From Cytophagales bacterium (GTDB taxonomy: Bacteria > Bacteroidota > Bacteroidia > Cytophagales > Thermoflexibacteraceae), in NCBI GenBank assembly GCA_013299115.1, contig JAAFKA010000009.1:124001-188000 (forward strand): DNA of 64,000 nucleotides, given 5' to 3'. Shown here in pieces: positions 1 through 64,000 of the stretch. A program made the position numbers and the translations under genes. Each line of letters starts with the position of its first letter. Position 1 is the first letter of the stretch. Under the pieces are notes generated by a model. That model saw nothing but the letters and a program-made list of their open reading frames with translations. It was not told the DNA's origin and ran no database searches.

Positions 1-206
1 CCAAAATACGCAAAAAAAGAGGATAAGATACAGTAAAAAAATAAGATAACAATTTTTTAACAAAATTATAATCGTTAGGCAGTACGAACTAAGGATTAGA
101 TATAAAATATTATATAGGAGATATGAAATTAAATTTTGCTTATCAGTTAGTTAATTTCATATTTTTGTATATCATATTTGTTCCTAAGCAACTTACACTA
201 CTTACA
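1..206. other. Left-edge non-coding stretch
   Basis: No open reading frame with coding character is seen. A 12-bp inverted repeat (arms 121-132 and 151-162) followed on the plus strand by a T-rich run could end transcription of the leftward small secreted protein gene that stops at 207, but on that strand it lacks a clear T tract. Nothing else is recognised. Confidence 0.4.
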
Positions 207-488
207 TTACTTACATAGCTTAATAACTTTGCCATCATCTTCGGCTTTGAGGGTATAAACAGCACTTTTGTTTACTTTAATGGCTGTTTCTTTTCTGAGC
301 CGAAATTTGCTTTTGATACCATTTTCCATACTTGTATGCAAGGAATTGTTGATAAGTTCGACAGACAATTCTATTTTTTTGCCACAATTATTGTGAATTT
401 CTACTACTACACTTTCCTCTAATTGTCGGGAAAAGGCAGGCGAAACAAGCAAAACAGAAACGGATAAGAGAAGTAATAAATTTTTCAT
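207..488 (-). CDS. Small secreted protein of unknown function
   Basis: The protein has 93 residues. The first 20 residues form a clear Sec signal peptide (MKN, a leucine-rich core, then SPAFS before the cleavage region). The mature part is about 70 residues, basic and probably beta-rich, with only two cysteines (one early in NNCGKK, one as the penultimate residue), so a single disulfide closing the fold is plausible. No family is recognised. It is likely periplasmic or surface-exposed. It has its own Bacteroidota-type promoter just upstream and is not in an operon with the Uma2-like gene, which ends 73 bp further upstream. Confidence 0.7.
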   Translation of the reverse strand: MKNLLLLLSVSVLLVSPAFSRQLEESVVVEIHNNCGKKIELSVELINNSLHTSMENGIKSKFRLRKETAIKVNKSAVYTLKAEDDGKVIKLCK

Positions 489-505
489 TTTGGTTTGGTT
501 TTAAT

Positions 506-536
506 CAAAAATATACAAAAAATAAACCAAAACAAA
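506..536 (-). promoter_or_regulatory. Promoter of the small secreted protein gene
   Basis: On the minus strand a -7 box TATTTTTG (506-513) is preceded by TTTG (533-536) with a 19-nt spacer. This fits the Bacteroidota primary sigma consensus TTG-N19..21-TAnnTTTG. Transcription would begin a few bases before the start codon at 488. Confidence 0.6.
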
Positions 537-561
537 ATTAAAACCAAACTAAAAATTTCCT

Positions 562-1215
562 TTACTCCAACCCCTCAAATAATTCTGCCAAAATAATTTC
601 AAATCCAACTAAAATATCTTCGCCAGAAAGAGGTTGGTCGAAAGGAATAATGGTAGTGGGTTGTTGCGGTTTATAGACATGAGTGGTTTGCTGGGCAGGA
701 ATTATCAACCAGCCTAATTGTACGCCTTGTGTGAGGTAATATTGCATTTTGTTTTGGGCATCTTTCAAACTATCATAAGTAGATACCAACTCTACGGCTA
801 ATTTGGGAACTACCAAAATAAAACTTTTCATCGGCTGTCCCTTCAATTCCTCTTTGAGTAAATAGGAAATATCGGGCATTTTTACACTGTCGTCTTCAAA
901 ACGGTAAGTACCGCCACTGTCAAGAATCTCACCTTTTGATTGGTTTTGTGTTTTATTCCAAAAAAATATTTCGCCTAATAAACGGCTTAGTTTAGTTTGA
1001 TTGTCAAAATGATTTCCCATTGTAATAGTTAGTTGTTGAGTGCCAATTCTTTCAAAACGCAAAGTAGGGTGTTTTTTTGCTAATTTTATCAGTTGGTCGT
1101 CTGTGATGCCACCCCACGCCGAACAGTCTAAGGTCAGTGTACCATAGAGCAAAGGCAAGTCGTCTGTTGGCTTGGCTTGAATAGTAGGCACAAAAGCTGT
1201 TTCTGTGTTTAGCAT
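562..1215 (-). CDS. Uma2-family (DUF820) putative PD-(D/E)XK nuclease
   Basis: The protein has 217 residues and the order of motifs of the Uma2/DUF820 family: a polar N-terminal half (LRFERIGT, then a helix), a conserved acidic PDISYL near residue 115, the core strand LAVELVST with the catalytic-type Glu, then K..YY..GV and the strand LGWLIIP followed by VYKP. These D...E-x-V...K elements are the restriction-endonuclease-like active site of the family. The family is very abundant in cyanobacteria and Bacteroidota; cellular targets are largely unknown, and many copies are probably selfish or defence-related. It stands alone, with palindromic repeats in the upstream gap. Family assignment is firm, function is not. 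Confidence 0.75.
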   Translation of the reverse strand: MLNTETAFVPTIQAKPTDDLPLLYGTLTLDCSAWGGITDDQLIKLAKKHPTLRFERIGTQQLTITMGNHFDNQTKLSRLLGEIFFWNKTQNQSKGEILDSGGTYRFEDDSVKMPDISYLLKEELKGQPMKSFILVVPKLAVELVSTYDSLKDAQNKMQYYLTQGVQLGWLIIPAQQTTHVYKPQQPTTIIPFDQPLSGEDILVGFEIILAELFEGLE

Positions 1216-1295
1216 TTTAGTTAGTGATTAGTTATTAATCTTGGAATCATTAATTTTTGGCGTGTATAGCAACGCAAGTCATTTGCAATGGTGTT

Positions 1296-1360
1296 AGCAC
1301 TAACATTTTTTTGAGTAATGTTAGTGCTGAACATTAATCACACGCTAAAGCGTATGCTAC
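1296..1360. repeat. REP-like palindromes (families A and B) upstream of pfkA end
   Basis: A 12-bp perfect inverted repeat (arms 1296-1307 and 1317-1328, core TAACATT/AATGTTA) is followed at 1342-1360 by a short palindrome (ACGCTAAAGCGT followed by ATGCTAC). The first matches the palindromes at 28067-28150 and 50185-50215. The second matches the GTAGCATA..CTTTAG family at 28688, 38213, 62881 and 63298. It sits between a converging gene end and a gene start, so it may also act as a terminator. Confidence 0.7.
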
Positions 1361-1363
1361 ATT

Positions 1364-2335
1364 TTACACACTCAAAATATGCACCAACCGCATTAAGTCT
1401 TCGTTGATATGTTTCTTTTTGCGGATAGTATCGCCAAAAGGTGTATAAGTGAGTTGGTTGTTTACCATACCTGCCATCACGTTGGTTAGGTTATTGAGCA
1501 AACCCTCTACTGCACCCAGCCCCAAACGACTGCCCAATGTACGGTCATAACCCGAAGGAGAACCGCCACGTTGAATATGCCCCAACGTAGTAACTCGAAT
1601 ATCTAAGTGTTTGAGTTTGTTTTTTACCAAACGTGCAATGCTGTTGGCGTTGCCTATCTCCTCGCCTTCGGCTACTACAATGATAGACGAAGTTTTAGAC
1701 CTGTTGAAACCCTCGCGCAAGGTGTGAATCACGTTGTCTATGCTGTCGTCCCTTTCTGGAATCAGCACCAATTCTGCCCCGCCGCCAATGCCACATTCCA
1801 TTGCAATATAGCCCGAATCTCGTCCCATTACCTCCACAAAAAATACCCTGTCGTGTGAGTCTGCCGTATCTCTGATTTTGTCTAAGGCTTCCAAAGCTGT
1901 GTTTACGGCTGTGTCGAAACCCAGCGTATAGTCTGTGCCGTACAAATCATTGTCAATGGTACCAGGTACACCCACAATGGGAATACCAAACTCGGCATGA
2001 AACAACTCTGCCCCAGTGAAAGTACCATTGCCGCCAATGGCTACTAAACCTTCTATTCCGTGTTTTTGCAACTGTTCGTAGGCTTTTGCCCTGCCCTCTT
2101 TGGTTTTAAACTCTTCGCTGCGGGCAGATTTCAGAATAGTACCGCCGCGTTGAATAATATTACTAACCGAATGGGAGGTAAGCTCTTTGATGTCGCCACT
2201 TATCATGCCGTTGTATCCTCTCAATATGCCATAGACTTGCAATTTATGGTAAATGCAACTCCGAACTACGGCACGAATACAGGCATTCATGCCCGGTGCA
2301 TCGCCACCTGATGTGAATACGCCAATTTTTTTCAT
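1364..2335 (-). CDS. pfkA: ATP-dependent 6-phosphofructokinase
   Basis: The enzyme phosphorylates fructose 6-phosphate in glycolysis; 323 residues is the normal length for a bacterial PfkA. Visible signatures are the ATP-binding GGDAPGMNA (10-18), PGTIDND with the catalytic Asp, EVMGRDSGYIA for the sugar phosphate and GHIQRGGSPS near the C-terminus. The Gly at the position that distinguishes ATP from pyrophosphate users is kept. Oddly, the Mg-binding Asp of the IGGDG motif is Asn here (IGGNGTF, residue 103, same number as in E. coli PfkA). It is monocistronic, transcribed leftward and probably cytosolic. Confidence 0.9.
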   Translation of the reverse strand: MKKIGVFTSGGDAPGMNACIRAVVRSCIYHKLQVYGILRGYNGMISGDIKELTSHSVSNIIQRGGTILKSARSEEFKTKEGRAKAYEQLQKHGIEGLVAIGGNGTFTGAELFHAEFGIPIVGVPGTIDNDLYGTDYTLGFDTAVNTALEALDKIRDTADSHDRVFFVEVMGRDSGYIAMECGIGGGAELVLIPERDDSIDNVIHTLREGFNRSKTSSIIVVAEGEEIGNANSIARLVKNKLKHLDIRVTTLGHIQRGGSPSGYDRTLGSRLGLGAVEGLLNNLTNVMAGMVNNQLTYTPFGDTIRKKKHINEDLMRLVHILSV

Positions 2336-2526
2336 TTCTCTTGTTGGTTTGTTACTCGATTACTTGTATTTGTAAACATAGTAAAACATTTGAAAAATGT
2401 AGCACAAAATTGGTATCTTTTTCAAAAAAAGGTAATGCCAATGTTGCTGTTTTAGTATCTCTATAGGATAAAATATCAGATAGACTATATTTTGCTACCA
2501 ATATACAACCCATAGTAGAACAAAAT

Positions 2527-4410
2527 TTACTTCACCTCCCACACATTATTACTCAAATCGTGGTCGGGTGTGTAGATAGAATTGACAACTACGGATTTCA
2601 CTTTTTTTGCAAATTTCTTGTCCATCACAAACTCTTTTTTGCCGTCTTTCCACACCGCAGCCGACTCGTAAAAGTGTTCTTTTTTGCCATCTTCCAATTC
2701 TATTACCAAATTGATAGGCACAGGCAAAGCACCTTTTCGTTCTATCACCACCTTGCCGTTGGCATCTGCCGACTGAATAGCCAAATCGGGTACGCCAATC
2801 TCAAAAAACCAAGGTCGCCAAAACCAACCCAAATCTTGTTTGGCTACCTCATTGAAGGTAAAGAAAAAATCGTAAGGCATGGGGTGTTTGCCATTCCAAC
2901 GCCGCATATATTCTTTGAGTGCCTTTTTAAATACTTCATCTCCCAACAATTCACGCAACAAAACATAAGCAGTGCCAGGTCTGTAATACGAACAAATGCC
3001 GTAGGTAAACCCTGTTTGTTGGTGCGAAGGCACCATCATGGGCATTTCGGCTTCTTTGCCAGAGGAGAAAGCATAGTTTTGGATATTGTCCATTTTGGCA
3101 TCAGATTCGGGGGCAAGTCGCATTTGAACTTCCATTGGCAAAAACTGGGCAAAACCTTCGTCCATAAAAGCATATTTTCTTTCGTTTATGCCCATATAAA
3201 ACGGAAAATAGGTGTGGGCTATTTCGTGAGAAGTTACAAAAACTACATCAGAACGGGGACTGGTGCTGCCATCGTTTACCATCATCGGGAACTCCATGCC
3301 ACCTGTGCCGTTGAATACGGTGAGGTTTGGGTAAGGAAAAGGTACACCGGGCATTTCTTTGGAAAGAAACTCCACACTTCGCAAGCCAATTTCGGCTACT
3401 TCGTAAAAATCTTTTGATTGGGCTTTGTAAGCCGACCCCACTACCACTCTACGCCCATTGTCTTCGACTACTACGCTGCCTGCGTCCCAGAGGTAAGTAT
3501 TGGAGGTAGCCCATGCAAAATCTGGCACATAGTCTGCCTTAAATTTGTAGGTTAGTTGGTCTTTTTGTTTGGTAATGTTGCCGTCTTTTTGGTCTTGTTT
3601 GGTAACAATATTTACAACCTTATCAGAAGTCAAAGCCTGTTTATAGCGTTGCAAAAACTTGTCGTTTAGCACCTCATCGGGATTTTGAAATACGCCTGTT
3701 GCCCATAGCAAAAAGTTTTTTGGTACAGTCAATTCCACATCAAAGTTGCCAAAGTCGTTATAAAATTCGGTTGTGCCTGTATAATTGAGCAAATCCCAAC
3801 CACTAATGTCGTCATAAACAGCTAGTTGCGGATACCAATACGCCACAAAATAGTTGTTGTCGCCAAAAATACCTGTTCTGCCATCAGAGCCTTTGGGTAC
3901 TTGGTAAGCCCAATCAATGGCAATGTCTATCTTGGTTTTTGGCGTAAGTTTGCGAGGCAAAGGCACATAAAGGTTTGTGCCTTTTCTCCGCAATTTTTGG
4001 CTGTCGTAAACTTGCCCTTCTATACTAATTTTTTTGATTTCCACGCCATCGTGCATATCCTCAATGGCTATTTCAGCATCACGCAAGTTGTTTTTTTTAT
4101 AACGGTCTTGATACAATCGAATGACAACAAAGCTCAACGTATCGGGGCTGTTGTTGGCATAGCTAATCACCTCCTCACCTGTCAAAATTCGAGTGGTTGG
4201 GTTCAGCAAAGCCTTGATTTTGTAGTCCGACCTGTTCTGCCAATAACCTGCTGGCACTTCACCGTTGCGTTGGCGGGTTTGCTTTTTGTAAGCCTCTCTA
4301 ATTTCGGAGGTAACATACAAGTCGTTTTGGGCATGAGCCATTGGAACTAACCCCAACAAACAAGTAGTGATTCCAAAGGTAGCAAAAATTCTTTTTAGGT
4401 GTTTTTTCAT
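2527..4410 (-). CDS. Secreted M1-family zinc metallopeptidase
   Basis: The start at 4410 gives MKKHLKRIFATFG..., a clean signal peptide ending AHAQ; upstream in-frame codons would add an implausible polar extension. The protein has 627 residues. The N-terminal beta domain (about 60-300) precedes a gluzincin catalytic domain with H395-E-I-A-H399 and the third zinc ligand E418 in AFMDEGF. The GAMEN substrate motif is replaced by GGMEFP, as in many Bacteroidota M1 members. It probably cleaves N-terminal residues of peptides in the periplasm or at the surface. It is a single gene, divergent from the permease gene at 4607, with about 200 bp between them. Confidence 0.88.
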   Translation of the reverse strand: MKKHLKRIFATFGITTCLLGLVPMAHAQNDLYVTSEIREAYKKQTRQRNGEVPAGYWQNRSDYKIKALLNPTTRILTGEEVISYANNSPDTLSFVVIRLYQDRYKKNNLRDAEIAIEDMHDGVEIKKISIEGQVYDSQKLRRKGTNLYVPLPRKLTPKTKIDIAIDWAYQVPKGSDGRTGIFGDNNYFVAYWYPQLAVYDDISGWDLLNYTGTTEFYNDFGNFDVELTVPKNFLLWATGVFQNPDEVLNDKFLQRYKQALTSDKVVNIVTKQDQKDGNITKQKDQLTYKFKADYVPDFAWATSNTYLWDAGSVVVEDNGRRVVVGSAYKAQSKDFYEVAEIGLRSVEFLSKEMPGVPFPYPNLTVFNGTGGMEFPMMVNDGSTSPRSDVVFVTSHEIAHTYFPFYMGINERKYAFMDEGFAQFLPMEVQMRLAPESDAKMDNIQNYAFSSGKEAEMPMMVPSHQQTGFTYGICSYYRPGTAYVLLRELLGDEVFKKALKEYMRRWNGKHPMPYDFFFTFNEVAKQDLGWFWRPWFFEIGVPDLAIQSADANGKVVIERKGALPVPINLVIELEDGKKEHFYESAAVWKDGKKEFVMDKKFAKKVKSVVVNSIYTPDHDLSNNVWEVK

Positions 4411-4606
4411 CTGTTTTATAAAGAAATTTTTATTAAGTAAAGTGTAACGCAATTTACTATTTGGTGTTTGCAAATAAGGTAAAAAAAGTAAATTATTTTG
4501 ATAAAAATTGTTACCTAAAAATATAAATCTCAAAAAACTTTACAAAAAGGCAAACATTATTAAATTTGGGCAAAAATAGAAACCAACCACTTTGTAATCC
4601 AAACTT

Positions 4607-5977
4607 ATGACGGAGCAAGGCAAGCAGACTACCTATAAATCACCTTCTTATTATGTCCGCCAGAGGTTATTTCGCAACAAACCAGCACTGTTTGGCTTTG
4701 TGGTGATTGGTATTGCTATGCTTATTGCACTGTTGGGCTATACAATTATGCCCGACAAGACCCCAAACGCCAAAAATGGGTCGGTAGAAATTCAACGCAA
4801 GCCGCCATTTTCCAAATTTACCTTGTTGAAAGTAGCCAAAGAAACCGAAGTAGAAAAGGTAAGTTTTTTGTGGGGACTCCTCATGGGGCAGGAAATAGAC
4901 CACTCCGAAATTCCCGTAGAAAGATATTTTATTTACAAAGATAAGTTGGTTTATCAGGTGTATGGCGAGGCAGAAATGTATGCAAGTCGCCAAAAGCAAA
5001 AAGACAAAGCAAAAGACAAGCAAAACGACAAAATGAGGGAAAGAGAGGAGCAAAGGGAAAAATTGAGGCAAAAATCGAGCAAAACAAGGGATACAATCAA
5101 TATAGACACTATTCCGTTAGTCAATGTAGTGCGAAAAGTATTTAGTTCGGAGTCAGCCAAATTAGACAGCACAGGCAAATCCTCAAAATTGGAAGGGGAA
5201 CAAGTGATTTATATAGACGAAAAAGAAAATATCCAAACCGTAGCCTTAGCCACTTTGGTACAAGCATTTCACGAGCAGCACGTTATTCATCGGACTTATT
5301 ATTTAGGAACAGACAAAGCAGGCAGAGATTTGTTGAGTCGTTTGCTCTTTGGCACACGCATTTCGTTGGGCATAGGCTTTGTTTCTTTGCTCATTTCGCT
5401 GTTTGTCGGCATTATTTTGGGGGCTATTGGCGGTTTTTTTGGTGGCGTGGTCGATAGCTTTGTGATGTGGCTCATGACCGTAGTTTGGTCTATACCGAGC
5501 ATTATGTTAGTCATTGCTATTAGTTTAGCCTTGCAAAGCAAAGGCGTATGGGTAGCTTTTGTTGCCGTAGGGCTAACGATGTGGGTCGACATTGCCAGAG
5601 TAGTGCGTGGCGAAATTATGACTATCAAGCAAAAATTGTTTGTCGAGGCAGCAAGGGCTTTTGGTTTGACCAACTGGCGAATTATTTTTAGGCATATCTT
5701 GCCCAATATGTTAGGCTCTTTAATTGTGATTTCTTCCTCCAATTTTGCGTCTGCCATTTTGGTCGAAGCTGGTTTAAGTTTCTTAGGCTTAGGCGTGCAA
5801 CCTCCCATGCCTTCGTGGGGAATGATGGTCAATGACGGCTTTCACACCATAGGCACAGAAAACAGTTGGTATTTAATCGTATTTCCCAGCATTGCCATCA
5901 GTCTGTTGGTACTTGCTTTCAACTTAGTGGGCAATGGTTTGCGTGATGCCTACGACCCAAAAACTCAACTCCGCTAA
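4607..5977 (+). CDS. ABC transporter permease, oligopeptide/dipeptide (OppC/DppC) type
   Basis: The protein has 456 residues. A short cytoplasmic N-terminus (KSPSYYVRQRLFRNKPALFG) leads to a first transmembrane helix (about 28-50), followed by a very long loop and then five more helices in the BPD_transp_1 domain from about residue 245. The coupling-helix EAA motif is present as EAARAFGLTNWRIIFRHILPN. It would form half of the membrane channel of an oligopeptide importer, with the partner permease and ATPases encoded elsewhere. The loop at about 120-175 is a highly charged lysine/glutamate stretch not usual for the family. The stop codon is one base before folA. Confidence 0.85.
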   Translation: MTEQGKQTTYKSPSYYVRQRLFRNKPALFGFVVIGIAMLIALLGYTIMPDKTPNAKNGSVEIQRKPPFSKFTLLKVAKETEVEKVSFLWGLLMGQEIDHSEIPVERYFIYKDKLVYQVYGEAEMYASRQKQKDKAKDKQNDKMREREEQREKLRQKSSKTRDTINIDTIPLVNVVRKVFSSESAKLDSTGKSSKLEGEQVIYIDEKENIQTVALATLVQAFHEQHVIHRTYYLGTDKAGRDLLSRLLFGTRISLGIGFVSLLISLFVGIILGAIGGFFGGVVDSFVMWLMTVVWSIPSIMLVIAISLALQSKGVWVAFVAVGLTMWVDIARVVRGEIMTIKQKLFVEAARAFGLTNWRIIFRHILPNMLGSLIVISSSNFASAILVEAGLSFLGLGVQPPMPSWGMMVNDGFHTIGTENSWYLIVFPSIAISLLVLAFNLVGNGLRDAYDPKTQLR

Positions 5978-5978
5978 A

Positions 5979-6467
5979 ATGACCCTCTCTGCCCTTGTTG
6001 CCGTAGCCTCCAATGGCGTAATTGGCTACCAAAACCAACTACCTTGGCATTTGCCCGCCGATTTGCAATATTTTAAAAAACTAACCACCAACCACGCCTT
6101 GCTCATGGGTCGCAAGACCTACGAATCCATTGGCAGACCTTTGCCCAACCGACTCAACTTGGTGTGGAGTAGGCAAACAGATTGGCAAGCGGAGGGTTGT
6201 ATCAAAGTCAATGATTGGCAACAGGCTTGCGAAATTGCTACTGAAAAAGGCTATCAAGAGTTGTTTGTCATTGGTGGTGCAGAAGTTTATCGCCAATTAT
6301 TGCCCTCTTGTCAAAAATTATATCTCACAGAAGTAAAAGCCACGCCCACAGGTGATGCCACGCTACACATAGACCTTAGCAGTTGGCAGGAAATCAGCCG
6401 AACTTCGAGGGCAGCAGACGAAAAAAATCAATATGCAATGGAGTTTGTGGTGTTGCAAAGGAAATAA
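5979..6467 (+). CDS. folA: Dihydrofolate reductase
   Basis: The enzyme reduces dihydrofolate to tetrahydrofolate with NADPH. The chosen ATG lies one base after the permease stop codon and gives the canonical N-terminus MTLSALVAVASNGVIGYQNQ and a normal length of 163 residues. Signatures are LPWHLPADLQYFKKLT (substrate-binding acidic residue in the P-x-D helix), MGRKTYESIGRPLPNR (NADPH) and ELFVIGGAEVY. It appears translationally coupled to the permease gene. It faces the PLP-binding protein gene, whose stop is 16 bp away. Confidence 0.93.
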   Translation: MTLSALVAVASNGVIGYQNQLPWHLPADLQYFKKLTTNHALLMGRKTYESIGRPLPNRLNLVWSRQTDWQAEGCIKVNDWQQACEIATEKGYQELFVIGGAEVYRQLLPSCQKLYLTEVKATPTGDATLHIDLSSWQEISRTSRAADEKNQYAMEFVVLQRK

Positions 6468-6483
6468 AGTCTTTACTTTTGTT

Positions 6484-7143
6484 TTACCTTCCGCCAAAAA
6501 TAGCAGAGCCGACTCTTATTAGCGTACTTCCTTCGGCTATGGCTATGGCGTAGTCGCCACTCATGCCCATCGAAAGTTCCTGCCACTGCAAATTAGGTGC
6601 TTGGTAAGTATTTTTATAGTGTGCAAACAAAGTAGCCAACTCCTTAAATTCTTGTCTAATTTGGTTTTCGTCTGTCGTGTTGCTTGCCATGCCCATCAGC
6701 CCTTTGATACAGACGTTTTGCAAGTTTTGCAACACAACACTTGCAAATAATTCGGTGGCTTCCTCCTCGCTAAAACCAAATTTGGTTTCCTCCGTAGCTA
6801 TATGAATTTGCAACAAACAAGGCACTATTCGTTGGCATTTTTTGGCTTGTTTGTCTATTTCTTGCAAGAGTTTCAGGCTATCAACCGACTGTATCATTGC
6901 CACAAACGGGGCTATATACTTCACTTTGTTTGTTTGCAAATGCCCTATCATGTGCCACTGTATATCTTTGGGCAATGCCTCGTACTTTTCGGTCATTTCC
7001 TGCACCTTGTTCTCCCCAAAAATTCGCAACCCCGCCTGATATGCCTCCGCCAAGACCTCCACAGGTTTGGTTTTGGTAACAGCCACCAATTTTGTGGGGC
7101 TACCGTGCAAGGCTTGTTGTATTTTTTCTATAGCTTCTTTCAT
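6484..7143 (-). CDS. YggS/PROSC-family PLP homeostasis protein
   Basis: The protein has 219 residues, the usual length. It is a fold-type III PLP-binding single-domain protein. The PLP lysine lies in LVAVTKTKP near residue 22-26, followed by FGENKVQEM, WHMIGHLQTNK and SVDS, with MGMSGDYAIAIAEGSTLIRVGSAIFG forming the phosphate-binding end. It buffers free pyridoxal phosphate and affects amino-acid balance rather than catalysing a reaction. It is monocistronic and converges on folA. Confidence 0.92.
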   Translation of the reverse strand: MKEAIEKIQQALHGSPTKLVAVTKTKPVEVLAEAYQAGLRIFGENKVQEMTEKYEALPKDIQWHMIGHLQTNKVKYIAPFVAMIQSVDSLKLLQEIDKQAKKCQRIVPCLLQIHIATEETKFGFSEEEATELFASVVLQNLQNVCIKGLMGMASNTTDENQIRQEFKELATLFAHYKNTYQAPNLQWQELSMGMSGDYAIAIAEGSTLIRVGSAIFGGR

Positions 7144-7160
7144 CTGTATATTTCATAAGT

Positions 7161-7199
7161 TTTACGTTGGCAATGGTCGCAGACCTTGACAATCGTAAA
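7161..7199. repeat. Dispersed 39-bp element (family C)
   Basis: This 39-bp segment recurs exactly, in inverted orientation, at 53481-53519, and in degraded form at 42334-42367 and around 8045-8135. It is semi-palindromic around GGTCGCAGACC. A separate small hairpin (attcgcct/aggcgaat, 7245-7262) recurs at 48843-48860. All copies lie between genes. Confidence 0.75.
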
Positions 7200-7282
7200 G
7201 TTTTTTTGTACCAATTTCAATATTTTAGCTGCTTTCATCTGTATATTCGCCTTCAGGCGAATGTTTTGTATTTTAACAAAAA

Positions 7283-8023
7283 CTACTTCATCTGCTCATA
7301 CTCTTTTCTCCCCACTCTGTTTTCTATCAAAGTAATTTCTGGTCTTCCTACCACCACACCCATCGTTACGGCACACCTCACAAAATACTCTTGTCCTTTT
7401 TGCACGTTGATTGTAAGTTGCTCTTTGGTTTCCAATTCGCCAACAAACACCTGATTTCCGAACTTTTTGGTTTTATAGGCAAATTTCTCACCATTTCGCA
7501 CCCTACCAATGATAGAGTCTTTTTCAGTCTTGATTTTGTAGCCCAACAAAGCCCCAATAGGAAGGCTGGGTCTATAAAAGTAAATTACTGCAAAATCTGC
7601 ATCAGCAGGCAATTTCGACTTGTTTTCTTCTTCACGCAACTTTGCATATTTTGCCAAAATGTCCTCACTTATATTGAGATTGCGGTAAATTTTTGCCTTC
7701 ACACGATAGCAAGTGCTGCCCAAAGCATTAGGTTTTTTGACCTCCACTATTTTAATAATATTTGCTCCCGAACTTTTGGCAATCGTAGTGATTTCACTCA
7801 TTGCTTTGTCGTAACCGCAATCTGTTGATAAACCATTGTCCCCAACTTTCACATCTCCTATGAGTTCTGAATTGGCAGGCACGTCTTCATTTTGCTCCAA
7901 AATATAAATCTTAGTTCCTTCTGCTAATTTTGAATAACTTTGATTCAACAATTTAGACGACACACTCGGTGCGCAACTTACGGCTATTGCGACCAAAATT
8001 GATAGTAAAAATTTATTTTTCAT
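7283..8023 (-). CDS. Lipoprotein with a DUF2846-like C-terminal domain
   Basis: The protein has 246 residues with a lipoprotein signal (lipobox AVSC, Cys17). The middle part (about 30-110) contains paired cysteines in STDCGYDKA and GSTCYRVKA and a strand-helix-strand pattern (SGANIIKI) of the kind seen in small stress-response lipoprotein domains. The C-terminal half from about 140 (ADFAVIYFYRP..., then GYKIKTEKDSIIGRVRNGEKF) resembles DUF2846, a beta-sandwich domain of outer-membrane lipoproteins. Function is unknown. It is a single gene with repeat-containing DNA on both sides. Confidence 0.6.
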   Translation of the reverse strand: MKNKFLLSILVAIAVSCAPSVSSKLLNQSYSKLAEGTKIYILEQNEDVPANSELIGDVKVGDNGLSTDCGYDKAMSEITTIAKSSGANIIKIVEVKKPNALGSTCYRVKAKIYRNLNISEDILAKYAKLREEENKSKLPADADFAVIYFYRPSLPIGALLGYKIKTEKDSIIGRVRNGEKFAYKTKKFGNQVFVGELETKEQLTINVQKGQEYFVRCAVTMGVVVGRPEITLIENRVGRKEYEQMK

Positions 8024-8170
8024 TGTTTTTTTATTTACATCTTATTTTACGTTGGCAGTGGCTTTTTGCCCTGTCGATGGTTTTGTCATTCCGTTCAACC
8101 ATTGGCAAGGTCTATCGACCATTGCCAAGGTTTCACTATTGCCAAGTTTTCACTCAAACTAAGGTTTCAC

Positions 8171-8863
8171 TCATTTTACCTCCAATTTGAACCCTACGCC
8201 ATGCAAATTGACAATTTCGATTTTGGGGTCTTTTTGCAAATATTTTCTGATTTTAGAAATAAAAACGTCTAAACTTCTGCCTGAAAAGTAACTATCATTG
8301 CCCCAAATAGGTTGCAAAATATCTTCTCTTTTTAGCACTTTTCCTTTATTTAGGCAAAAAAGTTGCAAAACTTCTGCTTCTTTTTGGGTGAGTAGCAATT
8401 TTTCGTCTGCAAAAATTAAGGTTAAATTGGCATAATCAAACAAATATTGCCCAATGGCATAACCTTTTTCTTGTTGCGAAGTGCTGGGTTGCTTGCCTTT
8501 GGTGTGGCGGAGGCAAACCTCAATCCGCAGCACCAATTCCTCTATGCTAAAAGGTTTGGTCATGTAGTCGTCTGCACCTACTTTAAAACCTGCAATCTTG
8601 TCTTCTTTCATACCTTTGGCAGTCAAAAAAATGATAGGTATAATTTCATTTTGTTGGCGTATGCCTTCGGCAAGGCTGATTCCGTCTTTTTTGGGTAGCA
8701 TAATATCCAATACGCATACATCAAACGACTGCTGCAAAAAAGTCTGCCAAGCTATTTCGCCATCTTCGCAGTGGCATACCTCGTAACCATTGATTTCGAG
8801 ATTGTCTTTGATAACATAAGCCAGATTGGTGTCGTCTTCGACCAAAAGAATTTTTGCAGTCAT
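8171..8863 (-). CDS. OmpR/PhoB-type response regulator
   Basis: The start at 8863 gives MTAKILLVEDD, the standard receiver N-terminus; 230 residues. The receiver domain has the acidic pair in VEDD, phosphoacceptor Asp53 in VLDIMLP, Thr in FLTAKG and Lys in MTKPF. The DNA-binding winged helix covers about 125-230 (LTQKEAEVLQLFCLNKGKVLKREDIL, SGRSLDVFISKIRKYL). No histidine kinase is adjacent, so its partner is elsewhere; the TPR kinase at 17331-19343 is one candidate by exclusion only. It resembles RprY-like regulators of Bacteroidota. Confidence 0.87.
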   Translation of the reverse strand: MTAKILLVEDDTNLAYVIKDNLEINGYEVCHCEDGEIAWQTFLQQSFDVCVLDIMLPKKDGISLAEGIRQQNEIIPIIFLTAKGMKEDKIAGFKVGADDYMTKPFSIEELVLRIEVCLRHTKGKQPSTSQQEKGYAIGQYLFDYANLTLIFADEKLLLTQKEAEVLQLFCLNKGKVLKREDILQPIWGNDSYFSGRSLDVFISKIRKYLQKDPKIEIVNLHGVGFKLEVK

Positions 8864-8973
8864 ATTTTTTGGGTGCAAGTGTATGAAAATAAGCCTTGCT
8901 ATGCAAGTTCGTTAAAATGCAACAATATTACGTTATTCAAAAGTTTTTATTTTACTCAATACAAAACTACGTA

Positions 8974-11523
8974 CTACCAACCTGTCATAAATACCGCATT
9001 GCCAAAGAGCAAAAAGCCGTTTTTCCAAGAGTTGCGAAACAGCACATCATCGATGAGGTAAATCATACTGCCGTTGCCTATGTTTTCTACGCCAAAGACT
9101 AAGGAGTTTTTCATTTTTTTCTTTGCTTTTGCCCCCGCAAACCCATCTACAAAGGCATTTTCTGCAATTACGCCTACATTCCAGCCGTCTTCTTTAAAAA
9201 AATCATAGACCGTTGCCGTTTGTCGCAAGGTGTAGTAAGAGTTGGCATAGCCAAAGCCCAAAGGGTGCGTATTGTCTAATTGCATTTTGTAAATGCTGCC
9301 CTGAATAACCCCTGTCAATTCCTCTCTTTCTCTGTTGCCAAAGGCTTTAATCAATTCTTTGGGATTAGGCGTTGCTTTTTTGTCTTTTTCCTCGTCTTCT
9401 TTGTATTTTTTCAAGCCAAAATTGCTATTTTCTGCAAACAATTCATTGGCATTTTCCATAGCTATCAACCTGCCACCAGCTTTTACCCACGTTTTTATTT
9501 TGTTGAGTTTGTCCTCATTTATAGACCCGTAGTTGCCATCGGGCAATACCAACACATCATAATTGCTAAGGTTTATTCGCCCAACATAACTCACGTCTAT
9601 CGAGGTTGTGGGGTATTGCAACAATTCATCGAAATAATGCCACACTTGTCCGTAAGCCGTAGGGCTTACTTCGCTGCCCACCAAAATAGCTATACGAGGC
9701 GGATTGAGTTTATAGACAAAATCGGAGCCGAAATCTACGCCTGAGTCCACAAAACCTGTCATTGTCCACTGCAAAACTTGCCCTTGTTCGGCTGCTATTC
9801 TCCGCACTGTTTGGTCAAAACCTCCGTTTATTCTTTGGTTGTCTGTTCGCAACAAAATTAAAGTACCTTCTCCATAGGTTTTACCACCAATGGCAAAAGG
9901 TTTTTCAGGATAACGGACTTGCACACCAGCCTTGATTAACTTTGTCAAAAATTGCAAATCACCAAAACTTTTCCACTCGCAGAGGTAAGCAAAAGGCAAA
10001 GTTTCAGGCAAAGTTGCAGCTGGTGTGGCTGGTTTTTTGTTGAGGTCGACTGCCAATTTTTCGGCACAAGCGTAGGTTTGCACGCCAAACATATAAGGAA
10101 TAGCCCAAGCCGTTGCGTCATAAGTCAAAGAGTCGGCAATGGCGGTTTTGGGGTTGAAAAACACACGCAACAAGGCAGCTTTGGGCTGGTTGGCAGGAAT
10201 TACAATGTCGTTAGTCTGGAGGTTTAGACTTTCGTTTTTGCCTGTAAAATAGTTCAGGCTGTTGGCAGTTTTTGCCCCTGCCGTTGCCAATCCGTATTTG
10301 AGTTGGTGCTTATCTAAAAACTCCAAAACTTGTTTCACGCCATTTGCCGTATTGTTTTGGGCTGTTATCACATAACTTTTGTATTGTCCCGAAGGATTTT
10401 TGGCTGCTTCAAAGTATTTTTTAAACTCCTCCACTATTCTTTTTTGGTTGAGGCTTGCAATTTCTACGGTAGAAATGCCTGTGGTGTGGTGGTGTTCCAA
10501 TCTTTCTAACAAGGTAAGGGTGTCGCCTTTGTCTGTAAAAGCCGAAAGTCCTTTGCCCAAACCACCTTGCTCATAGGTCATGCCAATAGCCCCATTAAAC
10601 ATAGGGTAGCTGTCGCCATAACTCGGATAGAGCAAATCAAATCTTTCTTTGGTGTAATACAACCAACCTTTTTTGTCGAAATACTTGGCGTGATTTTTAC
10701 CAATCTCGACCTGAAATTGTCGCTGAAAAGCCGTAATTTCTGTGTGGTAAGGCTCGGCTGCGGGTGCAAAATAATAGCTGCTGTTGATACCCATCTCGTG
10801 AAAATCTGCGTGAATGTGCGGCATCCATTGGTTGTAAACCGCCATGCGTTGTTGCGTTTCGCGTTGAGTCTGCCACGCCCAATCTCTGTTCATATCAAAC
10901 AAATAATGGTTTAGTCGTCCTCTGGGGTTAGGTTCATTGTTTTCGCGTGAGTCCATTGAAGGATTAGGCTGGTTGCCACGCATTTGAATATACCAATTCA
11001 CATACCTATCTCTGCCATCGGGATTGAGGCAAGGGTCTAATAAAACGACAGTGTTCTCCAAATATTTTGCATTTTGGGGTTGCAATAGTTCATAGGCAGT
11101 TTTCATAGCAGCTTCGGTAGATGAAGTTTCGTTGCCATGCACACCATAACTCAACCACACAATAACAGGTGTATCTGTATTGGCTGTTCCTTCTTGTAAA
11201 CCTGTGATTTTCAGGTTGTTTTGTCTTATTTCGTCTAATTTGTCTATATTGTTTTGCGAAGAAATAAAAGCCAACAACAAAGGTCTTCTTTCAGCCGTTG
11301 TGCCGTATTGCAGTAGTTTCAGGTTTTTGTTATTGGCTGCCAAATGCCTAAAATACTCTGCCAACAAATAATTGGGCGTATAATTTGAACCTAAGGAATA
11401 ACCCAAAAACTCGGAAGGGCTTTTCGTTTGTGCAAAAGCAAGAGGGCTGAGAAAGTAGCAAAAACACCACAAAAGCAAGGCTTTTGTGTGGCTATTCAAC
11501 CCAAAAAAATTGATTTTTGTCAT
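8974..11523 (-). CDS. Secreted M14-family zinc carboxypeptidase
   Basis: The protein has 849 residues with a signal peptide (hydrophobic stretch 14-31 ending FAQ). The catalytic domain has H129-G-N-E132 and a later zinc His in HIHADFHEM, with NPDGRDRYVNWY and an Arg-rich RGRLNHYLFDMNRDWAW segment for substrate recognition, all typical of M14 carboxypeptidases. The C-terminal half (about 600-849) contains a glutamine-amidotransferase-like region (VLVLPDGNYGSI..., GGRLIAMENA) common in large Bacteroidota M14 proteins. It probably degrades peptides outside the cytoplasm. It stands alone on the minus strand. Confidence 0.88.
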   Translation of the reverse strand: MTKINFFGLNSHTKALLLWCFCYFLSPLAFAQTKSPSEFLGYSLGSNYTPNYLLAEYFRHLAANNKNLKLLQYGTTAERRPLLLAFISSQNNIDKLDEIRQNNLKITGLQEGTANTDTPVIVWLSYGVHGNETSSTEAAMKTAYELLQPQNAKYLENTVVLLDPCLNPDGRDRYVNWYIQMRGNQPNPSMDSRENNEPNPRGRLNHYLFDMNRDWAWQTQRETQQRMAVYNQWMPHIHADFHEMGINSSYYFAPAAEPYHTEITAFQRQFQVEIGKNHAKYFDKKGWLYYTKERFDLLYPSYGDSYPMFNGAIGMTYEQGGLGKGLSAFTDKGDTLTLLERLEHHHTTGISTVEIASLNQKRIVEEFKKYFEAAKNPSGQYKSYVITAQNNTANGVKQVLEFLDKHQLKYGLATAGAKTANSLNYFTGKNESLNLQTNDIVIPANQPKAALLRVFFNPKTAIADSLTYDATAWAIPYMFGVQTYACAEKLAVDLNKKPATPAATLPETLPFAYLCEWKSFGDLQFLTKLIKAGVQVRYPEKPFAIGGKTYGEGTLILLRTDNQRINGGFDQTVRRIAAEQGQVLQWTMTGFVDSGVDFGSDFVYKLNPPRIAILVGSEVSPTAYGQVWHYFDELLQYPTTSIDVSYVGRINLSNYDVLVLPDGNYGSINEDKLNKIKTWVKAGGRLIAMENANELFAENSNFGLKKYKEDEEKDKKATPNPKELIKAFGNREREELTGVIQGSIYKMQLDNTHPLGFGYANSYYTLRQTATVYDFFKEDGWNVGVIAENAFVDGFAGAKAKKKMKNSLVFGVENIGNGSMIYLIDDVLFRNSWKNGFLLFGNAVFMTGW

Positions 11524-11687
11524 TGGAGTTTATATTTGGAAATTGCGAATGAACAAGTGAAAATTATGAATAAATAGAAGTAGGCAATTAAACAAAAATT
11601 TTGCTTACACTGTATATTTGTACTCAAATTTTTGGTAGTACCACACAAGTAATGTTGCAACCCCATTAGAACTAACTTTTGGGCTTA

Positions 11688-12380
11688 TTAGTTAAAAGGC
11701 AAAAAAACCGTCTGTCCTGCCTGAATTTCTCCATTAAAATCTTCTACCAATTTGGCTTGTTTGTCGTTTTTATAGTATTTTTTGGCAATGGAAAAGGCAG
11801 TATCTCCACTTTTGGCTATATGCACACCCTTCACAGGCACTACGTAGGCTTTTTCACCGTTAATTTCAGCTATTTTTATAGCTTTTTCACTTTTGATATT
11901 AAACTTTTTGGCAACATCTTTGTCCGTCAATTTGCCACTTTTGTCTTTGTACAAACCATAAATTTTGTAGCTTGCCATAGCCATAAAGCCATTCATACGA
12001 ACAGAATCTGCCGTTTTAAGGTTGCGGTTTTCTTGTTTTAGCTTTTCTATTTCGGCTATTAATTCTTGATTGCCTTGCTTATCGTTTTCAATGGTATTTT
12101 CATTACTATCATCTGTATTTGCCTCTTCTTTTTGGGCTTCCAACAAAGCTTTGTCCACCACCAAAGTATTTTCATTGGTCGAAGTTGGTGGTAGTTCTTT
12201 TTCGTCTATTTTTTCAGTCTTGCCATTAGTAGCATTGCTAGCCTGTGCCAAAGCCAACTTTTGCTCCCAATTTGATTTATTCATCAAAAATAAGGCAATA
12301 ATAAAGATAGTGAGCAAAAAAACGCAAAGTACCGTAATCATGTCGGTCTTGGTTAGGTCTTTTTTAGTGGTGGTTTCCAT
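11688..12380 (-). CDS. Membrane-anchored LysM-domain protein
   Basis: The start at 12380 (METTTKKDL) gives 230 residues and follows a -7 box at 12414-12421. One transmembrane helix (about 13-34, MITVLCVFLLTIFIIALFLM) is followed by an acidic, low-complexity linker with a predicted coiled coil (about 85-115), a small basic domain (KLTDKDVAKKFNI) and a C-terminal LysM motif from about 180 (IAKSGDTAFSIAKKYYKNDKQAKLVEDFN). LysM binds peptidoglycan, so the protein probably bridges inner membrane and cell wall. No partner gene is adjacent. Confidence 0.8.
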   Translation of the reverse strand: METTTKKDLTKTDMITVLCVFLLTIFIIALFLMNKSNWEQKLALAQASNATNGKTEKIDEKELPPTSTNENTLVVDKALLEAQKEEANTDDSNENTIENDKQGNQELIAEIEKLKQENRNLKTADSVRMNGFMAMASYKIYGLYKDKSGKLTDKDVAKKFNIKSEKAIKIAEINGEKAYVVPVKGVHIAKSGDTAFSIAKKYYKNDKQAKLVEDFNGEIQAGQTVFLPFN

Positions 12381-12413
12381 TACAATTAATTTTGAATTTT
12401 GAATGTAGCTATG

Positions 12414-12421
12414 CAAAGATA
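12414..12421 (-). promoter_or_regulatory. -7 box of the LysM protein gene
   Basis: The sequence TATCTTTG on the minus strand matches TAnnTTTG exactly and lies 33 nt before the chosen ATG at 12380. No convincing -33 TTG element is seen at the expected distance. Confidence 0.5.
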
Positions 12422-12498
12422 ATAGAGTTTATGAATAACTTCTGAAATGAAGCTGTCTAAAAAGGCAAAATCAGCAAAATTGGTTATTTTGAAAAATT

Positions 12499-13245
12499 CT
12501 ACCTAAACAACACCCTTCCCTCCACATTGCTATCTACCAACTGCTGTTTTTGGTGTAGTTCCTCTATGTGTTGAATAATCAAAGTGCGGACAGTTACTCC
12601 CATTGGCTCTTTTGGTAAATTTTTCAGGCAGTTCATACCATCGCCACCATTAGCCAAATAGTCGTAAGTTACTACTTTATAAATTTTTTCGGGGTCTAAT
12701 TTTGCATTGCCGACTTTTGCACTCACCAACTGCCCTTCGGGGGTGTAACGCAACTCGGTATTGGAAAACGAAGTTTTGCGGTAGTGTGCCTCATAAGCCA
12801 AAAGGTCTAACATTTCTTTGCCCGACATACTCAATACCATAATTTCGTTTTCAAACGGCATCAGTTCAAAAATATTACCTACGGTTATATCTCCTGCCAT
12901 GATAGGCACACGCAAGCCACCGTTATTGACTATGCAAAAATCTATGGGCAAATGATACAATTTTGCTGTTTGGGCGTGTAACAAATCCACAATAAAATTG
13001 CCCAATGGCGACTCTAAATCTGTTCTTTCACAACGCAATTCTTTGGCTGCCTTGCCAATTACTTTGTTCATCGACTCGTCTATTTGCCGCTTGTAGGGGT
13101 TTATCAACTGATAAATGCTGCTGTCTATTGCCGTTGTGGTGCCGACAGAAAGGTTTTGCAGTTGAGTAGCTGTGGGTTGCAAAGAAGTTTTGCAAGCTAC
13201 CAAAAGCCAAGAAAAAATGAAACAGTATAAAAAGAGTTTACGCAT
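12499..13245 (-). CDS. 5'-nucleotidase C-terminal (substrate-binding) domain lipoprotein
   Basis: The protein has 248 residues and a lipobox (LLVAC, Cys18). It corresponds to the C-terminal domain of UshA-type 5'-nucleotidases: LGNFIVDLLHAQ, then CIVNNGGLRVPIMAGDITVGNIFELMPFENEIMVLSMSG and TYDYLANGGDGM, the loops that bind the nucleoside. It lacks the metal-binding phosphoesterase domain. In Bacteroidota the two domains are often made by two adjacent genes; here the matching N-domain gene is at 58104-59033, 45 kb away. The two products probably work together in the periplasm. Confidence 0.85.
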   Translation of the reverse strand: MRKLFLYCFIFSWLLVACKTSLQPTATQLQNLSVGTTTAIDSSIYQLINPYKRQIDESMNKVIGKAAKELRCERTDLESPLGNFIVDLLHAQTAKLYHLPIDFCIVNNGGLRVPIMAGDITVGNIFELMPFENEIMVLSMSGKEMLDLLAYEAHYRKTSFSNTELRYTPEGQLVSAKVGNAKLDPEKIYKVVTYDYLANGGDGMNCLKNLPKEPMGVTVRTLIIQHIEELHQKQQLVDSNVEGRVLFR

Positions 13246-13379
13246 TGCAAGGTTTTTCTACAAATCTAATTGGAAAATTAACCTTAGACAACTTATTTTT
13301 GCCTAAAATTTTTCTTTTGAAAAAAACTTTGCTACCTTACCCTACACAAGTTTATTTTTCGTAAAATTTCTCTGTTCCC

Positions 13380-14222
13380 ATGCTGGTTATTTACATTTTA
13401 ATTGGAATTTTAGTAGCCTATTTGCTTATCAATTTGATAGTGTATCAAATTCAAGAAAGATTTATTTTTAAGCCTGAAAAATTGCCTCAAGATTTTGAGT
13501 ACAAGTACAAAACGCCGTTTAAAGAACTGTTTTTTGAGATGGAAGACGGAGGCAAAATCAATGGCTTGCTATTTCCTGTAGAAAACTCAAAAGGTTTGGT
13601 GGTTTATTTTCATGGCAACAGTAGAAGTATCAAGGGCTGGGCAAAATATGCGAAAGATTTTACCCAACATGATTTTGACGTGGCAATGATAGATTACAGA
13701 GGTTTTGGCAAAAGCATAGGCAAACGCAACGAAAGAACTTTGAAGGCAGATGCCACCAAATTTTATGAAACCTTGCTCAAGGATTACCACGAAAGCAACA
13801 TTATTATCTACGGCAGGTCTATGGGGTCGGGTTTTGCAGCCAAAGTAGCCTCTATGAATCACCCTCGTATGCTCATACTCGATGCCCCGTATTACAGTTT
13901 CAGTCGGCTTACCAAACGATATTTGCCTTTTTTGCCTGTGCCTTGGATTTTGCGTTACCATATCCGCACCAATACTTTTTTGAAATATGTCCGTTGCCCT
14001 ATCCGCATCATTCATGGCACGAAAGATTGGCTCATTCCTATTCAGTCCAGCAAAGATTTGGCAGAAATATTACCCGAACAGACCATTTTATACCAAATAG
14101 AAGGCGGAGGACACAATAATTTGCCCTCTTTTCCTGAATATTACAATATTTTAGGGCAAATTTTGGCAGATGCTATGCGGTTGCCTTACGAAAGACAACT
14201 GCACAGACCCGAATTATTTTAG
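13380..14222 (+). CDS. Membrane-anchored alpha/beta hydrolase (serine hydrolase)
   Basis: The protein has 280 residues. An N-terminal membrane anchor (about 2-22) precedes an alpha/beta hydrolase fold: oxyanion-hole motif YFHGNSRS (77-83), nucleophile elbow G-R-S147-M-G-S, an acid in IIHGTKDWLIP and the catalytic His in EGGGHNN. This resembles the ABHD13/ABHD17 and BEM46 class of small serine hydrolases. The substrate is unknown; esters, acyl lipids or peptides are possible. The acyl-CoA ligase gene follows 73 bp downstream on the same strand, so an operon is likely and a lipid-related role is a reasonable guess. Confidence 0.82.
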   Translation: MLVIYILIGILVAYLLINLIVYQIQERFIFKPEKLPQDFEYKYKTPFKELFFEMEDGGKINGLLFPVENSKGLVVYFHGNSRSIKGWAKYAKDFTQHDFDVAMIDYRGFGKSIGKRNERTLKADATKFYETLLKDYHESNIIIYGRSMGSGFAAKVASMNHPRMLILDAPYYSFSRLTKRYLPFLPVPWILRYHIRTNTFLKYVRCPIRIIHGTKDWLIPIQSSKDLAEILPEQTILYQIEGGGHNNLPSFPEYYNILGQILADAMRLPYERQLHRPELF

Positions 14223-14295
14223 GAAATTATTAGTGTTAATTTTCAAGTAACTGCTTTAATAAAAGCCTGTTGCACTCATTTAATCCAGCATAACC

Positions 14296-15987
14296 ATGAC
14301 CAACACCACTAACCATTTTATTTGGCAACAAAAATACCCGAAAGGTATCAACCCCACCATAAATGCAGACGAATACAGTTCTCTGCTCGATGTGTTGGAA
14401 CAAGCTATACAACAATACAGAAACAACACCGCCTACATACACATGGGCGTGGAGTTGAGTTACCAAGAAATAGACAGGCTTTCCTTGCAATTTGCTACCT
14501 ATTTGCAAACCAAAACCAACCTCAAAGCTGGGGATAGAATTGCTATTCAGATGCCCAATATTATGCAGTATGTGGTGGCTTTGTTTGGGGCTTTGCGGGC
14601 TGGGCTGGTCATTGTCAATACCAATCCTCTCTATACGCCAAGGGAAATGGAACATCAATTTAATGATTCGGGGGCAAAAGCTATTGTGATTTTGGCAAAT
14701 TTTGCCCACCTTTTAGAAAAAGTGTTGCCAGCTACGCAAATAGAAACTGTTATTATCACAGAGATTGGAGATTTAATGTCTTTTCCTCGCCGCCAACTAA
14801 CCAACATTGCCGTAAAATACCTGAAAAAATTAGTTCCACCTTACCATATTCCCAAAGCTATTTCGTTTAGGCAGGCATTGGGGGCAAGAACAGAAGACTA
14901 CCAACGCCCTGCGGTAAAAAGTTCGGATATTGCCTTTTTGCAATACACAGGTGGCACCACAGGTGTATCGAAGGGTGCTATGCTCACGCACCGCAACATG
15001 ATTGCCAATATGCTGCAAATTAAAGAATGGGTAAAAGGTGCAGACATTCAAGAAGGTGTAGAAACCATTGTTACAGCTCTGCCTTTGTATCATATTTTTT
15101 CGCTGACTGTTAATTGCTTTGCGTTTTTTGCCTACGGAGGTCGCAACTTGCTGATAACCAACCCCAGAGATATGAAAGGATTTTTGGCAGAAATGGCAGC
15201 TTACGATTTCACAGTGATTACAGGCGTAAACACCTTGTTCAATGGTATGCTCAACCAACCTGAATTTAAGACTCTGAACTTCAAAAACCTGAAAACAACA
15301 GTGGCAGGAGGCATGGCTTTGCAGTCTTCGGTCAATGCTCGGTGGAAAGAAATGACAGGCAAGGCTATTTGCGAAGGATTTGGACTGACCGAAAGCAGCC
15401 CTGTTCTCTGTTGCAACCCGACCAATGGCACAGCCCAAGATGGTACGATTGGTATTCCTGTTCCCTCTACCGAAGTGCGAATTTTCAATGATGAGGGCAT
15501 AGAAGTACCACAAGGCGAAAGAGGAGAATTATGGGCAAAAGGTCCTCAAATCATGGCGGGTTATTGGCAACGACCAGACGAAACCAAAGAAGTGCTTGAA
15601 AATGGTTGGCTCAAAACAGGAGATATAGCCATTATGAACAGCGACGGTTTTTTCAAGATAGTAGATAGGAAAAAAGACATGATTTTGGTTTCAGGTTTCA
15701 ACGTCTATCCAAACGAGGTGGAAGATGTGGTGGCTGCTCACCCCAAAGTGCTGGAAGTGGCTGCGATTGGCGTGCCTGACGATAAATCTACGGAGGCTGT
15801 TAAGGTTTTTATTGTCAAAAAAGACGATTCTTTGACTGAAATTGAGATTAAAGAGTTTTGCAAAGACAAAATGACAGGCTACAAACTACCAAAGCATGTG
15901 GAGTTTAGGCAAGAACTCCCCAAATCAAACGTAGGCAAAATTCTTAGGCGTATGCTTAAAGATAAGCCACCTTCGAAGGATAAGTAA
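14296..15987 (+). CDS. fadD: Long-chain acyl-CoA synthetase (AMP-forming)
   Basis: The protein has 563 residues, the normal FadD length. It activates fatty acids as acyl-AMP then acyl-CoA. Visible motifs: P-loop-like YTGGTTGVSKGAMLTHRN (about 218-235), the fatty-acid-binding region with ALPLYHIFSLTVNC, GFGLTESSPV, the ATP-binding KTGDIA and FKIVDRKKDMI, and the C-terminal lysine in NVGKILRR. It follows the alpha/beta hydrolase gene and ends at a strong terminator-like hairpin. Confidence 0.92.
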   Translation: MTNTTNHFIWQQKYPKGINPTINADEYSSLLDVLEQAIQQYRNNTAYIHMGVELSYQEIDRLSLQFATYLQTKTNLKAGDRIAIQMPNIMQYVVALFGALRAGLVIVNTNPLYTPREMEHQFNDSGAKAIVILANFAHLLEKVLPATQIETVIITEIGDLMSFPRRQLTNIAVKYLKKLVPPYHIPKAISFRQALGARTEDYQRPAVKSSDIAFLQYTGGTTGVSKGAMLTHRNMIANMLQIKEWVKGADIQEGVETIVTALPLYHIFSLTVNCFAFFAYGGRNLLITNPRDMKGFLAEMAAYDFTVITGVNTLFNGMLNQPEFKTLNFKNLKTTVAGGMALQSSVNARWKEMTGKAICEGFGLTESSPVLCCNPTNGTAQDGTIGIPVPSTEVRIFNDEGIEVPQGERGELWAKGPQIMAGYWQRPDETKEVLENGWLKTGDIAIMNSDGFFKIVDRKKDMILVSGFNVYPNEVEDVVAAHPKVLEVAAIGVPDDKSTEAVKVFIVKKDDSLTEIEIKEFCKDKMTGYKLPKHVEFRQELPKSNVGKILRRMLKDKPPSKDK

Positions 15988-16022
15988 GACAGACATCTGG
16001 CTAAAAAATGTCTGTCTTTTGG
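15988..16022 (+). terminator. Intrinsic terminator after the acyl-CoA ligase gene
   Basis: Arms AGACAGACAT and ATGTCTGTCT directly follow the stop codon and are followed by a TTTT run. This is a canonical rho-independent terminator for the rightward hydrolase-ligase unit. Confidence 0.8.
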
Positions 16023-16077
16023 CTGTATTTTCCATAAATTGTTTTACTTTGCAATAAATTACTTTAAATTTTTGTGT

Positions 16078-17169
16078 ATGAAAATCGACAGTTTAGAAAC
16101 TTGGGTAAAACCTGTATTTGTGAATGAAAAACGCAAGCCCGTAGTGATTGCAGGACCTTGCAGTGCCGAAACAGAGGAACAACTTTTCAATACTTGCAAA
16201 GAAATATTGGAAAAAAATGGCAATGACATAGATATTTTTCGAGCAGGAATCTGGAAACCTCGCACCCGACCTAACACATTTGAGGGTGTAGGCGAAATTG
16301 GTTTAAAATGGTTTCAAAATGTACGCAAAGAGTTGGGCATACCCATTGCCACCGAAGTAGCCACACCGCAACACGTAGAATTAGCTCTCAAATATGGTGT
16401 AGATGTGCTTTGGATAGGGGCAAGAAGTACAGTAAATCCGTTTACAGTGCAAGACATAGCCGATGTGTTGAAAGGCATAGACATTCCTGTCATTATCAAA
16501 AATCCAATCAACCCCGATTTGGCTTTGTGGATGGGGGCAATAGAGAGGATAAACAATGCAGGGATTACCAAAATAGCTGCCATGCACAGAGGTTTTTCGA
16601 CCTTCGAGAAAACCAAATACCGCAACAGCCCGATGTGGCAGTTGGCTATTGAGTTGCGTAGCAAAATGCCCAACTTGCCTATCTTTTTCGACCCCAGCCA
16701 CGTGGGAGGCACCAGAGAATTGATAGAACCTTTATCTCAAAAGGCACTTGACCTCAACTATGACGGCTTGATGATAGAAACCCACATCAACCCCAAAGAG
16801 GCGTGGAGTGATGCCGAGCAACAAGTTACGCCCAGCCGTTTAGACGAAATTTTGGAGGCTATCAAAATCAGAACTGCGTCCTCTGATAACGAGGATTTTA
16901 TCAGCCACTTAGACGAACTCCGCCAAAAAATAGACCGAATAGACAAAGAAATTGTAGAGTCGTTGGCTTCGCGTATGAAGTTGGTAGAAGCCATTGGCGA
17001 CTACAAAAAAGCTAATGGTGTGGCAGTTTTTCAGTTCGAGAGGTGGATTCAAGTTTTTCAAACCAGACCAGAATGGGCTGCAAAATTGGGCTTAGACAAA
17101 GATTTTATTGCTTTGCTCTACAAAAATATACACGACGAATCTATACGCGTGCAGACAGGTAGGGTGTAA
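16078..17169 (+). CDS. Bifunctional DAHP synthase / chorismate mutase
   Basis: The start at 16078 gives MKIDSLETWV and 363 residues. Residues about 15-255 form a type I-beta DAHP synthase barrel: VVIAGPCSAETEEQ, RAGIWKPRTRPNTFEG, IATEVATPQHVELAL, LPIFFDPSHVGG with the metal His and GLMIETHINP. The C-terminal 95 residues (LDELRQKIDRIDKEIVESLASRMKLVEAIGDYKKANG) are an AroQ-type chorismate mutase. The fused enzyme links the first and branch-point steps of aromatic amino-acid synthesis, and the mutase domain usually mediates feedback control. It is a single gene. Confidence 0.93.
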   Translation: MKIDSLETWVKPVFVNEKRKPVVIAGPCSAETEEQLFNTCKEILEKNGNDIDIFRAGIWKPRTRPNTFEGVGEIGLKWFQNVRKELGIPIATEVATPQHVELALKYGVDVLWIGARSTVNPFTVQDIADVLKGIDIPVIIKNPINPDLALWMGAIERINNAGITKIAAMHRGFSTFEKTKYRNSPMWQLAIELRSKMPNLPIFFDPSHVGGTRELIEPLSQKALDLNYDGLMIETHINPKEAWSDAEQQVTPSRLDEILEAIKIRTASSDNEDFISHLDELRQKIDRIDKEIVESLASRMKLVEAIGDYKKANGVAVFQFERWIQVFQTRPEWAAKLGLDKDFIALLYKNIHDESIRVQTGRV

Positions 17170-17330
17170 AGAGGAGTAGTTGTAAGATTTAATGCTTTTG
17201 ATATTTTTGCACCATAAACTTTACAACAGTGCTTTTAAATCAAGGTGCTTTTGGTTTGCTACTCAACGCTGGGTTACAACTGAAAGCACTTTGGGTTGTA
17301 GCAACCCTTGGCACATGATTGTTAAACCCA

Positions 17331-19343
17331 CTAAAACGGCAACTTCACGACAAACGTAGTGCCACTGCCCAAAATACTTTGCATTTCTATACTACCTTTC
17401 AGTTTTTCCACTATATTTTTGACTACATACAACCCCAGCCCATTGCCCTTAGACCCTTCGTTTGCCCTGAAATACATATCAAAAACCTTGCTTTGCAACT
17501 CTTTGGCTATGCCCTGCCCATTGTCTATTACTTTTATCTCCAAAAGTTGTTGGTCTTTCAAGTCCTTGATTTCTATGGACACAAAAGGGTCTATTCTGCC
17601 ATGAAAATAAATTGAGTTTTCTACCAAGTTTTCTAAAATTTGTTCTATAAAAAACTCACCGCCTTTGTAAGTCTTTTTTAGTTGAATTGTCGATTGCAAT
17701 TTGATTTTATCGAAAAGCAATAAATTCTTAAATTTTTTGGTTATTTTTTCTATAACTTTCTCAAAATCAACAGCTTGCTGTTGTTCGTGAATATTAAGAT
17801 GTATTTCGCTGACTGTTTGTAATTTGCGAATCATTTTGTCCATATCCAAACTTGTTTGCTCTACCTTTTCGAACAAATCTAAGGCATCTACGTCATCAAT
17901 CGTGATTTGTGCCAACTGAGAAATACCCATCAGGGCAGTCAAAGGACGTCGAAAATCGTGAGAGGTGCGGTAGAGAAACGTATCCAATTCTCTGTAAGTA
18001 GCCTCCAGCGTAGCAGTTCTTTCTTGTACTGTTTTTTCTAATCTGTCGTTAAGTTGCAAAATTTCTTCATTGGCAGCATTGAGTTCTGCGGTTTTGAGTA
18101 GCATAGCTTCGCGTTGCGATAAAATCTCCTCGTTTAGTTTTTGTAGTTGCTGGTTAGCAATATGCTTGCTGCGGTTGTATTCATAGAGAATATAAACAAT
18201 AACTATCATGAACAAAAAGCTAATTAAAAAACCTGCAATTACAATGGTTTGCCTCTCCAATGTAGCTTTTTGAGAATTTATTTCTTGTTCTTGTAATTTT
18301 CTTACATTTCTCAACGAGTCATTTTCCTTGCGTTGCTCCTCAAAATGATACACCGCCTCCATGCGTGCCATTTGTTCGGTTTGGTTGGAGGTAAACAGAC
18401 TATCTTTCAGAATAGCATACAATTTTTGGTAGTGCAAGGCTTTGGAATAATCTTTTTTTTGCGTCCAGAATTGTACCAAACTTTCATAACTCTCTAATAC
18501 TCTGGTCTTTGACTTTACTTCTTGGGCAGTTTCCAAACCTTTGGAAAAATAACTAAGGGCAGTCTCGTGTTTGCCTAATTGCAAATAGACATCACCTATA
18601 TTGTCTAACGTACCTGCTCGCATTTCCTTGTTTGCAAACCTGTCATTGACTTGCAAAGACTTTTCGTAATAAACCAACGCCTCTGCATATCGTTTGAGTT
18701 TGGCTAAAGTAAAGCCCACATTGTTGTAAGAAGTCAATAAACCTGCACTGTCTGCCAAAGCAAAACGAATGGTCATAGATTTTTCGTAATAGTTCAGCCC
18801 TTCATTCCAATCTTGCTGCATAATGTATGCCCTGCCAATTTGGTTATAAGTGGTAGCCAAAGCCAACGAATCTTGGGCTTGTTGGGCTAAGTTCAGTGCT
18901 TTTTGCAGGTAAAAAATTATTTTTTTCGGATTGTTTTGATACCGAAACAGTCGGGCTATGTCGTTGAGGAGCAAGGCAGTTTCCCTTTTGTTGTGCAGAT
19001 ATTTTTCTTGTATGCTCAGGGCTTGCAAATAATATTTGTAGGCTGGTTCATAATCTCCCAAATTGCTCAACGAATTGGCTATACAAAAGGCAGCTTCAAA
19101 CATACCTTGTTTGCAGTTGAGTGCCGTAGCCTCGTTGAGTGCCTGCTCTGCATAGGTAAAAGCTGTTAGCGGCGAATTATTTTGGTTAGTTTCGCAATTT
19201 TGCAATAATTGGGTAATTTTTGCGTTGCAAATCGTATGAGGAGATTGTTTAGGGTGCATTTGAGCATAGCTTATCGAGGAGTGCAAGCAAAGCAAGCCCC
19301 CAAACAAGCCACAACAAAAATGCAAAAGCAACCGAACAAGCAT
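17331..19343 (-). CDS. TPR-containing sensor histidine kinase
   Basis: The protein has 670 residues. A signal peptide (1-28) leads to a periplasmic region of about six TPRs (about 60-330, for example YEPAYKYYLQALSIQEKYL and ALVYYEKSLQVNDRF). A transmembrane helix follows at about 360-382 (IVIAGFLISFLFMIVIVYIL), then a coiled coil, the H box YRTSHDFRRPLTALMG and a HATPase domain with N box ILENLVENSIYFHG, DNGQGIAKE and GNGLGLYVVKNIV. It probably senses an envelope signal through protein-protein contacts by the TPRs. No response regulator gene is adjacent. Confidence 0.88.
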   Translation of the reverse strand: MLVRLLLHFCCGLFGGLLCLHSSISYAQMHPKQSPHTICNAKITQLLQNCETNQNNSPLTAFTYAEQALNEATALNCKQGMFEAAFCIANSLSNLGDYEPAYKYYLQALSIQEKYLHNKRETALLLNDIARLFRYQNNPKKIIFYLQKALNLAQQAQDSLALATTYNQIGRAYIMQQDWNEGLNYYEKSMTIRFALADSAGLLTSYNNVGFTLAKLKRYAEALVYYEKSLQVNDRFANKEMRAGTLDNIGDVYLQLGKHETALSYFSKGLETAQEVKSKTRVLESYESLVQFWTQKKDYSKALHYQKLYAILKDSLFTSNQTEQMARMEAVYHFEEQRKENDSLRNVRKLQEQEINSQKATLERQTIVIAGFLISFLFMIVIVYILYEYNRSKHIANQQLQKLNEEILSQREAMLLKTAELNAANEEILQLNDRLEKTVQERTATLEATYRELDTFLYRTSHDFRRPLTALMGISQLAQITIDDVDALDLFEKVEQTSLDMDKMIRKLQTVSEIHLNIHEQQQAVDFEKVIEKITKKFKNLLLFDKIKLQSTIQLKKTYKGGEFFIEQILENLVENSIYFHGRIDPFVSIEIKDLKDQQLLEIKVIDNGQGIAKELQSKVFDMYFRANEGSKGNGLGLYVVKNIVEKLKGSIEMQSILGSGTTFVVKLPF

Positions 19344-19460
19344 AGAAATAAATTTCTCAACGAATTTATGACAATTAACAAATAAAAACTCGTTGTAAAA
19401 AAAAAATTTTGCTTTTGTTCTTTAAAAGTTTTACTTTCGGTGCAAAATCTTTTGTACGTA

Positions 19461-19838
19461 ATGAAATGTCAGATAAAAAAAGGAATTTTTGTTTTGCACA
19501 CTTGCGATGAAAAAGCATTTGTGGTGTGTGGCTCATGCCGAAAATCTGTATGTCCGCAACATATAGACAAAAGTTCGGCTGCCCAAATCTTCTGTGTAGA
19601 GTGTGCTGCCAATGCACTAAGGCAACAAAAAACAACCTTGCCACCCAACAAAGTACCACAGCAAACCCAAGAAGTATTAGACGACTTTTGGTACTACTCC
19701 ACCCGCAGCAATTTTTATCATACCTACAATTACAGACCTTTCGACCAGCAAGACTACAAAAGTTTTGACAAAATAATAGACGAAAACTCCGCAATAGACG
19801 ATTTAGACGGCGAGTCGGGCAGTTTTTTGGATAGCTAA
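19461..19838 (+). CDS. Small zinc-ribbon/B-box-like protein
   Basis: The ATG at 19461 gives 125 residues; a GTG seven codons earlier is possible. The N-terminal half has a cysteine cluster in the order HTC..., VCGSC, SVCPQH, FCVECA, giving C-x2-C-x4-C-x2-H and C-x2-C pairs that would bind one or two zinc ions in a B-box-like arrangement. The C-terminal part is acidic and rich in Tyr, Phe and Asp and probably disordered. No function is recognised. The gene lies just outside the accessory module and is followed by the partial dnaE tail copy. Confidence 0.6.
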   Translation: MKCQIKKGIFVLHTCDEKAFVVCGSCRKSVCPQHIDKSSAAQIFCVECAANALRQQKTTLPPNKVPQQTQEVLDDFWYYSTRSNFYHTYNYRPFDQQDYKSFDKIIDENSAIDDLDGESGSFLDS

Positions 19839-20167
19839 GGTAAGTTGCGTACCATTTTGCGAGTAGGTCCGCACCAATGGTGCTTAAACAAACAAAAATG
19901 CTTTGCTTGCTACCAACGGCACGCAACTACGTTGCTTGACTAAAAATTCTCCTTTGGGAGGGGTTTTACCCCACCTTCCCCAATTACCCCCAGCCCTTTC
20001 AATTCGTTGAGCAAATCATTGCTGGGGTTTACCCTAAATTTTGTGCTGCGGGTGGGGTTGTCTAAACACCGTACAAAGTTTTTGAAACCTTGTAAGGCAT
20101 AATTTTATGCGAAAGATAGTAGATTTTATAATGCTCTCTATTTTTCGCATACTAAAACCTATCTTTT
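19839..20167. other. Non-coding junction holding a dnaE 3'-end remnant
   Basis: About 330 bp without an intact gene. It contains the 87-bp copy of the dnaE 3' end (19970-20056, listed separately), then a short palindrome around CAAAGTTTTTGAAACCTTG and AT-rich DNA leading to a 55-codon ORF. This is the left boundary of the accessory module. Confidence 0.7.
19970..20056 (-). pseudogene. Partial duplicate of the 3' end of dnaE
   Basis: On the minus strand this 87-bp segment translates to TRSTKFRVNPSNDLLNELKG and a few further residues, matching the last 28 or so residues of the DNA polymerase III alpha subunit at 25245-25330 with only a few base differences and the same orientation. Upstream similarity stops abruptly after GTGGG. 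It has no stop codon at the original position. It therefore forms one of two direct repeats bracketing the STAND/REP/RAYT module, as expected when DNA integrates at, or recombines through, a gene's 3' end. Confidence 0.8.
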
Positions 20168-20335
20168 ATGGCTGAAATCAAAATATTCCTCGCCCCCTCT
20201 AATAAACTAAAAGCTGACCGAAACCAATTTGAAATTTTTATCCGCAGAAAAAATGACAGGTGGCAAAAAGAAGGCAAATCTTTTGATACGCTATTGCGTA
20301 AATTGGAAAATGAATTAAATCTTTATTACAAGTAA
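20168..20335 (+). CDS. 55-residue hypothetical protein ahead of the effector gene
   Basis: An ATG ORF of 55 codons (MAEIKIFLAPSN..., ending ELNLYYK) ends 27 nt before the putative effector gene on the same strand. It is basic and predicted to form a beta strand (IKIFLAP), a second strand (FEIFIRRK) and a C-terminal amphipathic helix (DTLLRKLENELN). No family is recognised. Its tight spacing suggests co-transcription with the effector and NTPase genes, perhaps as an inhibitor or accessory, which is inference only. Confidence 0.5.
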   Translation: MAEIKIFLAPSNKLKADRNQFEIFIRRKNDRWQKEGKSFDTLLRKLENELNLYYK

Positions 20336-20362
20336 AAATTTTCACCAAAAACATCAACCGAA

Positions 20363-20812
20363 ATGTTAGCCACCACCTTATTTGCAGGTTTGCTCACAAC
20401 CTACCAAAGCGGAGCATTAGATTTTTTGAAAGACTTGGGGCTTGATACCGCCAAAGAAATAGCCAAAGATACGCTAAAAAGTTTGGGCGAAAAAGTTGTG
20501 GGTTATTTCAAAGGCAAGAAAGAGGAAGATACTTTTGATGCTTTAGAAAATGCAGTTACGAAACAAAATGCTGAAAAATTTAAGACAAAATCTGATGAAG
20601 TATTGGCATTGCTGAAAAGTGCAGTAGAAACTGATGCGGGTTTTCGGAAGGAAGTAGAAAGTATTTTGAATGGTTTAAGTGATGATAAGAAACAAGCCTT
20701 AGAAAAACAAGCATCTATTGTGGTGCAAAACTCCACAAATGTAGTTGCTGGGAGTACCTTTGGTGATATTTCAGGTGGTTTTCGTATTGGGGATGACTAC
20801 AAAAAAGATTAA
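20363..20812 (+). CDS. Putative helical effector with C-terminal NLR-type signalling motif
   Basis: The protein has 149 residues. Residues 1-50 form hydrophobic to amphipathic helices (LFAGLLTTY..., DTAKEIAKDTLKSLGEKVVGYF); residues 55-118 are a further helical region (ALENAVTK..., LLKSAVETDAGFRKEVESIL). The C-terminus (123-144) is glycine- and asparagine-rich and beta-prone with the pattern N-S-x-N ... G-x-I-x-G-x-F-x-I-G-D. The N-terminus of the next protein has the same 22-residue pattern. This architecture matches Bell-type effectors in bacterial amyloid-signalling (BASS) pairs, where the receptor templates effector assembly at the membrane. No sequence family is recognised with certainty; the effector role is inferred from architecture. 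Confidence 0.6.
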   Translation: MLATTLFAGLLTTYQSGALDFLKDLGLDTAKEIAKDTLKSLGEKVVGYFKGKKEEDTFDALENAVTKQNAEKFKTKSDEVLALLKSAVETDAGFRKEVESILNGLSDDKKQALEKQASIVVQNSTNVVAGSTFGDISGGFRIGDDYKKD

Positions 20813-20829
20813 ATTGAAACTACATTGTT

Positions 20830-20895
20830 GTAGTGTGGGCTTCAGCCCACACATGACGAAATAGCGTAAAATGTGTGGGCTGAAGCCCACACTAC
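20830..20895. repeat. REP pair between effector and NTPase genes
   Basis: A perfect 23-bp inverted repeat: GTAGTGTGGGCTTCAGCCC (then ACAC) at 20830-20852 and its complement at 20873-20895, each arm also palindromic in itself, separated by 20 nt. It is the same family as the 80-bp array at 23402-24359, here as a single inverted pair. It may act as an attenuating hairpin between the two genes. Confidence 0.85.
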
Positions 20896-20919
20896 ATAAC
20901 TTTAATCTTAGACTGCAAA

Positions 20920-23406
20920 ATGGCAACTATTTATAACTCAAAAAACACCCTTGTAAATGTAACAATGGGAGCTATACAAGGAAATTTCCATGTAGGAGAT
21001 GTTTATCATTTGCATTTTCAAGATGGGACAAATCAAGAAATCAGACTATCGGAAATCAAAGATAAATTGCAAGATGACTTGTTAGCACAACTATTAGAAA
21101 TAGCAAAAGGCAAAGATTTTTATGATAAAATAGCAAAAGCCTTACAAAAACCTAAAAAATATTTGTGGGGCACACCTTCGCACCCCGAAGTATTTTTGGG
21201 CAGGGCAAAAAACATTGAGGATTTGCACGAAAAACTATTTGATAGGGAGCAAGAAAATATTTTGCTGCTCGTAAATGGACAAGGCGGAATAGGCAAAAGT
21301 ACCCTTGCTGCCAAATATTACCACGAGTATAAAAATGAATACCAACATTTGGCGTGGGTGCTGGCTTCGCCCACCATTTTAGATGCTGTTTTGAACCTTG
21401 CCATGCCTTTGAATGTAAGTTTTCCAAAAGAAATGCCCAACGAGCAACGCCTTGAAGTGCTGCTAACCGAAATGGCTAATTTGGATAAACCTTGCCTGTT
21501 GATTTTGGACAATGCCAATGACCTAACAGATTTGGAAAAACACTACAAAAACCTACGCAGTTGCACGAACTTTCACATTTTGATAACTTCTAAAATTAAC
21601 AAGTTGGGAGAAAAAGAACCTTACAAGGTGCTTCCACTTTCAAAAGATTTTGCATTAAAACTATTTACAGAGTATTATCCATAACACGCAGCAACAGAAA
21701 ACCAAATTTTTTACAATTTGTATGAGGCTATTGAAGGCAATACCTTAGTGATTGAGATTTTGGCAAAAAACTTAACCGAAATTAACCAAAACGAAACCTT
21801 TTATTCATTGGCAGACCTTATTGCAGATATTCAGAAAAAAGGCTTGTTGCAATTATCAGAACAAAGTCCAATTAGAACAGATTGGCAACAGAGTTTTGAG
21901 AAAACAGCACCCGAAAATATCATCAGGGCTATGTATGATTTACGCCCTTTGTCTGACGAAGAACTCTATTTGTTAAGCAACTTTTCGGTTTTGCCTCCCG
22001 AAAACATAGCTTACCAAACTTTCAAAGAGTTGCTACAACCCGAAAATCCAAAACAATTTTCTGATACCCTGACTTTGTTGTATAGAAAAGGTTGGGTAGA
22101 TAAAAATATTTTGGAAGGGCAAAAGTATTACAAAATTAGTCCTGTGGTGCAGGAGATTGTGAGGGAGAGGAATAAGGAAAGGTTGTGGAGGAGTTGTGGA
22201 AAAATGATTTTTATTTTGTCTGATAAATTAAACTGGCAAAACAACTCCAGTAATTATCACCAAGACAATTACAAATTGACTACGTTGTATAGTCATTATG
22301 CAAAGAGTATAGCAAATTTATACTTAGGAATAGTTCATGGTAAAGACTTTACAATTATGCACAACATTGGTGTGCTTTGCGAAAGGATAGGTTATTTCTA
22401 TGCGACCACAGGCAATCTAAACAAAGCCCTTAATTTTTATGAACAGCAAAATGAAATTAGTAAACAATTAGTAACTCAAAGTCCGAGAAACTTAGAATAT
22501 AAAAATAGTTTAGCTATTTCTTATAGTTTTTTAGGTAACACTTCTTTAAACTTGGGTAATTTAAACAAGGCTCTGAATAATTATGAAAAACTTAATCAAC
22601 TCTCAAAAGAACTTTACGAAGAAAATAGTAAAAATTATAAATTTAAAAATGATTATGCAATTTCTTATTCAAAATTAGGCTACGTACATGAAAAGTTAGG
22701 GAACTTAGACAAATTATTAAGGCACTATGAAGAAATGAATAATTTATTTCAAGAGTTACATACTGATAATCCAATAAATGAGGTTTTTAAAAATGGTTTG
22801 GCAATTTCTCATGAAAAATTAGGTAATGCTCATAGTATTTTGGGCAACTTAGAAAAAGCATTAGCTTATTATGAAAAATACAATCAATTAGAAAAAGAAC
22901 TGTACGATAGCTACCCAGCGAATGTGAGTTTTAAAAAAAGTTTTGCAATTTCCTGTGAAAAATTAGGTACAACTTATAGGACAATGAATAACATTGAGAA
23001 AGCATTATATTTTTTCACTAAAAACAATCAATTATTAAAAGAATTGTATGATGCTTACCCTTCCAATGTGAATTTAAAAGATGGTTTGGCTATTTCTTAT
23101 GAAAAATTAGGTGATATTAATTTCAGCTTTGGTAATGTAGATAAAATGTTAGCATATTATGAAGAAAGTAATAGACTATCTAAGGAATTATATACTACTT
23201 ATCCTAATAATGTAGAATTTAAAAATAATTTGGCAATTTCATATATCAGATTAGGAAGTTTCTATAAAAAAACAGACGTAAACAAAGCCAAAGCTTATCA
23301 CTTAGAAAGTCAAAAACTATTAGCTGAATTGGTACAAATTTCCCCTGCCTACGCAGAATTTCAAAAGAATTTGAAATGGGTGGAAAATAGGTTGGCGGGG
23401 TTGTAG
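20920..23406 (+). pseudogene. STAND/NLR-type NTPase with TPR repeats, split by an in-frame TAA
   Basis: Reading from 20920 the frame stays open to 23406 (828 codons) except for one TAA at 21682-21684. The N-terminus (6-27) carries the motif shared with the preceding protein. An NB-ARC-like module follows: FLGRAKNIEDL (92-102), Walker A GQGGIGKST (120-128), Walker B CLLILDNAND (192-201) and LITSK (221-225). After the stop the frame continues with the GLPL-like GNTLVIEILAKNL, a winged-helix region and, from about codon 470, seven or eight TPR-like units of about 48 residues (LGNLEKALAYYEKYNQLEKELYD). The nonsense codon separates the nucleotide-binding half from the rest. It could be recent decay, programmed readthrough or a sequencing error. 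An ATG at 21718 could start the second half separately. Confidence 0.75.
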
Positions 23407-24359
23407 TGTGGGTTTTAACCCACACAAAGCACAATAACTTGACGAAATAACGTAAATTGTGTGGGCTGAAGTCCACACTACTGTAGTGTAGGTTTTAACC
23501 CAGACAAGACACAATAACTTGACGAAATAACGTAAATTGTGTGGACAGAAGTCCACACTACTGTAGTGTAGGTTTTAACCCACACAAGACACAATAACTT
23601 GACGAAATAACGTAAATTGTGTGGACAGAAGCCACACTACTGTAGTGTAGGTTTTAACCCACACAAAGCACAATAACTTGACGAAATAACGTAAATTGTG
23701 TGGGCTGAAGTCCACACTACTGTAGTGTGGGTTTTAACCCACACAAAGCACAATAACTTGACGAAATAACGTAAATTGTGTGGGCTGAAGTCCACACTAC
23801 TGTAGTGTGGGTTTTAACCCAGACAAGACACAATAACTTGACGAAATAACGTAAATTGTGTGGGCTGAAGTCCACACTACTGTAGTGTAGGTTTTAACAC
23901 ACACAAGACACAATAACTTGACGAAATAACGTAAATTGTGTGGACAGAAGCCACACTACTGTAGTGTAGGTTTTAACACACACAAGACACAATAACTTGA
24001 CGAAATAACGTAAATTGTGTGGACTGAAGTCCACACTACTGTAGTGTGGGTTTTAACCCACACAAAGCACAATAACTTGACGAAATAACGTAAATTGTGT
24101 GGGCTGAAGTCCACACTACTGTAGTGTGGGTTAAAACCCACACAAAGCACAATAACTTGACGAAATAACGTAAATTGTGTGGGCTGAAGTCCACACTACT
24201 GTAGTGTAGGTTTTAACCCACACAAGGCACAATAACTTGACGAAATAACGTAAATTGTGTGGGCTGAAGTCCACACTACTGTAGTGTGGGTTTTAACCCA
24301 CACAAAGCACAATAACTTGACGAAATAACGTAAATTGTGTGGACTGAAGTCCACACTAC
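23402..24359. repeat. Tandem array of 12 REP pairs (80-bp period)
   Basis: Twelve head-to-tail units start at 23402, 23482, 23562, 23641, 23721, 23801, 23881, 23960, 24040, 24120, 24200 and 24280. Ten are 80 bp and two are 79 bp. Each unit has a first palindrome GTGTGGGTTTTAACCCACAC, a spacer of about 33 bp (ACAATAACTTGACGAAATAA and so on) and a second palindrome GTGTGGGCTGAAGTCCACAC. Units differ by a few point changes (GTAGG/GTGGG, GACAGAAG/GGCTGAAG). Variants recur along the array, which suggests local amplification. The transposase gene begins 8 bp after the last unit. There are no unique spacers, so it is not CRISPR. Confidence 0.95.
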
Positions 24360-24366
24360 ATAAAGT

Positions 24367-25032
24367 ATGAAACCTATCAAAACACATTACCGCACCTCAT
24401 TACCACATATTCAGCCAATAGGGGAGGTATTTTTTGTTACTTTCCGATTGGCAGATTCCTTGCCTTTGGAGGTTGTGGAGGAACTGAAACAAACGTATCA
24501 AGCATTGAAATTAGCTTTCCAACATAGTAAAACTCCTACGGAAAGAGAAAATTGTTGGAAGGAGCAAAAAAGGTATTTTGCAAAGTTTGATAGGTGTTTA
24601 GATGGTTACAAAGGAGGCAATCATTGGCTCAAAAATCCCGAAATTGCAGAGATTGTGGCAAAAAAGTTGTTGGAGTTTGATAAAAAATACTACGATTTGT
24701 ATGCTTATGTTATCATGTCTAATCACGTACATCTCTTGGTAGATTTTGGCAAGCAACTTGATAGGTTGCCTTCGTCTGTGCTACTTTCAGAGGAGAATTA
24801 CAAGCCTTTATATGACGTAATGCGACTGATAAAAGGTGCTACTGCAAGGTATGCGAATGATATTTTGAAAAGAACAGGAACTAATTTTTGGCAAAGAGAT
24901 AACTATGACCACTATGTAAGAAATGGTATAGAATTGAATAATATTGTTAGTTATATTGTTCAAAATCCTGTACAAGCAGGGGTTGTGGATAATTGGCAAG
25001 ATTTTCCGTTTGTGTATGTTGCCGAAATGTAG
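24367..25032 (+). CDS. REP-associated tyrosine transposase (RAYT, Y1/HUH family)
   Basis: The protein has 221 residues. It has the single-domain HUH nuclease pattern of IS200/RAYT enzymes: an N-terminal strand VFFVTFRLADS, the metal-binding MSN-H120-V-H122-LLV motif and the catalytic Tyr in FWQRDNYDHYVRN (Tyr180 or Tyr183), followed by the IVSYIVQNPVQAGVVDNWQDFPF tail typical of RAYTs. RAYTs nick single-stranded REP hairpins; here the gene is embedded between the 12-unit array and a further cluster of the same palindromes. The stop codon TAG lies inside the first downstream REP. The enzyme is probably the domesticated factor that spread these repeats. Confidence 0.9.
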   Translation: MKPIKTHYRTSLPHIQPIGEVFFVTFRLADSLPLEVVEELKQTYQALKLAFQHSKTPTERENCWKEQKRYFAKFDRCLDGYKGGNHWLKNPEIAEIVAKKLLEFDKKYYDLYAYVIMSNHVHLLVDFGKQLDRLPSSVLLSEENYKPLYDVMRLIKGATARYANDILKRTGTNFWQRDNYDHYVRNGIELNNIVSYIVQNPVQAGVVDNWQDFPFVYVAEM

Positions 25033-25240
25033 TGTGGGTTTTAACCCACACATTTACGTTATAGTTCATGTGTGAGTTAAAACCCACATTACGATTGTAG
25101 TGTGGGTTTTAACCCACACATAATAAAATAATTTTGACGTAATAATGTAAAATATGTGGGCTTCAGCCCACATTACGATTGTAGTGTGGGCTGAAGCCCA
25201 CACTACAATCGTAATGTGTGGGTTAAAACCCACACTACAA
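25029..25240. repeat. REP cluster between RAYT and dnaE ends
   Basis: Six palindromes of the same family in mixed orientation, at about 25029-25052, 25068-25093, 25096-25117, 25151-25174, 25178-25210 and 25211-25240. The one at 25178-25210 is near-perfectly symmetrical around GGGCTGAAGCCC. The first supplies the RAYT stop codon. The last abuts the dnaE stop codon at 25241-25243. Confidence 0.9.
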
Positions 25241-28200
25241 TTATCCCACCTTCCCCATCACCCCCAGTCCTTTCAATTCATTCAGCAAATCATTGCTGGG
25301 GTTTACCCTAAATTTTGTGCTGCGAGTGGGCAGGTCTATGTTTTCGTCTTTGTCCACCACCCGAACACGAAGTTCGCAGTTGCCATTGTGTTTGGCAAAA
25401 AGGCTGTTGAGGGTTTGGATAGTGGCGGAGGTCAGGGCAGAAGGTACAAGGGTAACTTCCAACCATTTTGCTTTGTCGCGCAGGTCGGCGAGGTAGCTGA
25501 TGGTTTTGGGGCGAAACTCCCACATACCGGGTTGGTTGTATCTTTCCTCTACTTTTCCTCTGATGAAAAGAAACTCCCCATTTTTGAGGTAGGCGGTATT
25601 TTTGGCGTAATCTTCGCCAAAAAATGCAATTTGCAGAGAACCGTTGTAGTCCACTAAATTGGCGAGGGCAAAGGTTTTTCCGTTTTTGCTTTGCTTAATG
25701 CTCACGTCATTTAAGATGCCACCCAAAGAAATATCTCTGTTTTTGTGGATTGCATAATCCACTACACTGCACGTGCAGTTTGCGTCCATGTCTAACTTAA
25801 ATCTGTCTAAGGGGTGTCCCGATAGGTAAAAACCTACGACTTCTTTCTCCTTGTCGAGGGTTTCCATTGTTCCCCACTTGTCGCAGTCGGCTAATTTTGG
25901 AATGGTTACGCCACCCGAATTTGCCCCGCTGCCTCCCAAAAACAGCGAAACATTGCCCGAGCTTTGTTCGGCTTGGGCTGCTGCACCGTATTTTAGGATT
26001 TTTTCTAAGTTGGTCATGTTGTCTGCCCCCATCACAAAAAACATGGCTCGGTGTATTTCTTTGAAAGTATCAAAAGCCCCTGCTTGTGCTAAACTTTCAA
26101 AGGTTTTTTTGTTTACTGTCCGCAAATTTAGTCGTTTGGAAAACTCAAAAATGTCGTTGTAGTTGCCGTTGGCTGCTCTGTCTGCAATGATTTCCTCTAC
26201 TGCCACCTCGCCTGTGCCTTTCACTGCACCCAAACCGAAACGAATGTCGCCTTTTTTGTTTACGCTAAAATTCTTTTCACTTTCATTGACATCGGGACCC
26301 AAAACAGTTAAGCCCATGCGTTTGCACTCCTCCAAAAAGAAAGATATTTTTTCTATCGTACCCATAGAGTGTGTCATCACCGCAGCCATATACTCGGCGG
26401 GATAGTTGGCTTTGAGGTAGGCAGTTTGGTAGGCAACGACTGAATAGGCAGCCGAGTGGCTTCGGTTGAAACCATACTCCGCAAACTTTTCCATGACCGC
26501 AAACACTTCGGCAGCTTTGGCTTCGGGAACTTGGTGGTATTTTTTTGCACCCTCCACAAACTTGTCTTTCTCCTTCGCCATTTTCTCCTTGTCCTTCTTA
26601 CCCATAGCCCGCCGCAACAAATCTGCACCGCCCAAACTATAATTTGCCATGACTTGGGCAGTTTGCATAATTTGCTCCTGATAAACCATAATCCCAAACG
26701 TATAATTCAAAATAGGTTCAAGCAATTCGTGGGGATATTCGGTAGTTTCTTTGCCATGTTTTCGGTTGATATAGGTTGGGATAAAATCCATTGGACCAGG
26801 TCTATACAAGGCATTCATTGCAATCAAATCCTCAATATTTGTCGGTTTCAAATCACGCAAATACATCTGCATACCCTCACTTTCAAATTGGAAAGTGCCA
26901 ATGGTATTGCCTTTTTGGTAGAGTTCATACGTTTTTTTGTCGTCAATCGGTATTTTGTCTAAGTCAATCAACACGCCATGATTTTTTTGGATTAAATCAA
27001 TGGCATCACGCATAATGGTCAGGGTTTTTAAGCCCAAAAAGTCCATTTTGAGCATACCAGCCTCCTCTATGTGCTTGCCGTCAAACTGCGTTACCAATAA
27101 ATCTAAGGCTTGTCCGCCACCTTCCTCGTCGCCATCGGCTGCTTTTTTGTCGCCTTTGTCCTTCGCCAAGCAAACAGGAATGTAGTTGGTGATGTCGTCA
27201 GGGGCAATGATTACGCCTGCTGCGTGAATACCTGTACCCCGCACAGACCCCTCCAAAATTTCGGCACTTTGCAGCACTTTTGCCCGCAAATCACTCCCTC
27301 TGCGGATAGCTGCCAATTCTGCAACTTCCTCGTAGGCTTTGGCAAGGGTGGTGCCTGGTTTTTCGGGAACAAGTTTTGCCAACGCATTTGCCTCCTCTAA
27401 GGGCAGTTCCAGCACTCTGGAAACGTCTTTTATCGACATTTTTGCAGCCATTGTACCATAAGTAACAATTTGTGCCACTTGATTTTTTCCGTATTTGTCC
27501 ACCACATAATCAATAACTTTACTCCGTCCCTCGTCGTCAAAGTCAATATCAATATCGGGCATGGAAACCCTTTCTGGATTTAAAAACCTCTCAAAAAGTA
27601 GCTTGTATTGAATGGGGTCGACGTTGGTGATGTTTACGCAATAGGCAACGGCAGAGCCTGCTGCCGAGTTATGTACCAAAAAAGAAGACGTAAGGTAATT
27701 GTGATTATTTTTAACTTCAATGTCATAAACCACCAAAGGTTTTTGATTTTTTCGTCGTTTTGCAACTTTTTCAATCTCCCGAATGGGGACTAAAAAACCA
27801 TTTTCTGTTCTAATGTAGGTAGGTTTTTCATTCAAATTTCTAATCAAACTAACATATTCATTATAGACCTCAAATTTGAATTGCACCAATTCGCCTATTC
27901 TTTGGTAGAGTTTTAGCAAGTAAGGTTTTAGGGCTTTTCCAAAATTATTACCACTAATTTCTACTAAATCTTGTTTATCTCGACAACCTGCCAAAAATGC
28001 TTTCACTAAATTTTTTGGTGCTTGCAAAATCACATCTGGCAAGGAATAAACAGCTTGGAAGCCATTAGAACTAACATTTCTCAAAGAAATGTTAGTTCTT
28101 TCTTGTTCTTTGTCCATAGAAGTAACATTTCTCAAAGAAATGTTACTTCTTTCTTGTTCTGTATCAAAAACTTTTGCAATGACCCCAACCAAAAACTTGT

Positions 28201-30124
28201 CTGTAATTGTAATTTTGGTAGTTATGTAGTCATATTCTACATCACTTTCGTCATATCGGCTATTTTTTTCTTGACTTAGTTTATAGTTCGTAAAATAATG
28301 GTTTCGCAAGAAAGTCAAAACAAAGTCGTAATTGTCTGTTCGGTTGCCCCAACCTTCGGTTATAATACCCAAACGGACTTTATTTTCCGCCAATGAATAA
28401 GCCCCAAAATCTGCCACAATGCCGAAAAAACGAAACCAGCCTTCATTGAGTTTCACAAACCTGTCCCGCATTTCGGGCATATCGTATTCTTGCGAATTGA
28501 GTGGGTCGGGCATTACGTCTAAATCTGTCAAGAAAATTTTATCTTCGCTGATGTAACTTTCTCGTCTTTCAAATTTCCCTAAGTCAATCGTAATTGGCTC
28601 AATTTCAGCAATTTGCACGTTTGGAATAAACAAATAATCATCTTTTGAGATTTCTTGGGCTTGTTTCCAAACAAAATCTGTTTCTTTTGTAGCATAGACT
28701 TTAGTCTGTGCTTTATCTTTTCCACCAATTTTTTCACAGACTAAGGCGTCCCCGACTAAAGTCTGTGCTACAGTTTTTGATACAGTCAAAACTTTATGGT
28801 CTTTGGTTAGCGTAATTCCTTGACTATCACCATAATAAGTTTTGATATTTAGCAAATCTTCTGTAACTTCATATTGCATGGTGTTCAAAACTTTCTGCAC
28901 CGAACCGTCTTGGGTAATGACCCTATCGCCAACTTGCACGTCTTTCAACTCTTTCAAACTTCCGTTCGGCATAACAATTTTTGCCTCACCTGTCAAGCAA
29001 CCCCGCCCAGGTCCTACCCATACGCCCATGTCTTTGGCGGCGTTGATAAAATCTTGCACAATGAGAAAATATCCAGGGAAACCCATTTTTTGGATAATCT
29101 CCAATTCATAGTTTAGCCTTTGCTCAATGTCGGCTGTGATGGTGCCATATTTTTTGGCTGCACCCTGAAACGCAAGGTGTTTCAGAAAATCATCTTGCGT
29201 AGCAAAACCTTGTGGCAAAGGAAAGGCAGGCAAAAGAATATCACGTTTGAGTTTCAATTTCTCTACCTTGTCGGCAATTTCGCAAGTAAAATCAAGTGCT
29301 TGGGGCAAATCACCAAACAATTTATTCATTTCAGCTTGCGTTTTGAAGAAAAACTCACTGTTCGGAAAGCCAAACCGTTGCCCTTTGCCATCACCTTTTG
29401 GCGTTGCATATTTCTCACCTGTGTTGATACACAAGAGAATATCGTGAGGGTCAAAATCTTTTTCGTTTACATAATGGCTGTCGTTAGTCGCAATAACTTT
29501 CAAATCATATTTTTTGGCAAGTCGCAATAAAATCTGGTTTACATCTTCTTGACTGATGCCTGTTCCATCTATATTTTCTAATCCGTGACGTTGCAATTCT
29601 ATGTAATAATCCTCTTTTCCAAACAAGTCCACATACCATTTTAGCACTTTTTCGGCTTCTGCTTCGCCTTTATGAATGATAGTTTGGGGAATTTCCGCAC
29701 CAATACAGCACGAAGTCGCAATAATTCCTGTCGAATATTTTTGCAAAATTTCCTTGTCAATTCTCGGATATTTGGAATAATACCCATCAATAAAGCCCAA
29801 AGAACAGAGTTTTGAGAGGTTTTTATAACCTTCGGGGTTTTTGGCAAGCAATAATTGATGATAACGCACATCTTTGCTGGTCTTGGTAAATTGCTTTTTG
29901 TGTCTATCGGCAACCAAATAAAATTCGCAACCCACAATAGGTTTTACGCCTTGCTTGTCGGCTTCGGCTACGAATTTGAAAGCCCCAAACATATTTCCGT
30001 GGTCAGTCAAGGCAACGGCTTTCATTCCGTCTGTGGCAGCTTTTTTCATCATTCCCGAAATAGACGCAGCCCCATCGAGGAGTGAGAATTGAGAATGGCA
30101 GTGGAGGTGGCAAAAGTGTTGCAT
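25241..30124 (-). CDS. dnaE: DNA polymerase III alpha subunit, intein-containing precursor
   Basis: The start at 30124 gives MQHFCHLHCHSQFSLLDGAAS, the standard PHP N-terminus, and lies 20 nt after a -7 box; a longer frame upstream would cross the promoter. The precursor has 1627 residues. Removing the 444-residue intein (376-819) leaves 1183, a normal DnaE length. Parts in order: PHP domain (1-about 290), GPGRG/SAAGS junction, palm with the catalytic PDIDIDF after the intein, LRRAMGKKDKEKM fingers, YRPGPMDFIP, helix-hairpin-helix region and C-terminal OB fold (ISLGGILNDVSIKQSKNGK). It is the replicative polymerase, so splicing is presumably essential. The 3' end is partly duplicated at 19970-20056. 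Confidence 0.95.
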   Translation of the reverse strand: MQHFCHLHCHSQFSLLDGAASISGMMKKAATDGMKAVALTDHGNMFGAFKFVAEADKQGVKPIVGCEFYLVADRHKKQFTKTSKDVRYHQLLLAKNPEGYKNLSKLCSLGFIDGYYSKYPRIDKEILQKYSTGIIATSCCIGAEIPQTIIHKGEAEAEKVLKWYVDLFGKEDYYIELQRHGLENIDGTGISQEDVNQILLRLAKKYDLKVIATNDSHYVNEKDFDPHDILLCINTGEKYATPKGDGKGQRFGFPNSEFFFKTQAEMNKLFGDLPQALDFTCEIADKVEKLKLKRDILLPAFPLPQGFATQDDFLKHLAFQGAAKKYGTITADIEQRLNYELEIIQKMGFPGYFLIVQDFINAAKDMGVWVGPGRGCLTGEAKIVMPNGSLKELKDVQVGDRVITQDGSVQKVLNTMQYEVTEDLLNIKTYYGDSQGITLTKDHKVLTVSKTVAQTLVGDALVCEKIGGKDKAQTKVYATKETDFVWKQAQEISKDDYLFIPNVQIAEIEPITIDLGKFERRESYISEDKIFLTDLDVMPDPLNSQEYDMPEMRDRFVKLNEGWFRFFGIVADFGAYSLAENKVRLGIITEGWGNRTDNYDFVLTFLRNHYFTNYKLSQEKNSRYDESDVEYDYITTKITITDKFLVGVIAKVFDTEQERSNISLRNVTSMDKEQERTNISLRNVSSNGFQAVYSLPDVILQAPKNLVKAFLAGCRDKQDLVEISGNNFGKALKPYLLKLYQRIGELVQFKFEVYNEYVSLIRNLNEKPTYIRTENGFLVPIREIEKVAKRRKNQKPLVVYDIEVKNNHNYLTSSFLVHNSAAGSAVAYCVNITNVDPIQYKLLFERFLNPERVSMPDIDIDFDDEGRSKVIDYVVDKYGKNQVAQIVTYGTMAAKMSIKDVSRVLELPLEEANALAKLVPEKPGTTLAKAYEEVAELAAIRRGSDLRAKVLQSAEILEGSVRGTGIHAAGVIIAPDDITNYIPVCLAKDKGDKKAADGDEEGGGQALDLLVTQFDGKHIEEAGMLKMDFLGLKTLTIMRDAIDLIQKNHGVLIDLDKIPIDDKKTYELYQKGNTIGTFQFESEGMQMYLRDLKPTNIEDLIAMNALYRPGPMDFIPTYINRKHGKETTEYPHELLEPILNYTFGIMVYQEQIMQTAQVMANYSLGGADLLRRAMGKKDKEKMAKEKDKFVEGAKKYHQVPEAKAAEVFAVMEKFAEYGFNRSHSAAYSVVAYQTAYLKANYPAEYMAAVMTHSMGTIEKISFFLEECKRMGLTVLGPDVNESEKNFSVNKKGDIRFGLGAVKGTGEVAVEEIIADRAANGNYNDIFEFSKRLNLRTVNKKTFESLAQAGAFDTFKEIHRAMFFVMGADNMTNLEKILKYGAAAQAEQSSGNVSLFLGGSGANSGGVTIPKLADCDKWGTMETLDKEKEVVGFYLSGHPLDRFKLDMDANCTCSVVDYAIHKNRDISLGGILNDVSIKQSKNGKTFALANLVDYNGSLQIAFFGEDYAKNTAYLKNGEFLFIRGKVEERYNQPGMWEFRPKTISYLADLRDKAKWLEVTLVPSALTSATIQTLNSLFAKHNGNCELRVRVVDKDENIDLPTRSTKFRVNPSNDLLNELKGLGVMGKVG
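28067..28150. repeat. Two tandem 15-bp-arm palindromes inside the intein (family A)
   Basis: Arms 28067-28081/28085-28099 and 28118-28132/28136-28150 are perfect inverted repeats with loop CAA and core AACATTTCT/AGAAATGTT. They belong to a 51-bp (17-codon) tandem duplication, translated as EQERSNISLRNVTSMDK then EQERTNISLRNVSS. The second palindrome differs by matched changes in both arms (CTA to GTA with TAG to TAC), so symmetry has been preserved. Confidence 0.9.
28688..28772. repeat. Inverted pair of family B repeats inside the intein
   Basis: TGTAGCATAGACTTTAGTCT (28688 onward) and the opposed GACTAAAGTCTGTGCTACA (28754-28772) flank about 42 bp. The same GTAGCATA.ACTTTAG type recurs between genes at 1342, 38213, 62881-62953 and 63298. 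Within the intein it is translated as roughly AQTLVGDALVCEKIGGKDKA and TKVYATK. Confidence 0.8.
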
Positions 30125-30143
30125 ATTAGGATTTCTTATGCAA

Positions 30144-30151
30144 CAAAGATA
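30144..30151 (-). promoter_or_regulatory. -7 box of dnaE
   Basis: TATCTTTG on the minus strand matches the Bacteroidota consensus and lies 20 nt before the chosen ATG. It excludes the longer in-frame extension to 30232. No clear TTG at -33 is seen. Confidence 0.6.
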
Positions 30152-30232
30152 GAGAAAATTTGGGAGGAAAACTTTAAGAAAATGGTATGAAAAACATAAA
30201 AATAAAATAAATTGCAGCCCAAAAAATCTCAA

Positions 30233-30700
30233 ATGAATATCATTGAAAAAATAGCTGCCTTATTTGATTTTGCATTGGTGGACAAGCTAAGTGAATTGGT
30301 GTTGCTTGATATAGGTGTAATAGATGAAACAGTAGCAAGCAAAATAAAGCAACAAATCAATTTAGATTTTCAGGGCTACCTTGTTTCTATTGATACTTTT
30401 AGCATTAAACATATTATGAAAAATCACGGAAATCCTTTTGTAGAAGCACAAAGAGGGCAAATAGCTGTAATAAAAGAGGATTTTTATAAAATATGGCAAC
30501 TCATCAATGATTTTGATACAGTAAGATACGATACAAGAGTTTCTAAAAGTACCAAACAAATCATTTCAGAAAGTTTAGTTTTTACAAAAGACCTTGAAAA
30601 TCAGTATGTTGTGGTTAAAGAAATTCGCAGTGTGGTAAAACGTGGTAAACAAAACCGTTTGGTTTTGCAGTCTATGTGGATACATAAAAAATCGTCTTAA
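30233..30700 (+). CDS. Putative PBECR-type (barnase/EndoU/colicin-like) nuclease domain protein
   Basis: The start at 30233 (MNIIEKIAAL) gives 155 residues; an upstream TTG is less likely. The middle carries IDTFSIKHIMKNHG, the His-containing motif of phage polyvalent-protein PBECR domains, and the C-terminal half has a strand pattern ending LVFTKDLENQYVVVKEIRS...NRLVLQSMWIHKK, with basic and aromatic residues typical of the BECR fold. Such domains act as RNases or as phage-borne toxins and immunity factors. Assignment rests on motif memory, not a search. It is divergent from dnaE (108 bp apart). Its stop codon lies inside the terminator stem of the structured RNA at 30693-30785. Confidence 0.45.
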   Translation: MNIIEKIAALFDFALVDKLSELVLLDIGVIDETVASKIKQQINLDFQGYLVSIDTFSIKHIMKNHGNPFVEAQRGQIAVIKEDFYKIWQLINDFDTVRYDTRVSKSTKQIISESLVFTKDLENQYVVVKEIRSVVKRGKQNRLVLQSMWIHKKSS

Positions 30701-30785
30701 TTTGTAAAAATTAAGACGAGGAAACCAACGCCAGATGCTACTTTTTGTAAAGTCCTCCGCTAAAACGTCTGAATACGTTTTGGTT
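30686..30785 (-). ncRNA. Structured small RNA gene, copy 1
   Basis: Read on the minus strand, a -7 box TATCTTTG (30789-30796) precedes a transcript of about 95 nt. A long stem pairs AACC..AACG at the 5' side with CGUUGGUU, continued by CAGA/UCUG; an inner hairpin pairs ACUUU with AAAGU; and a terminator follows: 10-bp stem CGTCTTAATT/AATTAAGACG (30693-30718) then six T. A 93-bp core is about 80% identical to copy 2 at 34142-34235. The inner hairpin covaries between copies (ACUUU/AAAGU against AUUUC/GAAAU), supporting RNA structure. A GAGGA in the inner loop could also pair with UCCUC after the main stem. Confidence 0.65.
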
Positions 30786-30990
30786 ACACAAAGATAAGAA
30801 TTTATTGAGAATTAGTAAAGTTTTTTTAGAAGTATTTTTTTATTGAAAAATATAAATTTTATTCATCAGTATTGAGCCAATTATCTAAATCTTGTTCTGT
30901 AATTCCTTGTGTTGCAATAGTGCATTGTTGTTTTTTTATACAACAAAGATAGGGAAAAGAGTAGAAAATGTTAAGTTTTGTAATAAAAAA
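30701..30990. other. Gap between the nuclease-like gene and ptuB
   Basis: Besides the small RNA gene (to 30785) and its -7 box (30789-30796), this gap holds another minus-strand TATCTTTG at 30944-30951 and, below it, a minus-strand frame ending at 30859 that reads TIATQGITEQDLDNWLNTDE then stop, without a start codon. This looks like the tail of a lost gene. Nothing else is recognised. Confidence 0.45.
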
Positions 30991-31731
30991 CTAAACATAT
31001 TTAGGTTTTAGTTTGAGTTGGTTTATAAACCAAATGGCAACCATGCAGTATTTTCTAAATTTATAAATTGTATTTCCTTCATGGTCTATACTCATCATGC
31101 GTGTCTGCCATATTTGTAAATGTTTATCAAAAAAAGCTTTATTCCATTCTTGTAATGGCTTATCTTTTTTCAATTCATTTTGCACAACATCAAGAATAGT
31201 TTTACGATTTTTCACTAATACTTTGTTGTTTAGATTTAACACTTCATTCAAATCAAACTCTACATCTGCCAAATTAGTTTTAGATTTGATAATACCGTTT
31301 AAGTCATAACAAAGCAAATCTTCCGAATCCACTTTTGTTAATGGATTTAATCTTCTTAATTCTACTTTACCATTTATTTTTCCATTTTCACCTTGCGTTT
31401 TATCACAATGATGAACTTTCACATTTTCAGGATAGGTTTCACTTAATCCATTACAAACAGCAAGCATATTGTTATAATGCAAATCTAAGGCTGGATATGT
31501 TTCTTGCGGTTTAAAATGTTCAACTTCTATTTTGGGCTTGTGATATTCGTTTAGTTGTAAACTAATTTCACTCATACAATAAGCACAAATGTAGCCTTGT
31601 TCATCGAGCAAAGCCTTTTTTAAATCCTTCGCATTAAAGTTTCCACCTTCATACTTTGCATTAGGCGTGTTTTCCCGATACTCTCTCAAAGATTCGGGTT
31701 CGTTAGCTATGTTTTTCTTTATATGTTTCAT
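30991..31731 (-). CDS. ptuB: HNH endonuclease, PtuB-like (Septu)
   Basis: The protein has 246 residues. It has the TIGR02646-type HNH arrangement: a CxxC pair ICAYC (49 and 52), IEVEHFKPQ with His72, a LHYNNMLAVCNG helix with Cys93, and HHCDKTQG (108-114). In Septu systems PtuB is the DNA-cleaving effector held by the PtuA ATPase complex and released on phage infection. The start codon lies three bases after the ptuA stop, so the genes are co-transcribed and probably translationally coupled. No reverse transcriptase is nearby, so this is not a retron-linked version. Confidence 0.8.
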   Translation of the reverse strand: MKHIKKNIANEPESLREYRENTPNAKYEGGNFNAKDLKKALLDEQGYICAYCMSEISLQLNEYHKPKIEVEHFKPQETYPALDLHYNNMLAVCNGLSETYPENVKVHHCDKTQGENGKINGKVELRRLNPLTKVDSEDLLCYDLNGIIKSKTNLADVEFDLNEVLNLNNKVLVKNRKTILDVVQNELKKDKPLQEWNKAFFDKHLQIWQTRMMSIDHEGNTIYKFRKYCMVAIWFINQLKLKPKYV

Positions 31732-31734
31732 AGA

Positions 31735-33630
31735 CTAATACATTTCAAGATAAGATTCTGCTCGGACAATTTCAGTATCATTACTTCCAAAATCTTGTTT
31801 TAGTTCTGCTAATATATTTTTTGCAGTTTCTACATCTGTTTCCAAATAAGAATAAAATCGTTTAATTTTATTAGCATATTCCAAAGGTCTTCCTTCCACT
31901 TTAAAGGCATCTTCTAATACAGAATTATAATCACGTCCTTTAATAAATGGACTTGGAATTATTCTTCCATTTCTTATAATGTAAACATTCTCCCTATCAA
32001 AATGGGTTATTACCAACGGACTATGTGTCGTAACCGCAAACTGCAACTTGTCAAATTTTTCTACCAACACTTTCAAAATATTGCGTTGCCAACTTGGGTG
32101 CAAATACGTGTCTATTTCGTCTATGAGAACAATGCCTGAATGTTGGCGAATATCGTCTTTGTATAAGTGCTTAAATTGTTCGTTTGTATTATAAAAATCA
32201 TTGAGTTTGTATAACCTTGAAACAATACCACCTATCCAATAAAACAAGTTACGATACCCTGCACTTATCAGGTCTAAATCAATGCCTTGCGGCGTATCTG
32301 GTTTTTTGATGAAAACGATGGGCTTATTGTCCTTCCGTATAAAATTATCCCAATCAAATTCAACAGCATTGCTATTTTCTCCATTAGACACAATGAGAGA
32401 AATAATAGAAAAAACCAAGTTTATTGCTTGTTTATTAGCTTCTGCACTATCGTTATTTTGCTTACTTTTATTCTCGTAATATTTATCACGTTGTTCGCCA
32501 AGCCAAGTAGCCAATTCATCAATATAATTTTCATTGACTGTATTGGTAATCAAGGGCAACAATTCCAAAGGTTCGGGGTATTGCACCTTTTGAAATTCTG
32601 TTGTTTCTTTTTTATAACCTTTGCCTTGTGGAAAACCAATTACAAAAGTATTTAAAGCTGTTTTGTATTCTTGATGGGCTAATAAAATTTTAGATAACGA
32701 GGCTTTCACACTTGAATAAGGCTGTGGATAGGCTTCATTTTCTATGGTTTCAAATCCTACTTCGTTTGTGTAGTTTTCATTTTCTATTTTGTAGCTCAAA
32801 TGAATAGAACCATTTTTTGCATATCGATGCTCTCCTTTATTTACGCTGTCAATTTTAAGGTAAGCATTTTTTTTACTGTCAAAATAAGGGTTATTGATGT
32901 TTTGGCTGAATACATCATGACCTGTTAAGCCCAGTGCAATAGCTGATAAAAGGGTAGATTTGCCTGAACCATTTTCACCTATCAAAATGGTAACTCTTTT
33001 AGTTAAATCAATTTCTATCTGCTCAAAGTGTTTGATATTAACCAATTTGAGATGTGTTAATTGTAGAGTTTTACCAAAATTCTGTGTAATAATAGGTTGA
33101 TTTATTGGCACAAAACTTTCTCTACTTATCTTATTTATTTTAACAGAAGTATCAAATTCTTTTTTCTTTATCAAAGTCAATCCATCTATATCATTATTAT
33201 ATTTACTTAATAATGCGTCTATTATTCCTTTATCATTTTCAATAAAATCACTTAATGCTTCTTGCCAAGAAATATATGTATCAAATGTTTTTTTCCATTG
33301 ATAATTATTAGACAGTCTTCTAAAACCATCTACATTTTGTGTGATTTCCTCAAATAAAATATCTTTCTGCCCCCCTTGACTATTATTCAGAAAAACCGTT
33401 ACTTGTTCTGTTAATGTTATTGTAATAGAAATGTTGGGTAAGTTTTTATCCCAATCAATACCTTTCCAAAAAGAAAAATATAAATTTTCTGTGTTACCAA
33501 AGAACCAATGACCCTTTGCTAACCCTTTTGGCTCTTTACGCATGGTAAAATATAACTCTGGCTCTTCCTTCCTTTTTTCCAACAGAAATTCTAATACTTT
33601 ATCATGCAGTTGTGCTATATCTTGATACAT
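31735..33630 (-). CDS. ptuA: SMC/ABC-type ATPase, PtuA-like (Septu)
   Basis: The protein has 631 residues. The ATPase domain begins near 185 (LTHLKLVNIKHFEQIEIDL) with Walker A GENGSGKST (218-226), signature-like LISAGYRNLFYW, Walker B IVLIDEIDTYLHP and the TTHSPLVI switch, the RecF/OLD-like AAA type used by PtuA. About 185 residues precede it, including KGHWFFGN and a beta-rich segment; this extension is longer than in the PtuA proteins I recall and may be a sensor domain. It is followed after three bases by the HNH gene. A strong Bacteroidota promoter sits 30 nt upstream. The pair is a probable anti-phage system. Confidence 0.8.
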   Translation of the reverse strand: MYQDIAQLHDKVLEFLLEKRKEEPELYFTMRKEPKGLAKGHWFFGNTENLYFSFWKGIDWDKNLPNISITITLTEQVTVFLNNSQGGQKDILFEEITQNVDGFRRLSNNYQWKKTFDTYISWQEALSDFIENDKGIIDALLSKYNNDIDGLTLIKKKEFDTSVKINKISRESFVPINQPIITQNFGKTLQLTHLKLVNIKHFEQIEIDLTKRVTILIGENGSGKSTLLSAIALGLTGHDVFSQNINNPYFDSKKNAYLKIDSVNKGEHRYAKNGSIHLSYKIENENYTNEVGFETIENEAYPQPYSSVKASLSKILLAHQEYKTALNTFVIGFPQGKGYKKETTEFQKVQYPEPLELLPLITNTVNENYIDELATWLGEQRDKYYENKSKQNNDSAEANKQAINLVFSIISLIVSNGENSNAVEFDWDNFIRKDNKPIVFIKKPDTPQGIDLDLISAGYRNLFYWIGGIVSRLYKLNDFYNTNEQFKHLYKDDIRQHSGIVLIDEIDTYLHPSWQRNILKVLVEKFDKLQFAVTTHSPLVITHFDRENVYIIRNGRIIPSPFIKGRDYNSVLEDAFKVEGRPLEYANKIKRFYSYLETDVETAKNILAELKQDFGSNDTEIVRAESYLEMY

Positions 33631-33659
33631 TTTATTTTCAAATTTTGGGAATAGATAAA

Positions 33660-33691
33660 CAAAGATAGGGAAAAGTTAAAGAGGGTGCAAA
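33660..33691 (-). promoter_or_regulatory. Promoter of the ptuAB operon
   Basis: Minus-strand TTTG (33688-33691), 20-nt spacer and TATCTTTG (33660-33667) form a textbook Bacteroidota promoter. The expected start of transcription is about 20 nt before the ptuA ATG at 33630, so the upstream antitoxin-like gene is not needed for ptuAB expression. Confidence 0.8.
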
Positions 33692-33698
33692 AAAATAT

Positions 33699-34091
33699 TC
33701 ATTGTTTGTACCACTCCGTTTTAGTTGTTGTAATATCTTGGTAATTTGCCAAGCCTCCTTTAAATTGTTCCAAAGATTTTAGTTTTTCTGTGCTGGTTTT
33801 GGGCTGTGTATATTCGTTAAACTCCGTTAAAGGCTCGTTAAAATCTTCACTACTTTTCATTAAGCCTTTGGCAGCACCAAATTTAAAAGGCAGAGGTTTT
33901 TCTTGTTCCGTTTTATTTTCTTGCGTAACTCCTTGATTTACAAGCATAAAAACCTGCACAAATTGCATAAACTTTTGCATAAATTCTTTGTCTTGCAACA
34001 AAGTTAGTTGTTGTTGCAATGCTTGAATGGTTTGCTTCATTTGCAAATATTCTTGTTCGGGTATGGTTACGGTTTGCATATTTGTCTGCAT
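33699..34091 (-). CDS. DUF2281/VapB-like antitoxin-type protein
   Basis: The protein has 130 residues. An N-terminal part (VTIPEQEYLQMKQTIQALQQQ) forms a coiled coil. The middle segment KPLPFKFGAAKGLMKSSEDFNEPLTEFNEY strongly resembles the toxin-wrapping tail of DUF2281/VapB-type antitoxins (consensus FGxxKGxxxxxxDFDxPLxxFxxY). No PIN-domain toxin gene is adjacent, and about 40 residues follow the motif, so it may be an orphan or have a new role. It has its own -7 box (34115-34122) and precedes ptuA by 68 bp on the same strand. Confidence 0.6.
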   Translation of the reverse strand: MQTNMQTVTIPEQEYLQMKQTIQALQQQLTLLQDKEFMQKFMQFVQVFMLVNQGVTQENKTEQEKPLPFKFGAAKGLMKSSEDFNEPLTEFNEYTQPKTSTEKLKSLEQFKGGLANYQDITTTKTEWYKQ

Positions 34092-34114
34092 AATTTCCTA
34101 CGTTTTTATAAGAA

Positions 34115-34122
34115 CAAAGATA
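34115..34122 (-). promoter_or_regulatory. -7 box of the antitoxin-like gene
   Basis: Minus-strand TATCTTTG, 24 nt before the start codon at 34091 and directly after the terminator of RNA copy 2. No good -33 TTG element is found. Confidence 0.5.
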
Positions 34123-34131
34123 GGGAAAAAG

Positions 34132-34235
34132 AAACGAAAATCGTCTTAATTTTTTGGAAATTAAGACGACTAAACCAACGCCAGATGCTATTTCTTACGA
34201 AATCTCCCAATAAAACGTCTGAATACGTTTTGGTT
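34132..34235 (-). ncRNA. Structured small RNA gene, copy 2
   Basis: This copy matches the RNA gene at 30686-30785 over the AACC..CGTT main stem, the palindrome AAACGTATTCAGACGTTTT on the minus strand, CCAGATGCT and the terminator stem (34142-34168), which is followed by a T-rich tract. Its -7 box is TATACTTG (34239-34246), at the same distance as in copy 1 but with one mismatch to TAnnTTTG. Differences between copies lie in loops or are compensated in stems. Confidence 0.6.
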
Positions 34236-34452
34236 GAACAAGTATATTGCTTTGCTTAAACATTAGTATAAACAAAAATAAAATAATGCAGGTGTTTGTA
34301 ATAAAGTAAATTTTCCACTGTTATTAGAGTCTATCAAACAATTTAAAGTCTTAAATTTACTTCAAGATTTTGAAATTTTTTAAAAGTTTGAGGTATATTT
34401 TCTTTATTTGCGTTGTTCAGTAGTTGGTAGTTTTCTATAATTACTCGAAAAT

Positions 34453-34494
34453 AACAAAGGTTTGTCAATTTCTCGACAAACCTTTGTTATTGTA
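34453..34494 (-). terminator. Terminator of the FAS1 lipoprotein gene
   Basis: An 18-bp inverted repeat built on AACAAAGGTTTGTC and GACAAACCTTTGTT lies 18 nt past the FAS1 stop codon, followed by a T-containing stretch on the minus strand. Confidence 0.75.
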
Positions 34495-34511
34495 TAGCTA
34501 ATGAGCCAAAA

Positions 34512-35105
34512 TTATTTTTTAGGCATCATTACTTTATCTACAACGTGAACAGTACCGTTGCTTGCAGCTACGTCAGGCGTAACTACAGTAGCACCACCTA
34601 CCATTACTTTACCGTCTTTTACAGATACTTTCAATTTTTCTCCATTCAAAGTAGTCAATTCTTTACCATCTGTCAAATCAGCAGCTTTCAAAGAACCATC
34701 AACTACGTGAAATTTCAAAACAGAAGCCAATTTAGCTTTGTCTTTAGATACTTTTTCAACAGCAGCCTTTGCAGCTTCGAAAGCAGCATTGTTTGGAGCA
34801 AATACTGTGTAAGCACCTTGACCTTTGAAAGTTTCTACTAATTCAGCAGCACCCAAAGCACCCACCAAAGAACTCAAATCTGCATTTGCACCAGCAACTT
34901 CAGCTATTGATTTTGGTAAAGCAGCAATAGAATCAGCTACAGCCTTAGCCTCTGCCTCTACTCTTGCAATAGAGTCAGCTATTCTTGTAGAATCAGCAGC
35001 AGCTTTTTCAGCAGCAGCTTTTCCACCATCACCACAAGATGACAAAGTTACGCTACCAGCAAATACGATAGCAGCACCAAATACGAAAGATTTTAAATTG
35101 AACAT
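34512..35105 (-). CDS. FAS1 (fasciclin) domain lipoprotein
   Basis: The protein has 197 residues. A lipoprotein signal with LSSC (Cys24) leads to an alanine-rich, charged helical linker (about 28-65, repeated ADS.A motifs) and one FAS1 domain (about 68-197) with H1 AYTVFAPNNAAFEAA and H2 TVHVVDKVMMP. FAS1 proteins mediate adhesion at the cell surface. It is a single gene with its own promoter and terminator. Codon use looks optimised (many GCT, AAA and TCT-type codons), suggesting high expression. Confidence 0.88.
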   Translation of the reverse strand: MFNLKSFVFGAAIVFAGSVTLSSCGDGGKAAAEKAAADSTRIADSIARVEAEAKAVADSIAALPKSIAEVAGANADLSSLVGALGAAELVETFKGQGAYTVFAPNNAAFEAAKAAVEKVSKDKAKLASVLKFHVVDGSLKAADLTDGKELTTLNGEKLKVSVKDGKVMVGGATVVTPDVAASNGTVHVVDKVMMPKK

Positions 35106-35167
35106 GGTTTGTTGATTTTAAATTTTGAGAATTAAGTTGTAAAATTTTATATCAGATTTTTCGGGTG

Positions 35168-35200
35168 CAAAGATAGTGTACTTTTCTATTCAATACCAAA
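35168..35200 (-). promoter_or_regulatory. Promoter of the FAS1 lipoprotein gene
   Basis: Minus-strand TTTG (35197-35200), 21-nt spacer and TATCTTTG (35168-35175). This leaves a leader of about 55 nt before the ATG at 35105. Confidence 0.75.
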
Positions 35201-35338
35201 TTTTTTTAATTTTTTTTTCAACTTTTATTTTAGTCTGCTAATAAATCAAATTAAGTAGAATGTAAAATAGGCTTTGTGTTTGATTTTTTAGGTACCAAAA
35301 AAAAGGTTGGCAAATAGACAAAAGTAATAGTTTTTAGT

Positions 35339-35346
35339 TATTTTTG
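35339..35346 (+). promoter_or_regulatory. -7 box of the ECF sigma factor gene
   Basis: TATTTTTG matches TAnnTTTG. It overlaps a GTG that could otherwise be read as a start codon, so translation should begin at the ATG at 35373. Confidence 0.5.
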
Positions 35347-35372
35347 TGGCATTGACTAAGCCAAGAAACTCA

Positions 35373-35969
35373 ATGCTTGATAAAACAGAAAAGTATGGGG
35401 AAACGGAGAAAGAGGTTATCTTTAACAAAGAATTTATGCCTCATCTCAACGCCATGTATAATTTTGCTTATAAACTCTCATTAGACGAAGACGATGCCAA
35501 AGATTTGGTACAGGATACGTATATGAAAGCCTTTCGTTTCATTGCTTCGTTTGAGCAAGGGACTAATGCCAAAGCCTGGCTGTTTAAGATACTGAAAAAC
35601 AGTTTTATTAATGAGTTTAGGAAAAAAAGCAAGCAACCTGCCAAAGTAGATTACCAAGAAATAGAGCAAACTTATAATTCTGATGCGGTGGACGAAGATT
35701 TTACGATAGACCTTCGTTCTGAGTCAGTTCAGGAATTAATCGGCGATGAGGTTACAAATGCTCTTAATTCGTTGAGTATAGAGTTTCGAACCATTATTAT
35801 CCTCTGCGATTTGGAAGGTTTTACTTATGAGGAAATGGCAAAAATTTTGGATATTCCCATAGGCACTGTCCGTTCTCGACTACACAGGGCAAGGTTTATT
35901 CTCAAACAAAGGTTGGAAAAATATGCCAAAACAATGGGCTATAATACTGCCAATCAGGTAGAATTTTGA
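35373..35969 (+). CDS. ECF-type RNA polymerase sigma factor
   Basis: The ATG at 35373 gives 198 residues (MLDKTEKYGETEK). Region 2 (about 18-90) has LDEDDAKDLVQDTYMKAFRFIASFEQGTNAKAWLFKILKN, and region 4 (about 130-190) has the helix-turn-helix GFTYEEMAKILDIPIGTVRSRLHRAR. No anti-sigma factor gene is adjacent, so this belongs with ECF factors controlled in another way or constitutively active. It is followed by a large imperfect palindrome that probably terminates transcription. Confidence 0.88.
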   Translation: MLDKTEKYGETEKEVIFNKEFMPHLNAMYNFAYKLSLDEDDAKDLVQDTYMKAFRFIASFEQGTNAKAWLFKILKNSFINEFRKKSKQPAKVDYQEIEQTYNSDAVDEDFTIDLRSESVQELIGDEVTNALNSLSIEFRTIIILCDLEGFTYEEMAKILDIPIGTVRSRLHRARFILKQRLEKYAKTMGYNTANQVEF

Positions 35970-35983
35970 ATGCTTAATAGAGT

Positions 35984-36072
35984 TTATGAATAAATTTTTG
36001 TTATGAGGTTTGAAAAAAGATGTCATTTTTTTGAAAAATGACATCTTTCGAAAATTATTCATAAACTCTAAT
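35984..36072 (+). terminator. Large palindrome, probable terminator of the sigma factor gene
   Basis: Outer arms of 15 bp and an inner stem of about 14 bp (AGATGTCATTTTT/AAAAATGACATCT) fold into a long hairpin shortly after the stop codon at 35969. The inner core resembles the palindromes at 60548-60622. Confidence 0.6.
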
Positions 36073-36191
36073 GTTTAAATTCAAGTTTTGATTTTCTATT
36101 GTGTAGTGTAAGTTGCGTAGTATTGTAGTGTGGTTCAGTCCACACATTCTAACTATGTAAAGTAGTATTTTTTGCAATTCTTTCCAAAAAA

Positions 36192-36309
36192 TAGAGGTTA
36201 TTACGATTTGTACCGTACCCTTTGGCGGGGGTTGCCTCCAACTGCAAGGTCAATTAACTGAAAATCAACAAGTTAATTTTCTATACAAAAATTATCGTAA
36301 TAACCTCTA
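36192..36309. mobile_element. 118-bp MITE with IS5-like ends
   Basis: Perfect 15-bp terminal inverted repeats (TAGAGGTTATTACGA at 36192-36206, its complement at 36295-36309) enclose about 88 bp with no coding capacity. The first 12 bases match the ends of the decayed insertion sequence at 62044-62851, so it is probably a non-autonomous derivative mobilised by the same transposase family. Confidence 0.85.
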
Positions 36310-36432
36310 ATAAAATTTATAAGTTTCTATATAAGTCATGTGTGAGCAGAAACCCACACAACTTACATTGTGTATTAAAAAATTAAGCATTCAAAACTAA
36401 AAATTTAACATTCAATATTCAACATTATAAAA

Positions 36433-37344
36433 ATGCTTTTATTCTCTACACAAACCTATAACTACCTGAAAGACAGGATAGTAGCCAATACAACAGACTT
36501 TCAGGTTGGGGAAATAGAAACCAAAATATTTCCTGATGGTGAGGTGTATCACCGCATTTTGACAGCTATTCGCCACGATACAGTGGTGCTGGTCGGCGGC
36601 ACAGTTTCAGACAAAGACACCCTCGAACTCTATGATTTGGCTTCGGGTTTGGTGCATTATGGGGCAAAAAGATTGGTGTTAGTCATTCCGTTTTTTGGCT
36701 ACTCTACTATGGAAAGAGCAACCAAAATGGGCGAAGTGGTAACAGCCAAAACAAGGGCTTTGTTGCTCTCTGCCATTCCACAAGCACCTTACGGCAATCA
36801 AGTCGTGCTGATGGATTTACACTCCGAAGGTATCCCACACTATTTTTCCAGCAATTTGCGAACTTATCACCTCTACGTAAAGCAAATCATTATGGACATA
36901 GCTCGGCAGTTTGGTGGCAATGATTTTATCTTAGCTTCCACAGATGCGGGGAGGGCAAAATGGGTGGAGTCCTTAGCAAACGACCTGCACGTGCAAGCAG
37001 CTTTTGTGTATAAAAGGCGGACAAGTGGCTCCGAAACCCAAGTTACAGGCGTAAATGCAGATGTGCAGGGCAAAACAGTGGTGATGTATGACGACATGAT
37101 ACGCACAGGAGGCTCACTTATTCAGGCAGCCAAAGCCTACAAAGAGGCAGGGGCAAGCAAAATTTACGTCATTGCCACGCATGGCTTGTTTCCAAACAAC
37201 GGCTTAGAAAAAATCAAACAATCGGGATTAGTAGAAAAAATAGGCGTAACAGATACGCACCCCAACGCCTTGCGATTGGCAGACGACTTTTTGCAAGTCT
37301 TTTCTGTTGGCGACTTATTACAAAAAACTTTGTTGAGTTTATAA
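36433..37344 (+). CDS. Ribose-phosphate pyrophosphokinase-like protein
   Basis: The protein has 303 residues, close to PrsA length. It makes, or is descended from enzymes that make, PRPP from ribose 5-phosphate and ATP. Visible elements: an N-terminal domain with FPDGEVYHRI (flexible PRPP-synthase FxDGE motif), VLVIPFFGYSTMERATKMGEVVTAKTRA (ATP region), DLHSEGIPHYF (metal-binding DLH) and the C-terminal PRPP loop VVMYDDMIRTGGS. Divergence from classical Prs (KxGE rather than KPRE type motifs) suggests a second, atypical PRPP synthetase. The peptidase gene follows after 7 bp, so an operon is likely. Confidence 0.8.
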   Translation: MLLFSTQTYNYLKDRIVANTTDFQVGEIETKIFPDGEVYHRILTAIRHDTVVLVGGTVSDKDTLELYDLASGLVHYGAKRLVLVIPFFGYSTMERATKMGEVVTAKTRALLLSAIPQAPYGNQVVLMDLHSEGIPHYFSSNLRTYHLYVKQIIMDIARQFGGNDFILASTDAGRAKWVESLANDLHVQAAFVYKRRTSGSETQVTGVNADVQGKTVVMYDDMIRTGGSLIQAAKAYKEAGASKIYVIATHGLFPNNGLEKIKQSGLVEKIGVTDTHPNALRLADDFLQVFSVGDLLQKTLLSL

Positions 37345-37351
37345 AAAATTT

Positions 37352-38200
37352 ATGAAAGAGAGAAAAACCATTTACGAAACCCTGACCAAACGATATTTGT
37401 TAGTCATTCACAGGGTAGAAAACCTGAAAGAAGAAGTTACCATTCCATTTACCTTTGCTCGTATGGTGGTGGTACTGTTTGCTGCTTTTTTGGTGTTGCT
37501 TGCCCTTAGCATCTTGGTCGGGAGAGGTTTGGAAGCAGCTTTGGCACGCAAAGACGATGCCCTGACCATAGACAAGCAAATTGTAAAACTTTCTATGCAG
37601 GTCGACTCATTGGAAATTGCCTTGCAAAAAAGAGATAGATTTATAGAAGATTTTAAACTCTTAGTCAATGGCGGAAGACCTGTAACTTTGACTTCGCCCA
37701 CAAAACCTATCAACAACAAGAAAAAAAATGAGAATAACCCCAATCCCATAGATTTGGCGTTTCGCAAAGAATTTGAGTCGAGCAGTAGCAATGAAACTGA
37801 CTTGGCTACGATAAAAATGGAAGTAAAAAATCTTAAAATGCAGTTGCCCATCAAAAAAGGGGTTTTGCTCAAAAAATATGACTACCAAAAAAAGCATTTT
37901 GGGGTGGATTTGGTAGCAAAAAAAAGTGAGCCTATTTTAACCGTAGCCGATGGCACAGTAATTTTGGCTTCGTGGACTCAAGATTCGGGCTACGTCATTG
38001 CCATACAACACGCCTACAATTTGATTTCGTTTTACAAACACAATGTGATGCTAAACAAAAAAGTAGGCGAAAAAGTAACAACTGGCGAACAAATTGCAGT
38101 AATAGGTAATTCGGGAGAACTAACCGATGGCCCCCACCTGCACTTTGAATTTTGGCGTGCAGGTGTGCCACTGAATCCAGAAGATTTGATTAGTTTTTAA
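37352..38200 (+). CDS. M23-family peptidoglycan endopeptidase, membrane-anchored
   Basis: The protein has 282 residues. A cytoplasmic basic N-terminus and one transmembrane helix (about 36-56) are followed by a short coiled coil and a disordered lysine/asparagine-rich linker (about 110-135). The LytM domain has KHFGVDLVAKK (His-x3-Asp) and GPHLHFEFW (H-x-H), the complete zinc site, so it is probably active. It would cleave cell-wall cross-links from the periplasmic face. Confidence 0.87.
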   Translation: MKERKTIYETLTKRYLLVIHRVENLKEEVTIPFTFARMVVVLFAAFLVLLALSILVGRGLEAALARKDDALTIDKQIVKLSMQVDSLEIALQKRDRFIEDFKLLVNGGRPVTLTSPTKPINNKKKNENNPNPIDLAFRKEFESSSSNETDLATIKMEVKNLKMQLPIKKGVLLKKYDYQKKHFGVDLVAKKSEPILTVADGTVILASWTQDSGYVIAIQHAYNLISFYKHNVMLNKKVGEKVTTGEQIAVIGNSGELTDGPHLHFEFWRAGVPLNPEDLISF

Positions 38201-38523
38201 CACATGAGTTGTAGCATAGACTTTAGTCCAATGCTATTAAGCTAAGAAACAACTTACAACCTCGAAGAGGTTGAACAACAATAGCCCTACGTGCAACGTA
38301 GGGAAGTATTTACAAACTTGCATCCAACCTCGAAGAGGTTGAACAATATCTTGCACCTATACAGTCATTGTTCAACCCCTTCGGGGTTGTAGATTACATT
38401 CTTACTTTTTCCCTACGTTGCACGTAGGGCTATTATTGTTCAACCTCTTCGAGGTTGTTTTGAAATTTCTTACCTTAATAGCATTTTAGTAAAATCTGTT
38501 ATACATTTTCCACTTAAAAAAAT
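38201..38523. repeat. Nested inverted repeats between M23 and DUF4197 genes
   Basis: Arms of 48 bp at 38257-38304 and 38410-38457 match at 47 positions in inverted orientation. Each combines two palindromes, CAACCTCGAAGAGGTTG and CCCTACGTGCAACGTAGGG. Inside, a second, smaller inverted pair of the first palindrome lies at 38323-38346 and 38367-38389. A family B copy (GTAGCATAGACTTTAGTC) starts at 38213. No gene is present. Confidence 0.88.
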
Positions 38524-39198
38524 ATGAAAAAACTTAGTTTCATTGGCTTTTTTGTTTGCTTGCTCCTAAGCAGCACAGCCTTCGTCAATTCGCCACGTCA
38601 AGATGCCATGGTTGGCAACGGCTTGAAAGAAGCCTTGTCGCAAGGCATTACCAAAGGCGTAAGTAGTGCTTCGGCAGTCGATGGTTTCCTCAAAAATCCG
38701 TTGATTCGCATACCTTTTCCGCCTGATATTAAAATGGTGGAAGACCAACTTCGCAGAATAGGTTTGGGCGGTGAGGTCGACAGATTTGTAACTTCTATGA
38801 ACAGAGGGGCAGAAGGTGCAGCCAAAGAAGCCTTGCCTATTTTCCTCAATTCTATCCAAAATGTTTCTATTACTGATGCTATTGGTCTATTGAAAGGTGG
38901 CGAAAATGCAGCCACCAATTTCTTGAAAAATGCAACCTACAATACGTTGGTAACAACCTTTAAGCCCAGAATGCAAGAATCACTTGGCAAAGTGGAGGCT
39001 ACCAAATATTACGGACAAATTATGGGCAAATACAACAGCATACCTTTTGTGCAGAAAGTAAACCCCGACCTCAACGACTACGCCACACGCAAAGCCGTAG
39101 ATGGTTTGTTTGTGTTGATAGCCCAAGAGGAAAAAAATATCAGAGCAAATCCTGCTGCTAGAGCCACAGATTTGTTGAAATCGGTATTTAAAAACTAA
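38524..39198 (+). CDS. DUF4197-family secreted protein
   Basis: The protein has 224 residues with a signal peptide (about 1-20). The whole mature length matches DUF4197: GLKEALSQGITKGVSSAS..., the PLIRIPFPPDIKMVEDQLRRIGLGGEVDRFVTSMNRGAEGAA core, and FKPRMQESLGKVEATKYYGQIM. The family is all-helical, periplasmic and of unknown function. It is a single gene, and the converging porX gene ends 44 bp downstream. Confidence 0.9.
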   Translation: MKKLSFIGFFVCLLLSSTAFVNSPRQDAMVGNGLKEALSQGITKGVSSASAVDGFLKNPLIRIPFPPDIKMVEDQLRRIGLGGEVDRFVTSMNRGAEGAAKEALPIFLNSIQNVSITDAIGLLKGGENAATNFLKNATYNTLVTTFKPRMQESLGKVEATKYYGQIMGKYNSIPFVQKVNPDLNDYATRKAVDGLFVLIAQEEKNIRANPAARATDLLKSVFKN

Positions 39199-39241
39199 GA
39201 AAAGTATTTTGTGTAACTCTTTGACAACCTATAAGCACTAA

Positions 39242-40801
39242 TTATTTCGGATTGAGTAAAATAAACGGAATAATCATCTCCTCTAACGAGATACCACCAT
39301 GTTGGAAAGTATCTTTGTAGTATTTTACGTAGTGATTGTAATTGTTTGGGTACGCAAAAAAGTGGTCTTGCGTAGCAAATACATAAGAAGTCGATACATT
39401 GGTGCGGGGCAACATAAAACTTTCAGGTTTTTTGGCTACCAGCACGTGCTTGCGGTCATAGTCTAAGTTTTTGCCTTGTTTGTATCGCAAATTGGTATTG
39501 GTATTTTTGTCGCCAATGATTTTATACGGCTCTTTGGTGCGGATAGTCCCATGGTCGGTTGTGATAACAGTCAAGCATTTAGGGTCGGTAGCAGCAATTT
39601 TCTTGAGCAAATCTAACAAAGGCGAATGTAAAAACCACGATTTGGTAAGTGAACGGTAGGCTGCCTCATCGGGGGCAAGTTCTCTAATCATTTCGGTATC
39701 TGTGCGGGCATGCGAAAGCATATCCACAAAGTTATAGACCACAGCGTTGAGGTGGTTGTGCAGCAAATTATTGAAGTTGTCCACTAAATTTTTGCCTTGG
39801 GCATTGTGAATAATTTTGTTGTACGAAACCTTGACGTTGTTCAGTTTATTTTTTTGGAGGTTTTTTATCAACAAATCTTTTTCAAAGTTGTTTTTCAGTC
39901 CTTCCTCGTCATCACCCACCCAGTAATCGGGGAAGTATTTTTGAATATCCGAAGGCATCATTCCCGCAAAAAGGCTGTTGCGGGCATAAGCAGTGGTGGT
40001 GGGCAAAATGGAATAGTAAGCCGACTCTTCCTCTACGTTAAAATATTCGGTAATGACAGACTCTAAAACTTTCCACTGGTCGTATCGCAAATTATCTATC
40101 AAAATGAAAAACAAAGGCACATCACTCAACAAAGGAAATACGTTTCTCCGCAAGATTTGGTGCGACAGTAGGGGTTTGTCCGAGTCGGGATTATTAAGCC
40201 AGATTTCGTAATTTTTGCGAATAAAGTCTGCAAAATTGCTGTTTGCCTCACTTTTTTGCATCTCCAATACTTCGGACATACTTTGATTTTCGGTATTTTC
40301 TATTTCCAACTCCCAAAACACCAATTTTTTATACACATCTACCCATGCCTCGTGGTTCATGTCTTCGGCAAAAGCCATGCTGATATTGCGAAAATCTTGT
40401 TGGTATTGTTGGTTGGTTTTTTCAGACATGATTTTTTTGCTGTCGAGTATTTTCTTTACAGACAACAAAATTTGGTTAGGGTTCAATGGTTTAATCAAAT
40501 AGTCGGCTATTTTAGAGCCAATAGCCTCCTCCATGATGTGTTCCTCCTCACTTTTGGTTATCATCACCACAGGCACATGGGGTTTCATCACTTTGAGTTG
40601 TGCCAGCACCTCCAAGCCCGACATACCCGGCATATTTTCGTCTAAAAACACCACATCGAAGTAGTCTTCCTGAAATTTCTCTAAGGCATCTGCCCCACTA
40701 TTGACAGGGACAATATGGTAGCCTTTTTTCTCTAAAAACAAAATATGCGGCTTGAGCAGTTCTATTTCGTCATCTGCCCAAAGGATTTGGTACTGTTGCA
40801 T
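39242..40801 (-). CDS. porX: PorX: response regulator with PglZ-type phosphatase domain
   Basis: The protein has 519 residues, essentially the length of Porphyromonas PorX. The receiver domain has the acidic residues in WADDE, phosphoacceptor Asp54 (VFLDENMPG), Thr in MITKSE and Lys in LIKPL. After a helical linker, the alkaline-phosphatase-like PglZ domain shows FILIDNLRYDQW, the nucleophile-type Thr in LPTTTAYARNSLF, NFVDMLSHARTD and VITTDHGTIR, the metal ligands. PorX controls expression of the type IX secretion system with PorY and SigP. No PorY is in the window. It implies the organism uses T9SS for gliding or secretion. Confidence 0.93.
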   Translation of the reverse strand: MQQYQILWADDEIELLKPHILFLEKKGYHIVPVNSGADALEKFQEDYFDVVFLDENMPGMSGLEVLAQLKVMKPHVPVVMITKSEEEHIMEEAIGSKIADYLIKPLNPNQILLSVKKILDSKKIMSEKTNQQYQQDFRNISMAFAEDMNHEAWVDVYKKLVFWELEIENTENQSMSEVLEMQKSEANSNFADFIRKNYEIWLNNPDSDKPLLSHQILRRNVFPLLSDVPLFFILIDNLRYDQWKVLESVITEYFNVEEESAYYSILPTTTAYARNSLFAGMMPSDIQKYFPDYWVGDDEEGLKNNFEKDLLIKNLQKNKLNNVKVSYNKIIHNAQGKNLVDNFNNLLHNHLNAVVYNFVDMLSHARTDTEMIRELAPDEAAYRSLTKSWFLHSPLLDLLKKIAATDPKCLTVITTDHGTIRTKEPYKIIGDKNTNTNLRYKQGKNLDYDRKHVLVAKKPESFMLPRTNVSTSYVFATQDHFFAYPNNYNHYVKYYKDTFQHGGISLEEMIIPFILLNPK

Positions 40802-41188
40802 GAGAGGTGTGGGTTTGCTGATAAATAAATTTTCCCAAACCTACACTTTTTTTATTAGATTTGCTTACAAAGGCTAAAATTTAGTAGAATTTAACAAAAA
40901 AGAGCAAAGGTAAGCATTCTTTTAGGCAGTAATATAAGTTTTTATAGAAATCTTCGGTGTGTTCTAACTAACTTTGTTTATAGATAGTTTTAAAAACCTT
41001 ATATATTTTTACAACTCTCTTCATTGATTTACGTTAAATTTAACTTATACAAAGAATTGTCCTGTTATGTATTTTATTTATTCAAGTCTAAAAATCCAAA
41101 CAAGTTTACAGAATCAATAGGATTAAAAAAATTCGTAATTGTTTAGGATAGGTACAAAAACTCAAAACTAAAAATTCAAAAATTCTCT
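40802..41188. other. AT-rich intergenic stretch between porX and PspA-like genes
   Basis: The 387-bp divergent promoter region has a minus-strand -7 box TACCTTTG at 40905-40912 for porX (long leader of about 100 nt). No repeats or genes are seen. Confidence 0.45.
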
Positions 41189-42241
41189 ATGTGGCTCAAA
41201 TTTGGCAAAAGGGTGTACAACTTGTTTGATAATCAACGAGTTGAACAGAAAAAAAATCCGCAAGATGAGGCAGCCCAACTTATCAAAATAGCAACTTCGG
41301 AGGTGGAAGTAGCCATTCGCAAGCACGAGGCTACGCTGTTGCAGACCGTAACCAACCAAAGAGAAATAGCCAAACAGTTGCAACACCACAAAACCCAATC
41401 CGACAGGCTCTATGCAGAAGCTGCCCAATACCTCAAAAAAAATCAGGACGGTTTGGCACAGCAGATGCTCAACCAAAAAGCATTGGAAGACAAGCAAGTA
41501 GAACAATACAATGCACTGTTGCAAAATATTAATCAAGTGGTACAGCAATTAGAAAGCCAGTTGGCTAAGATGCGTTGGCAGTTGCAAGAAATCAAATCTC
41601 GCGAAATTATAATGACTGCTCGTATGCAAAACGCCAAAACGCAGATGGAACTCAATGAATATCTTATTGAATTGGACACCACACTAAATTTAGGCTTAGA
41701 AAATGAAGTTATCAAGACTGAAATGCAAGCCGAAATTGTAAATGGAATCAGCGAAAGTGACAAGGTGCTTGCCGAAACACAAGGACAGTTTTTGCTCCAA
41801 CAACAGATGCAAGACCTCGAAAAAGGACTGAAAGAGACAGAGGAAAAAGAACGAAAACAACGCGAAGCCAACCAACAAAAAAGAATAGAACAACTGCTGG
41901 GAACTACCCCCGAAAAAGAGAAAAAGGCAGCAGCCGAACAAGAAAGGCTGAAAGAGGAGCAAAAACGCAAATTGGTAGAACAGGTTTTTAATGCAGCAGA
42001 GGAAAAAAATTTGCAAGCTAGCAACGAAAAACAACGCAAACAGCAGCTTTTGGAGGAGTGGGAAAAAAATACAACGACCACAAAAATAGAACCGACAGAC
42101 AACAAAAAAAGTTTGTTAGACAGTTTTTTTAACGATAAACAGGAAACTAAAACCAACGAAGTGCAAGAAAATAATACAAACGAAAAACCCAAAGACAAAC
42201 CTAATGATAAACAAAGTTTAATTGATGACTTTTTTAAATAG
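41189..42241 (+). CDS. PspA/IM30-like coiled-coil protein with charged tail
   Basis: The protein has 350 residues. Residues 1-about 215 are PspA-like: an amphipathic start (MWLKFGKRVYNLFDN), then long helices (AATSEVEVAIRKHEATLLQTVTNQREIAKQL...). PspA proteins bind stressed membranes as ESCRT-III-like polymers. The tail from about 220 is extremely rich in Lys, Glu and Gln and contains repeated short hydrophobic motifs: RIEQLLG, RKLVEQVFN, QQLLEEWEK, KKSLLDSFF (306-314) and QSLIDDFFK (342-350). These look like repeated docking motifs. The gene stands alone. Confidence 0.65.
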   Translation: MWLKFGKRVYNLFDNQRVEQKKNPQDEAAQLIKIATSEVEVAIRKHEATLLQTVTNQREIAKQLQHHKTQSDRLYAEAAQYLKKNQDGLAQQMLNQKALEDKQVEQYNALLQNINQVVQQLESQLAKMRWQLQEIKSREIIMTARMQNAKTQMELNEYLIELDTTLNLGLENEVIKTEMQAEIVNGISESDKVLAETQGQFLLQQQMQDLEKGLKETEEKERKQREANQQKRIEQLLGTTPEKEKKAAAEQERLKEEQKRKLVEQVFNAAEEKNLQASNEKQRKQQLLEEWEKNTTTTKIEPTDNKKSLLDSFFNDKQETKTNEVQENNTNEKPKDKPNDKQSLIDDFFK

Positions 42242-42257
42242 GTTGTAATAGTCTTTT

Positions 42258-42370
42258 GAAAACGCATTTATCAGACACCTTGTAGGTGTCTGATAAATTG
42301 CATTGGGAATTTTCTCGAACAGTCTAAGCTTTAAGTTGTCAAAGTTTGTGACCACTGCCAACGTAAAACG
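42258..42370. repeat. Palindrome and family C relic after PspA-like gene
   Basis: Arms TTTATCAGACACCT and AGGTGTCTGATAAA (about 42266-42296) form a hairpin after the stop codon that may terminate the gene. It resembles the palindrome at 59191-59224. At 42334-42367 a degraded copy of the 39-bp family C element follows. Confidence 0.7.
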
Positions 42371-42382
42371 TGAATAGTAACT

Positions 42383-43438
42383 TTATGCAATCGTAACTTC
42401 TTTTGCAAGGTAAACGTCTTGCACTGCATTCAACAAACCTACACCTTCGGCAAAAGGTTTTTGGAAAGCCTTGCGACCTAAGATTAAGCCCATGCCTCCT
42501 GCACGTTTATTGACTACGGCTGTTTTGATAGCATCTGCCATGTCGTTTTTGCCCGATTCACCACCTGAATTGATAAGTCCAGCACGTCCCATGTAGCAGT
42601 TTGCCACTTGATAACGAGTGAGGTCTATGGGGTGTTCAGTTGCCAATTCGGTGTACATTTTTGGGTGGAATTTACCAAATTTCAGAGCCTCAAAGCCGCC
42701 GTTGGTTTCAGGCAATTTTTGTTTGATAATATCGGCTTGAATTGTAACGCCCAAATGTGTGGCTTGCGAAGACAAGTCGGTGGCGTTATGGTAGTCTTTG
42801 CCGTCTTTTTTGAAACCATTGTTTCGGGTGTAGCACCACAAAACAGTAGCCATGCCTAATTCGTGAGCCAATTCGAAAGCCTCAGAAACTTCTTGTAATT
42901 GGCGTGTCGATTCTTCTGAACCAAAATAAATGGTTGCACCTACGGCAACAGCACCCAAATTCCATGCTTCGCGTACTGAGCCGAACATTACTTGGTCAAA
43001 CTTGTTGGGATAGGTCAATAATTCGTTGTGGTTGATTTTTACCAAAAACGGAATTTTGTGAGCATAACTGCGGGACATCATAGCCAAATTGCCAAAAGTG
43101 GTGGCTACCGCATTGCAACCTCCCTCAATAGCTAATTTGATAATGTTTTCAGGGTCAAAATACATAGGATTAGGAGCAAAAGACGCACCTGCTGTGTGTT
43201 CTATGCCTTGGTCAACGGGCAAAATAGACAAAAAGCCTGTGCCTGCCAACCTGCCTGAATTGAATAATTGCCCTAAGCTGCGCAAAGTTTGCGGATTGCG
43301 GTTGCTCTGAACAAAAACTTTGTCTATAAAATTTCCAGAAGGCAAGTGCAAAGCTGCTTTGTCTATGGTTTTGCATTGGTGGTTTAGAAACTTGTCGGCT
43401 TCGCTGCCCAACAATTCGACTATTTTATTGTATGACAT
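42383..43438 (-). CDS. fbaB: Class I fructose-bisphosphate aldolase (DhnA/FbaB type)
   Basis: The protein has 351 residues. It has the archaeal-type/DhnA class I aldolase features: [32 protein letters not shown] with the Schiff-base-region lysine, [16 protein letters not shown] and the phosphate-binding end [16 protein letters not shown] and GLILGRKAF. It cleaves fructose 1,6-bisphosphate in glycolysis or runs in reverse in gluconeogenesis. Its promoter (43480-43509) matches the consensus. It works in the same pathway as pfkA at 1364-2335. Confidence 0.92.
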
Positions 43439-43479
43439 AGGTTTATTAAACGGTTTATTAAATGGTTTAAGACTACTCG

Positions 43480-43509
43480 CAAAGATAAAGGAATTTGATA
43501 AAGTACAAA
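43480..43509 (-). promoter_or_regulatory. Promoter of fbaB
   Basis: Minus-strand TTTG (43506-43509), 18-nt spacer and TATCTTTG (43480-43487), 41 nt before the ATG. The -33 box overlaps the 3' end of the upstream SGNH gene region. Confidence 0.65.
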
Positions 43510-44442
43510 CTACTTCCTATATTTTTTCAATTCCTCTGCCAATGCTTGGCTAAATTTTATTGCTCCTTGATGATTGAGGTGTATATTATCAGCATAATTT
43601 TGTTTAGTTTCATACAGGTAATCATAGGCTGGTCTATTAAAATCTATGATAGGTATTTGGTTTTCGTCGGCTATTTTTTCAATCAACTGTATAGTTTCGC
43701 TGGCTTTGTATTGTGTTTGCTGAGCCAGCAAATATTCTGGTGTGAAAATCAAAATTACTTTAACATTTTCTTGTTTCAACTGTTTCAATAATTTTTTGAA
43801 GGCAACTACTTGGTTGCTATCAATCAAAGGTGTTAATTTTTCTTTAAAATTAGGCTTTTTTTCAAAATACAAAGGAGCAAAACCTCTGTCAAAAGCCCTT
43901 TCGTCTATGCCCCAACTTCTTTTGTTTCCTGTTAGCATTGTTTTAAAACTACTTCTATATTTTAGAAAAGCATACCTGTTGTAAAATAAGTCTTTCCATT
44001 CTTGCATGGGTTTGTTCCAAACTATTTTCCAGAATAGAGATTGGGGAAAATAAGCCGCATCTTGTTCAAATTGTCTTTTCAATAGGCTACCATCAAACCA
44101 AAACCAATTGACTGTCAAAATCAGATGTTTTGGTGGCTGATTATAACTTCTATAAATTTCATTGTACCATTGCTCACAAAACTTTGGATTTGCCCCGTTC
44201 AAACCAAAATTATAAAAAGACAATCCACAACTATCTATGATAGAGGGTTTTATACTATGTAAGGCTTGTGATGTGCCGATGATGATGTTTTGATATTGCT
44301 TTCTACCTCTAAAAGCCTCTCGGTATTGCTTTTGATAATGCTGATGGATAATGTCTTGATTTTCTTGCAAATAGCTGATTGCTGTAAAAATAGTAAGAAG
44401 CAAAAAGCTGAATAGCAAACAATTTTTTATAAAAACTTTCAT
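43510..44442 (-). CDS. SGNH-hydrolase-like partner of an MBOAT acyltransferase
   Basis: The protein has 310 residues with one N-terminal transmembrane anchor (about 7-25). The SGNH-like blocks are [15 protein letters not shown] (block I, Ser in GTS), FGLNGANP (block II) and [19 protein letters not shown] (the D-x-x-H of block V), so the catalytic Ser-Asp-His could form. It follows the MBOAT gene by 6 bp on the same strand. In such pairs the SGNH protein completes transfer of acetyl or other acyl groups to a glycan outside the cytoplasm, as DltD or AlgX/AlgJ do. The glycan here is unknown. Confidence 0.75.
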
Positions 44443-44448
44443 GATTAT

Positions 44449-45900
44449 TTAGAATTGGAAGTAAATAAAAACATTTTCTTTAAAATTTCCCAAATAAAAA
44501 ATCATCAGTAATAGCCCTGTATAAATAAGCCACCGCAAATATCTGCGTTGTAATTTACCCACTTTTATAAGGGTGTGATGATGCTCTCTACCTATCCACT
44601 CTGCCAAGAAAAATAGAACAACCAAAAGTAACAAAGGTAAAGCATGATTGATAGCATAAAATTTTGGCAAAGTAAATAGAGAGGTAGAGAATATTTTAGT
44701 TATATAGTCAAAAGCTGTTGCGATGTCTATTGACCTAAAAATTATTAGAGAAAAAGTAAATAAGCTCATCGTACGTACGATTTGGAAGACTTCCTTCCAT
44801 GTTGGCAATAATTTTTCTTGTTCAACAATGTCTAAATTTCTTTGTTGGATGCCGAAAAATAAGCTGGGCAACATATACAAAGCATGCAGCAAGCCCCAAC
44901 ACAAGAAAGTCCAATTTGCCCCATGCCAAAAACCACTGACTAAGAAAATGATAAAAACATTGCCAATATTCTGCCAACGACCACCCTTGTTTCCTCCCAA
45001 TGGAATGTATAAATAGTCTCGAAACCAAGAGGAAAGTGAAATATGCCATCGTTTCCAAAGTTCAGGAATAGTACGAGAAAAATAAGGGTAGTTAAAATTT
45101 CGCAGCAGTTCTATGCCAAACAAACGAGCAGTACCCAAAGCAATATCTGAATAGCCTGAAAAATCTCCATAGACTTGAATAGTGAAAAAGACAACGCCTA
45201 ATACCAAAGTACTGCCCGAATAATTGCTAACATTAGCAAAAATATCATTAACAAAAACAGCACAATTATCTGCAATGACAATTTTTTTGAACAGCCCCCA
45301 TAAAATTTGTCGCAACCCATCAGTAGCTTTATCATTATCAAATGCTCTATTTTGTTTGATTTGGGGCAACAAATGTGTAGCCCTTTCTATGGGACCTGCC
45401 ACCAACAACGGAAAAAAACTAACGAATAAAGCATAATCTATTATATTTTTTTCAGCAGCAATTCTGTTGTTGTAAATGTCAAAAACGTAAGACAAACCAT
45501 GAAACGTGTAAAAAGAAATACCCACAGGCAAAATTAGTTGTAATGTCCATAATTCCATACCCAAACCCCATGTGTTTAATAAAGCAGCAAAAGAGGTAGC
45601 AAAAAAGTTGTAATATTTAAAAAAACCCAAAAATCCCAAATTAGTAGCCACACTAAGCCAAAGCCATGCTTTTTTGTGTTTTTTGTTATTAGTTTGGCAG
45701 ATTTTTAACCCTGTAAAATAATCTAAGCCAATAGAAAACATAAGCAGACCTAAAAACCGCCAATCCCAGCAAGCATAGAAAAAAAGGCTTGCCCCCAACA
45801 GCAAAAGATTTTGTGTTTTTAATGATTTATTGAAAACAAACCAATATAAAATAAACACAACAGGTAGAAAAACGGCAAAACTAATGGAATTAAATAACAT
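44449..45900 (-). CDS. MBOAT-family O-acyltransferase
   Basis: The start at 45900 gives MLFNSISFAVFLPVVFILYW, the normal AlgI-like N-terminus; 483 residues. It is polytopic with about 10-11 transmembrane segments. Typical features: FFYACWDWRFLGLLMFSIGLDYFTG, LPVGISFYTFHGLSYVFDIY, RNFNYPYFSRTIPELWKRWHISLSSWFRDYLYIPLGGNKGG and VSGFWHGANWTFLCWG with the catalytic His. It probably moves acyl groups across the membrane for polysaccharide O-acetylation, with the SGNH protein encoded next. Confidence 0.92.
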   Translation of the reverse strand: MLFNSISFAVFLPVVFILYWFVFNKSLKTQNLLLLGASLFFYACWDWRFLGLLMFSIGLDYFTGLKICQTNNKKHKKAWLWLSVATNLGFLGFFKYYNFFATSFAALLNTWGLGMELWTLQLILPVGISFYTFHGLSYVFDIYNNRIAAEKNIIDYALFVSFFPLLVAGPIERATHLLPQIKQNRAFDNDKATDGLRQILWGLFKKIVIADNCAVFVNDIFANVSNYSGSTLVLGVVFFTIQVYGDFSGYSDIALGTARLFGIELLRNFNYPYFSRTIPELWKRWHISLSSWFRDYLYIPLGGNKGGRWQNIGNVFIIFLVSGFWHGANWTFLCWGLLHALYMLPSLFFGIQQRNLDIVEQEKLLPTWKEVFQIVRTMSLFTFSLIIFRSIDIATAFDYITKIFSTSLFTLPKFYAINHALPLLLLVVLFFLAEWIGREHHHTLIKVGKLQRRYLRWLIYTGLLLMIFYLGNFKENVFIYFQF

Positions 45901-45990
45901 AAAGTCGCAAGTAAAGGCACGAAATAAAAGAGAACTAAGCCAAATTATTTTTATTTGCACACGCACTTATCAAAAATTGTGCTACTTTGT

Positions 45991-46020
45991 TTTGACTTTC
46001 AAATAAAATAAGTATTTTTG
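45991..46020 (+). promoter_or_regulatory. Promoter of rpoN
   Basis: TTTG (45991-45994), 18-nt spacer and TATTTTTG (46013-46020). The -7 box overlaps a TTG at 46018 that could be mistaken for the start codon. Confidence 0.65.
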
Positions 46021-46050
46021 TTAAACTATCAACTCGTTATTGCACCTGTT

Positions 46051-47610
46051 ATGCAAAAGCTCAATCAAATTCAGACCCTTACGCAAAAGTTATCGCCGCA
46101 GCAAATCCAATTTATCAAGCTGTTGCAAGTGCCTACTGCCGAACTCGATGCACGCATAGAGGAGGAACTCGAAATTAACCCTGCTCTCGAAGAAGGTGAA
46201 AAAGACGATTTCACAAGTTTGGACAGCAAAGATAGCAAACAAGATGACGATATCCCCGATTTTGACAGGGAAATTATAGACGAAGGCGGCGAATTTGACG
46301 ACTACAACAGCAGCAAAGACGCCAACAGCGAAGGAAGTTCGGAGGATTATGACTACGAAGCCTCACGCACAGAGGACTATGACGTAAACGTGAGTGAATA
46401 CGTGATGGACGACGACATCAGTGGTTACAAAATGCAAGGCGATGGCGATGGCTACAACGAGGAGGAAAAAGAAATGCCTTTAGCATCTGCCGAGTCTTTA
46501 AACGAATCTTTGTTTGCCCAATTAGGCTACCTCAACTTAGACGAAAGAGCATACAAAATAGGTGAGCAACTGATTGGCAGCATAGACGAAGACGGCTACA
46601 TTAGGCGTGAAATTCAGGGAATTGTCAATGATTTGGCTTTTTACCAAAATGTGCAGACAGACGAAAACGAGGTAGAAAAAATATTGAAACAAATCCAAAG
46701 TTTTGAGCCTGCGGGCATAGCTGCACGCAATTTACAGGAGTGTTTGCTCTTGCAATTAGAACGAAAAAATAAGCAAGATTATGGGGTGGTGTTGGCAATT
46801 AAGATTTTGTCTTTGTATTTTGAGGAGTTTACCAAAAAACACTACGAAAAAATAGAACGGAAATTAGACATAGAAGAAGAAGACCTCAAAGATGCCATCG
46901 ATGTCATTATTCGCCTCAATCCCAAACCGGGCGGCACTGTGAGCATAAGCAACAAAAACCACTACATTATCCCCGATTTTATACTCAAAACGACCAATGG
47001 CAAGTTGGAAGTTACGCTGAATAGCAAAAATGCACCCGATTTGAAAATCAGCAGGTCGTATGCAGATATGCTCGATGCGTATGAGAAAAGTGATAAGAAG
47101 GACAAAAAAATGAAACAAACCATTACCTTTGTTAAGCAAAAATTAGATGCTGCCAAATGGTTTATAGATGCTATCAAACAAAGACAAAATACCTTGCTCA
47201 GAACAATGAATGCTATTTTATTTTACCAAAAAGAATTTTTTAGAGATGGCGATGAAAGCAAGCTAAGACCTATGATTCTCAAAGACATAGCCCAAGATAT
47301 AGGTATGGATATTTCCACTGTTTCGCGTGTAGCCAACAGCAAATCTATTCAAACAGATTTTGGTATGTTTCCCCTCAAATTTTTCTTTTCCGAAAGTATC
47401 TCTACCGATTCTGGCGAAGACGTGAGTAGCAAAGAGGTAAAATATATTTTGAAAGAAATCATTGAAGGCGAAAGCAAACGCCACCCTTACTCTGACGACA
47501 AGCTCGAAAAAATGCTCAACGACAAGGGCTACAACATAGCCCGCCGAACTGTGGCTAAATACAGAGAGCAACTGAATATTCCTGTGGCAAGATTGAGAAA
47601 AGAGTTATAA
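46051..47610 (+). CDS. rpoN: RNA polymerase sigma-54 factor
   Basis: The ATG at 46051 gives MQKLNQIQTLTQKLSPQQIQFIKLLQVP, the region I Gln/Leu-rich activator-responsive helix; 519 residues. An acidic region II (about 50-145) rich in Asp, Glu and Ser is longer than in E. coli. The core-binding and DNA-binding domains follow, with FEPAGIAARNLQECL, LKDIAQDIGMDISTVSRVANSKSI and the RpoN box ARRTVAKYREQLNIPVARLRKEL. It directs transcription from -24/-12 promoters with enhancer-binding proteins, none of which is in this window. It converges on the M28 peptidase gene (5 bp between stops). Confidence 0.93.
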   Translation: MQKLNQIQTLTQKLSPQQIQFIKLLQVPTAELDARIEEELEINPALEEGEKDDFTSLDSKDSKQDDDIPDFDREIIDEGGEFDDYNSSKDANSEGSSEDYDYEASRTEDYDVNVSEYVMDDDISGYKMQGDGDGYNEEEKEMPLASAESLNESLFAQLGYLNLDERAYKIGEQLIGSIDEDGYIRREIQGIVNDLAFYQNVQTDENEVEKILKQIQSFEPAGIAARNLQECLLLQLERKNKQDYGVVLAIKILSLYFEEFTKKHYEKIERKLDIEEEDLKDAIDVIIRLNPKPGGTVSISNKNHYIIPDFILKTTNGKLEVTLNSKNAPDLKISRSYADMLDAYEKSDKKDKKMKQTITFVKQKLDAAKWFIDAIKQRQNTLLRTMNAILFYQKEFFRDGDESKLRPMILKDIAQDIGMDISTVSRVANSKSIQTDFGMFPLKFFFSESISTDSGEDVSSKEVKYILKEIIEGESKRHPYSDDKLEKMLNDKGYNIARRTVAKYREQLNIPVARLRKEL

Positions 47611-47615
47611 AATTT

Positions 47616-48596
47616 TCACAACCTTACCACAGCCCCATACACTCCTCTTACGACCTCTGCCATGCTGTCGAAATCTAAAGTTTCGATGGTATCATCTTCG
47701 GTGTGGTAATTGTAGTTTCGGAAAAAAGCTGTATCTGTTATCATCACAGCAGGAATACCAAATTTCCAATAATTTTGGTGGTCAGAAAAGTCTATACCTG
47801 GTATTTTAGCAGGGGCTGCTATGCCTGCCACAAGTAAATTGCCACACTGTTTCATGTTTTTTTTCATTGTACCGACTAAACTTCTGCTGCTCATATTGCC
47901 CACTACGCCAATAAAATTACCTACGGTTGGGTACAATAATTTCATAGCTCCAACAGGGTAGTCTTGAGAATCTGGTTTGGAGGAGAAAAAACCAATCATT
48001 TCTAAACAAATCATGGCTTTTACCTCCACTTTTTGGTCTATCAAACTCTTGGCGTGTACGTAACTACCCATGTTCGTAGTCCTAAAATTTGGTGGCTCCT
48101 CCAAACAATAGGCTACAAAATCTATGCGGTAAGGCAAATTAGGGCGAAGGCTGTCCACCAACCGAGCCAATTCTAACACACCCGCCACTGCACTTGCGTT
48201 GTCGTCTGCACCTTTTTGGTCGCCACACACATCATAGTGTCCGCCGATGACAATTCTTTCAGCCTTATCTGCATTGTAAGACCAAATAATGTTTTCGTAG
48301 TCATTTTCGTTGTCTGCCAAATAATGTTGTCTTTCTACTTTGCCACTTTTCAACTTCCCAAATTCATTGGCTATGTAGTCAGCAGCTTGCAACAATTCGG
48401 CTAAATTGGCGTGGTTGCGTGCAGGGCTGATGCTTGTCAAAAAATTGACGTGCTGGTAAAGCAACTTTTTGTCCACAGGAATTTTAGCTGCTTTTTGCGG
48501 TTGATAGCTGGCAAGGTCGGGGCTGGCAACGAAATAATAGGTTGCGAACAACCCAAGAACTATTGCCAACAAACCAAATAAAAGAAAGTGTAACAT
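47616..48596 (-). CDS. M28-family zinc aminopeptidase, membrane-anchored
   Basis: The protein has 326 residues. An N-terminal signal anchor (about 1-25) precedes the M28 catalytic domain with both zinc sites: GGHYDVCGDQKGADDNASAVAG (His and Asp), AYCLEEPPN (catalytic and ligand Glu pair), CLEMIGF (Glu), IPGIDFSDHQNYWKFGIPAVMITDTAF (Asp) and NYHTEDDT (final His). It releases N-terminal residues from peptides outside the cytoplasm. It is a single gene with a good promoter. Confidence 0.9.
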   Translation of the reverse strand: MLHFLLFGLLAIVLGLFATYYFVASPDLASYQPQKAAKIPVDKKLLYQHVNFLTSISPARNHANLAELLQAADYIANEFGKLKSGKVERQHYLADNENDYENIIWSYNADKAERIVIGGHYDVCGDQKGADDNASAVAGVLELARLVDSLRPNLPYRIDFVAYCLEEPPNFRTTNMGSYVHAKSLIDQKVEVKAMICLEMIGFFSSKPDSQDYPVGAMKLLYPTVGNFIGVVGNMSSRSLVGTMKKNMKQCGNLLVAGIAAPAKIPGIDFSDHQNYWKFGIPAVMITDTAFFRNYNYHTEDDTIETLDFDSMAEVVRGVYGAVVRL

Positions 48597-49057
48597 AGAT
48601 AGTTTGCGTTTTATTTGTTTTGCGGTAGTGTTACAAATGTAATGTTTTTCCTTACCTTTGCAAAAATATACAAAATATGATTTGTATTCACCGTTTTTTT
48701 TATAAGATTAGGGAAAAAAATAGTAAAAGTTTACCAAAAGTCGGTATTTTGCACTACTTTTGCTTAGCTTTTAGCTCTTTTGGCTTGTTACAGATAACGA
48801 GGTAAACTCTTAAATGTACCTTAGTTGCACTGAAAGTACAACATTCGCCTAAAGGCGAATATACAATCTTTTTCAAGTGGTTTTATCAACAAAGGACACT
48901 TACTTCCCCAAAAATTTGAGTGGCAAACAGGATATGGTTTTTTTTCTTATACCAAATCTCATCTAACCGAAGCTACCAAACTTTTTGCAATTAGAATTAT
49001 TGTAAATGCTGAACAAAAATTACTTAAAACTACTTAAAAACTACTTAAAATCTTTAC
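48597..49057. other. Gap between M28 and moxR genes
   Basis: The 461-bp divergent region contains the M28 promoter and a small hairpin ATTCGCCT/AGGCGAAT (48843-48860) matching the one at 7245-7262. The rest is AT-rich, ending in ACTTAAAA-type direct repeats (49022-49050). No gene is seen. Confidence 0.55.
48634..48664 (-). promoter_or_regulatory. Promoter of the M28 peptidase gene
   Basis: Minus-strand TTTG (48661-48664), 19-nt spacer and TACATTTG (48634-48641), 38 nt before the ATG at 48596. Confidence 0.7.
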
Positions 49058-50023
49058 ATGACCACATTCCAATCTGATGCTGCTGCCGCCGATTCATTGG
49101 CACAGACGTACAAAAAACTCAATCAAGAAATATCTAAAGTCATTATTGGGCAAGACGAAGTAGTGCAGTTGGTCTTGACAGCTATCTTTTGTCAAGGACA
49201 TTGCCTATTAGTTGGTGTGCCAGGACTTGCCAAAACCTTGTTGGTGCAGACCATTTCGCGTGTGCTGGATTTGCAGTTCAATCGTATTCAGTTTACGCCT
49301 GACCTCATGCCTTCGGACATTTTGGGTGCAGAAACCTTAGACAAAGACCGCAATATGCGTTTTGTGAAAGGAGCTATTTTCTCCAATATTATTTTGGCAG
49401 ACGAAATCAACCGTACACCGCCCAAAACACAGGCTGCTTTGCTTGAGGCTATGCAGGAATACGCCGTAACCATAGCAGGACAACGATACCCCTTAGACAA
49501 GCCGTTTTTTGTGTTGGCTACCCAAAATCCGATAGAGCAAGAAGGTACATATCCCTTGCCTGAAGCCCAATTAGACCGTTTTATGTTTAATATTTGGTTA
49601 GACTATCCAAGTTATGAGGCAGAGTTGCAAGTGGTGAAAGACACTACCAAAGATACCAAACCAGAATTGTCTAAAATTTTGACAGGAGAGGAAATTTTGT
49701 ATTACCAACAGTTGGTTAGGCGTGTGCCTATTGCCGACAACGTGGTGGAATATGCCGTAAAATTGACCCACAAAACAAGACCAAACACCAAAGGGGCTGC
49801 CGAAGTAAGCAACCAATTTTTGGAGTGGGGGGCAGGTCCCAGAGCCTCACAATATTTGGTTTTGGGTGCAAAATGCAATGCTTTACTCAACGGCAAATAT
49901 TCACCCGACATAGAAGACGTAAAAGCCGTTGCCATTCCTATTTTACGCCATCGTTTGGTTCGAAATTTCAAAGCAGAGGCAGAAGGAATAACGATAGAGC
50001 AGTTGATTAAAAAATTGTTGTAG
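49058..50023 (+). CDS. MoxR-family AAA+ ATPase
   Basis: The protein has 321 residues, standard MoxR length. Walker A is GVPGLAKTLLVQ, Walker B ILADEINRTPPKTQAALLEAMQE, sensor 1 FVLATQNPIEQEGTYPLPEAQLDRF, and the C-terminal lid includes GASPRA-like GAGPRASQYLVLGAKC. MoxR ATPases act as chaperones for metalloenzyme or membrane complexes and are normally followed by DUF58 and von Willebrand A genes. Those are absent here, where palindromic repeat DNA and tsaB follow instead. Confidence 0.9.
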   Translation: MTTFQSDAAAADSLAQTYKKLNQEISKVIIGQDEVVQLVLTAIFCQGHCLLVGVPGLAKTLLVQTISRVLDLQFNRIQFTPDLMPSDILGAETLDKDRNMRFVKGAIFSNIILADEINRTPPKTQAALLEAMQEYAVTIAGQRYPLDKPFFVLATQNPIEQEGTYPLPEAQLDRFMFNIWLDYPSYEAELQVVKDTTKDTKPELSKILTGEEILYYQQLVRRVPIADNVVEYAVKLTHKTRPNTKGAAEVSNQFLEWGAGPRASQYLVLGAKCNALLNGKYSPDIEDVKAVAIPILRHRLVRNFKAEAEGITIEQLIKKLL

Positions 50024-50383
50024 GTTGTTTTAAGAAACTTTGACAGTGGCGAAATTTTGGCTTACCAAAGGCAAGCACATAAACCCTACGAATTTGGGAG
50101 TAAAATTAACATTGAAACAGTTCCTCAATTGAACATACACATCGGAAAGTGGTTTTGGGATTTGCATTTTTCAAAAACGCCATAGAAATAACATTTTTTT
50201 GAGAAATGTTATTTCCCTTAATTCCAAAAGCACTTTCCGATTCTTTCCAGTTTGTTATTTTATAACTATATTTGGCTGGACTTTTTGATGGTATTTCTAT
50301 GTAATAATTACGTTTGACAACATAAAATTACAAAAAAGCCCTTTTAAACAATACTAACCGTTGCAACAAAGCCTTTAGTAACC
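50024..50383. other. Gap with family A palindrome upstream of tsaB
   Basis: The 360-bp gap contains a hairpin at 50185-50215 (GAAATAACATTT.../GAAATGTTATTTC) of the same family as those at 1296 and inside the intein. Nothing else is recognised. Confidence 0.6.
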
Positions 50384-51064
50384 ATGATTTTAAGTATAGA
50401 AACCTCTACTTCAGCTTGTTCAGTTGCTTTGCACCGCCAAGGACAGTTGTTAGTTTGCATAGATTTGCTAATAGACCAATCTCATTCAGGTATGCTTACA
50501 ACCCTGATTGACAATGCTTTGCAAAGTGTGAGCAAAACCTACAAAGATTTGACAGGCATAGCAGTTGCGGCAGGACCTGGTTCTTACACAGGCTTGCGGA
50601 TAGGCATAGCCACAGCCAAAGGTTTGTGTTTTGCACTCAATTTACCTTTGTTTGCTGTTTCTACCTTAGCCGCCTTAACAAGAGCTGTAATTGTCAATCA
50701 GCCAATTAACAACACTAATGATGTTTTGTTTTGCCCTCTCTTAGATGCCCGAAGAATGGAGGTTTACACAGCCTTATACGATAAGAAGTTTCGCATAATT
50801 CAACCTCCGCATGCCTTAGTGATAACGTCTAAAAGTTTTTCGGAGGAGGTAACCCAACAGAAAATTATTTGTTTTGGTAATGGTTCGGATAAATGTCAGT
50901 CCGTTTTAACACACCCCAATTTTGTTTTTTTACCTGAAATCAAGCCCTCTGCAAGTCAGATAGGAAGTATAGCCAGCCAGCTTACTGCTGACCAAGCTGT
51001 AGATTTAGCTTATTTTGAGCCTTTTTATTTAAAAGAATATCAGTTTGGAGGAAGTTCAAAATAA
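50384..51064 (+). CDS. tsaB: tRNA threonylcarbamoyladenosine biosynthesis protein TsaB
   Basis: The protein has 226 residues of the ASKHA fold: MILSIETSTSACSVAL, the helix with DQSHSGMLTTLIDNAL, then VAAGPGSYTGLRIGIATAKGL and a variable C-terminal half. TsaB is the scaffold partner of TsaD in t6A modification of tRNAs reading ANN codons. It lacks metal ligands as expected. It converges on a glycosyltransferase gene 5 bp away. Confidence 0.9.
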   Translation: MILSIETSTSACSVALHRQGQLLVCIDLLIDQSHSGMLTTLIDNALQSVSKTYKDLTGIAVAAGPGSYTGLRIGIATAKGLCFALNLPLFAVSTLAALTRAVIVNQPINNTNDVLFCPLLDARRMEVYTALYDKKFRIIQPPHALVITSKSFSEEVTQQKIICFGNGSDKCQSVLTHPNFVFLPEIKPSASQIGSIASQLTADQAVDLAYFEPFYLKEYQFGGSSK

Positions 51065-51069
51065 CTGTA

Positions 51070-51861
51070 CTATTTCAAAACTCTGAACAGCAGAAACCAG
51101 ATATATTTTTGCAAGAAAACAGGGGTTTTTTCATATAACCAACGGCGTTTTTCTTCCCAAAGAGTTTCTACTTTTCGTTTGCTCAAATTTAAAGAAATGC
51201 CCTCTTTTTTACACAAAGTTACTGCCCCACGCATCCATTTGCCTTTTAATACAGCCGTACAAAAGTAAGTAAAAGCATAGTTTCCATACTCTAAGGGTGT
51301 GCCATTTTCGTCTTCATATACACTCAAAAAAGGCTTGGCAATGGCATTTGACCTTTTGCTGCCCTCTATCTCAAACTGCCAAATAGTTTCTGTTTCATCT
51401 ATAATTTGCAAAAGTACTTCTTTGTCCCAAATAGCAGCCTGACAAGATACTCGGTAAGGGGCATTTAAATTTACTAATCCTATGTCTTGATAAGACTTAA
51501 ACGCCACATCAGGTGGTGGCGTGGGGAAAACTCTTAGCAGCCCCGCTTGTTCTTTTTGTATTATCTCTAAATATTGTAAAAGTCGTTGATTATCAGCGGC
51601 TTTGAGTAGAAAAAAATCATCTTGCAAAAACAAAACATAGCGTTGTGGAATTTGTTGCAAGGCATAACGCAAACGAAAAGACCAAGTATAGTTTTTCCCA
51701 GGGGTTAGCGACACAAAGCCTTTCTCACTCACAGGTATAGTATCTGTGCAGATATAACAAGGGAAAGGACAATCTGCCCAATATCTTCTAAATAATGTAA
51801 AAAAAGGCTGCCAAACATCTGCAAAAGCATCGCAAGACATGACCAAGACGGCTAATTCCAT
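51070..51861 (-). CDS. Putative GT-A-type glycosyltransferase
   Basis: The protein has 263 residues without a signal peptide. The start MELAVLVMSCDAFADVW and the segment YVLFLQDDFFLLKAADNQRLLQYL (acidic DD where a DxD metal site would be) fit a small GT-A-fold transferase of the kind found in polysaccharide loci. The C-terminus is basic and aromatic (EEKRRWLYEKTPVFLQKYIWFLLFR), which may bind the membrane. The substrate is unknown; no other polysaccharide gene is adjacent. Confidence 0.6.
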   Translation of the reverse strand: MELAVLVMSCDAFADVWQPFFTLFRRYWADCPFPCYICTDTIPVSEKGFVSLTPGKNYTWSFRLRYALQQIPQRYVLFLQDDFFLLKAADNQRLLQYLEIIQKEQAGLLRVFPTPPPDVAFKSYQDIGLVNLNAPYRVSCQAAIWDKEVLLQIIDETETIWQFEIEGSKRSNAIAKPFLSVYEDENGTPLEYGNYAFTYFCTAVLKGKWMRGAVTLCKKEGISLNLSKRKVETLWEEKRRWLYEKTPVFLQKYIWFLLFRVLK

Positions 51862-52069
51862 GTTTGAAAATAGTCATTTATTAGCATCTTGCAAATTACT
51901 TTGCAATTTTTTTTTGCTGGTCTTACCAAACAAGTTTTCGTTAGTTGCTGCCAATTCCTCCGAGTTTAGATAAATTTCCTCCTCCGAAGACACCAAAGTT
52001 CTATTTTTGACATCTAACTGCAAAGACTATCCTTAATTTGCTTTTGTTGTTTCTGCATACGGCTACGGG

Positions 52070-53308
52070 TTATTCCCATAACTTTCCATTGACCACCACC
52101 AGTTCAATCGGTTGATTACCAAAGCTATACGGCATAAATTGGTAGCTCGGCATTTCTTTTGTGAGTAGTACATTAGCAGCTATTCCACGTCTGATGTGTC
52201 CATGCGTATTTTCCAAACCCAAAGCATAAGCAGCATTGATAGTGGCAGCATTCAGGGCTTCTTCGGGAGTCATGCGGAGTTGAATACACGCCAACGCAAT
52301 GGTAAACGGCATATTTCCCGAAGGACAACTACCAGGATTGTAGTCGGAGGCAATGACCAAAGGCAGACCAGCCTCTATCATTTGTCGCACAGGAGGTTTG
52401 GGCAAGCCCAAGAAAAAAACACTACCTGGCAAGACCACAGGCAAGGTATCTGAGTTTTTTAGCACCTCAATCTCCTCTGCCCCAATTCTTTCTAAATGGT
52501 CGACACTCAATGCTTGGTGCTTCACGCCAATTTGCACGCCACCTGAAACTGCCAATTCGTTGGCGTGAATTTTGGGTCGCAAGCCTAATGCGGTGGCTGC
52601 TGCCAAAATTTTGTCGGTTTCCTCCACCGTAAAAAAACCTTCGTCGCAAAACACATCACAATAAGCTGCCAACTGCTCGGCTGCTACTTGTGGCAACATC
52701 TCATTGATAATTTGCGAAACATAACTTGCTCGGTCTATTTCTTTTGGTATGGCGTGGGCTCCCAAAAATGTTGCTTTAATGGTAATGGGTGCATATTTTT
52801 GTAGCTTTTTTATCACTCGCAACATCTTGATTTCATCTTGTGGTGTCAATCCATAGCCACTCTTGATTTCTATTGCCCCTGTGCCTGTTCGCATCACTTC
52901 GTTGAGCCTTTGCCAAGCCGAATCAAATAATTCGTCTTCGTCGGCTGCTTGCAATTTTTTGGCGGAGTTCAAAATTCCACCGCCATTGGCTGCAATTTGC
53001 TCATAAGTCAAACCTTTGATTTTGTCCACAAATTCACTTTCTCGGCTACCTGCAAAAACCAAATGCGTATGCGAATCTACAAACGAAGGCAGCACAAAAC
53101 GGTTGCTTGCATCGATGACCTTCGCCCCTGCACGACTGCCTACGGGAAGGTTGGGCATGGTGCCAAAGTCTGCAATATTGCCGTTTTCTATGAGCAAATA
53201 AGCATTTTCTATACAAGGAATGGTTTGTAAAGTTGCTCCCCTGCGGAGGGTTGGCACAGTATCAAATGTTTGTAACAAACCCTTGATATGAGTAAATAAT
53301 AGACGCAT
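52070..53308 (-). CDS. hutI: Imidazolonepropionase
   Basis: The protein has 412 residues, the normal length. It is an amidohydrolase: FVDSHTHLVFAGSRESEF (His-x-His metal ligands), IEIKSGYGLTPQDEIKML, KATFLGAHAIPKE, FFTVEETDKIL, KIHANELAVSGG, LSVDHLERIG and IASDYNPGSCPSGNMPF. It hydrolyses 4-imidazolone-5-propionate in histidine degradation. No hutU, hutH or hutG gene is in the window, so the pathway genes are scattered. Confidence 0.93.
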   Translation of the reverse strand: MRLLFTHIKGLLQTFDTVPTLRRGATLQTIPCIENAYLLIENGNIADFGTMPNLPVGSRAGAKVIDASNRFVLPSFVDSHTHLVFAGSRESEFVDKIKGLTYEQIAANGGGILNSAKKLQAADEDELFDSAWQRLNEVMRTGTGAIEIKSGYGLTPQDEIKMLRVIKKLQKYAPITIKATFLGAHAIPKEIDRASYVSQIINEMLPQVAAEQLAAYCDVFCDEGFFTVEETDKILAAATALGLRPKIHANELAVSGGVQIGVKHQALSVDHLERIGAEEIEVLKNSDTLPVVLPGSVFFLGLPKPPVRQMIEAGLPLVIASDYNPGSCPSGNMPFTIALACIQLRMTPEEALNAATINAAYALGLENTHGHIRRGIAANVLLTKEMPSYQFMPYSFGNQPIELVVVNGKLWE

Positions 53309-53480
53309 GAGTTTTTAAAATTGCAAGTTTTTTAGTGTAAATCTTTGGTTGTGAGAAAATGACAAAAGTTTTACAAAGATACTTTTTTTGATAAATTTAC
53401 AACGAAGTAACCAAACATTACTTGTTGGGTAGTGCCACAAGTGTAATGCTCAGCACTAACAAGGGCAGTAGATTATGTAT

Positions 53481-53519
53481 TTTACGATTGTCAAGGTCTG
53501 CGACCATTGCCAACGTAAA
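53481..53519. repeat. 39-bp family C element, exact inverted copy
   Basis: The sequence is the exact reverse complement of 7161-7199. It lies between hutI and priA just upstream of the priA stop codon. Nearby at 53420-53460 is a second short repeat (AAGTGTAATGCTCAGCACTAAC) recalling the sequences around 11645 and 1296. Confidence 0.8.
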
Positions 53520-53555
53520 ATACACTTTTCTTAACAATCGTAAAATACACTTTTT

Positions 53556-56090
53556 TTACACTGGGTCCACGTCTATTGCCACCTCTATTTGCTTATACAA
53601 CTTGTCGTTTATCACACTTTGCACCTCCTCCATCAGTAGTTTTTTCACTTCTTTTAGGTTGAGTTTGTCCCTTTCCAACTTTACAAAAATTTCTTTCAGG
53701 TAACGGTTGCGGAGTTTGTCTATGATTGGCGACTCTGGCCCCAGCACTCGTTGCGTACCCAATTTGGTTTTTAGTTTTTCTGCCAATTTATTGGCTGCTT
53801 GGTCTGCCATTTCTTGACTTTCGTGCTTTACAGTGAGTTTTATCATACGGCTGAATGGCGGATAAAAATAAACCTGTCTTTCTTTTATCTCCGTATCGTA
53901 AAAATCTCTGAATTGGTTGTCTATTATTTTTTTCAGCAAAGGGTGGGTGGGATTTGCCGTTTGAATCAATACCAAACCTTTTTTGCCCCTACGCCCTGCT
54001 CTGCCTGCCACCTGTGTAATGAGTTGGAAAGTCCTTTCGTGAGAACGGAAATCGGGGAAGTGCAACATTCTATCTATGTCAAAAACGCCAACTAAACTCA
54101 CCGAATCGAAGTCTAAGCCTTTGGTAACCATTTGCGTACCTACCAAAATATCAATTTGTTTGCTTGCAAAGTCTTGAATAATGGTTTGGTAGCTCATTTT
54201 CGACCTTGTGGTGTCTAAATCCATTCGTTGCACTTTGGCATCGGGAATTTGCAAGTTCAGTTGCTCCTCTATTTTTTCTGTTCCAAAACCTACGGTTTTT
54301 ATTTTGGTCGAGCCACACACATTGCAAGTTACAGGTGGGTCTGTTCTGTAACCGCAGTAGTGGCAAGTCAATTCGTGTTTAGACAAGTGATAGGTCAAAC
54401 TTACCGAACAGTTTTCGCATTTGGGTATCATGCTGCACTCCTCGCATGTGAGGTAAGGTGCGTAACCCCGCCTGTTTTGAAACAAAATGACTTGTTCTTT
54501 GGCGTGCAAAGCCGTCTGTATGCTATCTACTAATTGCTTGCTAAAATCTCCCCGCATGATTTTTTGCTGTTTTTCTACTTTGGTGTCCACCAAAACCATG
54601 TCGGGTAATTGGGCGTTGCCATATCTTTTGTCTGCATAAACCAAAGCATATTTGCCTCCCAACGCCTGATAATAACTTTCCAAAGAGGGCGTAGCCGAGC
54701 CTAAAAGTACCTTGCATTGGTGCAAGCCCGAAGCCACTAACGCCAAATCTCTTGCGTTGTAACGTGGGGCGGGGTCGTATTGTTTGTAAGACGAATCATG
54801 CTCTTCATCTACTATTATCAAACCTAAGTTGCTGAAAGGCAGGAAGATAGAAGACCTCACACCAACCACTAACGGAAACCTCCCACTCAAAATGCCCTTC
54901 CAAACTTCCACCCTTTCGTTGTCTGAAAACTTAGAATGATAGACTCCCATTTTCACGCCAAAAACTTTTTTGAGTCGGGCTACAATTTGGGTAGTCAAAG
55001 CAATTTCGGGCAATAGAAACAAAACTTGCGAACCACTATCTAAAACCTTCTGAATCAGGGAAATATAAATTTCTGTTTTGCCACTGCCTGTGATGCCATG
55101 CAACAAAACAGTGTCCTTTTTTTGGTAATGTTCCAAAATTTTTGCTTCCAATTCTTGCTGGTAGTCTGTTAGCTTAATTTCTTGCAAATTGGTTTCATTT
55201 AACTCTGCAAAACGTGAAACAATGTTTTCAAATTCCTCAAAAATACCGTTTTTCACTAAGGTTTGCAAAGCCGAAGACAAAACCCCATGTTGGGTTAAAT
55301 CTGCTTTTGCCATGCCAAAAGGATTTTTTTCTGCCAACTCGGTGAGGGGAACAACAGAAAGATATTTGAGCAAAACATCGAGTTGTTTAGATTTTTTTTC
55401 TAAATCTTTTAGCAATTTGTCGAGCATAGCCACTTCGCAGTAGGCAGCAGCCAAACGAACTTTATTTACAATTTTGGGTTTGTATTTGTCTTTTACTTCC
55501 TCGAAAATCAAAATTACATCTTTTCGCAACAGAGATTTGAGCAAGTTGTAAATATTTTGCAAATTGACTATATTAGAAATTTCGTCAAAACTCAAACTTG
55601 GTTTTTCACGCAGGGCATCTACAATCTGCTGCTCTCTTGCCGAAAACTCTACGCCTTCGTGGTTCGATAATTCAAAGTTTGGATTCAACTGCACACAAGA
55701 CTCCGAACTCAATTTTAACCCTGCGGGCAAGCCCACATTCATCACTTCGCCTACCGAACAGAGGTAATATTCGGCTGTCCACTGCCACAATTTGAGTTGG
55801 CGGTCTGCTACAATGGGTTCTTCGTCCATCAGTTCCAGAATGTATTTTGCCTGATAGCCCTTTGGCGGCGTTTCGTGCAACGCCATGACAATAGCCGTCA
55901 AAATACGCCTTGCCCCAAACTGTACCACCACTCTTGCCCCCACCTGAATATACTCATTCAACTCAAACGGCACACGATAGGTAAATAATTGTGGAATAGG
56001 CACAGGCAACAGTACTTCTGCAAATAGCGTAAGTCTTTCCTTAAAGTTCTGATTTTCAGTTAATTGTTCGACAAGCATTTCATTCGTCAT
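53556..56090 (-). CDS. priA: Primosomal replication restart helicase PriA
   Basis: The protein has 844 residues. The N-terminal 3'-DNA-end-binding domain (ERLTLFAEVLLPVPIPQLFTYRVP, VVVQFGARR) is followed by a winged helix and a superfamily 2 helicase core: Walker A HGITGSGKTEIY, the DEEH box IIVDEEHDSSYKQYD, and QNRRGYAPY. The zinc module has four CxxC pairs (CEECSMIPKCENC, CHYCGY, CNVCGS). Motifs V and VI are VGTQMVTKGLDFD and QVAGRAGRRGKKG. It reloads the replisome at stalled forks and stands alone on the minus strand. Confidence 0.95.
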   Translation of the reverse strand: MTNEMLVEQLTENQNFKERLTLFAEVLLPVPIPQLFTYRVPFELNEYIQVGARVVVQFGARRILTAIVMALHETPPKGYQAKYILELMDEEPIVADRQLKLWQWTAEYYLCSVGEVMNVGLPAGLKLSSESCVQLNPNFELSNHEGVEFSAREQQIVDALREKPSLSFDEISNIVNLQNIYNLLKSLLRKDVILIFEEVKDKYKPKIVNKVRLAAAYCEVAMLDKLLKDLEKKSKQLDVLLKYLSVVPLTELAEKNPFGMAKADLTQHGVLSSALQTLVKNGIFEEFENIVSRFAELNETNLQEIKLTDYQQELEAKILEHYQKKDTVLLHGITGSGKTEIYISLIQKVLDSGSQVLFLLPEIALTTQIVARLKKVFGVKMGVYHSKFSDNERVEVWKGILSGRFPLVVGVRSSIFLPFSNLGLIIVDEEHDSSYKQYDPAPRYNARDLALVASGLHQCKVLLGSATPSLESYYQALGGKYALVYADKRYGNAQLPDMVLVDTKVEKQQKIMRGDFSKQLVDSIQTALHAKEQVILFQNRRGYAPYLTCEECSMIPKCENCSVSLTYHLSKHELTCHYCGYRTDPPVTCNVCGSTKIKTVGFGTEKIEEQLNLQIPDAKVQRMDLDTTRSKMSYQTIIQDFASKQIDILVGTQMVTKGLDFDSVSLVGVFDIDRMLHFPDFRSHERTFQLITQVAGRAGRRGKKGLVLIQTANPTHPLLKKIIDNQFRDFYDTEIKERQVYFYPPFSRMIKLTVKHESQEMADQAANKLAEKLKTKLGTQRVLGPESPIIDKLRNRYLKEIFVKLERDKLNLKEVKKLLMEEVQSVINDKLYKQIEVAIDVDPV

Positions 56091-56425
56091 ATTTTCCTAT
56101 TGCAAGTTTAAAGGCGAAGACCATAAAAGATGTACGTAGTTATTGATTTTTTGCAAAAAATTTCAATCCAAAAGTAAGCAATAAAAATTATATTTTTCAC
56201 TTTTAGGTTATTTTTCAATAGTTAGTTTTCAGTTTTGTGCTAAGGATTTGAAACAAAATATTGAAAATCGGCAACATTATTCGTAAACACGGAGTACCGC
56301 CCAAGAATACCTTCTTGAAACCACACGCATACCTGTTTCGTCAAAATTCAATACTGCTGATTGTTCAATAATCATTCATAAAAAACACAAAAAATCCTGC
56401 CTAAGTCCTGTTTAAAAACGAGTTA
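56091..56425. other. Gap between priA and the membrane glycosyltransferase gene
   Basis: 335 bp with no open gene. One stretch (56275-56355) has a less AT-rich, coding-like composition (ACACGGAGTACCGCCCAAG) but no frame matching a known protein, so it may be a gene remnant. Confidence 0.35.
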
Positions 56426-58015
56426 CTATTTTGCTTTTATCCTTTTATAAAGATAACCGTTATAATTGCCTCCCCTTAGAATTTGGAATTTAGTTGCAAA
56501 TTTTTCTATTGTAGGCGGATAGCCTGACGACAATTTTAGACTGTCTATCAGTTGGAAAGTATCGGGTGCATACAAAGCAAGAGGTCGGTTACGCCAGGTC
56601 AATTCATCGGCAAATAAGATATATTCAAAATCAAATTCGGTTCTTACTCTATCAAAATTTAGCACCAACTCAGTTGCCTCTATTTTACAAGAGTTCTTTT
56701 GTAAGAGGTAGTAATAATTAAGACTTGCCATCACAGGGGTATGAGGTGGAATGTTTTTGCGAATAAAAGCCTCTGCCTTTGCACTATCTTTTTTGTCCCA
56801 TAAAATAATTTCGGAAGTAAGTTTAAGGCAATTACCAACTAAATTAGTAGCCATTAGTAACGTACAACCACCAATGAACAATCTTTTGTAGGCTATACCC
56901 CAGCCTTGCGTGTGCGTACCCACATAGAGCAACCAAAGGTACAAGTAGCCCACCACCATTTGTACATAACCAGCCAAAGCTATTTTAGTGTGTATGACAA
57001 CACTTGCCAATAGAAAAATGTGCAAAGGAATAGCAGGGTTTGCAAAAACATTAGCTTGGGAAGTTTTGTTTTTGGTATCTTTCCTAAAAAAATTCCAAAG
57101 CAATAAGCCCATATAAGCAATGATGACTGCAAACAAAGGCAGGTGAAAAGAGCTGCGAAAAATATCGAAACGGAATACAATGTCCCAACCAGAGGTAATG
57201 ATTTGCCTGCTGGGTGTACCAGAGGTCATGTACTTAGCAAAAGTCAGTACATCTCCAAATTGAGGAACTATCCACCCTAACCAATACAACAATGGAATAC
57301 CTGCCAAATACAAAGCATTAAATAAATAGATTTTTGCGTTTTTTTGCAACCAAGTATCATAAACAATAGCCAAACCCAAAGCAGCAAGGGTCATGCCTAT
57401 GCGTGGCGTGGTGGTCATAGCCAAAAAAGACAAAACGACCAACGCCAAACGAATAATGTGAAACTGCCATGTATCAAGTTGATAACTCCGATAAGCAAAA
57501 TAAAGATAAGCAGCCAATAAAATGGCAGCCATTGCCATTGAGTCCATTCGCCCTGAATAGAGTTGCTGCATAACTACCACATCAGTCAAAAAAAATATAC
57601 CAATAAAAATAGAAGCAAAAACAGAGAGTTGCATAGCTTTGCGTGCAAAATTCATGTGCAAAACAGCAACTATGACATAAAAGAAAAAATTGAGTAAATG
57701 AAATTGATACCTGTTTGTTCCTATTAATTTGGCTATTTGGGCTTGCAAATAAAAATAGTTATAACCATAATAAAGGGCTTCTTCATACTTTTTGTTGCCT
57801 ACTGTTGTTGCTGTAACTTCCTTAGATACAGAAATAATTAGTTTATTGGTAGTCAAATACTCATACGTAGCAGAAGCAAACATTTTATCTTCGCCGCCAC
57901 CAACAGGGGTGTGATGCAAAAAAAACAAATGAATTGCCAAATACAAACAGATACCAATAAAGATAAAAGTTTGTAAATGACGAGCAGCACGCAACTGTTG
58001 GTAAAAAGCAAGCAT
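56426..58015 (-). CDS. Polytopic membrane protein, probable GT-C glycosyltransferase
   Basis: The protein has 529 residues with about 11-12 transmembrane helices spread over residues 15-400 and a soluble C-terminus of about 120 residues (PPHTPVMASLNYYYLLQKN...). After helix 1 an exposed loop holds the acidic GGGEDKMFASATYEYL, the place where GT-C enzymes (PMT/ArnT-like) carry catalytic Asp or Glu. It may transfer sugar from a polyprenyl donor in the periplasm. No specific family was recognised. It shares a divergent promoter region with the metallophosphatase gene. Confidence 0.6.
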   Translation of the reverse strand: MLAFYQQLRAARHLQTFIFIGICLYLAIHLFFLHHTPVGGGEDKMFASATYEYLTTNKLIISVSKEVTATTVGNKKYEEALYYGYNYFYLQAQIAKLIGTNRYQFHLLNFFFYVIVAVLHMNFARKAMQLSVFASIFIGIFFLTDVVVMQQLYSGRMDSMAMAAILLAAYLYFAYRSYQLDTWQFHIIRLALVVLSFLAMTTTPRIGMTLAALGLAIVYDTWLQKNAKIYLFNALYLAGIPLLYWLGWIVPQFGDVLTFAKYMTSGTPSRQIITSGWDIVFRFDIFRSSFHLPLFAVIIAYMGLLLWNFFRKDTKNKTSQANVFANPAIPLHIFLLASVVIHTKIALAGYVQMVVGYLYLWLLYVGTHTQGWGIAYKRLFIGGCTLLMATNLVGNCLKLTSEIILWDKKDSAKAEAFIRKNIPPHTPVMASLNYYYLLQKNSCKIEATELVLNFDRVRTEFDFEYILFADELTWRNRPLALYAPDTFQLIDSLKLSSGYPPTIEKFATKFQILRGGNYNGYLYKRIKAK

Positions 58016-58056
58016 AAAATTATAGGTAGAGTGTATGAATAATTAAAGTTTATCAA

Positions 58057-58072
58057 TAAGTTTGCAAAGGTA
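58057..58072. promoter_or_regulatory. Abutting divergent -7 boxes
   Basis: TAAGTTTG (58057-58064) on the plus strand abuts TACCTTTG on the minus strand (58065-58072): the 16-bp TAAGTTTGCAAAGGTA reads as a -7 box in both directions, for the metallophosphatase gene to the right and the membrane glycosyltransferase gene to the left. The two promoters would compete for polymerase. Clear -33 boxes are not seen. Confidence 0.5.
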
Positions 58073-58103
58073 TAAAAAAATTGCCAAAACCATAAACTAC
58101 ACC

Positions 58104-59033
58104 ATGCACCGCAGAGAATTTTTACGCCATTCTTTACTCACCTCCGCAGCCTTGGGTTTGGGCTTAGGCTCTTTGGAGGCTTTGGCAGCACCCGACCCCA
58201 GAGATTACCAACTCACCATTCTACATACCAACGATATGCACTCACGTATAGAGCCTTTTCCCGATGGCAGTGGGCGTTGGCAGGGCTTGGGCGGTATGGC
58301 TCGGCGGGCTGCCTTAGTGCAAAAAATCAGGCAAGAGGAAAAAAATGTACTCCTCCTTGATGCGGGTGATGTGTTTCAAGGCACACCTTATTTCAACTTT
58401 TTTGGTGGCGAAGTAGAATACAAACTCATGAGCAGCATGGGCTATGATGCAACCACGATGGGCAACCACGATTTTGATTTGGGTTTAGAAGGTTTTTTGA
58501 AACAGCAACCTCATGCAAAATTTCAGGTGTTGGTTGCCAATTACGACTTTTCGGACACAATTTTGAAGGGAATTACCAAACCTTACACCATTTTTCAGCG
58601 TGGGCTGTTCAGGGTTGGCGTATTTGGCATAGGTATAGAATTGGAGGGGTTAGTGCCTAAAAAACTTTACGGCAATACAGCCTATAAACCTCCTGTTGCC
58701 ACTGCCAAAGAAATGGTGCAAGAACTCAAAGCCAAACAATGTAACTTGATAATTTGCCTTTCGCATTTGGGCTACCAATATGAAGACCCCAAATTGCTTT
58801 CTGACCTTGTGCTGGCTCAACAGGTAGATGGCATAGACCTTGTGCTTGGCGGACATACACACACCTTGTTGGAAAAACCCAATGTGATAAAAAATAACAA
58901 CGGCAATTCGGTCATAGTCAATCAAGTAGGCTGGGCAGGAATCTGCTTAGGGCGTATAGATTTTACACTGAACAAAGACAAATCGAAAACTGTGGCTTAT
59001 CATTCGCCTTTGGTGGTGAATGGGAAATGTTAG
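58104..59033 (+). CDS. 5'-nucleotidase N-terminal metallophosphatase domain protein, Tat-exported
   Basis: The start at 58104 gives MHRREFLRHSLLTSAALGLG, a twin-arginine signal (RREFLR); 309 residues. It is the calcineurin-like metal-binding half of UshA-type enzymes: LTILHTNDMHSRIEP, LLLDAGDVFQGTPYFNFFGG, TTMGNHDFDLGLEG, ICLSHLGYQYEDP and VLGGHTHTLLEKP provide the two-metal site. The C-terminal nucleotide-binding domain is missing and is encoded by the lipoprotein gene at 12499-13245. Tat export suggests folding with metals in the cytoplasm. Confidence 0.88.
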   Translation: MHRREFLRHSLLTSAALGLGLGSLEALAAPDPRDYQLTILHTNDMHSRIEPFPDGSGRWQGLGGMARRAALVQKIRQEEKNVLLLDAGDVFQGTPYFNFFGGEVEYKLMSSMGYDATTMGNHDFDLGLEGFLKQQPHAKFQVLVANYDFSDTILKGITKPYTIFQRGLFRVGVFGIGIELEGLVPKKLYGNTAYKPPVATAKEMVQELKAKQCNLIICLSHLGYQYEDPKLLSDLVLAQQVDGIDLVLGGHTHTLLEKPNVIKNNNGNSVIVNQVGWAGICLGRIDFTLNKDKSKTVAYHSPLVVNGKC

Positions 59034-59230
59034 CAAATATACCTATCAGGTGGCTCAAAGCCACCCGATAGGTATATTTTAATTTACATTAATTTAGTCA
59101 ATCTATGAGAAATTTTTTATCGGAGCTAAGTAGTTAGACTTAAATAATCGACAGTGTTTTAGTGTTTTAGTGTCTATGTATCTGATTATCAGAATTATCC
59201 GACACCTCAAAGGTGTCAGATAATTGGGTT
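59034..59230. repeat. Two palindromes downstream of the metallophosphatase gene
   Basis: Hairpin 1 (about 59037-59081) pairs ATACCTATC.GGTGGCT with AGCCACC.GATAGGTAT around a CAA loop and may be a terminator. Hairpin 2 (about 59191-59224) pairs ATTATC.GACACCT with AGGTGTC.GATAAT, again around CAA, and resembles the hairpin at 42266-42296. Confidence 0.75.
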
Positions 59231-59319
59231 TAACCACTTAACAGGATTAACTCTCGAACAAATCCAAGAGTTAAGAACTGAATTAAATCAATAATTATCA
59301 ACAAAAACCACAAACCAAT

Positions 59320-60522
59320 ATGTATGCTACCCTCCAGCCTGTTTTGCAGCAAGAATTAGCCGATATTCAAGCAGCAGGACTTTACAAGAGAGAAAGAATT
59401 ATAGCCTCGCCACAAGGGGCTGAAATTCAGGTTTTTCAACCCAATGGCTCAGTGATTTCAGTCTTAAATTTTTGTGCCAATAACTACTTAGGGTTGTCTT
59501 CGCACCCGCAAGTGATAGCAGCAGCCCAAGCCGCCATAACCACACATGGTTTTGGTATGTCGTCTGTCCGTTTCATCTGTGGCACGCAAGATATTCACAA
59601 AACCTTAGAGGAAAAAATAGCCAACTTTTTGGGTACAGAAGACACCATTTTGTACGCAGCAGCCTTCGATGCCAATGGCGGCGTATTCGAACCCTTGTTT
59701 AACGAACAAGATGCTATTATTTCAGACGAACTCAACCACGCCTCCATTATCGATGGCGTGAGATTGTGCAAAGCCAAAAGACTAAGATACAAACACAACG
59801 ACATGGCAGATTTGGAGGCTCAACTCCAAGCTACGCAAGACAGCCGCCACCGAATTATTGTAACAGACGGCGTGTTTTCGATGGACGGTACAATTGCCCA
59901 ATTAGATAAAATTTGCGAATTGGCAGAAAAATACCGAGCCTTAGTCATGTCAGACGAGTGCCACAGCACAGGCTTTATGGGCAAAACAGGCAGGGGCGTA
60001 CACGAATACCGCAACGTGATGGGCAAAATAGACATCATCACAGGCACATTGGGCAAGGCATTAGGCGGGGCTTTGGGCGGATTTACTTCGGGCAGAAAAG
60101 AAATTATAGAACTATTGCGGCAGAGGTCAAGACCTTATTTGTTTTCAAATACCTTAGCACCTTCCATCGTAGGGGCAGGTATTGCGGTTATGGATATGCT
60201 CACCCGCACCACCGCCTTGCGTGATAAATTGGAGTGGAACACCCAATATTTCCGCAAAGGCATGACCGAAGCAGGGTTTGATATTCCAAAAGGAGAACAC
60301 CCCATTACGCCTGTTATGTTGTATGATGCGGTGCTGGCACAACAGTTTGCCGAAAAATTATTAGCAAAAGGAATTTATGTCATTGGTTTTTACTTCCCCG
60401 TAGTTCCCAAAGGAAAAGCCCGAATCAGGGTACAAATTTCGGCTATTCACGAAAAACACCATTTAGACAAAGCCATTGCAGCTTTCTCGGCAGTGGGCAA
60501 AGAGTTAGGCGTAATAAAATAA
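59320..60522 (+). CDS. kbl: Glycine C-acetyltransferase (2-amino-3-ketobutyrate CoA ligase)
   Basis: The protein has 400 residues. It is an alpha-oxoamine synthase of PLP fold type [35 protein letters not shown], the PLP-stacking region [34 protein letters not shown] and the Schiff-base lysine in [19 protein letters not shown]. Residues such as [10 protein letters not shown] and SRPYLFSN distinguish Kbl from KAS and BioF. It cleaves 2-amino-3-oxobutyrate to glycine and acetyl-CoA in threonine breakdown. No threonine dehydrogenase gene is adjacent. Confidence 0.92.
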
Positions 60523-60547
60523 GACAAGTAAGGTTTTTCATTTTTGA

Positions 60548-60622
60548 TAGTTGTAAAAAGGCGTTGATAAAGATGACATCTTTCAAAAAGATGTCATCTT
60601 TATCAACGCCTTTTTACAACTA
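60548..60622. repeat. 36-bp perfect palindrome between kbl and dipeptidase genes
   Basis: Arms 60548-60583 and 60587-60622 are perfect complements with a 3-nt CAA loop. It is the longest exact palindrome seen in the window. Its position 25 bp after the kbl stop suggests a terminator, but the length far exceeds what termination needs. Confidence 0.92.
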
Positions 60623-60681
60623 CCTTATTTTTTTTCTATGTGTAAGACCTCATTAACAAGACGTGAATTTGCAATCTCCGC

Positions 60682-60712
60682 TTTGTCATTCCTCATTTTT
60701 TGTTTACCTTTG
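60682..60712 (+). promoter_or_regulatory. Promoter of the M19 dipeptidase gene
   Basis: TTTG (60682-60685), 19-nt spacer and TACCTTTG (60705-60712), 28 nt before the ATG at 60741. It rules out the longer reading frame that begins at 60663. Confidence 0.8.
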
Positions 60713-60740
60713 CAACCAACTAACCAAACTACTTACTTTT

Positions 60741-61721
60741 ATGCAAATTGTCGATTTACACTGCGACCTATTGAGTTATCTGCACTACGAAAAAGGACAT
60801 CAATATGACACAGCGGCTCGTTGCTCCATTCCACAACTGATGGAGGGCAATGTATTGTTGCAAACCTTAGCCATTTTTACTTATACAGCAGATGCCCAAA
60901 GTTCAGAAGCAGGCATAGCCCAAAGTGAAATTTTTGCAAATTTATTGGCAGAAGAAGAAGACAAAGTTTTTTCTGTTACCAATCTCGACGATTTGGAGGA
61001 ATTGGAAGACGAGGACAGAGTTGGGTTTATAGCAGCCATAGAAAATGCTTCGGGCTTTTGTGCCGAACACGAAACAATGGAGCAAGGTTTCGAGAATTTG
61101 GAAACTATCATAGAAAATACAGGAAAGTTGCTATATATCAGCCTTACGCACCACCACAAAAACCGTTTTGGCGGGGGTAACTATACGCACATAGGCTTGA
61201 CAGACGATGGCAGACAGGTGTTAGATTATCTTTCGGGTCGCAAAATTGCCATAGATTTTTCGCACACTTCTGATGAATTGGCTTACGATATTTTAACTTA
61301 CATCACCACCCAAAATTTAGACCTCCCTGTATTAGCAAGCCACTCTAATTTTAGGGCTATACACCAAAATAAACGCAACTTGCCCACCGAACTTGCCCAA
61401 GAACTCCTGAACAGAGGAGGAATTATTGGCTTAAATTGGATAAAAAGTTTTTTAGGTCGTACAAAAGAAAAATACTTTCAACACTTAGCTTTTGGGCTTT
61501 CCTTAGCAGCAGAAACGCAAATTTGTATGGGAACAGACCTGTTTTATTTCAACCAACCCGAAGACAAACCAAATATCAACTTCTTTGAGCCTTACCAAAC
61601 GGCTGCCGACTATCCTAATTTTATTGAGGATTTGCTAGCCCACCAACTACTCGATGAAAGACAACTGAAAAATTTTACCAAAAATAATGCTTTGAATTTT
61701 TTGGAAAAATTATTGAGATAG
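60741..61721 (+). CDS. Membrane-dipeptidase family (M19) zinc peptidase
   Basis: The ATG at 60741 gives MQIVDLHCDLLSYL and 326 residues without a signal peptide, so probably cytosolic. The M19 metal ligands are visible: DLHCD near the start (His-x-Asp), the bridging Glu in AAIENASG, LYISLTHHHKNRFGG (His), KIAIDFSHTSDE and VLASHSNFRAIHQNKRNLP (His and substrate-binding Arg) and MGTDLFYF. It hydrolyses dipeptides. The family also includes D-amino-acid-tolerant enzymes. Confidence 0.88.
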   Translation: MQIVDLHCDLLSYLHYEKGHQYDTAARCSIPQLMEGNVLLQTLAIFTYTADAQSSEAGIAQSEIFANLLAEEEDKVFSVTNLDDLEELEDEDRVGFIAAIENASGFCAEHETMEQGFENLETIIENTGKLLYISLTHHHKNRFGGGNYTHIGLTDDGRQVLDYLSGRKIAIDFSHTSDELAYDILTYITTQNLDLPVLASHSNFRAIHQNKRNLPTELAQELLNRGGIIGLNWIKSFLGRTKEKYFQHLAFGLSLAAETQICMGTDLFYFNQPEDKPNINFFEPYQTAADYPNFIEDLLAHQLLDERQLKNFTKNNALNFLEKLLR

Positions 61722-61730
61722 GCAATCTAT

Positions 61731-61970
61731 TTATCTTATCAAGTCATGTTTTCTTACAAAAGTCAGAGGTTTTGGTAGCCTGATGACTTTTGGTTCTTGC
61801 TGCCAAATCGTAATCACTGTTTCTGTATGTGGGCAATTTTCACCACAGCATTGCATTTCTGTAACACTAATTACCACTTCCTCTGACAGTTGCCAAAGTT
61901 CACACACCCACTGTTTGATGGCTTTTGTAATTTTCACATTTTGGGGGTCTAATGGATTTCTGAACAGCAT
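61731..61970 (-). CDS. Small conserved cysteine-containing protein
   Basis: The protein has 79 residues. The central segment VISVTEMQCCGENCPHTETVITIW contains three cysteines around ENCPHTET and resembles small uncharacterised proteins of cyanobacteria and Bacteroidota with a QC..CP..ET signature. The C-terminus is basic (LPKPLTFVRKHDLIR). Metal or iron-sulfur binding is possible but not shown. The gene converges on the dipeptidase gene, 9 bp between stops. Confidence 0.6.
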   Translation of the reverse strand: MLFRNPLDPQNVKITKAIKQWVCELWQLSEEVVISVTEMQCCGENCPHTETVITIWQQEPKVIRLPKPLTFVRKHDLIR

Positions 61971-62043
61971 AGCTTTGGTTTGTTACTTGTAAATACTTGA
62001 CAATGAACAAAATATTCTTTTGCAAATAAGTTAAAAAACACTA

Positions 62044-62851
62044 TTAGAGGTTATTAAAATAATTTTACTAACTTAGCAAAATTTTTCGTTTTATGCAATC
62101 TTTTGAAACTATTTACCAAAACTCAACTCGTTTTTTAGCCTTAACCAGCCTTAAACCCAGTGAGTTTGACGATTTATTGCGTGCTTTCTCCCCCATTTGT
62201 GAAAAATACTTTGCATACCATGATGCTTTTGGTAATCCACGTAAATTCCAAAAATTTAATGAAGCTAAAAATAGTATCCTCTACGGCAGTACTGCCAAAT
62301 TATTTTTTATTCTGGTGTATCTGAAAACCAATACGTTGCAAGAGGTTATTGGGACTATGTTTACACTCTCGCAAAGTAAAGTAAGCCAATGGCTTAAGGT
62401 CTTGTTGCCCTTGTTGCATAAAAGCCTGAAAAAAGTTGATTGTATGCCTGCCACCACTGCTGAGGAACTTTATTCAAGGTTGCTCAAAGTAGCCGAAGAA
62501 GAAAAAATTGTTCTCCATGAGGCCGTAGAAAGACCTATACCAAGACAAATAGACAAGGACAATCAGGAAGCTGATGATTCAGGCAAGCAAAAAATGCATA
62601 CTTGTAAAAATGAGTTAGTTGTAGATACCAAACGGGTTATTCATTTTATTAGTCCTACGGTGGAAGGGAAAGTTCATGATAAAACTCTTGATTGGGGCTT
62701 TCCAAACGCTAAGGATTGTACGAGAAAAGATAAGAATGAAGGGCAAAAGCATCAGAGATAGTGTAGCACAAATTGCAGCAGCACTACATAATTTACGTAA
62801 CTATTCAAGAAATACTAAATTCGCAACATAATTTACCTTAATAACCTCTAA
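62044..62851 (+). mobile_element. Decayed IS5-like insertion sequence
   Basis: Perfect 14-bp terminal inverted repeats (TTAGAGGTTATTAA at 62044-62057 and its complement at 62838-62851) bound an 808-bp element with one broken transposase gene. A terminal TA on each side may be the target duplication. The ends match those of the MITE at 36192-36309. Confidence 0.85.
62093..62831 (+). pseudogene. IS5-family (HTH_Tnp_4/DDE_Tnp_4-type) transposase, broken
   Basis: The first frame (62093-62761) has an HTH domain (FFILVYLKTNTLQEVIGTMFTLSQSKVSQWLKVLLPLL) and the start of the DDE domain, ending with GKVHDKTLDWGFPNAKD. The usual first catalytic segment (DGTERP in relatives) reads HEAVERP, so the Asp is lost. 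The frame then shifts; the expected middle of the DDE domain, including the second Asp, is missing, and the normal C-terminal tail (SIRDSVAQIAAALHNLRNYS) resumes in another frame to 62831. The enzyme must be inactive. Confidence 0.85.
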
Positions 62852-63339
62852 TATAAAAAATTATATTAGTGCTTAAATTTGAATGTAGCATAGGCTTTAG
62901 CCTGTGTTTTTGCGTTCTTTACGTCTGCACAGGCTAAAGCCTATGCTACATTCAACCTTGTTTTTTCTTTACCTTCATCATCGCCTCCGCTGTCACACAT
63001 AAAAACGTAAATATTGATGGCAAGAGTCAAGGAGGCAAGCATTTTTTTTGATGTTGCAAGGTTTTTTGTAAGTGATTCATTTGGATTAAAGTTTTATATT
63101 CAATCCAAATTACTAACTTTGTAAATAAATTGTTTCCCAAAAAACACAATAATTCAAATTACTATTTCACAACTTGTTGAATATCAATAAGTTATTCAAT
63201 AACTCAGTTTTGTTAAAAATTTGTAAAAGATTGAAAATCAGGAGAAAATTTGTAAAATGAAACAAATCTCTTATTTTTTGGGTTTTCAAAAAAGTAATGT
63301 AGCATAGGCTTTAGCCTGTGTAAAAAACACACCAAAAAA
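62852..63339. other. Gap with family B palindromes upstream of nfu
   Basis: The gap holds a perfect 26-bp inverted repeat at 62881-62906 and 62928-62953 (GTAGCATAGGCTTTAGCCTG and its complement), and a single copy of the same half-element at 63297-63320, close upstream of the nfu start. The rest (62960-63290) is AT-rich without a recognisable gene. Confidence 0.8.
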
Positions 63340-63990
63340 ATGCTAACAAAAACAGTGCAATACAACGCAGATAAGTTGTACGCAAAAACGACATATATTT
63401 ACACTGAGTCCAGCCCCAACCCAAATTCAATGAAATTTGTGTTGAACTCTATGCTTTCGGCAGATGAGAATTTTCTGCGAGATTATGCAGAATCGGCAAC
63501 AGCAGCCGAGTCACCGTTGGCTACGGCTTTGTTTGCCTTTCCTTTTGTGAAACGAGTTTTCCTTACCAAAAACTTCATCACTATTACCAAAGACGAGCAA
63601 ATTCCTTGGGAAGATATTATCCCTGGTATGAAAACTTTTTTGAAGGAATATTTTGACGAAAATAAACCAGTGATGGAGGTGGACGACTATGAAAATGAGT
63701 TGAAAAAACAATGGAAAGCCGAGCAACTCAAAATCAACGAAAACGACACCGAAACAGTCAAAAAAATAAAAGGCATTTTAGACGAATACATCAGACCAGC
63801 CGTAGAAGGCGATGGTGGTGCTATTTCGTTTCACACTTTCGAGGAAATAACAGGCACACTGAAAGTTACCTTGCAAGGCTCTTGCAGTGGTTGTCCTTCC
63901 TCTACGGTTACGCTAAAAGCAGGTATAGAAAACTTGTTTAAACGAATGATGCCCGACCAAGTGAAAACTGTGGTGGCAGAAGGAGTGTAA
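63340..63990 (+). CDS. Nfu-type iron-sulfur cluster scaffold/carrier
   Basis: The protein has 216 residues. The N-terminal Nfu_N domain (about 20-110) shows TESSPNPNSMKFVLN and LATALFAFPFVKRVFLTKNFITITK. The C-terminal NifU-like domain (about 135-210) has EYIRPAVEGDGGAISF and the cluster-binding CSGCPSS in LQGSCSGCPSSTVTLKAGIENLFKR. It carries 4Fe-4S clusters to target enzymes. A family B repeat lies immediately upstream. The stop codon is intact, 11 bp before the window edge. Confidence 0.92.
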   Translation: MLTKTVQYNADKLYAKTTYIYTESSPNPNSMKFVLNSMLSADENFLRDYAESATAAESPLATALFAFPFVKRVFLTKNFITITKDEQIPWEDIIPGMKTFLKEYFDENKPVMEVDDYENELKKQWKAEQLKINENDTETVKKIKGILDEYIRPAVEGDGGAISFHTFEEITGTLKVTLQGSCSGCPSSTVTLKAGIENLFKRMMPDQVKTVVAEGV

Positions 63991-64000
63991 GACTTAAAAA

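Follow-up and report, generated by a model that had tools for sequence, protein, structure and literature searches.

The window, a stretch of 64,000 nucleotides, carries a dnaE gene (DNA polymerase III alpha) that is interrupted by an intein, and two families of palindromic repeats, here called A and B, lie within the intein coding sequence. The gene, the intein and its repeats were placed as follows.

25244..30124, minus strand: dnaE, intein-bearing; matches to NF004226 and TIGR00594, with TIGR01445 and TIGR01443 marking the intein ends
27668..28999, minus strand: DnaE intein of 444 aa, junctions GPGRG^C ... HN^SAAGS; PF14890 match and alignment
28066..28165, minus strand: tandem repeat with a period of 51 bp (17 codons), holding both family A hairpins; repeat analysis
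28067..28099, minus strand: family A hairpin, second in reading order, RTNISLRNVSS; repeat and fold analysis
28118..28150, minus strand: family A hairpin, first in reading order, RSNISLRNVTS; repeat and fold analysis
28688..28710, plus strand: family B REP monomer, TGTAGCATAGACTTTAGTCTGTG, 0 mismatches, with the identical 23 bases in the sister intein; pattern match and alignment
28709..28777, minus strand: 69 nt (23 codons) missing from the sister intein, edges uncertain by a codon or two; codon alignment
28735..28772, minus strand: family B REP, inverted, in a longer form with internal GGGGACGCC; sequence, with 28750-28772 matching at 3 mismatches

Each family A hairpin of the intein spans 33 bp (15+3+15) with arms that are 100% complementary, and the copies of the 51-bp tandem repeat are 92% identical over 49 nt. 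The outer arms of the family B pair (28688-28706 and 28754-28772) are 95% complementary. Repeats of both families are read in frame, as the peptides EQERSNISLRNVTSMDK / EQERTNISLRNVSS and TVAQTLVGDALVCEKIGGKDKAQTKVYAT. The family A core was found four times in the window at up to two mismatches and the family B monomer five times at up to three, with none of either in 100 dinucleotide-preserving shuffles. The fold z-scores were -8.05 and -7.44 for the two family A hairpins and -4.82 for the family B pair. Based on the shuffle counts and these scores, a chance origin of the two families could be excluded. A preliminary description of this DNA had placed the palindromes of both families at these same positions and had reported a compensated arm change between the two family A hairpins; the positions were right and the change is real, arm position 5 being G-C in one hairpin and C-G in the other.

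Splicing-competent inteins carry an N-terminal Cys, a TxxH motif, a C-terminal HN and a Ser at position +1. In the alignment, the window intein has kept C1, TKDH, H443 N444 and the following Ser, and it is predicted to splice still. An active LAGLIDADG homing intein has two intact LAGLIDADG motifs. The window intein lacks such a pair, with FGIVADFG and FLAGCRDKQD at the positions of FGIFTGDG and FLAGYCAADG in the f2 inteins. GDG and (A/V)DG are kept in the G012 intein and in four f2 inteins. Since ADFG and CRDKQ replace them in the window intein and in that of its sister genome (G002), the endonuclease looks dead in this genus pair. By alignment, the family A block sits between the two endonuclease motifs and family B between splicing block B and the endonuclease, so that both inserts are outside the splicing motifs, in and beside the decayed endonuclease domain. 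An AlphaFold2 model of the intein, made from an alignment of 3 sequences, was too poor for use (mean pLDDT of 46.6).

We have then compared the inteins found at this site. Nine of 291 sampled genomes of the order, its own included, had a related intein at E <= 1e-20. Eight inteins besides that of the window were examined, seven of which could be read through (L129 could not); six of the seven were informative, four of these from one genus, the remaining one (L130) being a 257-aa mini-intein without most of the domain. The family A block was found in none of these seven readable inteins (six informative), and the REP monomer in the sister alone. The sister intein (L017) occupies the same site, has 395 aa and is 60% and 66% identical to that of the window over two aligned pieces. 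At the family A site it is shorter by 27 codons, a number that is an alignment estimate since the flanks there are not alike in the two inteins. At the family B site 69 nt (23 codons) are missing, but a perfect REP monomer, with all 23 bases identical, stands in the same position.

These data supported the earlier claim that genome repeats had been inserted in frame. Clean insertion was sustained in part: the inserts are absent from the sister, but clean nucleotide-level edges were not obtained. When the flanks of family A copies and of sample hairpins were searched by BLAST against the loci collected, there were no nucleotide-level empty sites, the single match being to a related longer element. 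The inverted family B pair is in frame as described, but it is not one clean insertion, with one member also in the sister intein and 69 nt more in the window. Because the same REP monomer lies at the same place in both inteins, a single REP most likely preceded the split of the window and sister lineages, the inverted pair having formed in the window lineage; alternatively, the sister would have lost one REP of a pair.

The preliminary description had also named a pattern that would speak against insertion, namely the same peptides with broken palindromes in inteins of distant hosts, and this pattern was not seen in the seven readable inteins. The segments could still be old intein parts that the sister and outgroup inteins have lost. 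In all aligned inteins, the stretch that separates splicing block B from the endonuclease does vary in length and sequence, and one REP is kept in the sister. This would nevertheless require loss of the family A block in all six informative inteins, and the DNA equals intergenic repeats with perfect arms, which is unexpected for old coding sequence; we regard such an origin as very improbable.

GTAG REPs are described as having GTAG at one end by a stem-loop of 20-40 bp and a high copy number, often as inverted dimers. The family B repeat of the intein agrees with this in its tag and stem-loop, its copy number and its inverted pair. Judged by its sequence, family B is a GTAG-tagged REP. Its monomer had 82 matches in its own genome at up to 2 mismatches (control 0), and at the same threshold four of the 13 genomes of the family had 82, 408, 82 and 24 matches, with 408 in the sister. 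Elsewhere in its own genome (G000:C25:20228-22235), three occurrences of the same REP pair, at spacings of 961 and 974 bp, suggest that this region is triplicated.

Family A is also a repeat of its own genome (5.5 Mb in 74 contigs), the core occurring at 116 places at up to one mismatch with a free loop, and at none with the reversed-pattern control. At least 107 distinct places, at up to 2 mismatches of the oriented core, were analysed among the matches listed. Neither end of a longer element accompanied the hairpin at 59 of them, both ends at 26 and one end at 22. Seventeen of the 26 complete elements measured 89 nt with GTAG...CTAC ends; neither intein copy was among them. The 33-bp hairpin itself bears no GTAG or CGTC tag, the latter judged by eye in the listed flanks. 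The core was met in five of the 13 genomes of the family, its own included, and the exact 22-mer in six of the 291 sampled genomes of the order. One of the six (G099, loci L258-L268) belongs to another family of the order and holds 146 exact cores with other flanks. Quite different flanks surround the same 33-bp core in G099 and in other genera, so that it behaves as an independent module, and its distribution is patchy.

The symmetry of the hairpin was analysed at the six outer arm positions, which lie outside the 21-base search core, in the 107 copies. Watson-Crick pairs filled 583 of the 642 cells, compared with 131-232 when the partners were slid by 1-3 bases. Arm positions 2, 3 and 5 switch pair types, with CG in 68 copies, GC in 16 and AT in 11 at position 5, so that both forms found in the intein exist genome-wide. 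The observed pair count at positions 2-5 was reached in none of 2000 shuffles, while the nearly invariant positions 1 and 6 were uninformative (686 and 117 of 2000). The copies of family A are related, and these counts are not counts of independent events. The claim that paired changes keep the hairpin symmetric thus held across the genome, and such changes fit either arm-to-arm copying or selection on the hairpin. Arm-to-arm copying is the process called quasi-palindrome correction.

We have also collected hairpins with arms of at least 13 bases and loops of 3-9 from an 864-kb sample (stretches of contigs C1, C12, C23 and C34 plus the window). There were 136, and none in two mononucleotide-shuffled 64-kb controls. 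Three-base loops were present in 67, and 47 of these were centred on TTTGA (29) or TTTAA (18). Beside A, the stem families were D (AAAGATGTCATTTT), E (TTATCGGACACC), F (TATCGGGTGGC), G (AAACCTTRYAAGG) and H (AAACTTTCCAAGTC), the letters after B having been assigned in the present analysis. By a simple rule, 15 of the 136 hairpins lay inside ORFs, one of them in a probably spurious 130-aa frame. For the three-base-loop hairpins with arms of 13-22 that could be placed, 13 of 60 were inside ORFs (the intein has two of these, duplicated neighbour genes another two and a doubtful frame one). Genes are therefore strongly avoided, as ORFs cover 78-87% of the sampled stretches.

Perfect arms, strong folding, paired arm changes and a core and loop common across genera would all be expected if the hairpins were functional RNA or DNA signals under selection (terminators, stability or protein-binding sites), those in genes being incidental. 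However, the 47 intergenic three-base-loop hairpins comprised 12 between convergent, 10 between divergent and 25 between tandem genes, close to the shares of intergenic length (23.9, 33.4 and 75.2 kb of 132.5 kb) and with no clear convergent leaning; the 10 between divergent genes are near the divergent share of length. The terminator reading is disfavoured by this gene orientation, and the 13 hairpins inside ORFs are where terminators would do harm. The window had no Rfam match at the gathering score, and the patchy spread of the family also argues against a conserved signal. We consider this explanation improbable.

Based on the preliminary description, which had called for a survey of other ORFs and had taken the palindromes to lie otherwise between genes, we have looked for translated family A copies. 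Most copies are intergenic as described, but seven of the 107 places lay well inside ORFs, two in the intein and five in other ORFs. The latter encode a FAN1/VRR-NUC-like protein, an HI0933-like flavoprotein, AroB, a histidine kinase (within HATPase_c) and a 1007-aa frame, which is open at both ends of its 3-kb locus and has a sub-threshold match to a contractile-injection tape-measure family. All seven copies are read in the same hairpin phase (..NI..RNV..). The remaining overlaps with ORFs are at ORF ends or span the first ATG and may be non-coding. Family A copies within genes were met in this genome alone: by the rule used, no family A copy was inside an ORF in 31 loci of G099 and G002, and 23 loci from other genomes had overlaps at ORF ends and none inside.

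Relatives were compared for AroB, the HI0933-like and the FAN1-like proteins. In each of the 12 other family genomes, the match to AroB was interrupted where the insert lies, with about 40 residues or more missing there in 10 of 10 aligned relatives, and the two solved chains shown also break at this point. For the HI0933-like protein, the match broke in 10 of the 11 other genomes having it and ran through in G011, and the hairpin peptide was absent in 8 of 8 aligned relatives. This ORF has an apparent second, partial copy beside its hairpin. The hairpin peptide of the FAN1/VRR-NUC-like protein was absent in 7 of 7 aligned sequences, in a variable region where L178 has other residues. The G002 protein, whose match contains one stop, carries an insert of its own nearby and is for that reason no shorter in total. 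In this sister FAN1-like protein (L185, G002:C4:40380-42134) about 30 extra residues (SPPTPLQIERGDF...) lie near the position of the G000 insert and may be another translated repeat. As far as alignments can tell, in-frame insertion with relatives lacking the insert holds for the intein, AroB, the HI0933-like and the FAN1/VRR-NUC-like proteins.

Other hairpin families were also translated. The AlaRS (alaS) frame contains an in-frame family H hairpin (L292:319-347); at this point the two solved AlaRS chains shown are about eight residues shorter. Going by residue position, the Pfam matches that have hairpins within them are those to LysE, HATPase_c, COR-A, SpoIIE (in two genes), DUF7149 and DUF7814; the hairpin in DUF7814 has longer arms and a loop of 8 bases. 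The LysE-like ORF, which has a family F hairpin, had a single family match of 37% identity that was useless for defining edges. The COR-A case is an LRR-Roc-COR-TIR protein with an in-frame family E hairpin (L214:9042-13811). Two neighbouring ORFs (L204:10745-13453 and 13480-14604) share a stretch with the same in-frame hairpin, which seems to have been carried by gene duplication. The suggestion that the intein is notable as a protein region free of host function was consequently not supported, translated hairpins being present also in aroB, alaS, a HATPase domain and other genes.

We have searched for transposase genes associated with these hairpins. The window has a RAYT-like gene next to dnaE, and two more are flanked by families F and E.

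24367..25032, plus strand: RAYT-like Y1 transposase gene with GTAG REPs on both sides; PF01797, with NF047646 below cut-off
23402..24359, no strand assigned: 12-copy tandem array upstream of RAYT, its 80-bp unit beginning and ending with GTAG-REP ends; repeat analysis
25068..25218, no strand assigned: GTAG-REP hairpins downstream of RAYT; repeat and flank analysis
L291:1209-1907 (contig C11): RAYT-like gene flanked on both sides by family F, hairpins within ~65 nt; flank analysis
L292:1348-2290 (contig C28): RAYT-like gene flanked on both sides by family E; flank analysis

The GTAG REPs beside the window RAYT, 21 nt upstream and 161 nt downstream, are of another subtype than the intein copy, and no RAYT beside the intein's own REP subtype was found among the Y1 genes examined. 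Families E and F are unrelated to GTAG REPs and each has a Y1 gene with the repeat on both sides (L292 and L291), as in a TIRtron; the sequence evidence for their link to RAYT-like genes is strong. Near another RAYT-like gene (L221) there are inverted repeats of a different kind, ~54-66 bp long. Of the four PF01797 hits, L289 and L290 belong to the IS200 type, L289 falling slightly short of the NF033573 cut-off. Neither has a clear link to a hairpin family: L290 is accompanied by a family G hairpin on a single side, and L289 by none within 1 kb. All the RAYT-like proteins scored below the NF047646 cut-off. Neither the window RAYT nor L221 was picked up by the PF01797 family search, and the list of Y1 genes is accordingly incomplete. 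Within this incomplete list (HMM against ORFs of the collected loci), no transposase flanked by family A was present among the four PF01797 hits, the window RAYT and L221. Movement of family A by a RAYT-like transposase is suggested by analogy, since its build is shared with families E and F.

The repeats might instead have spread by replication template switching or by gene conversion from other copies, with no transposase involved. The tandem duplication that accompanies the intein insert, the partial second copy beside the HI0933-like hairpin and the paired arm changes, which fit arm-to-arm copying, would be in line with this, as would the fact that no transposase is tied to family A. Yet RAYT-like genes have copies of E, F and GTAG REPs on either side, with the nearest ones no more than ~165 nt away, which is the REPtron/TIRtron arrangement as set out in the available part of PMC3733652. 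We think that spread without a transposase is unlikely.

Taken as a whole, the in-frame mobile palindromes are real and well supported. Our preferred reading, to which we would give a probability of about three in four, is that Y1/RAYT transposases move these REP-like hairpins, which are tolerated wherever they keep the frame, and that paired changes preserve the arm symmetry. A single GTAG REP would most likely have entered the intein before the sister split, to become in the window lineage an inverted pair with 69 more nt. The family A hairpin, found in the window intein only, is most likely a later arrival that went on to be duplicated, flanks included, as a 51-bp unit. Movement would have been in the form of single-stranded hairpins, by Y1/HUH (RAYT-like) transposases, a step that for family A is drawn by analogy only. 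In-frame copies may have survived because they landed in the decayed endonuclease domain and the linker, away from the splicing motifs, the position being given by alignment and splicing being presumed. Symmetry could be kept by arm-to-arm copying in replication (template switching), by the mobility of symmetric hairpins only, or by both. Several other genes have received in-frame hairpins by the same process, as their sequences show and, for three genes, also relatives that lack the insert.

More tentatively, RAYT-type hairpin families in one Bacteroidota lineage could keep rewriting proteins by in-frame peptides of ~10-30 residues, with arm pairing renewed even in genes and decaying intein endonucleases as one landing place. 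If the hairpins in genes do stay mobile, coding sequences would be donors as well as targets. The present case offers a system outside Rickettsia, with a close relative available, for studying how short mobile palindromes become protein segments; the lineage is presumably free-living, judging from its 5.5-Mb genome. The intein is a clean host, since splicing can readily be assayed and the mature polymerase no longer contains the insert. Stages can be seen in the two inteins, a REP monomer in the sister versus an inverted pair in the window, together with a tandemly duplicated hairpin. With two hairpin families on the flanks of RAYT-like genes, the proposed mover can be tested directly.

The likeness to Rickettsia palindromic elements (RPEs) drawn in the preliminary description is fair, as here too several multi-copy palindrome families are in frame in unrelated genes. 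RPEs are ~150 bp long and form ten families, with 44 insertions in R. conorii, nearly half of them in ORFs, according to the part of a review available (PMC10969869). Set against these descriptions, the present repeats differ in their Cytophagales host, 33-bp hairpins, intein location and RAYT-like genes flanked by sibling families; families A and B, from a different phylum and likened by description, are not assigned as RPE members. Family B agrees with the GTAG-REP superfamily, for which the available part of Di Nocera et al. 2013 (PMC3733652) describes GTAG tags, stem-loops, dimers and RAYT genes: it has the tag, the stem-loop, many copies and the inverted pair, and a RAYT gene of the same genome lies between GTAG REPs, of a subtype other than that in the intein. 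The same part reports REPs within genes, in some cases two in a single ORF, with R. conorii dnaE among the hosts, whereas the copy described here is in an intein within dnaE. The main text of that paper does not contain the word "intein" and mentions Bacteroidetes once, for CGTC repeats. Families E and F resemble its TIRtrons, as far as these are described there, in being hairpins unrelated to GTAG REPs that lie on both sides of Y1 genes and are dispersed in the genome; unlike those, members here are also in frame in several genes, and family A is tied to no gene. The small mobile sequences of enterobacterial genes, MITE-like elements of 103-168 bp with open frames in the available part of PMC2759123, are alike by description as small repeats with open frames in genes and unlike in length and host. 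The matches listed in a literature search, to which subscription papers were mostly out of scope, included no report of such repeats in an intein. The kind is thus known from in-gene REPs and RPEs, and what looks new is the intein host, the two unrelated palindrome classes within it and the translated untagged three-base-loop families, some of them tied to RAYT-like genes, in Cytophagales.
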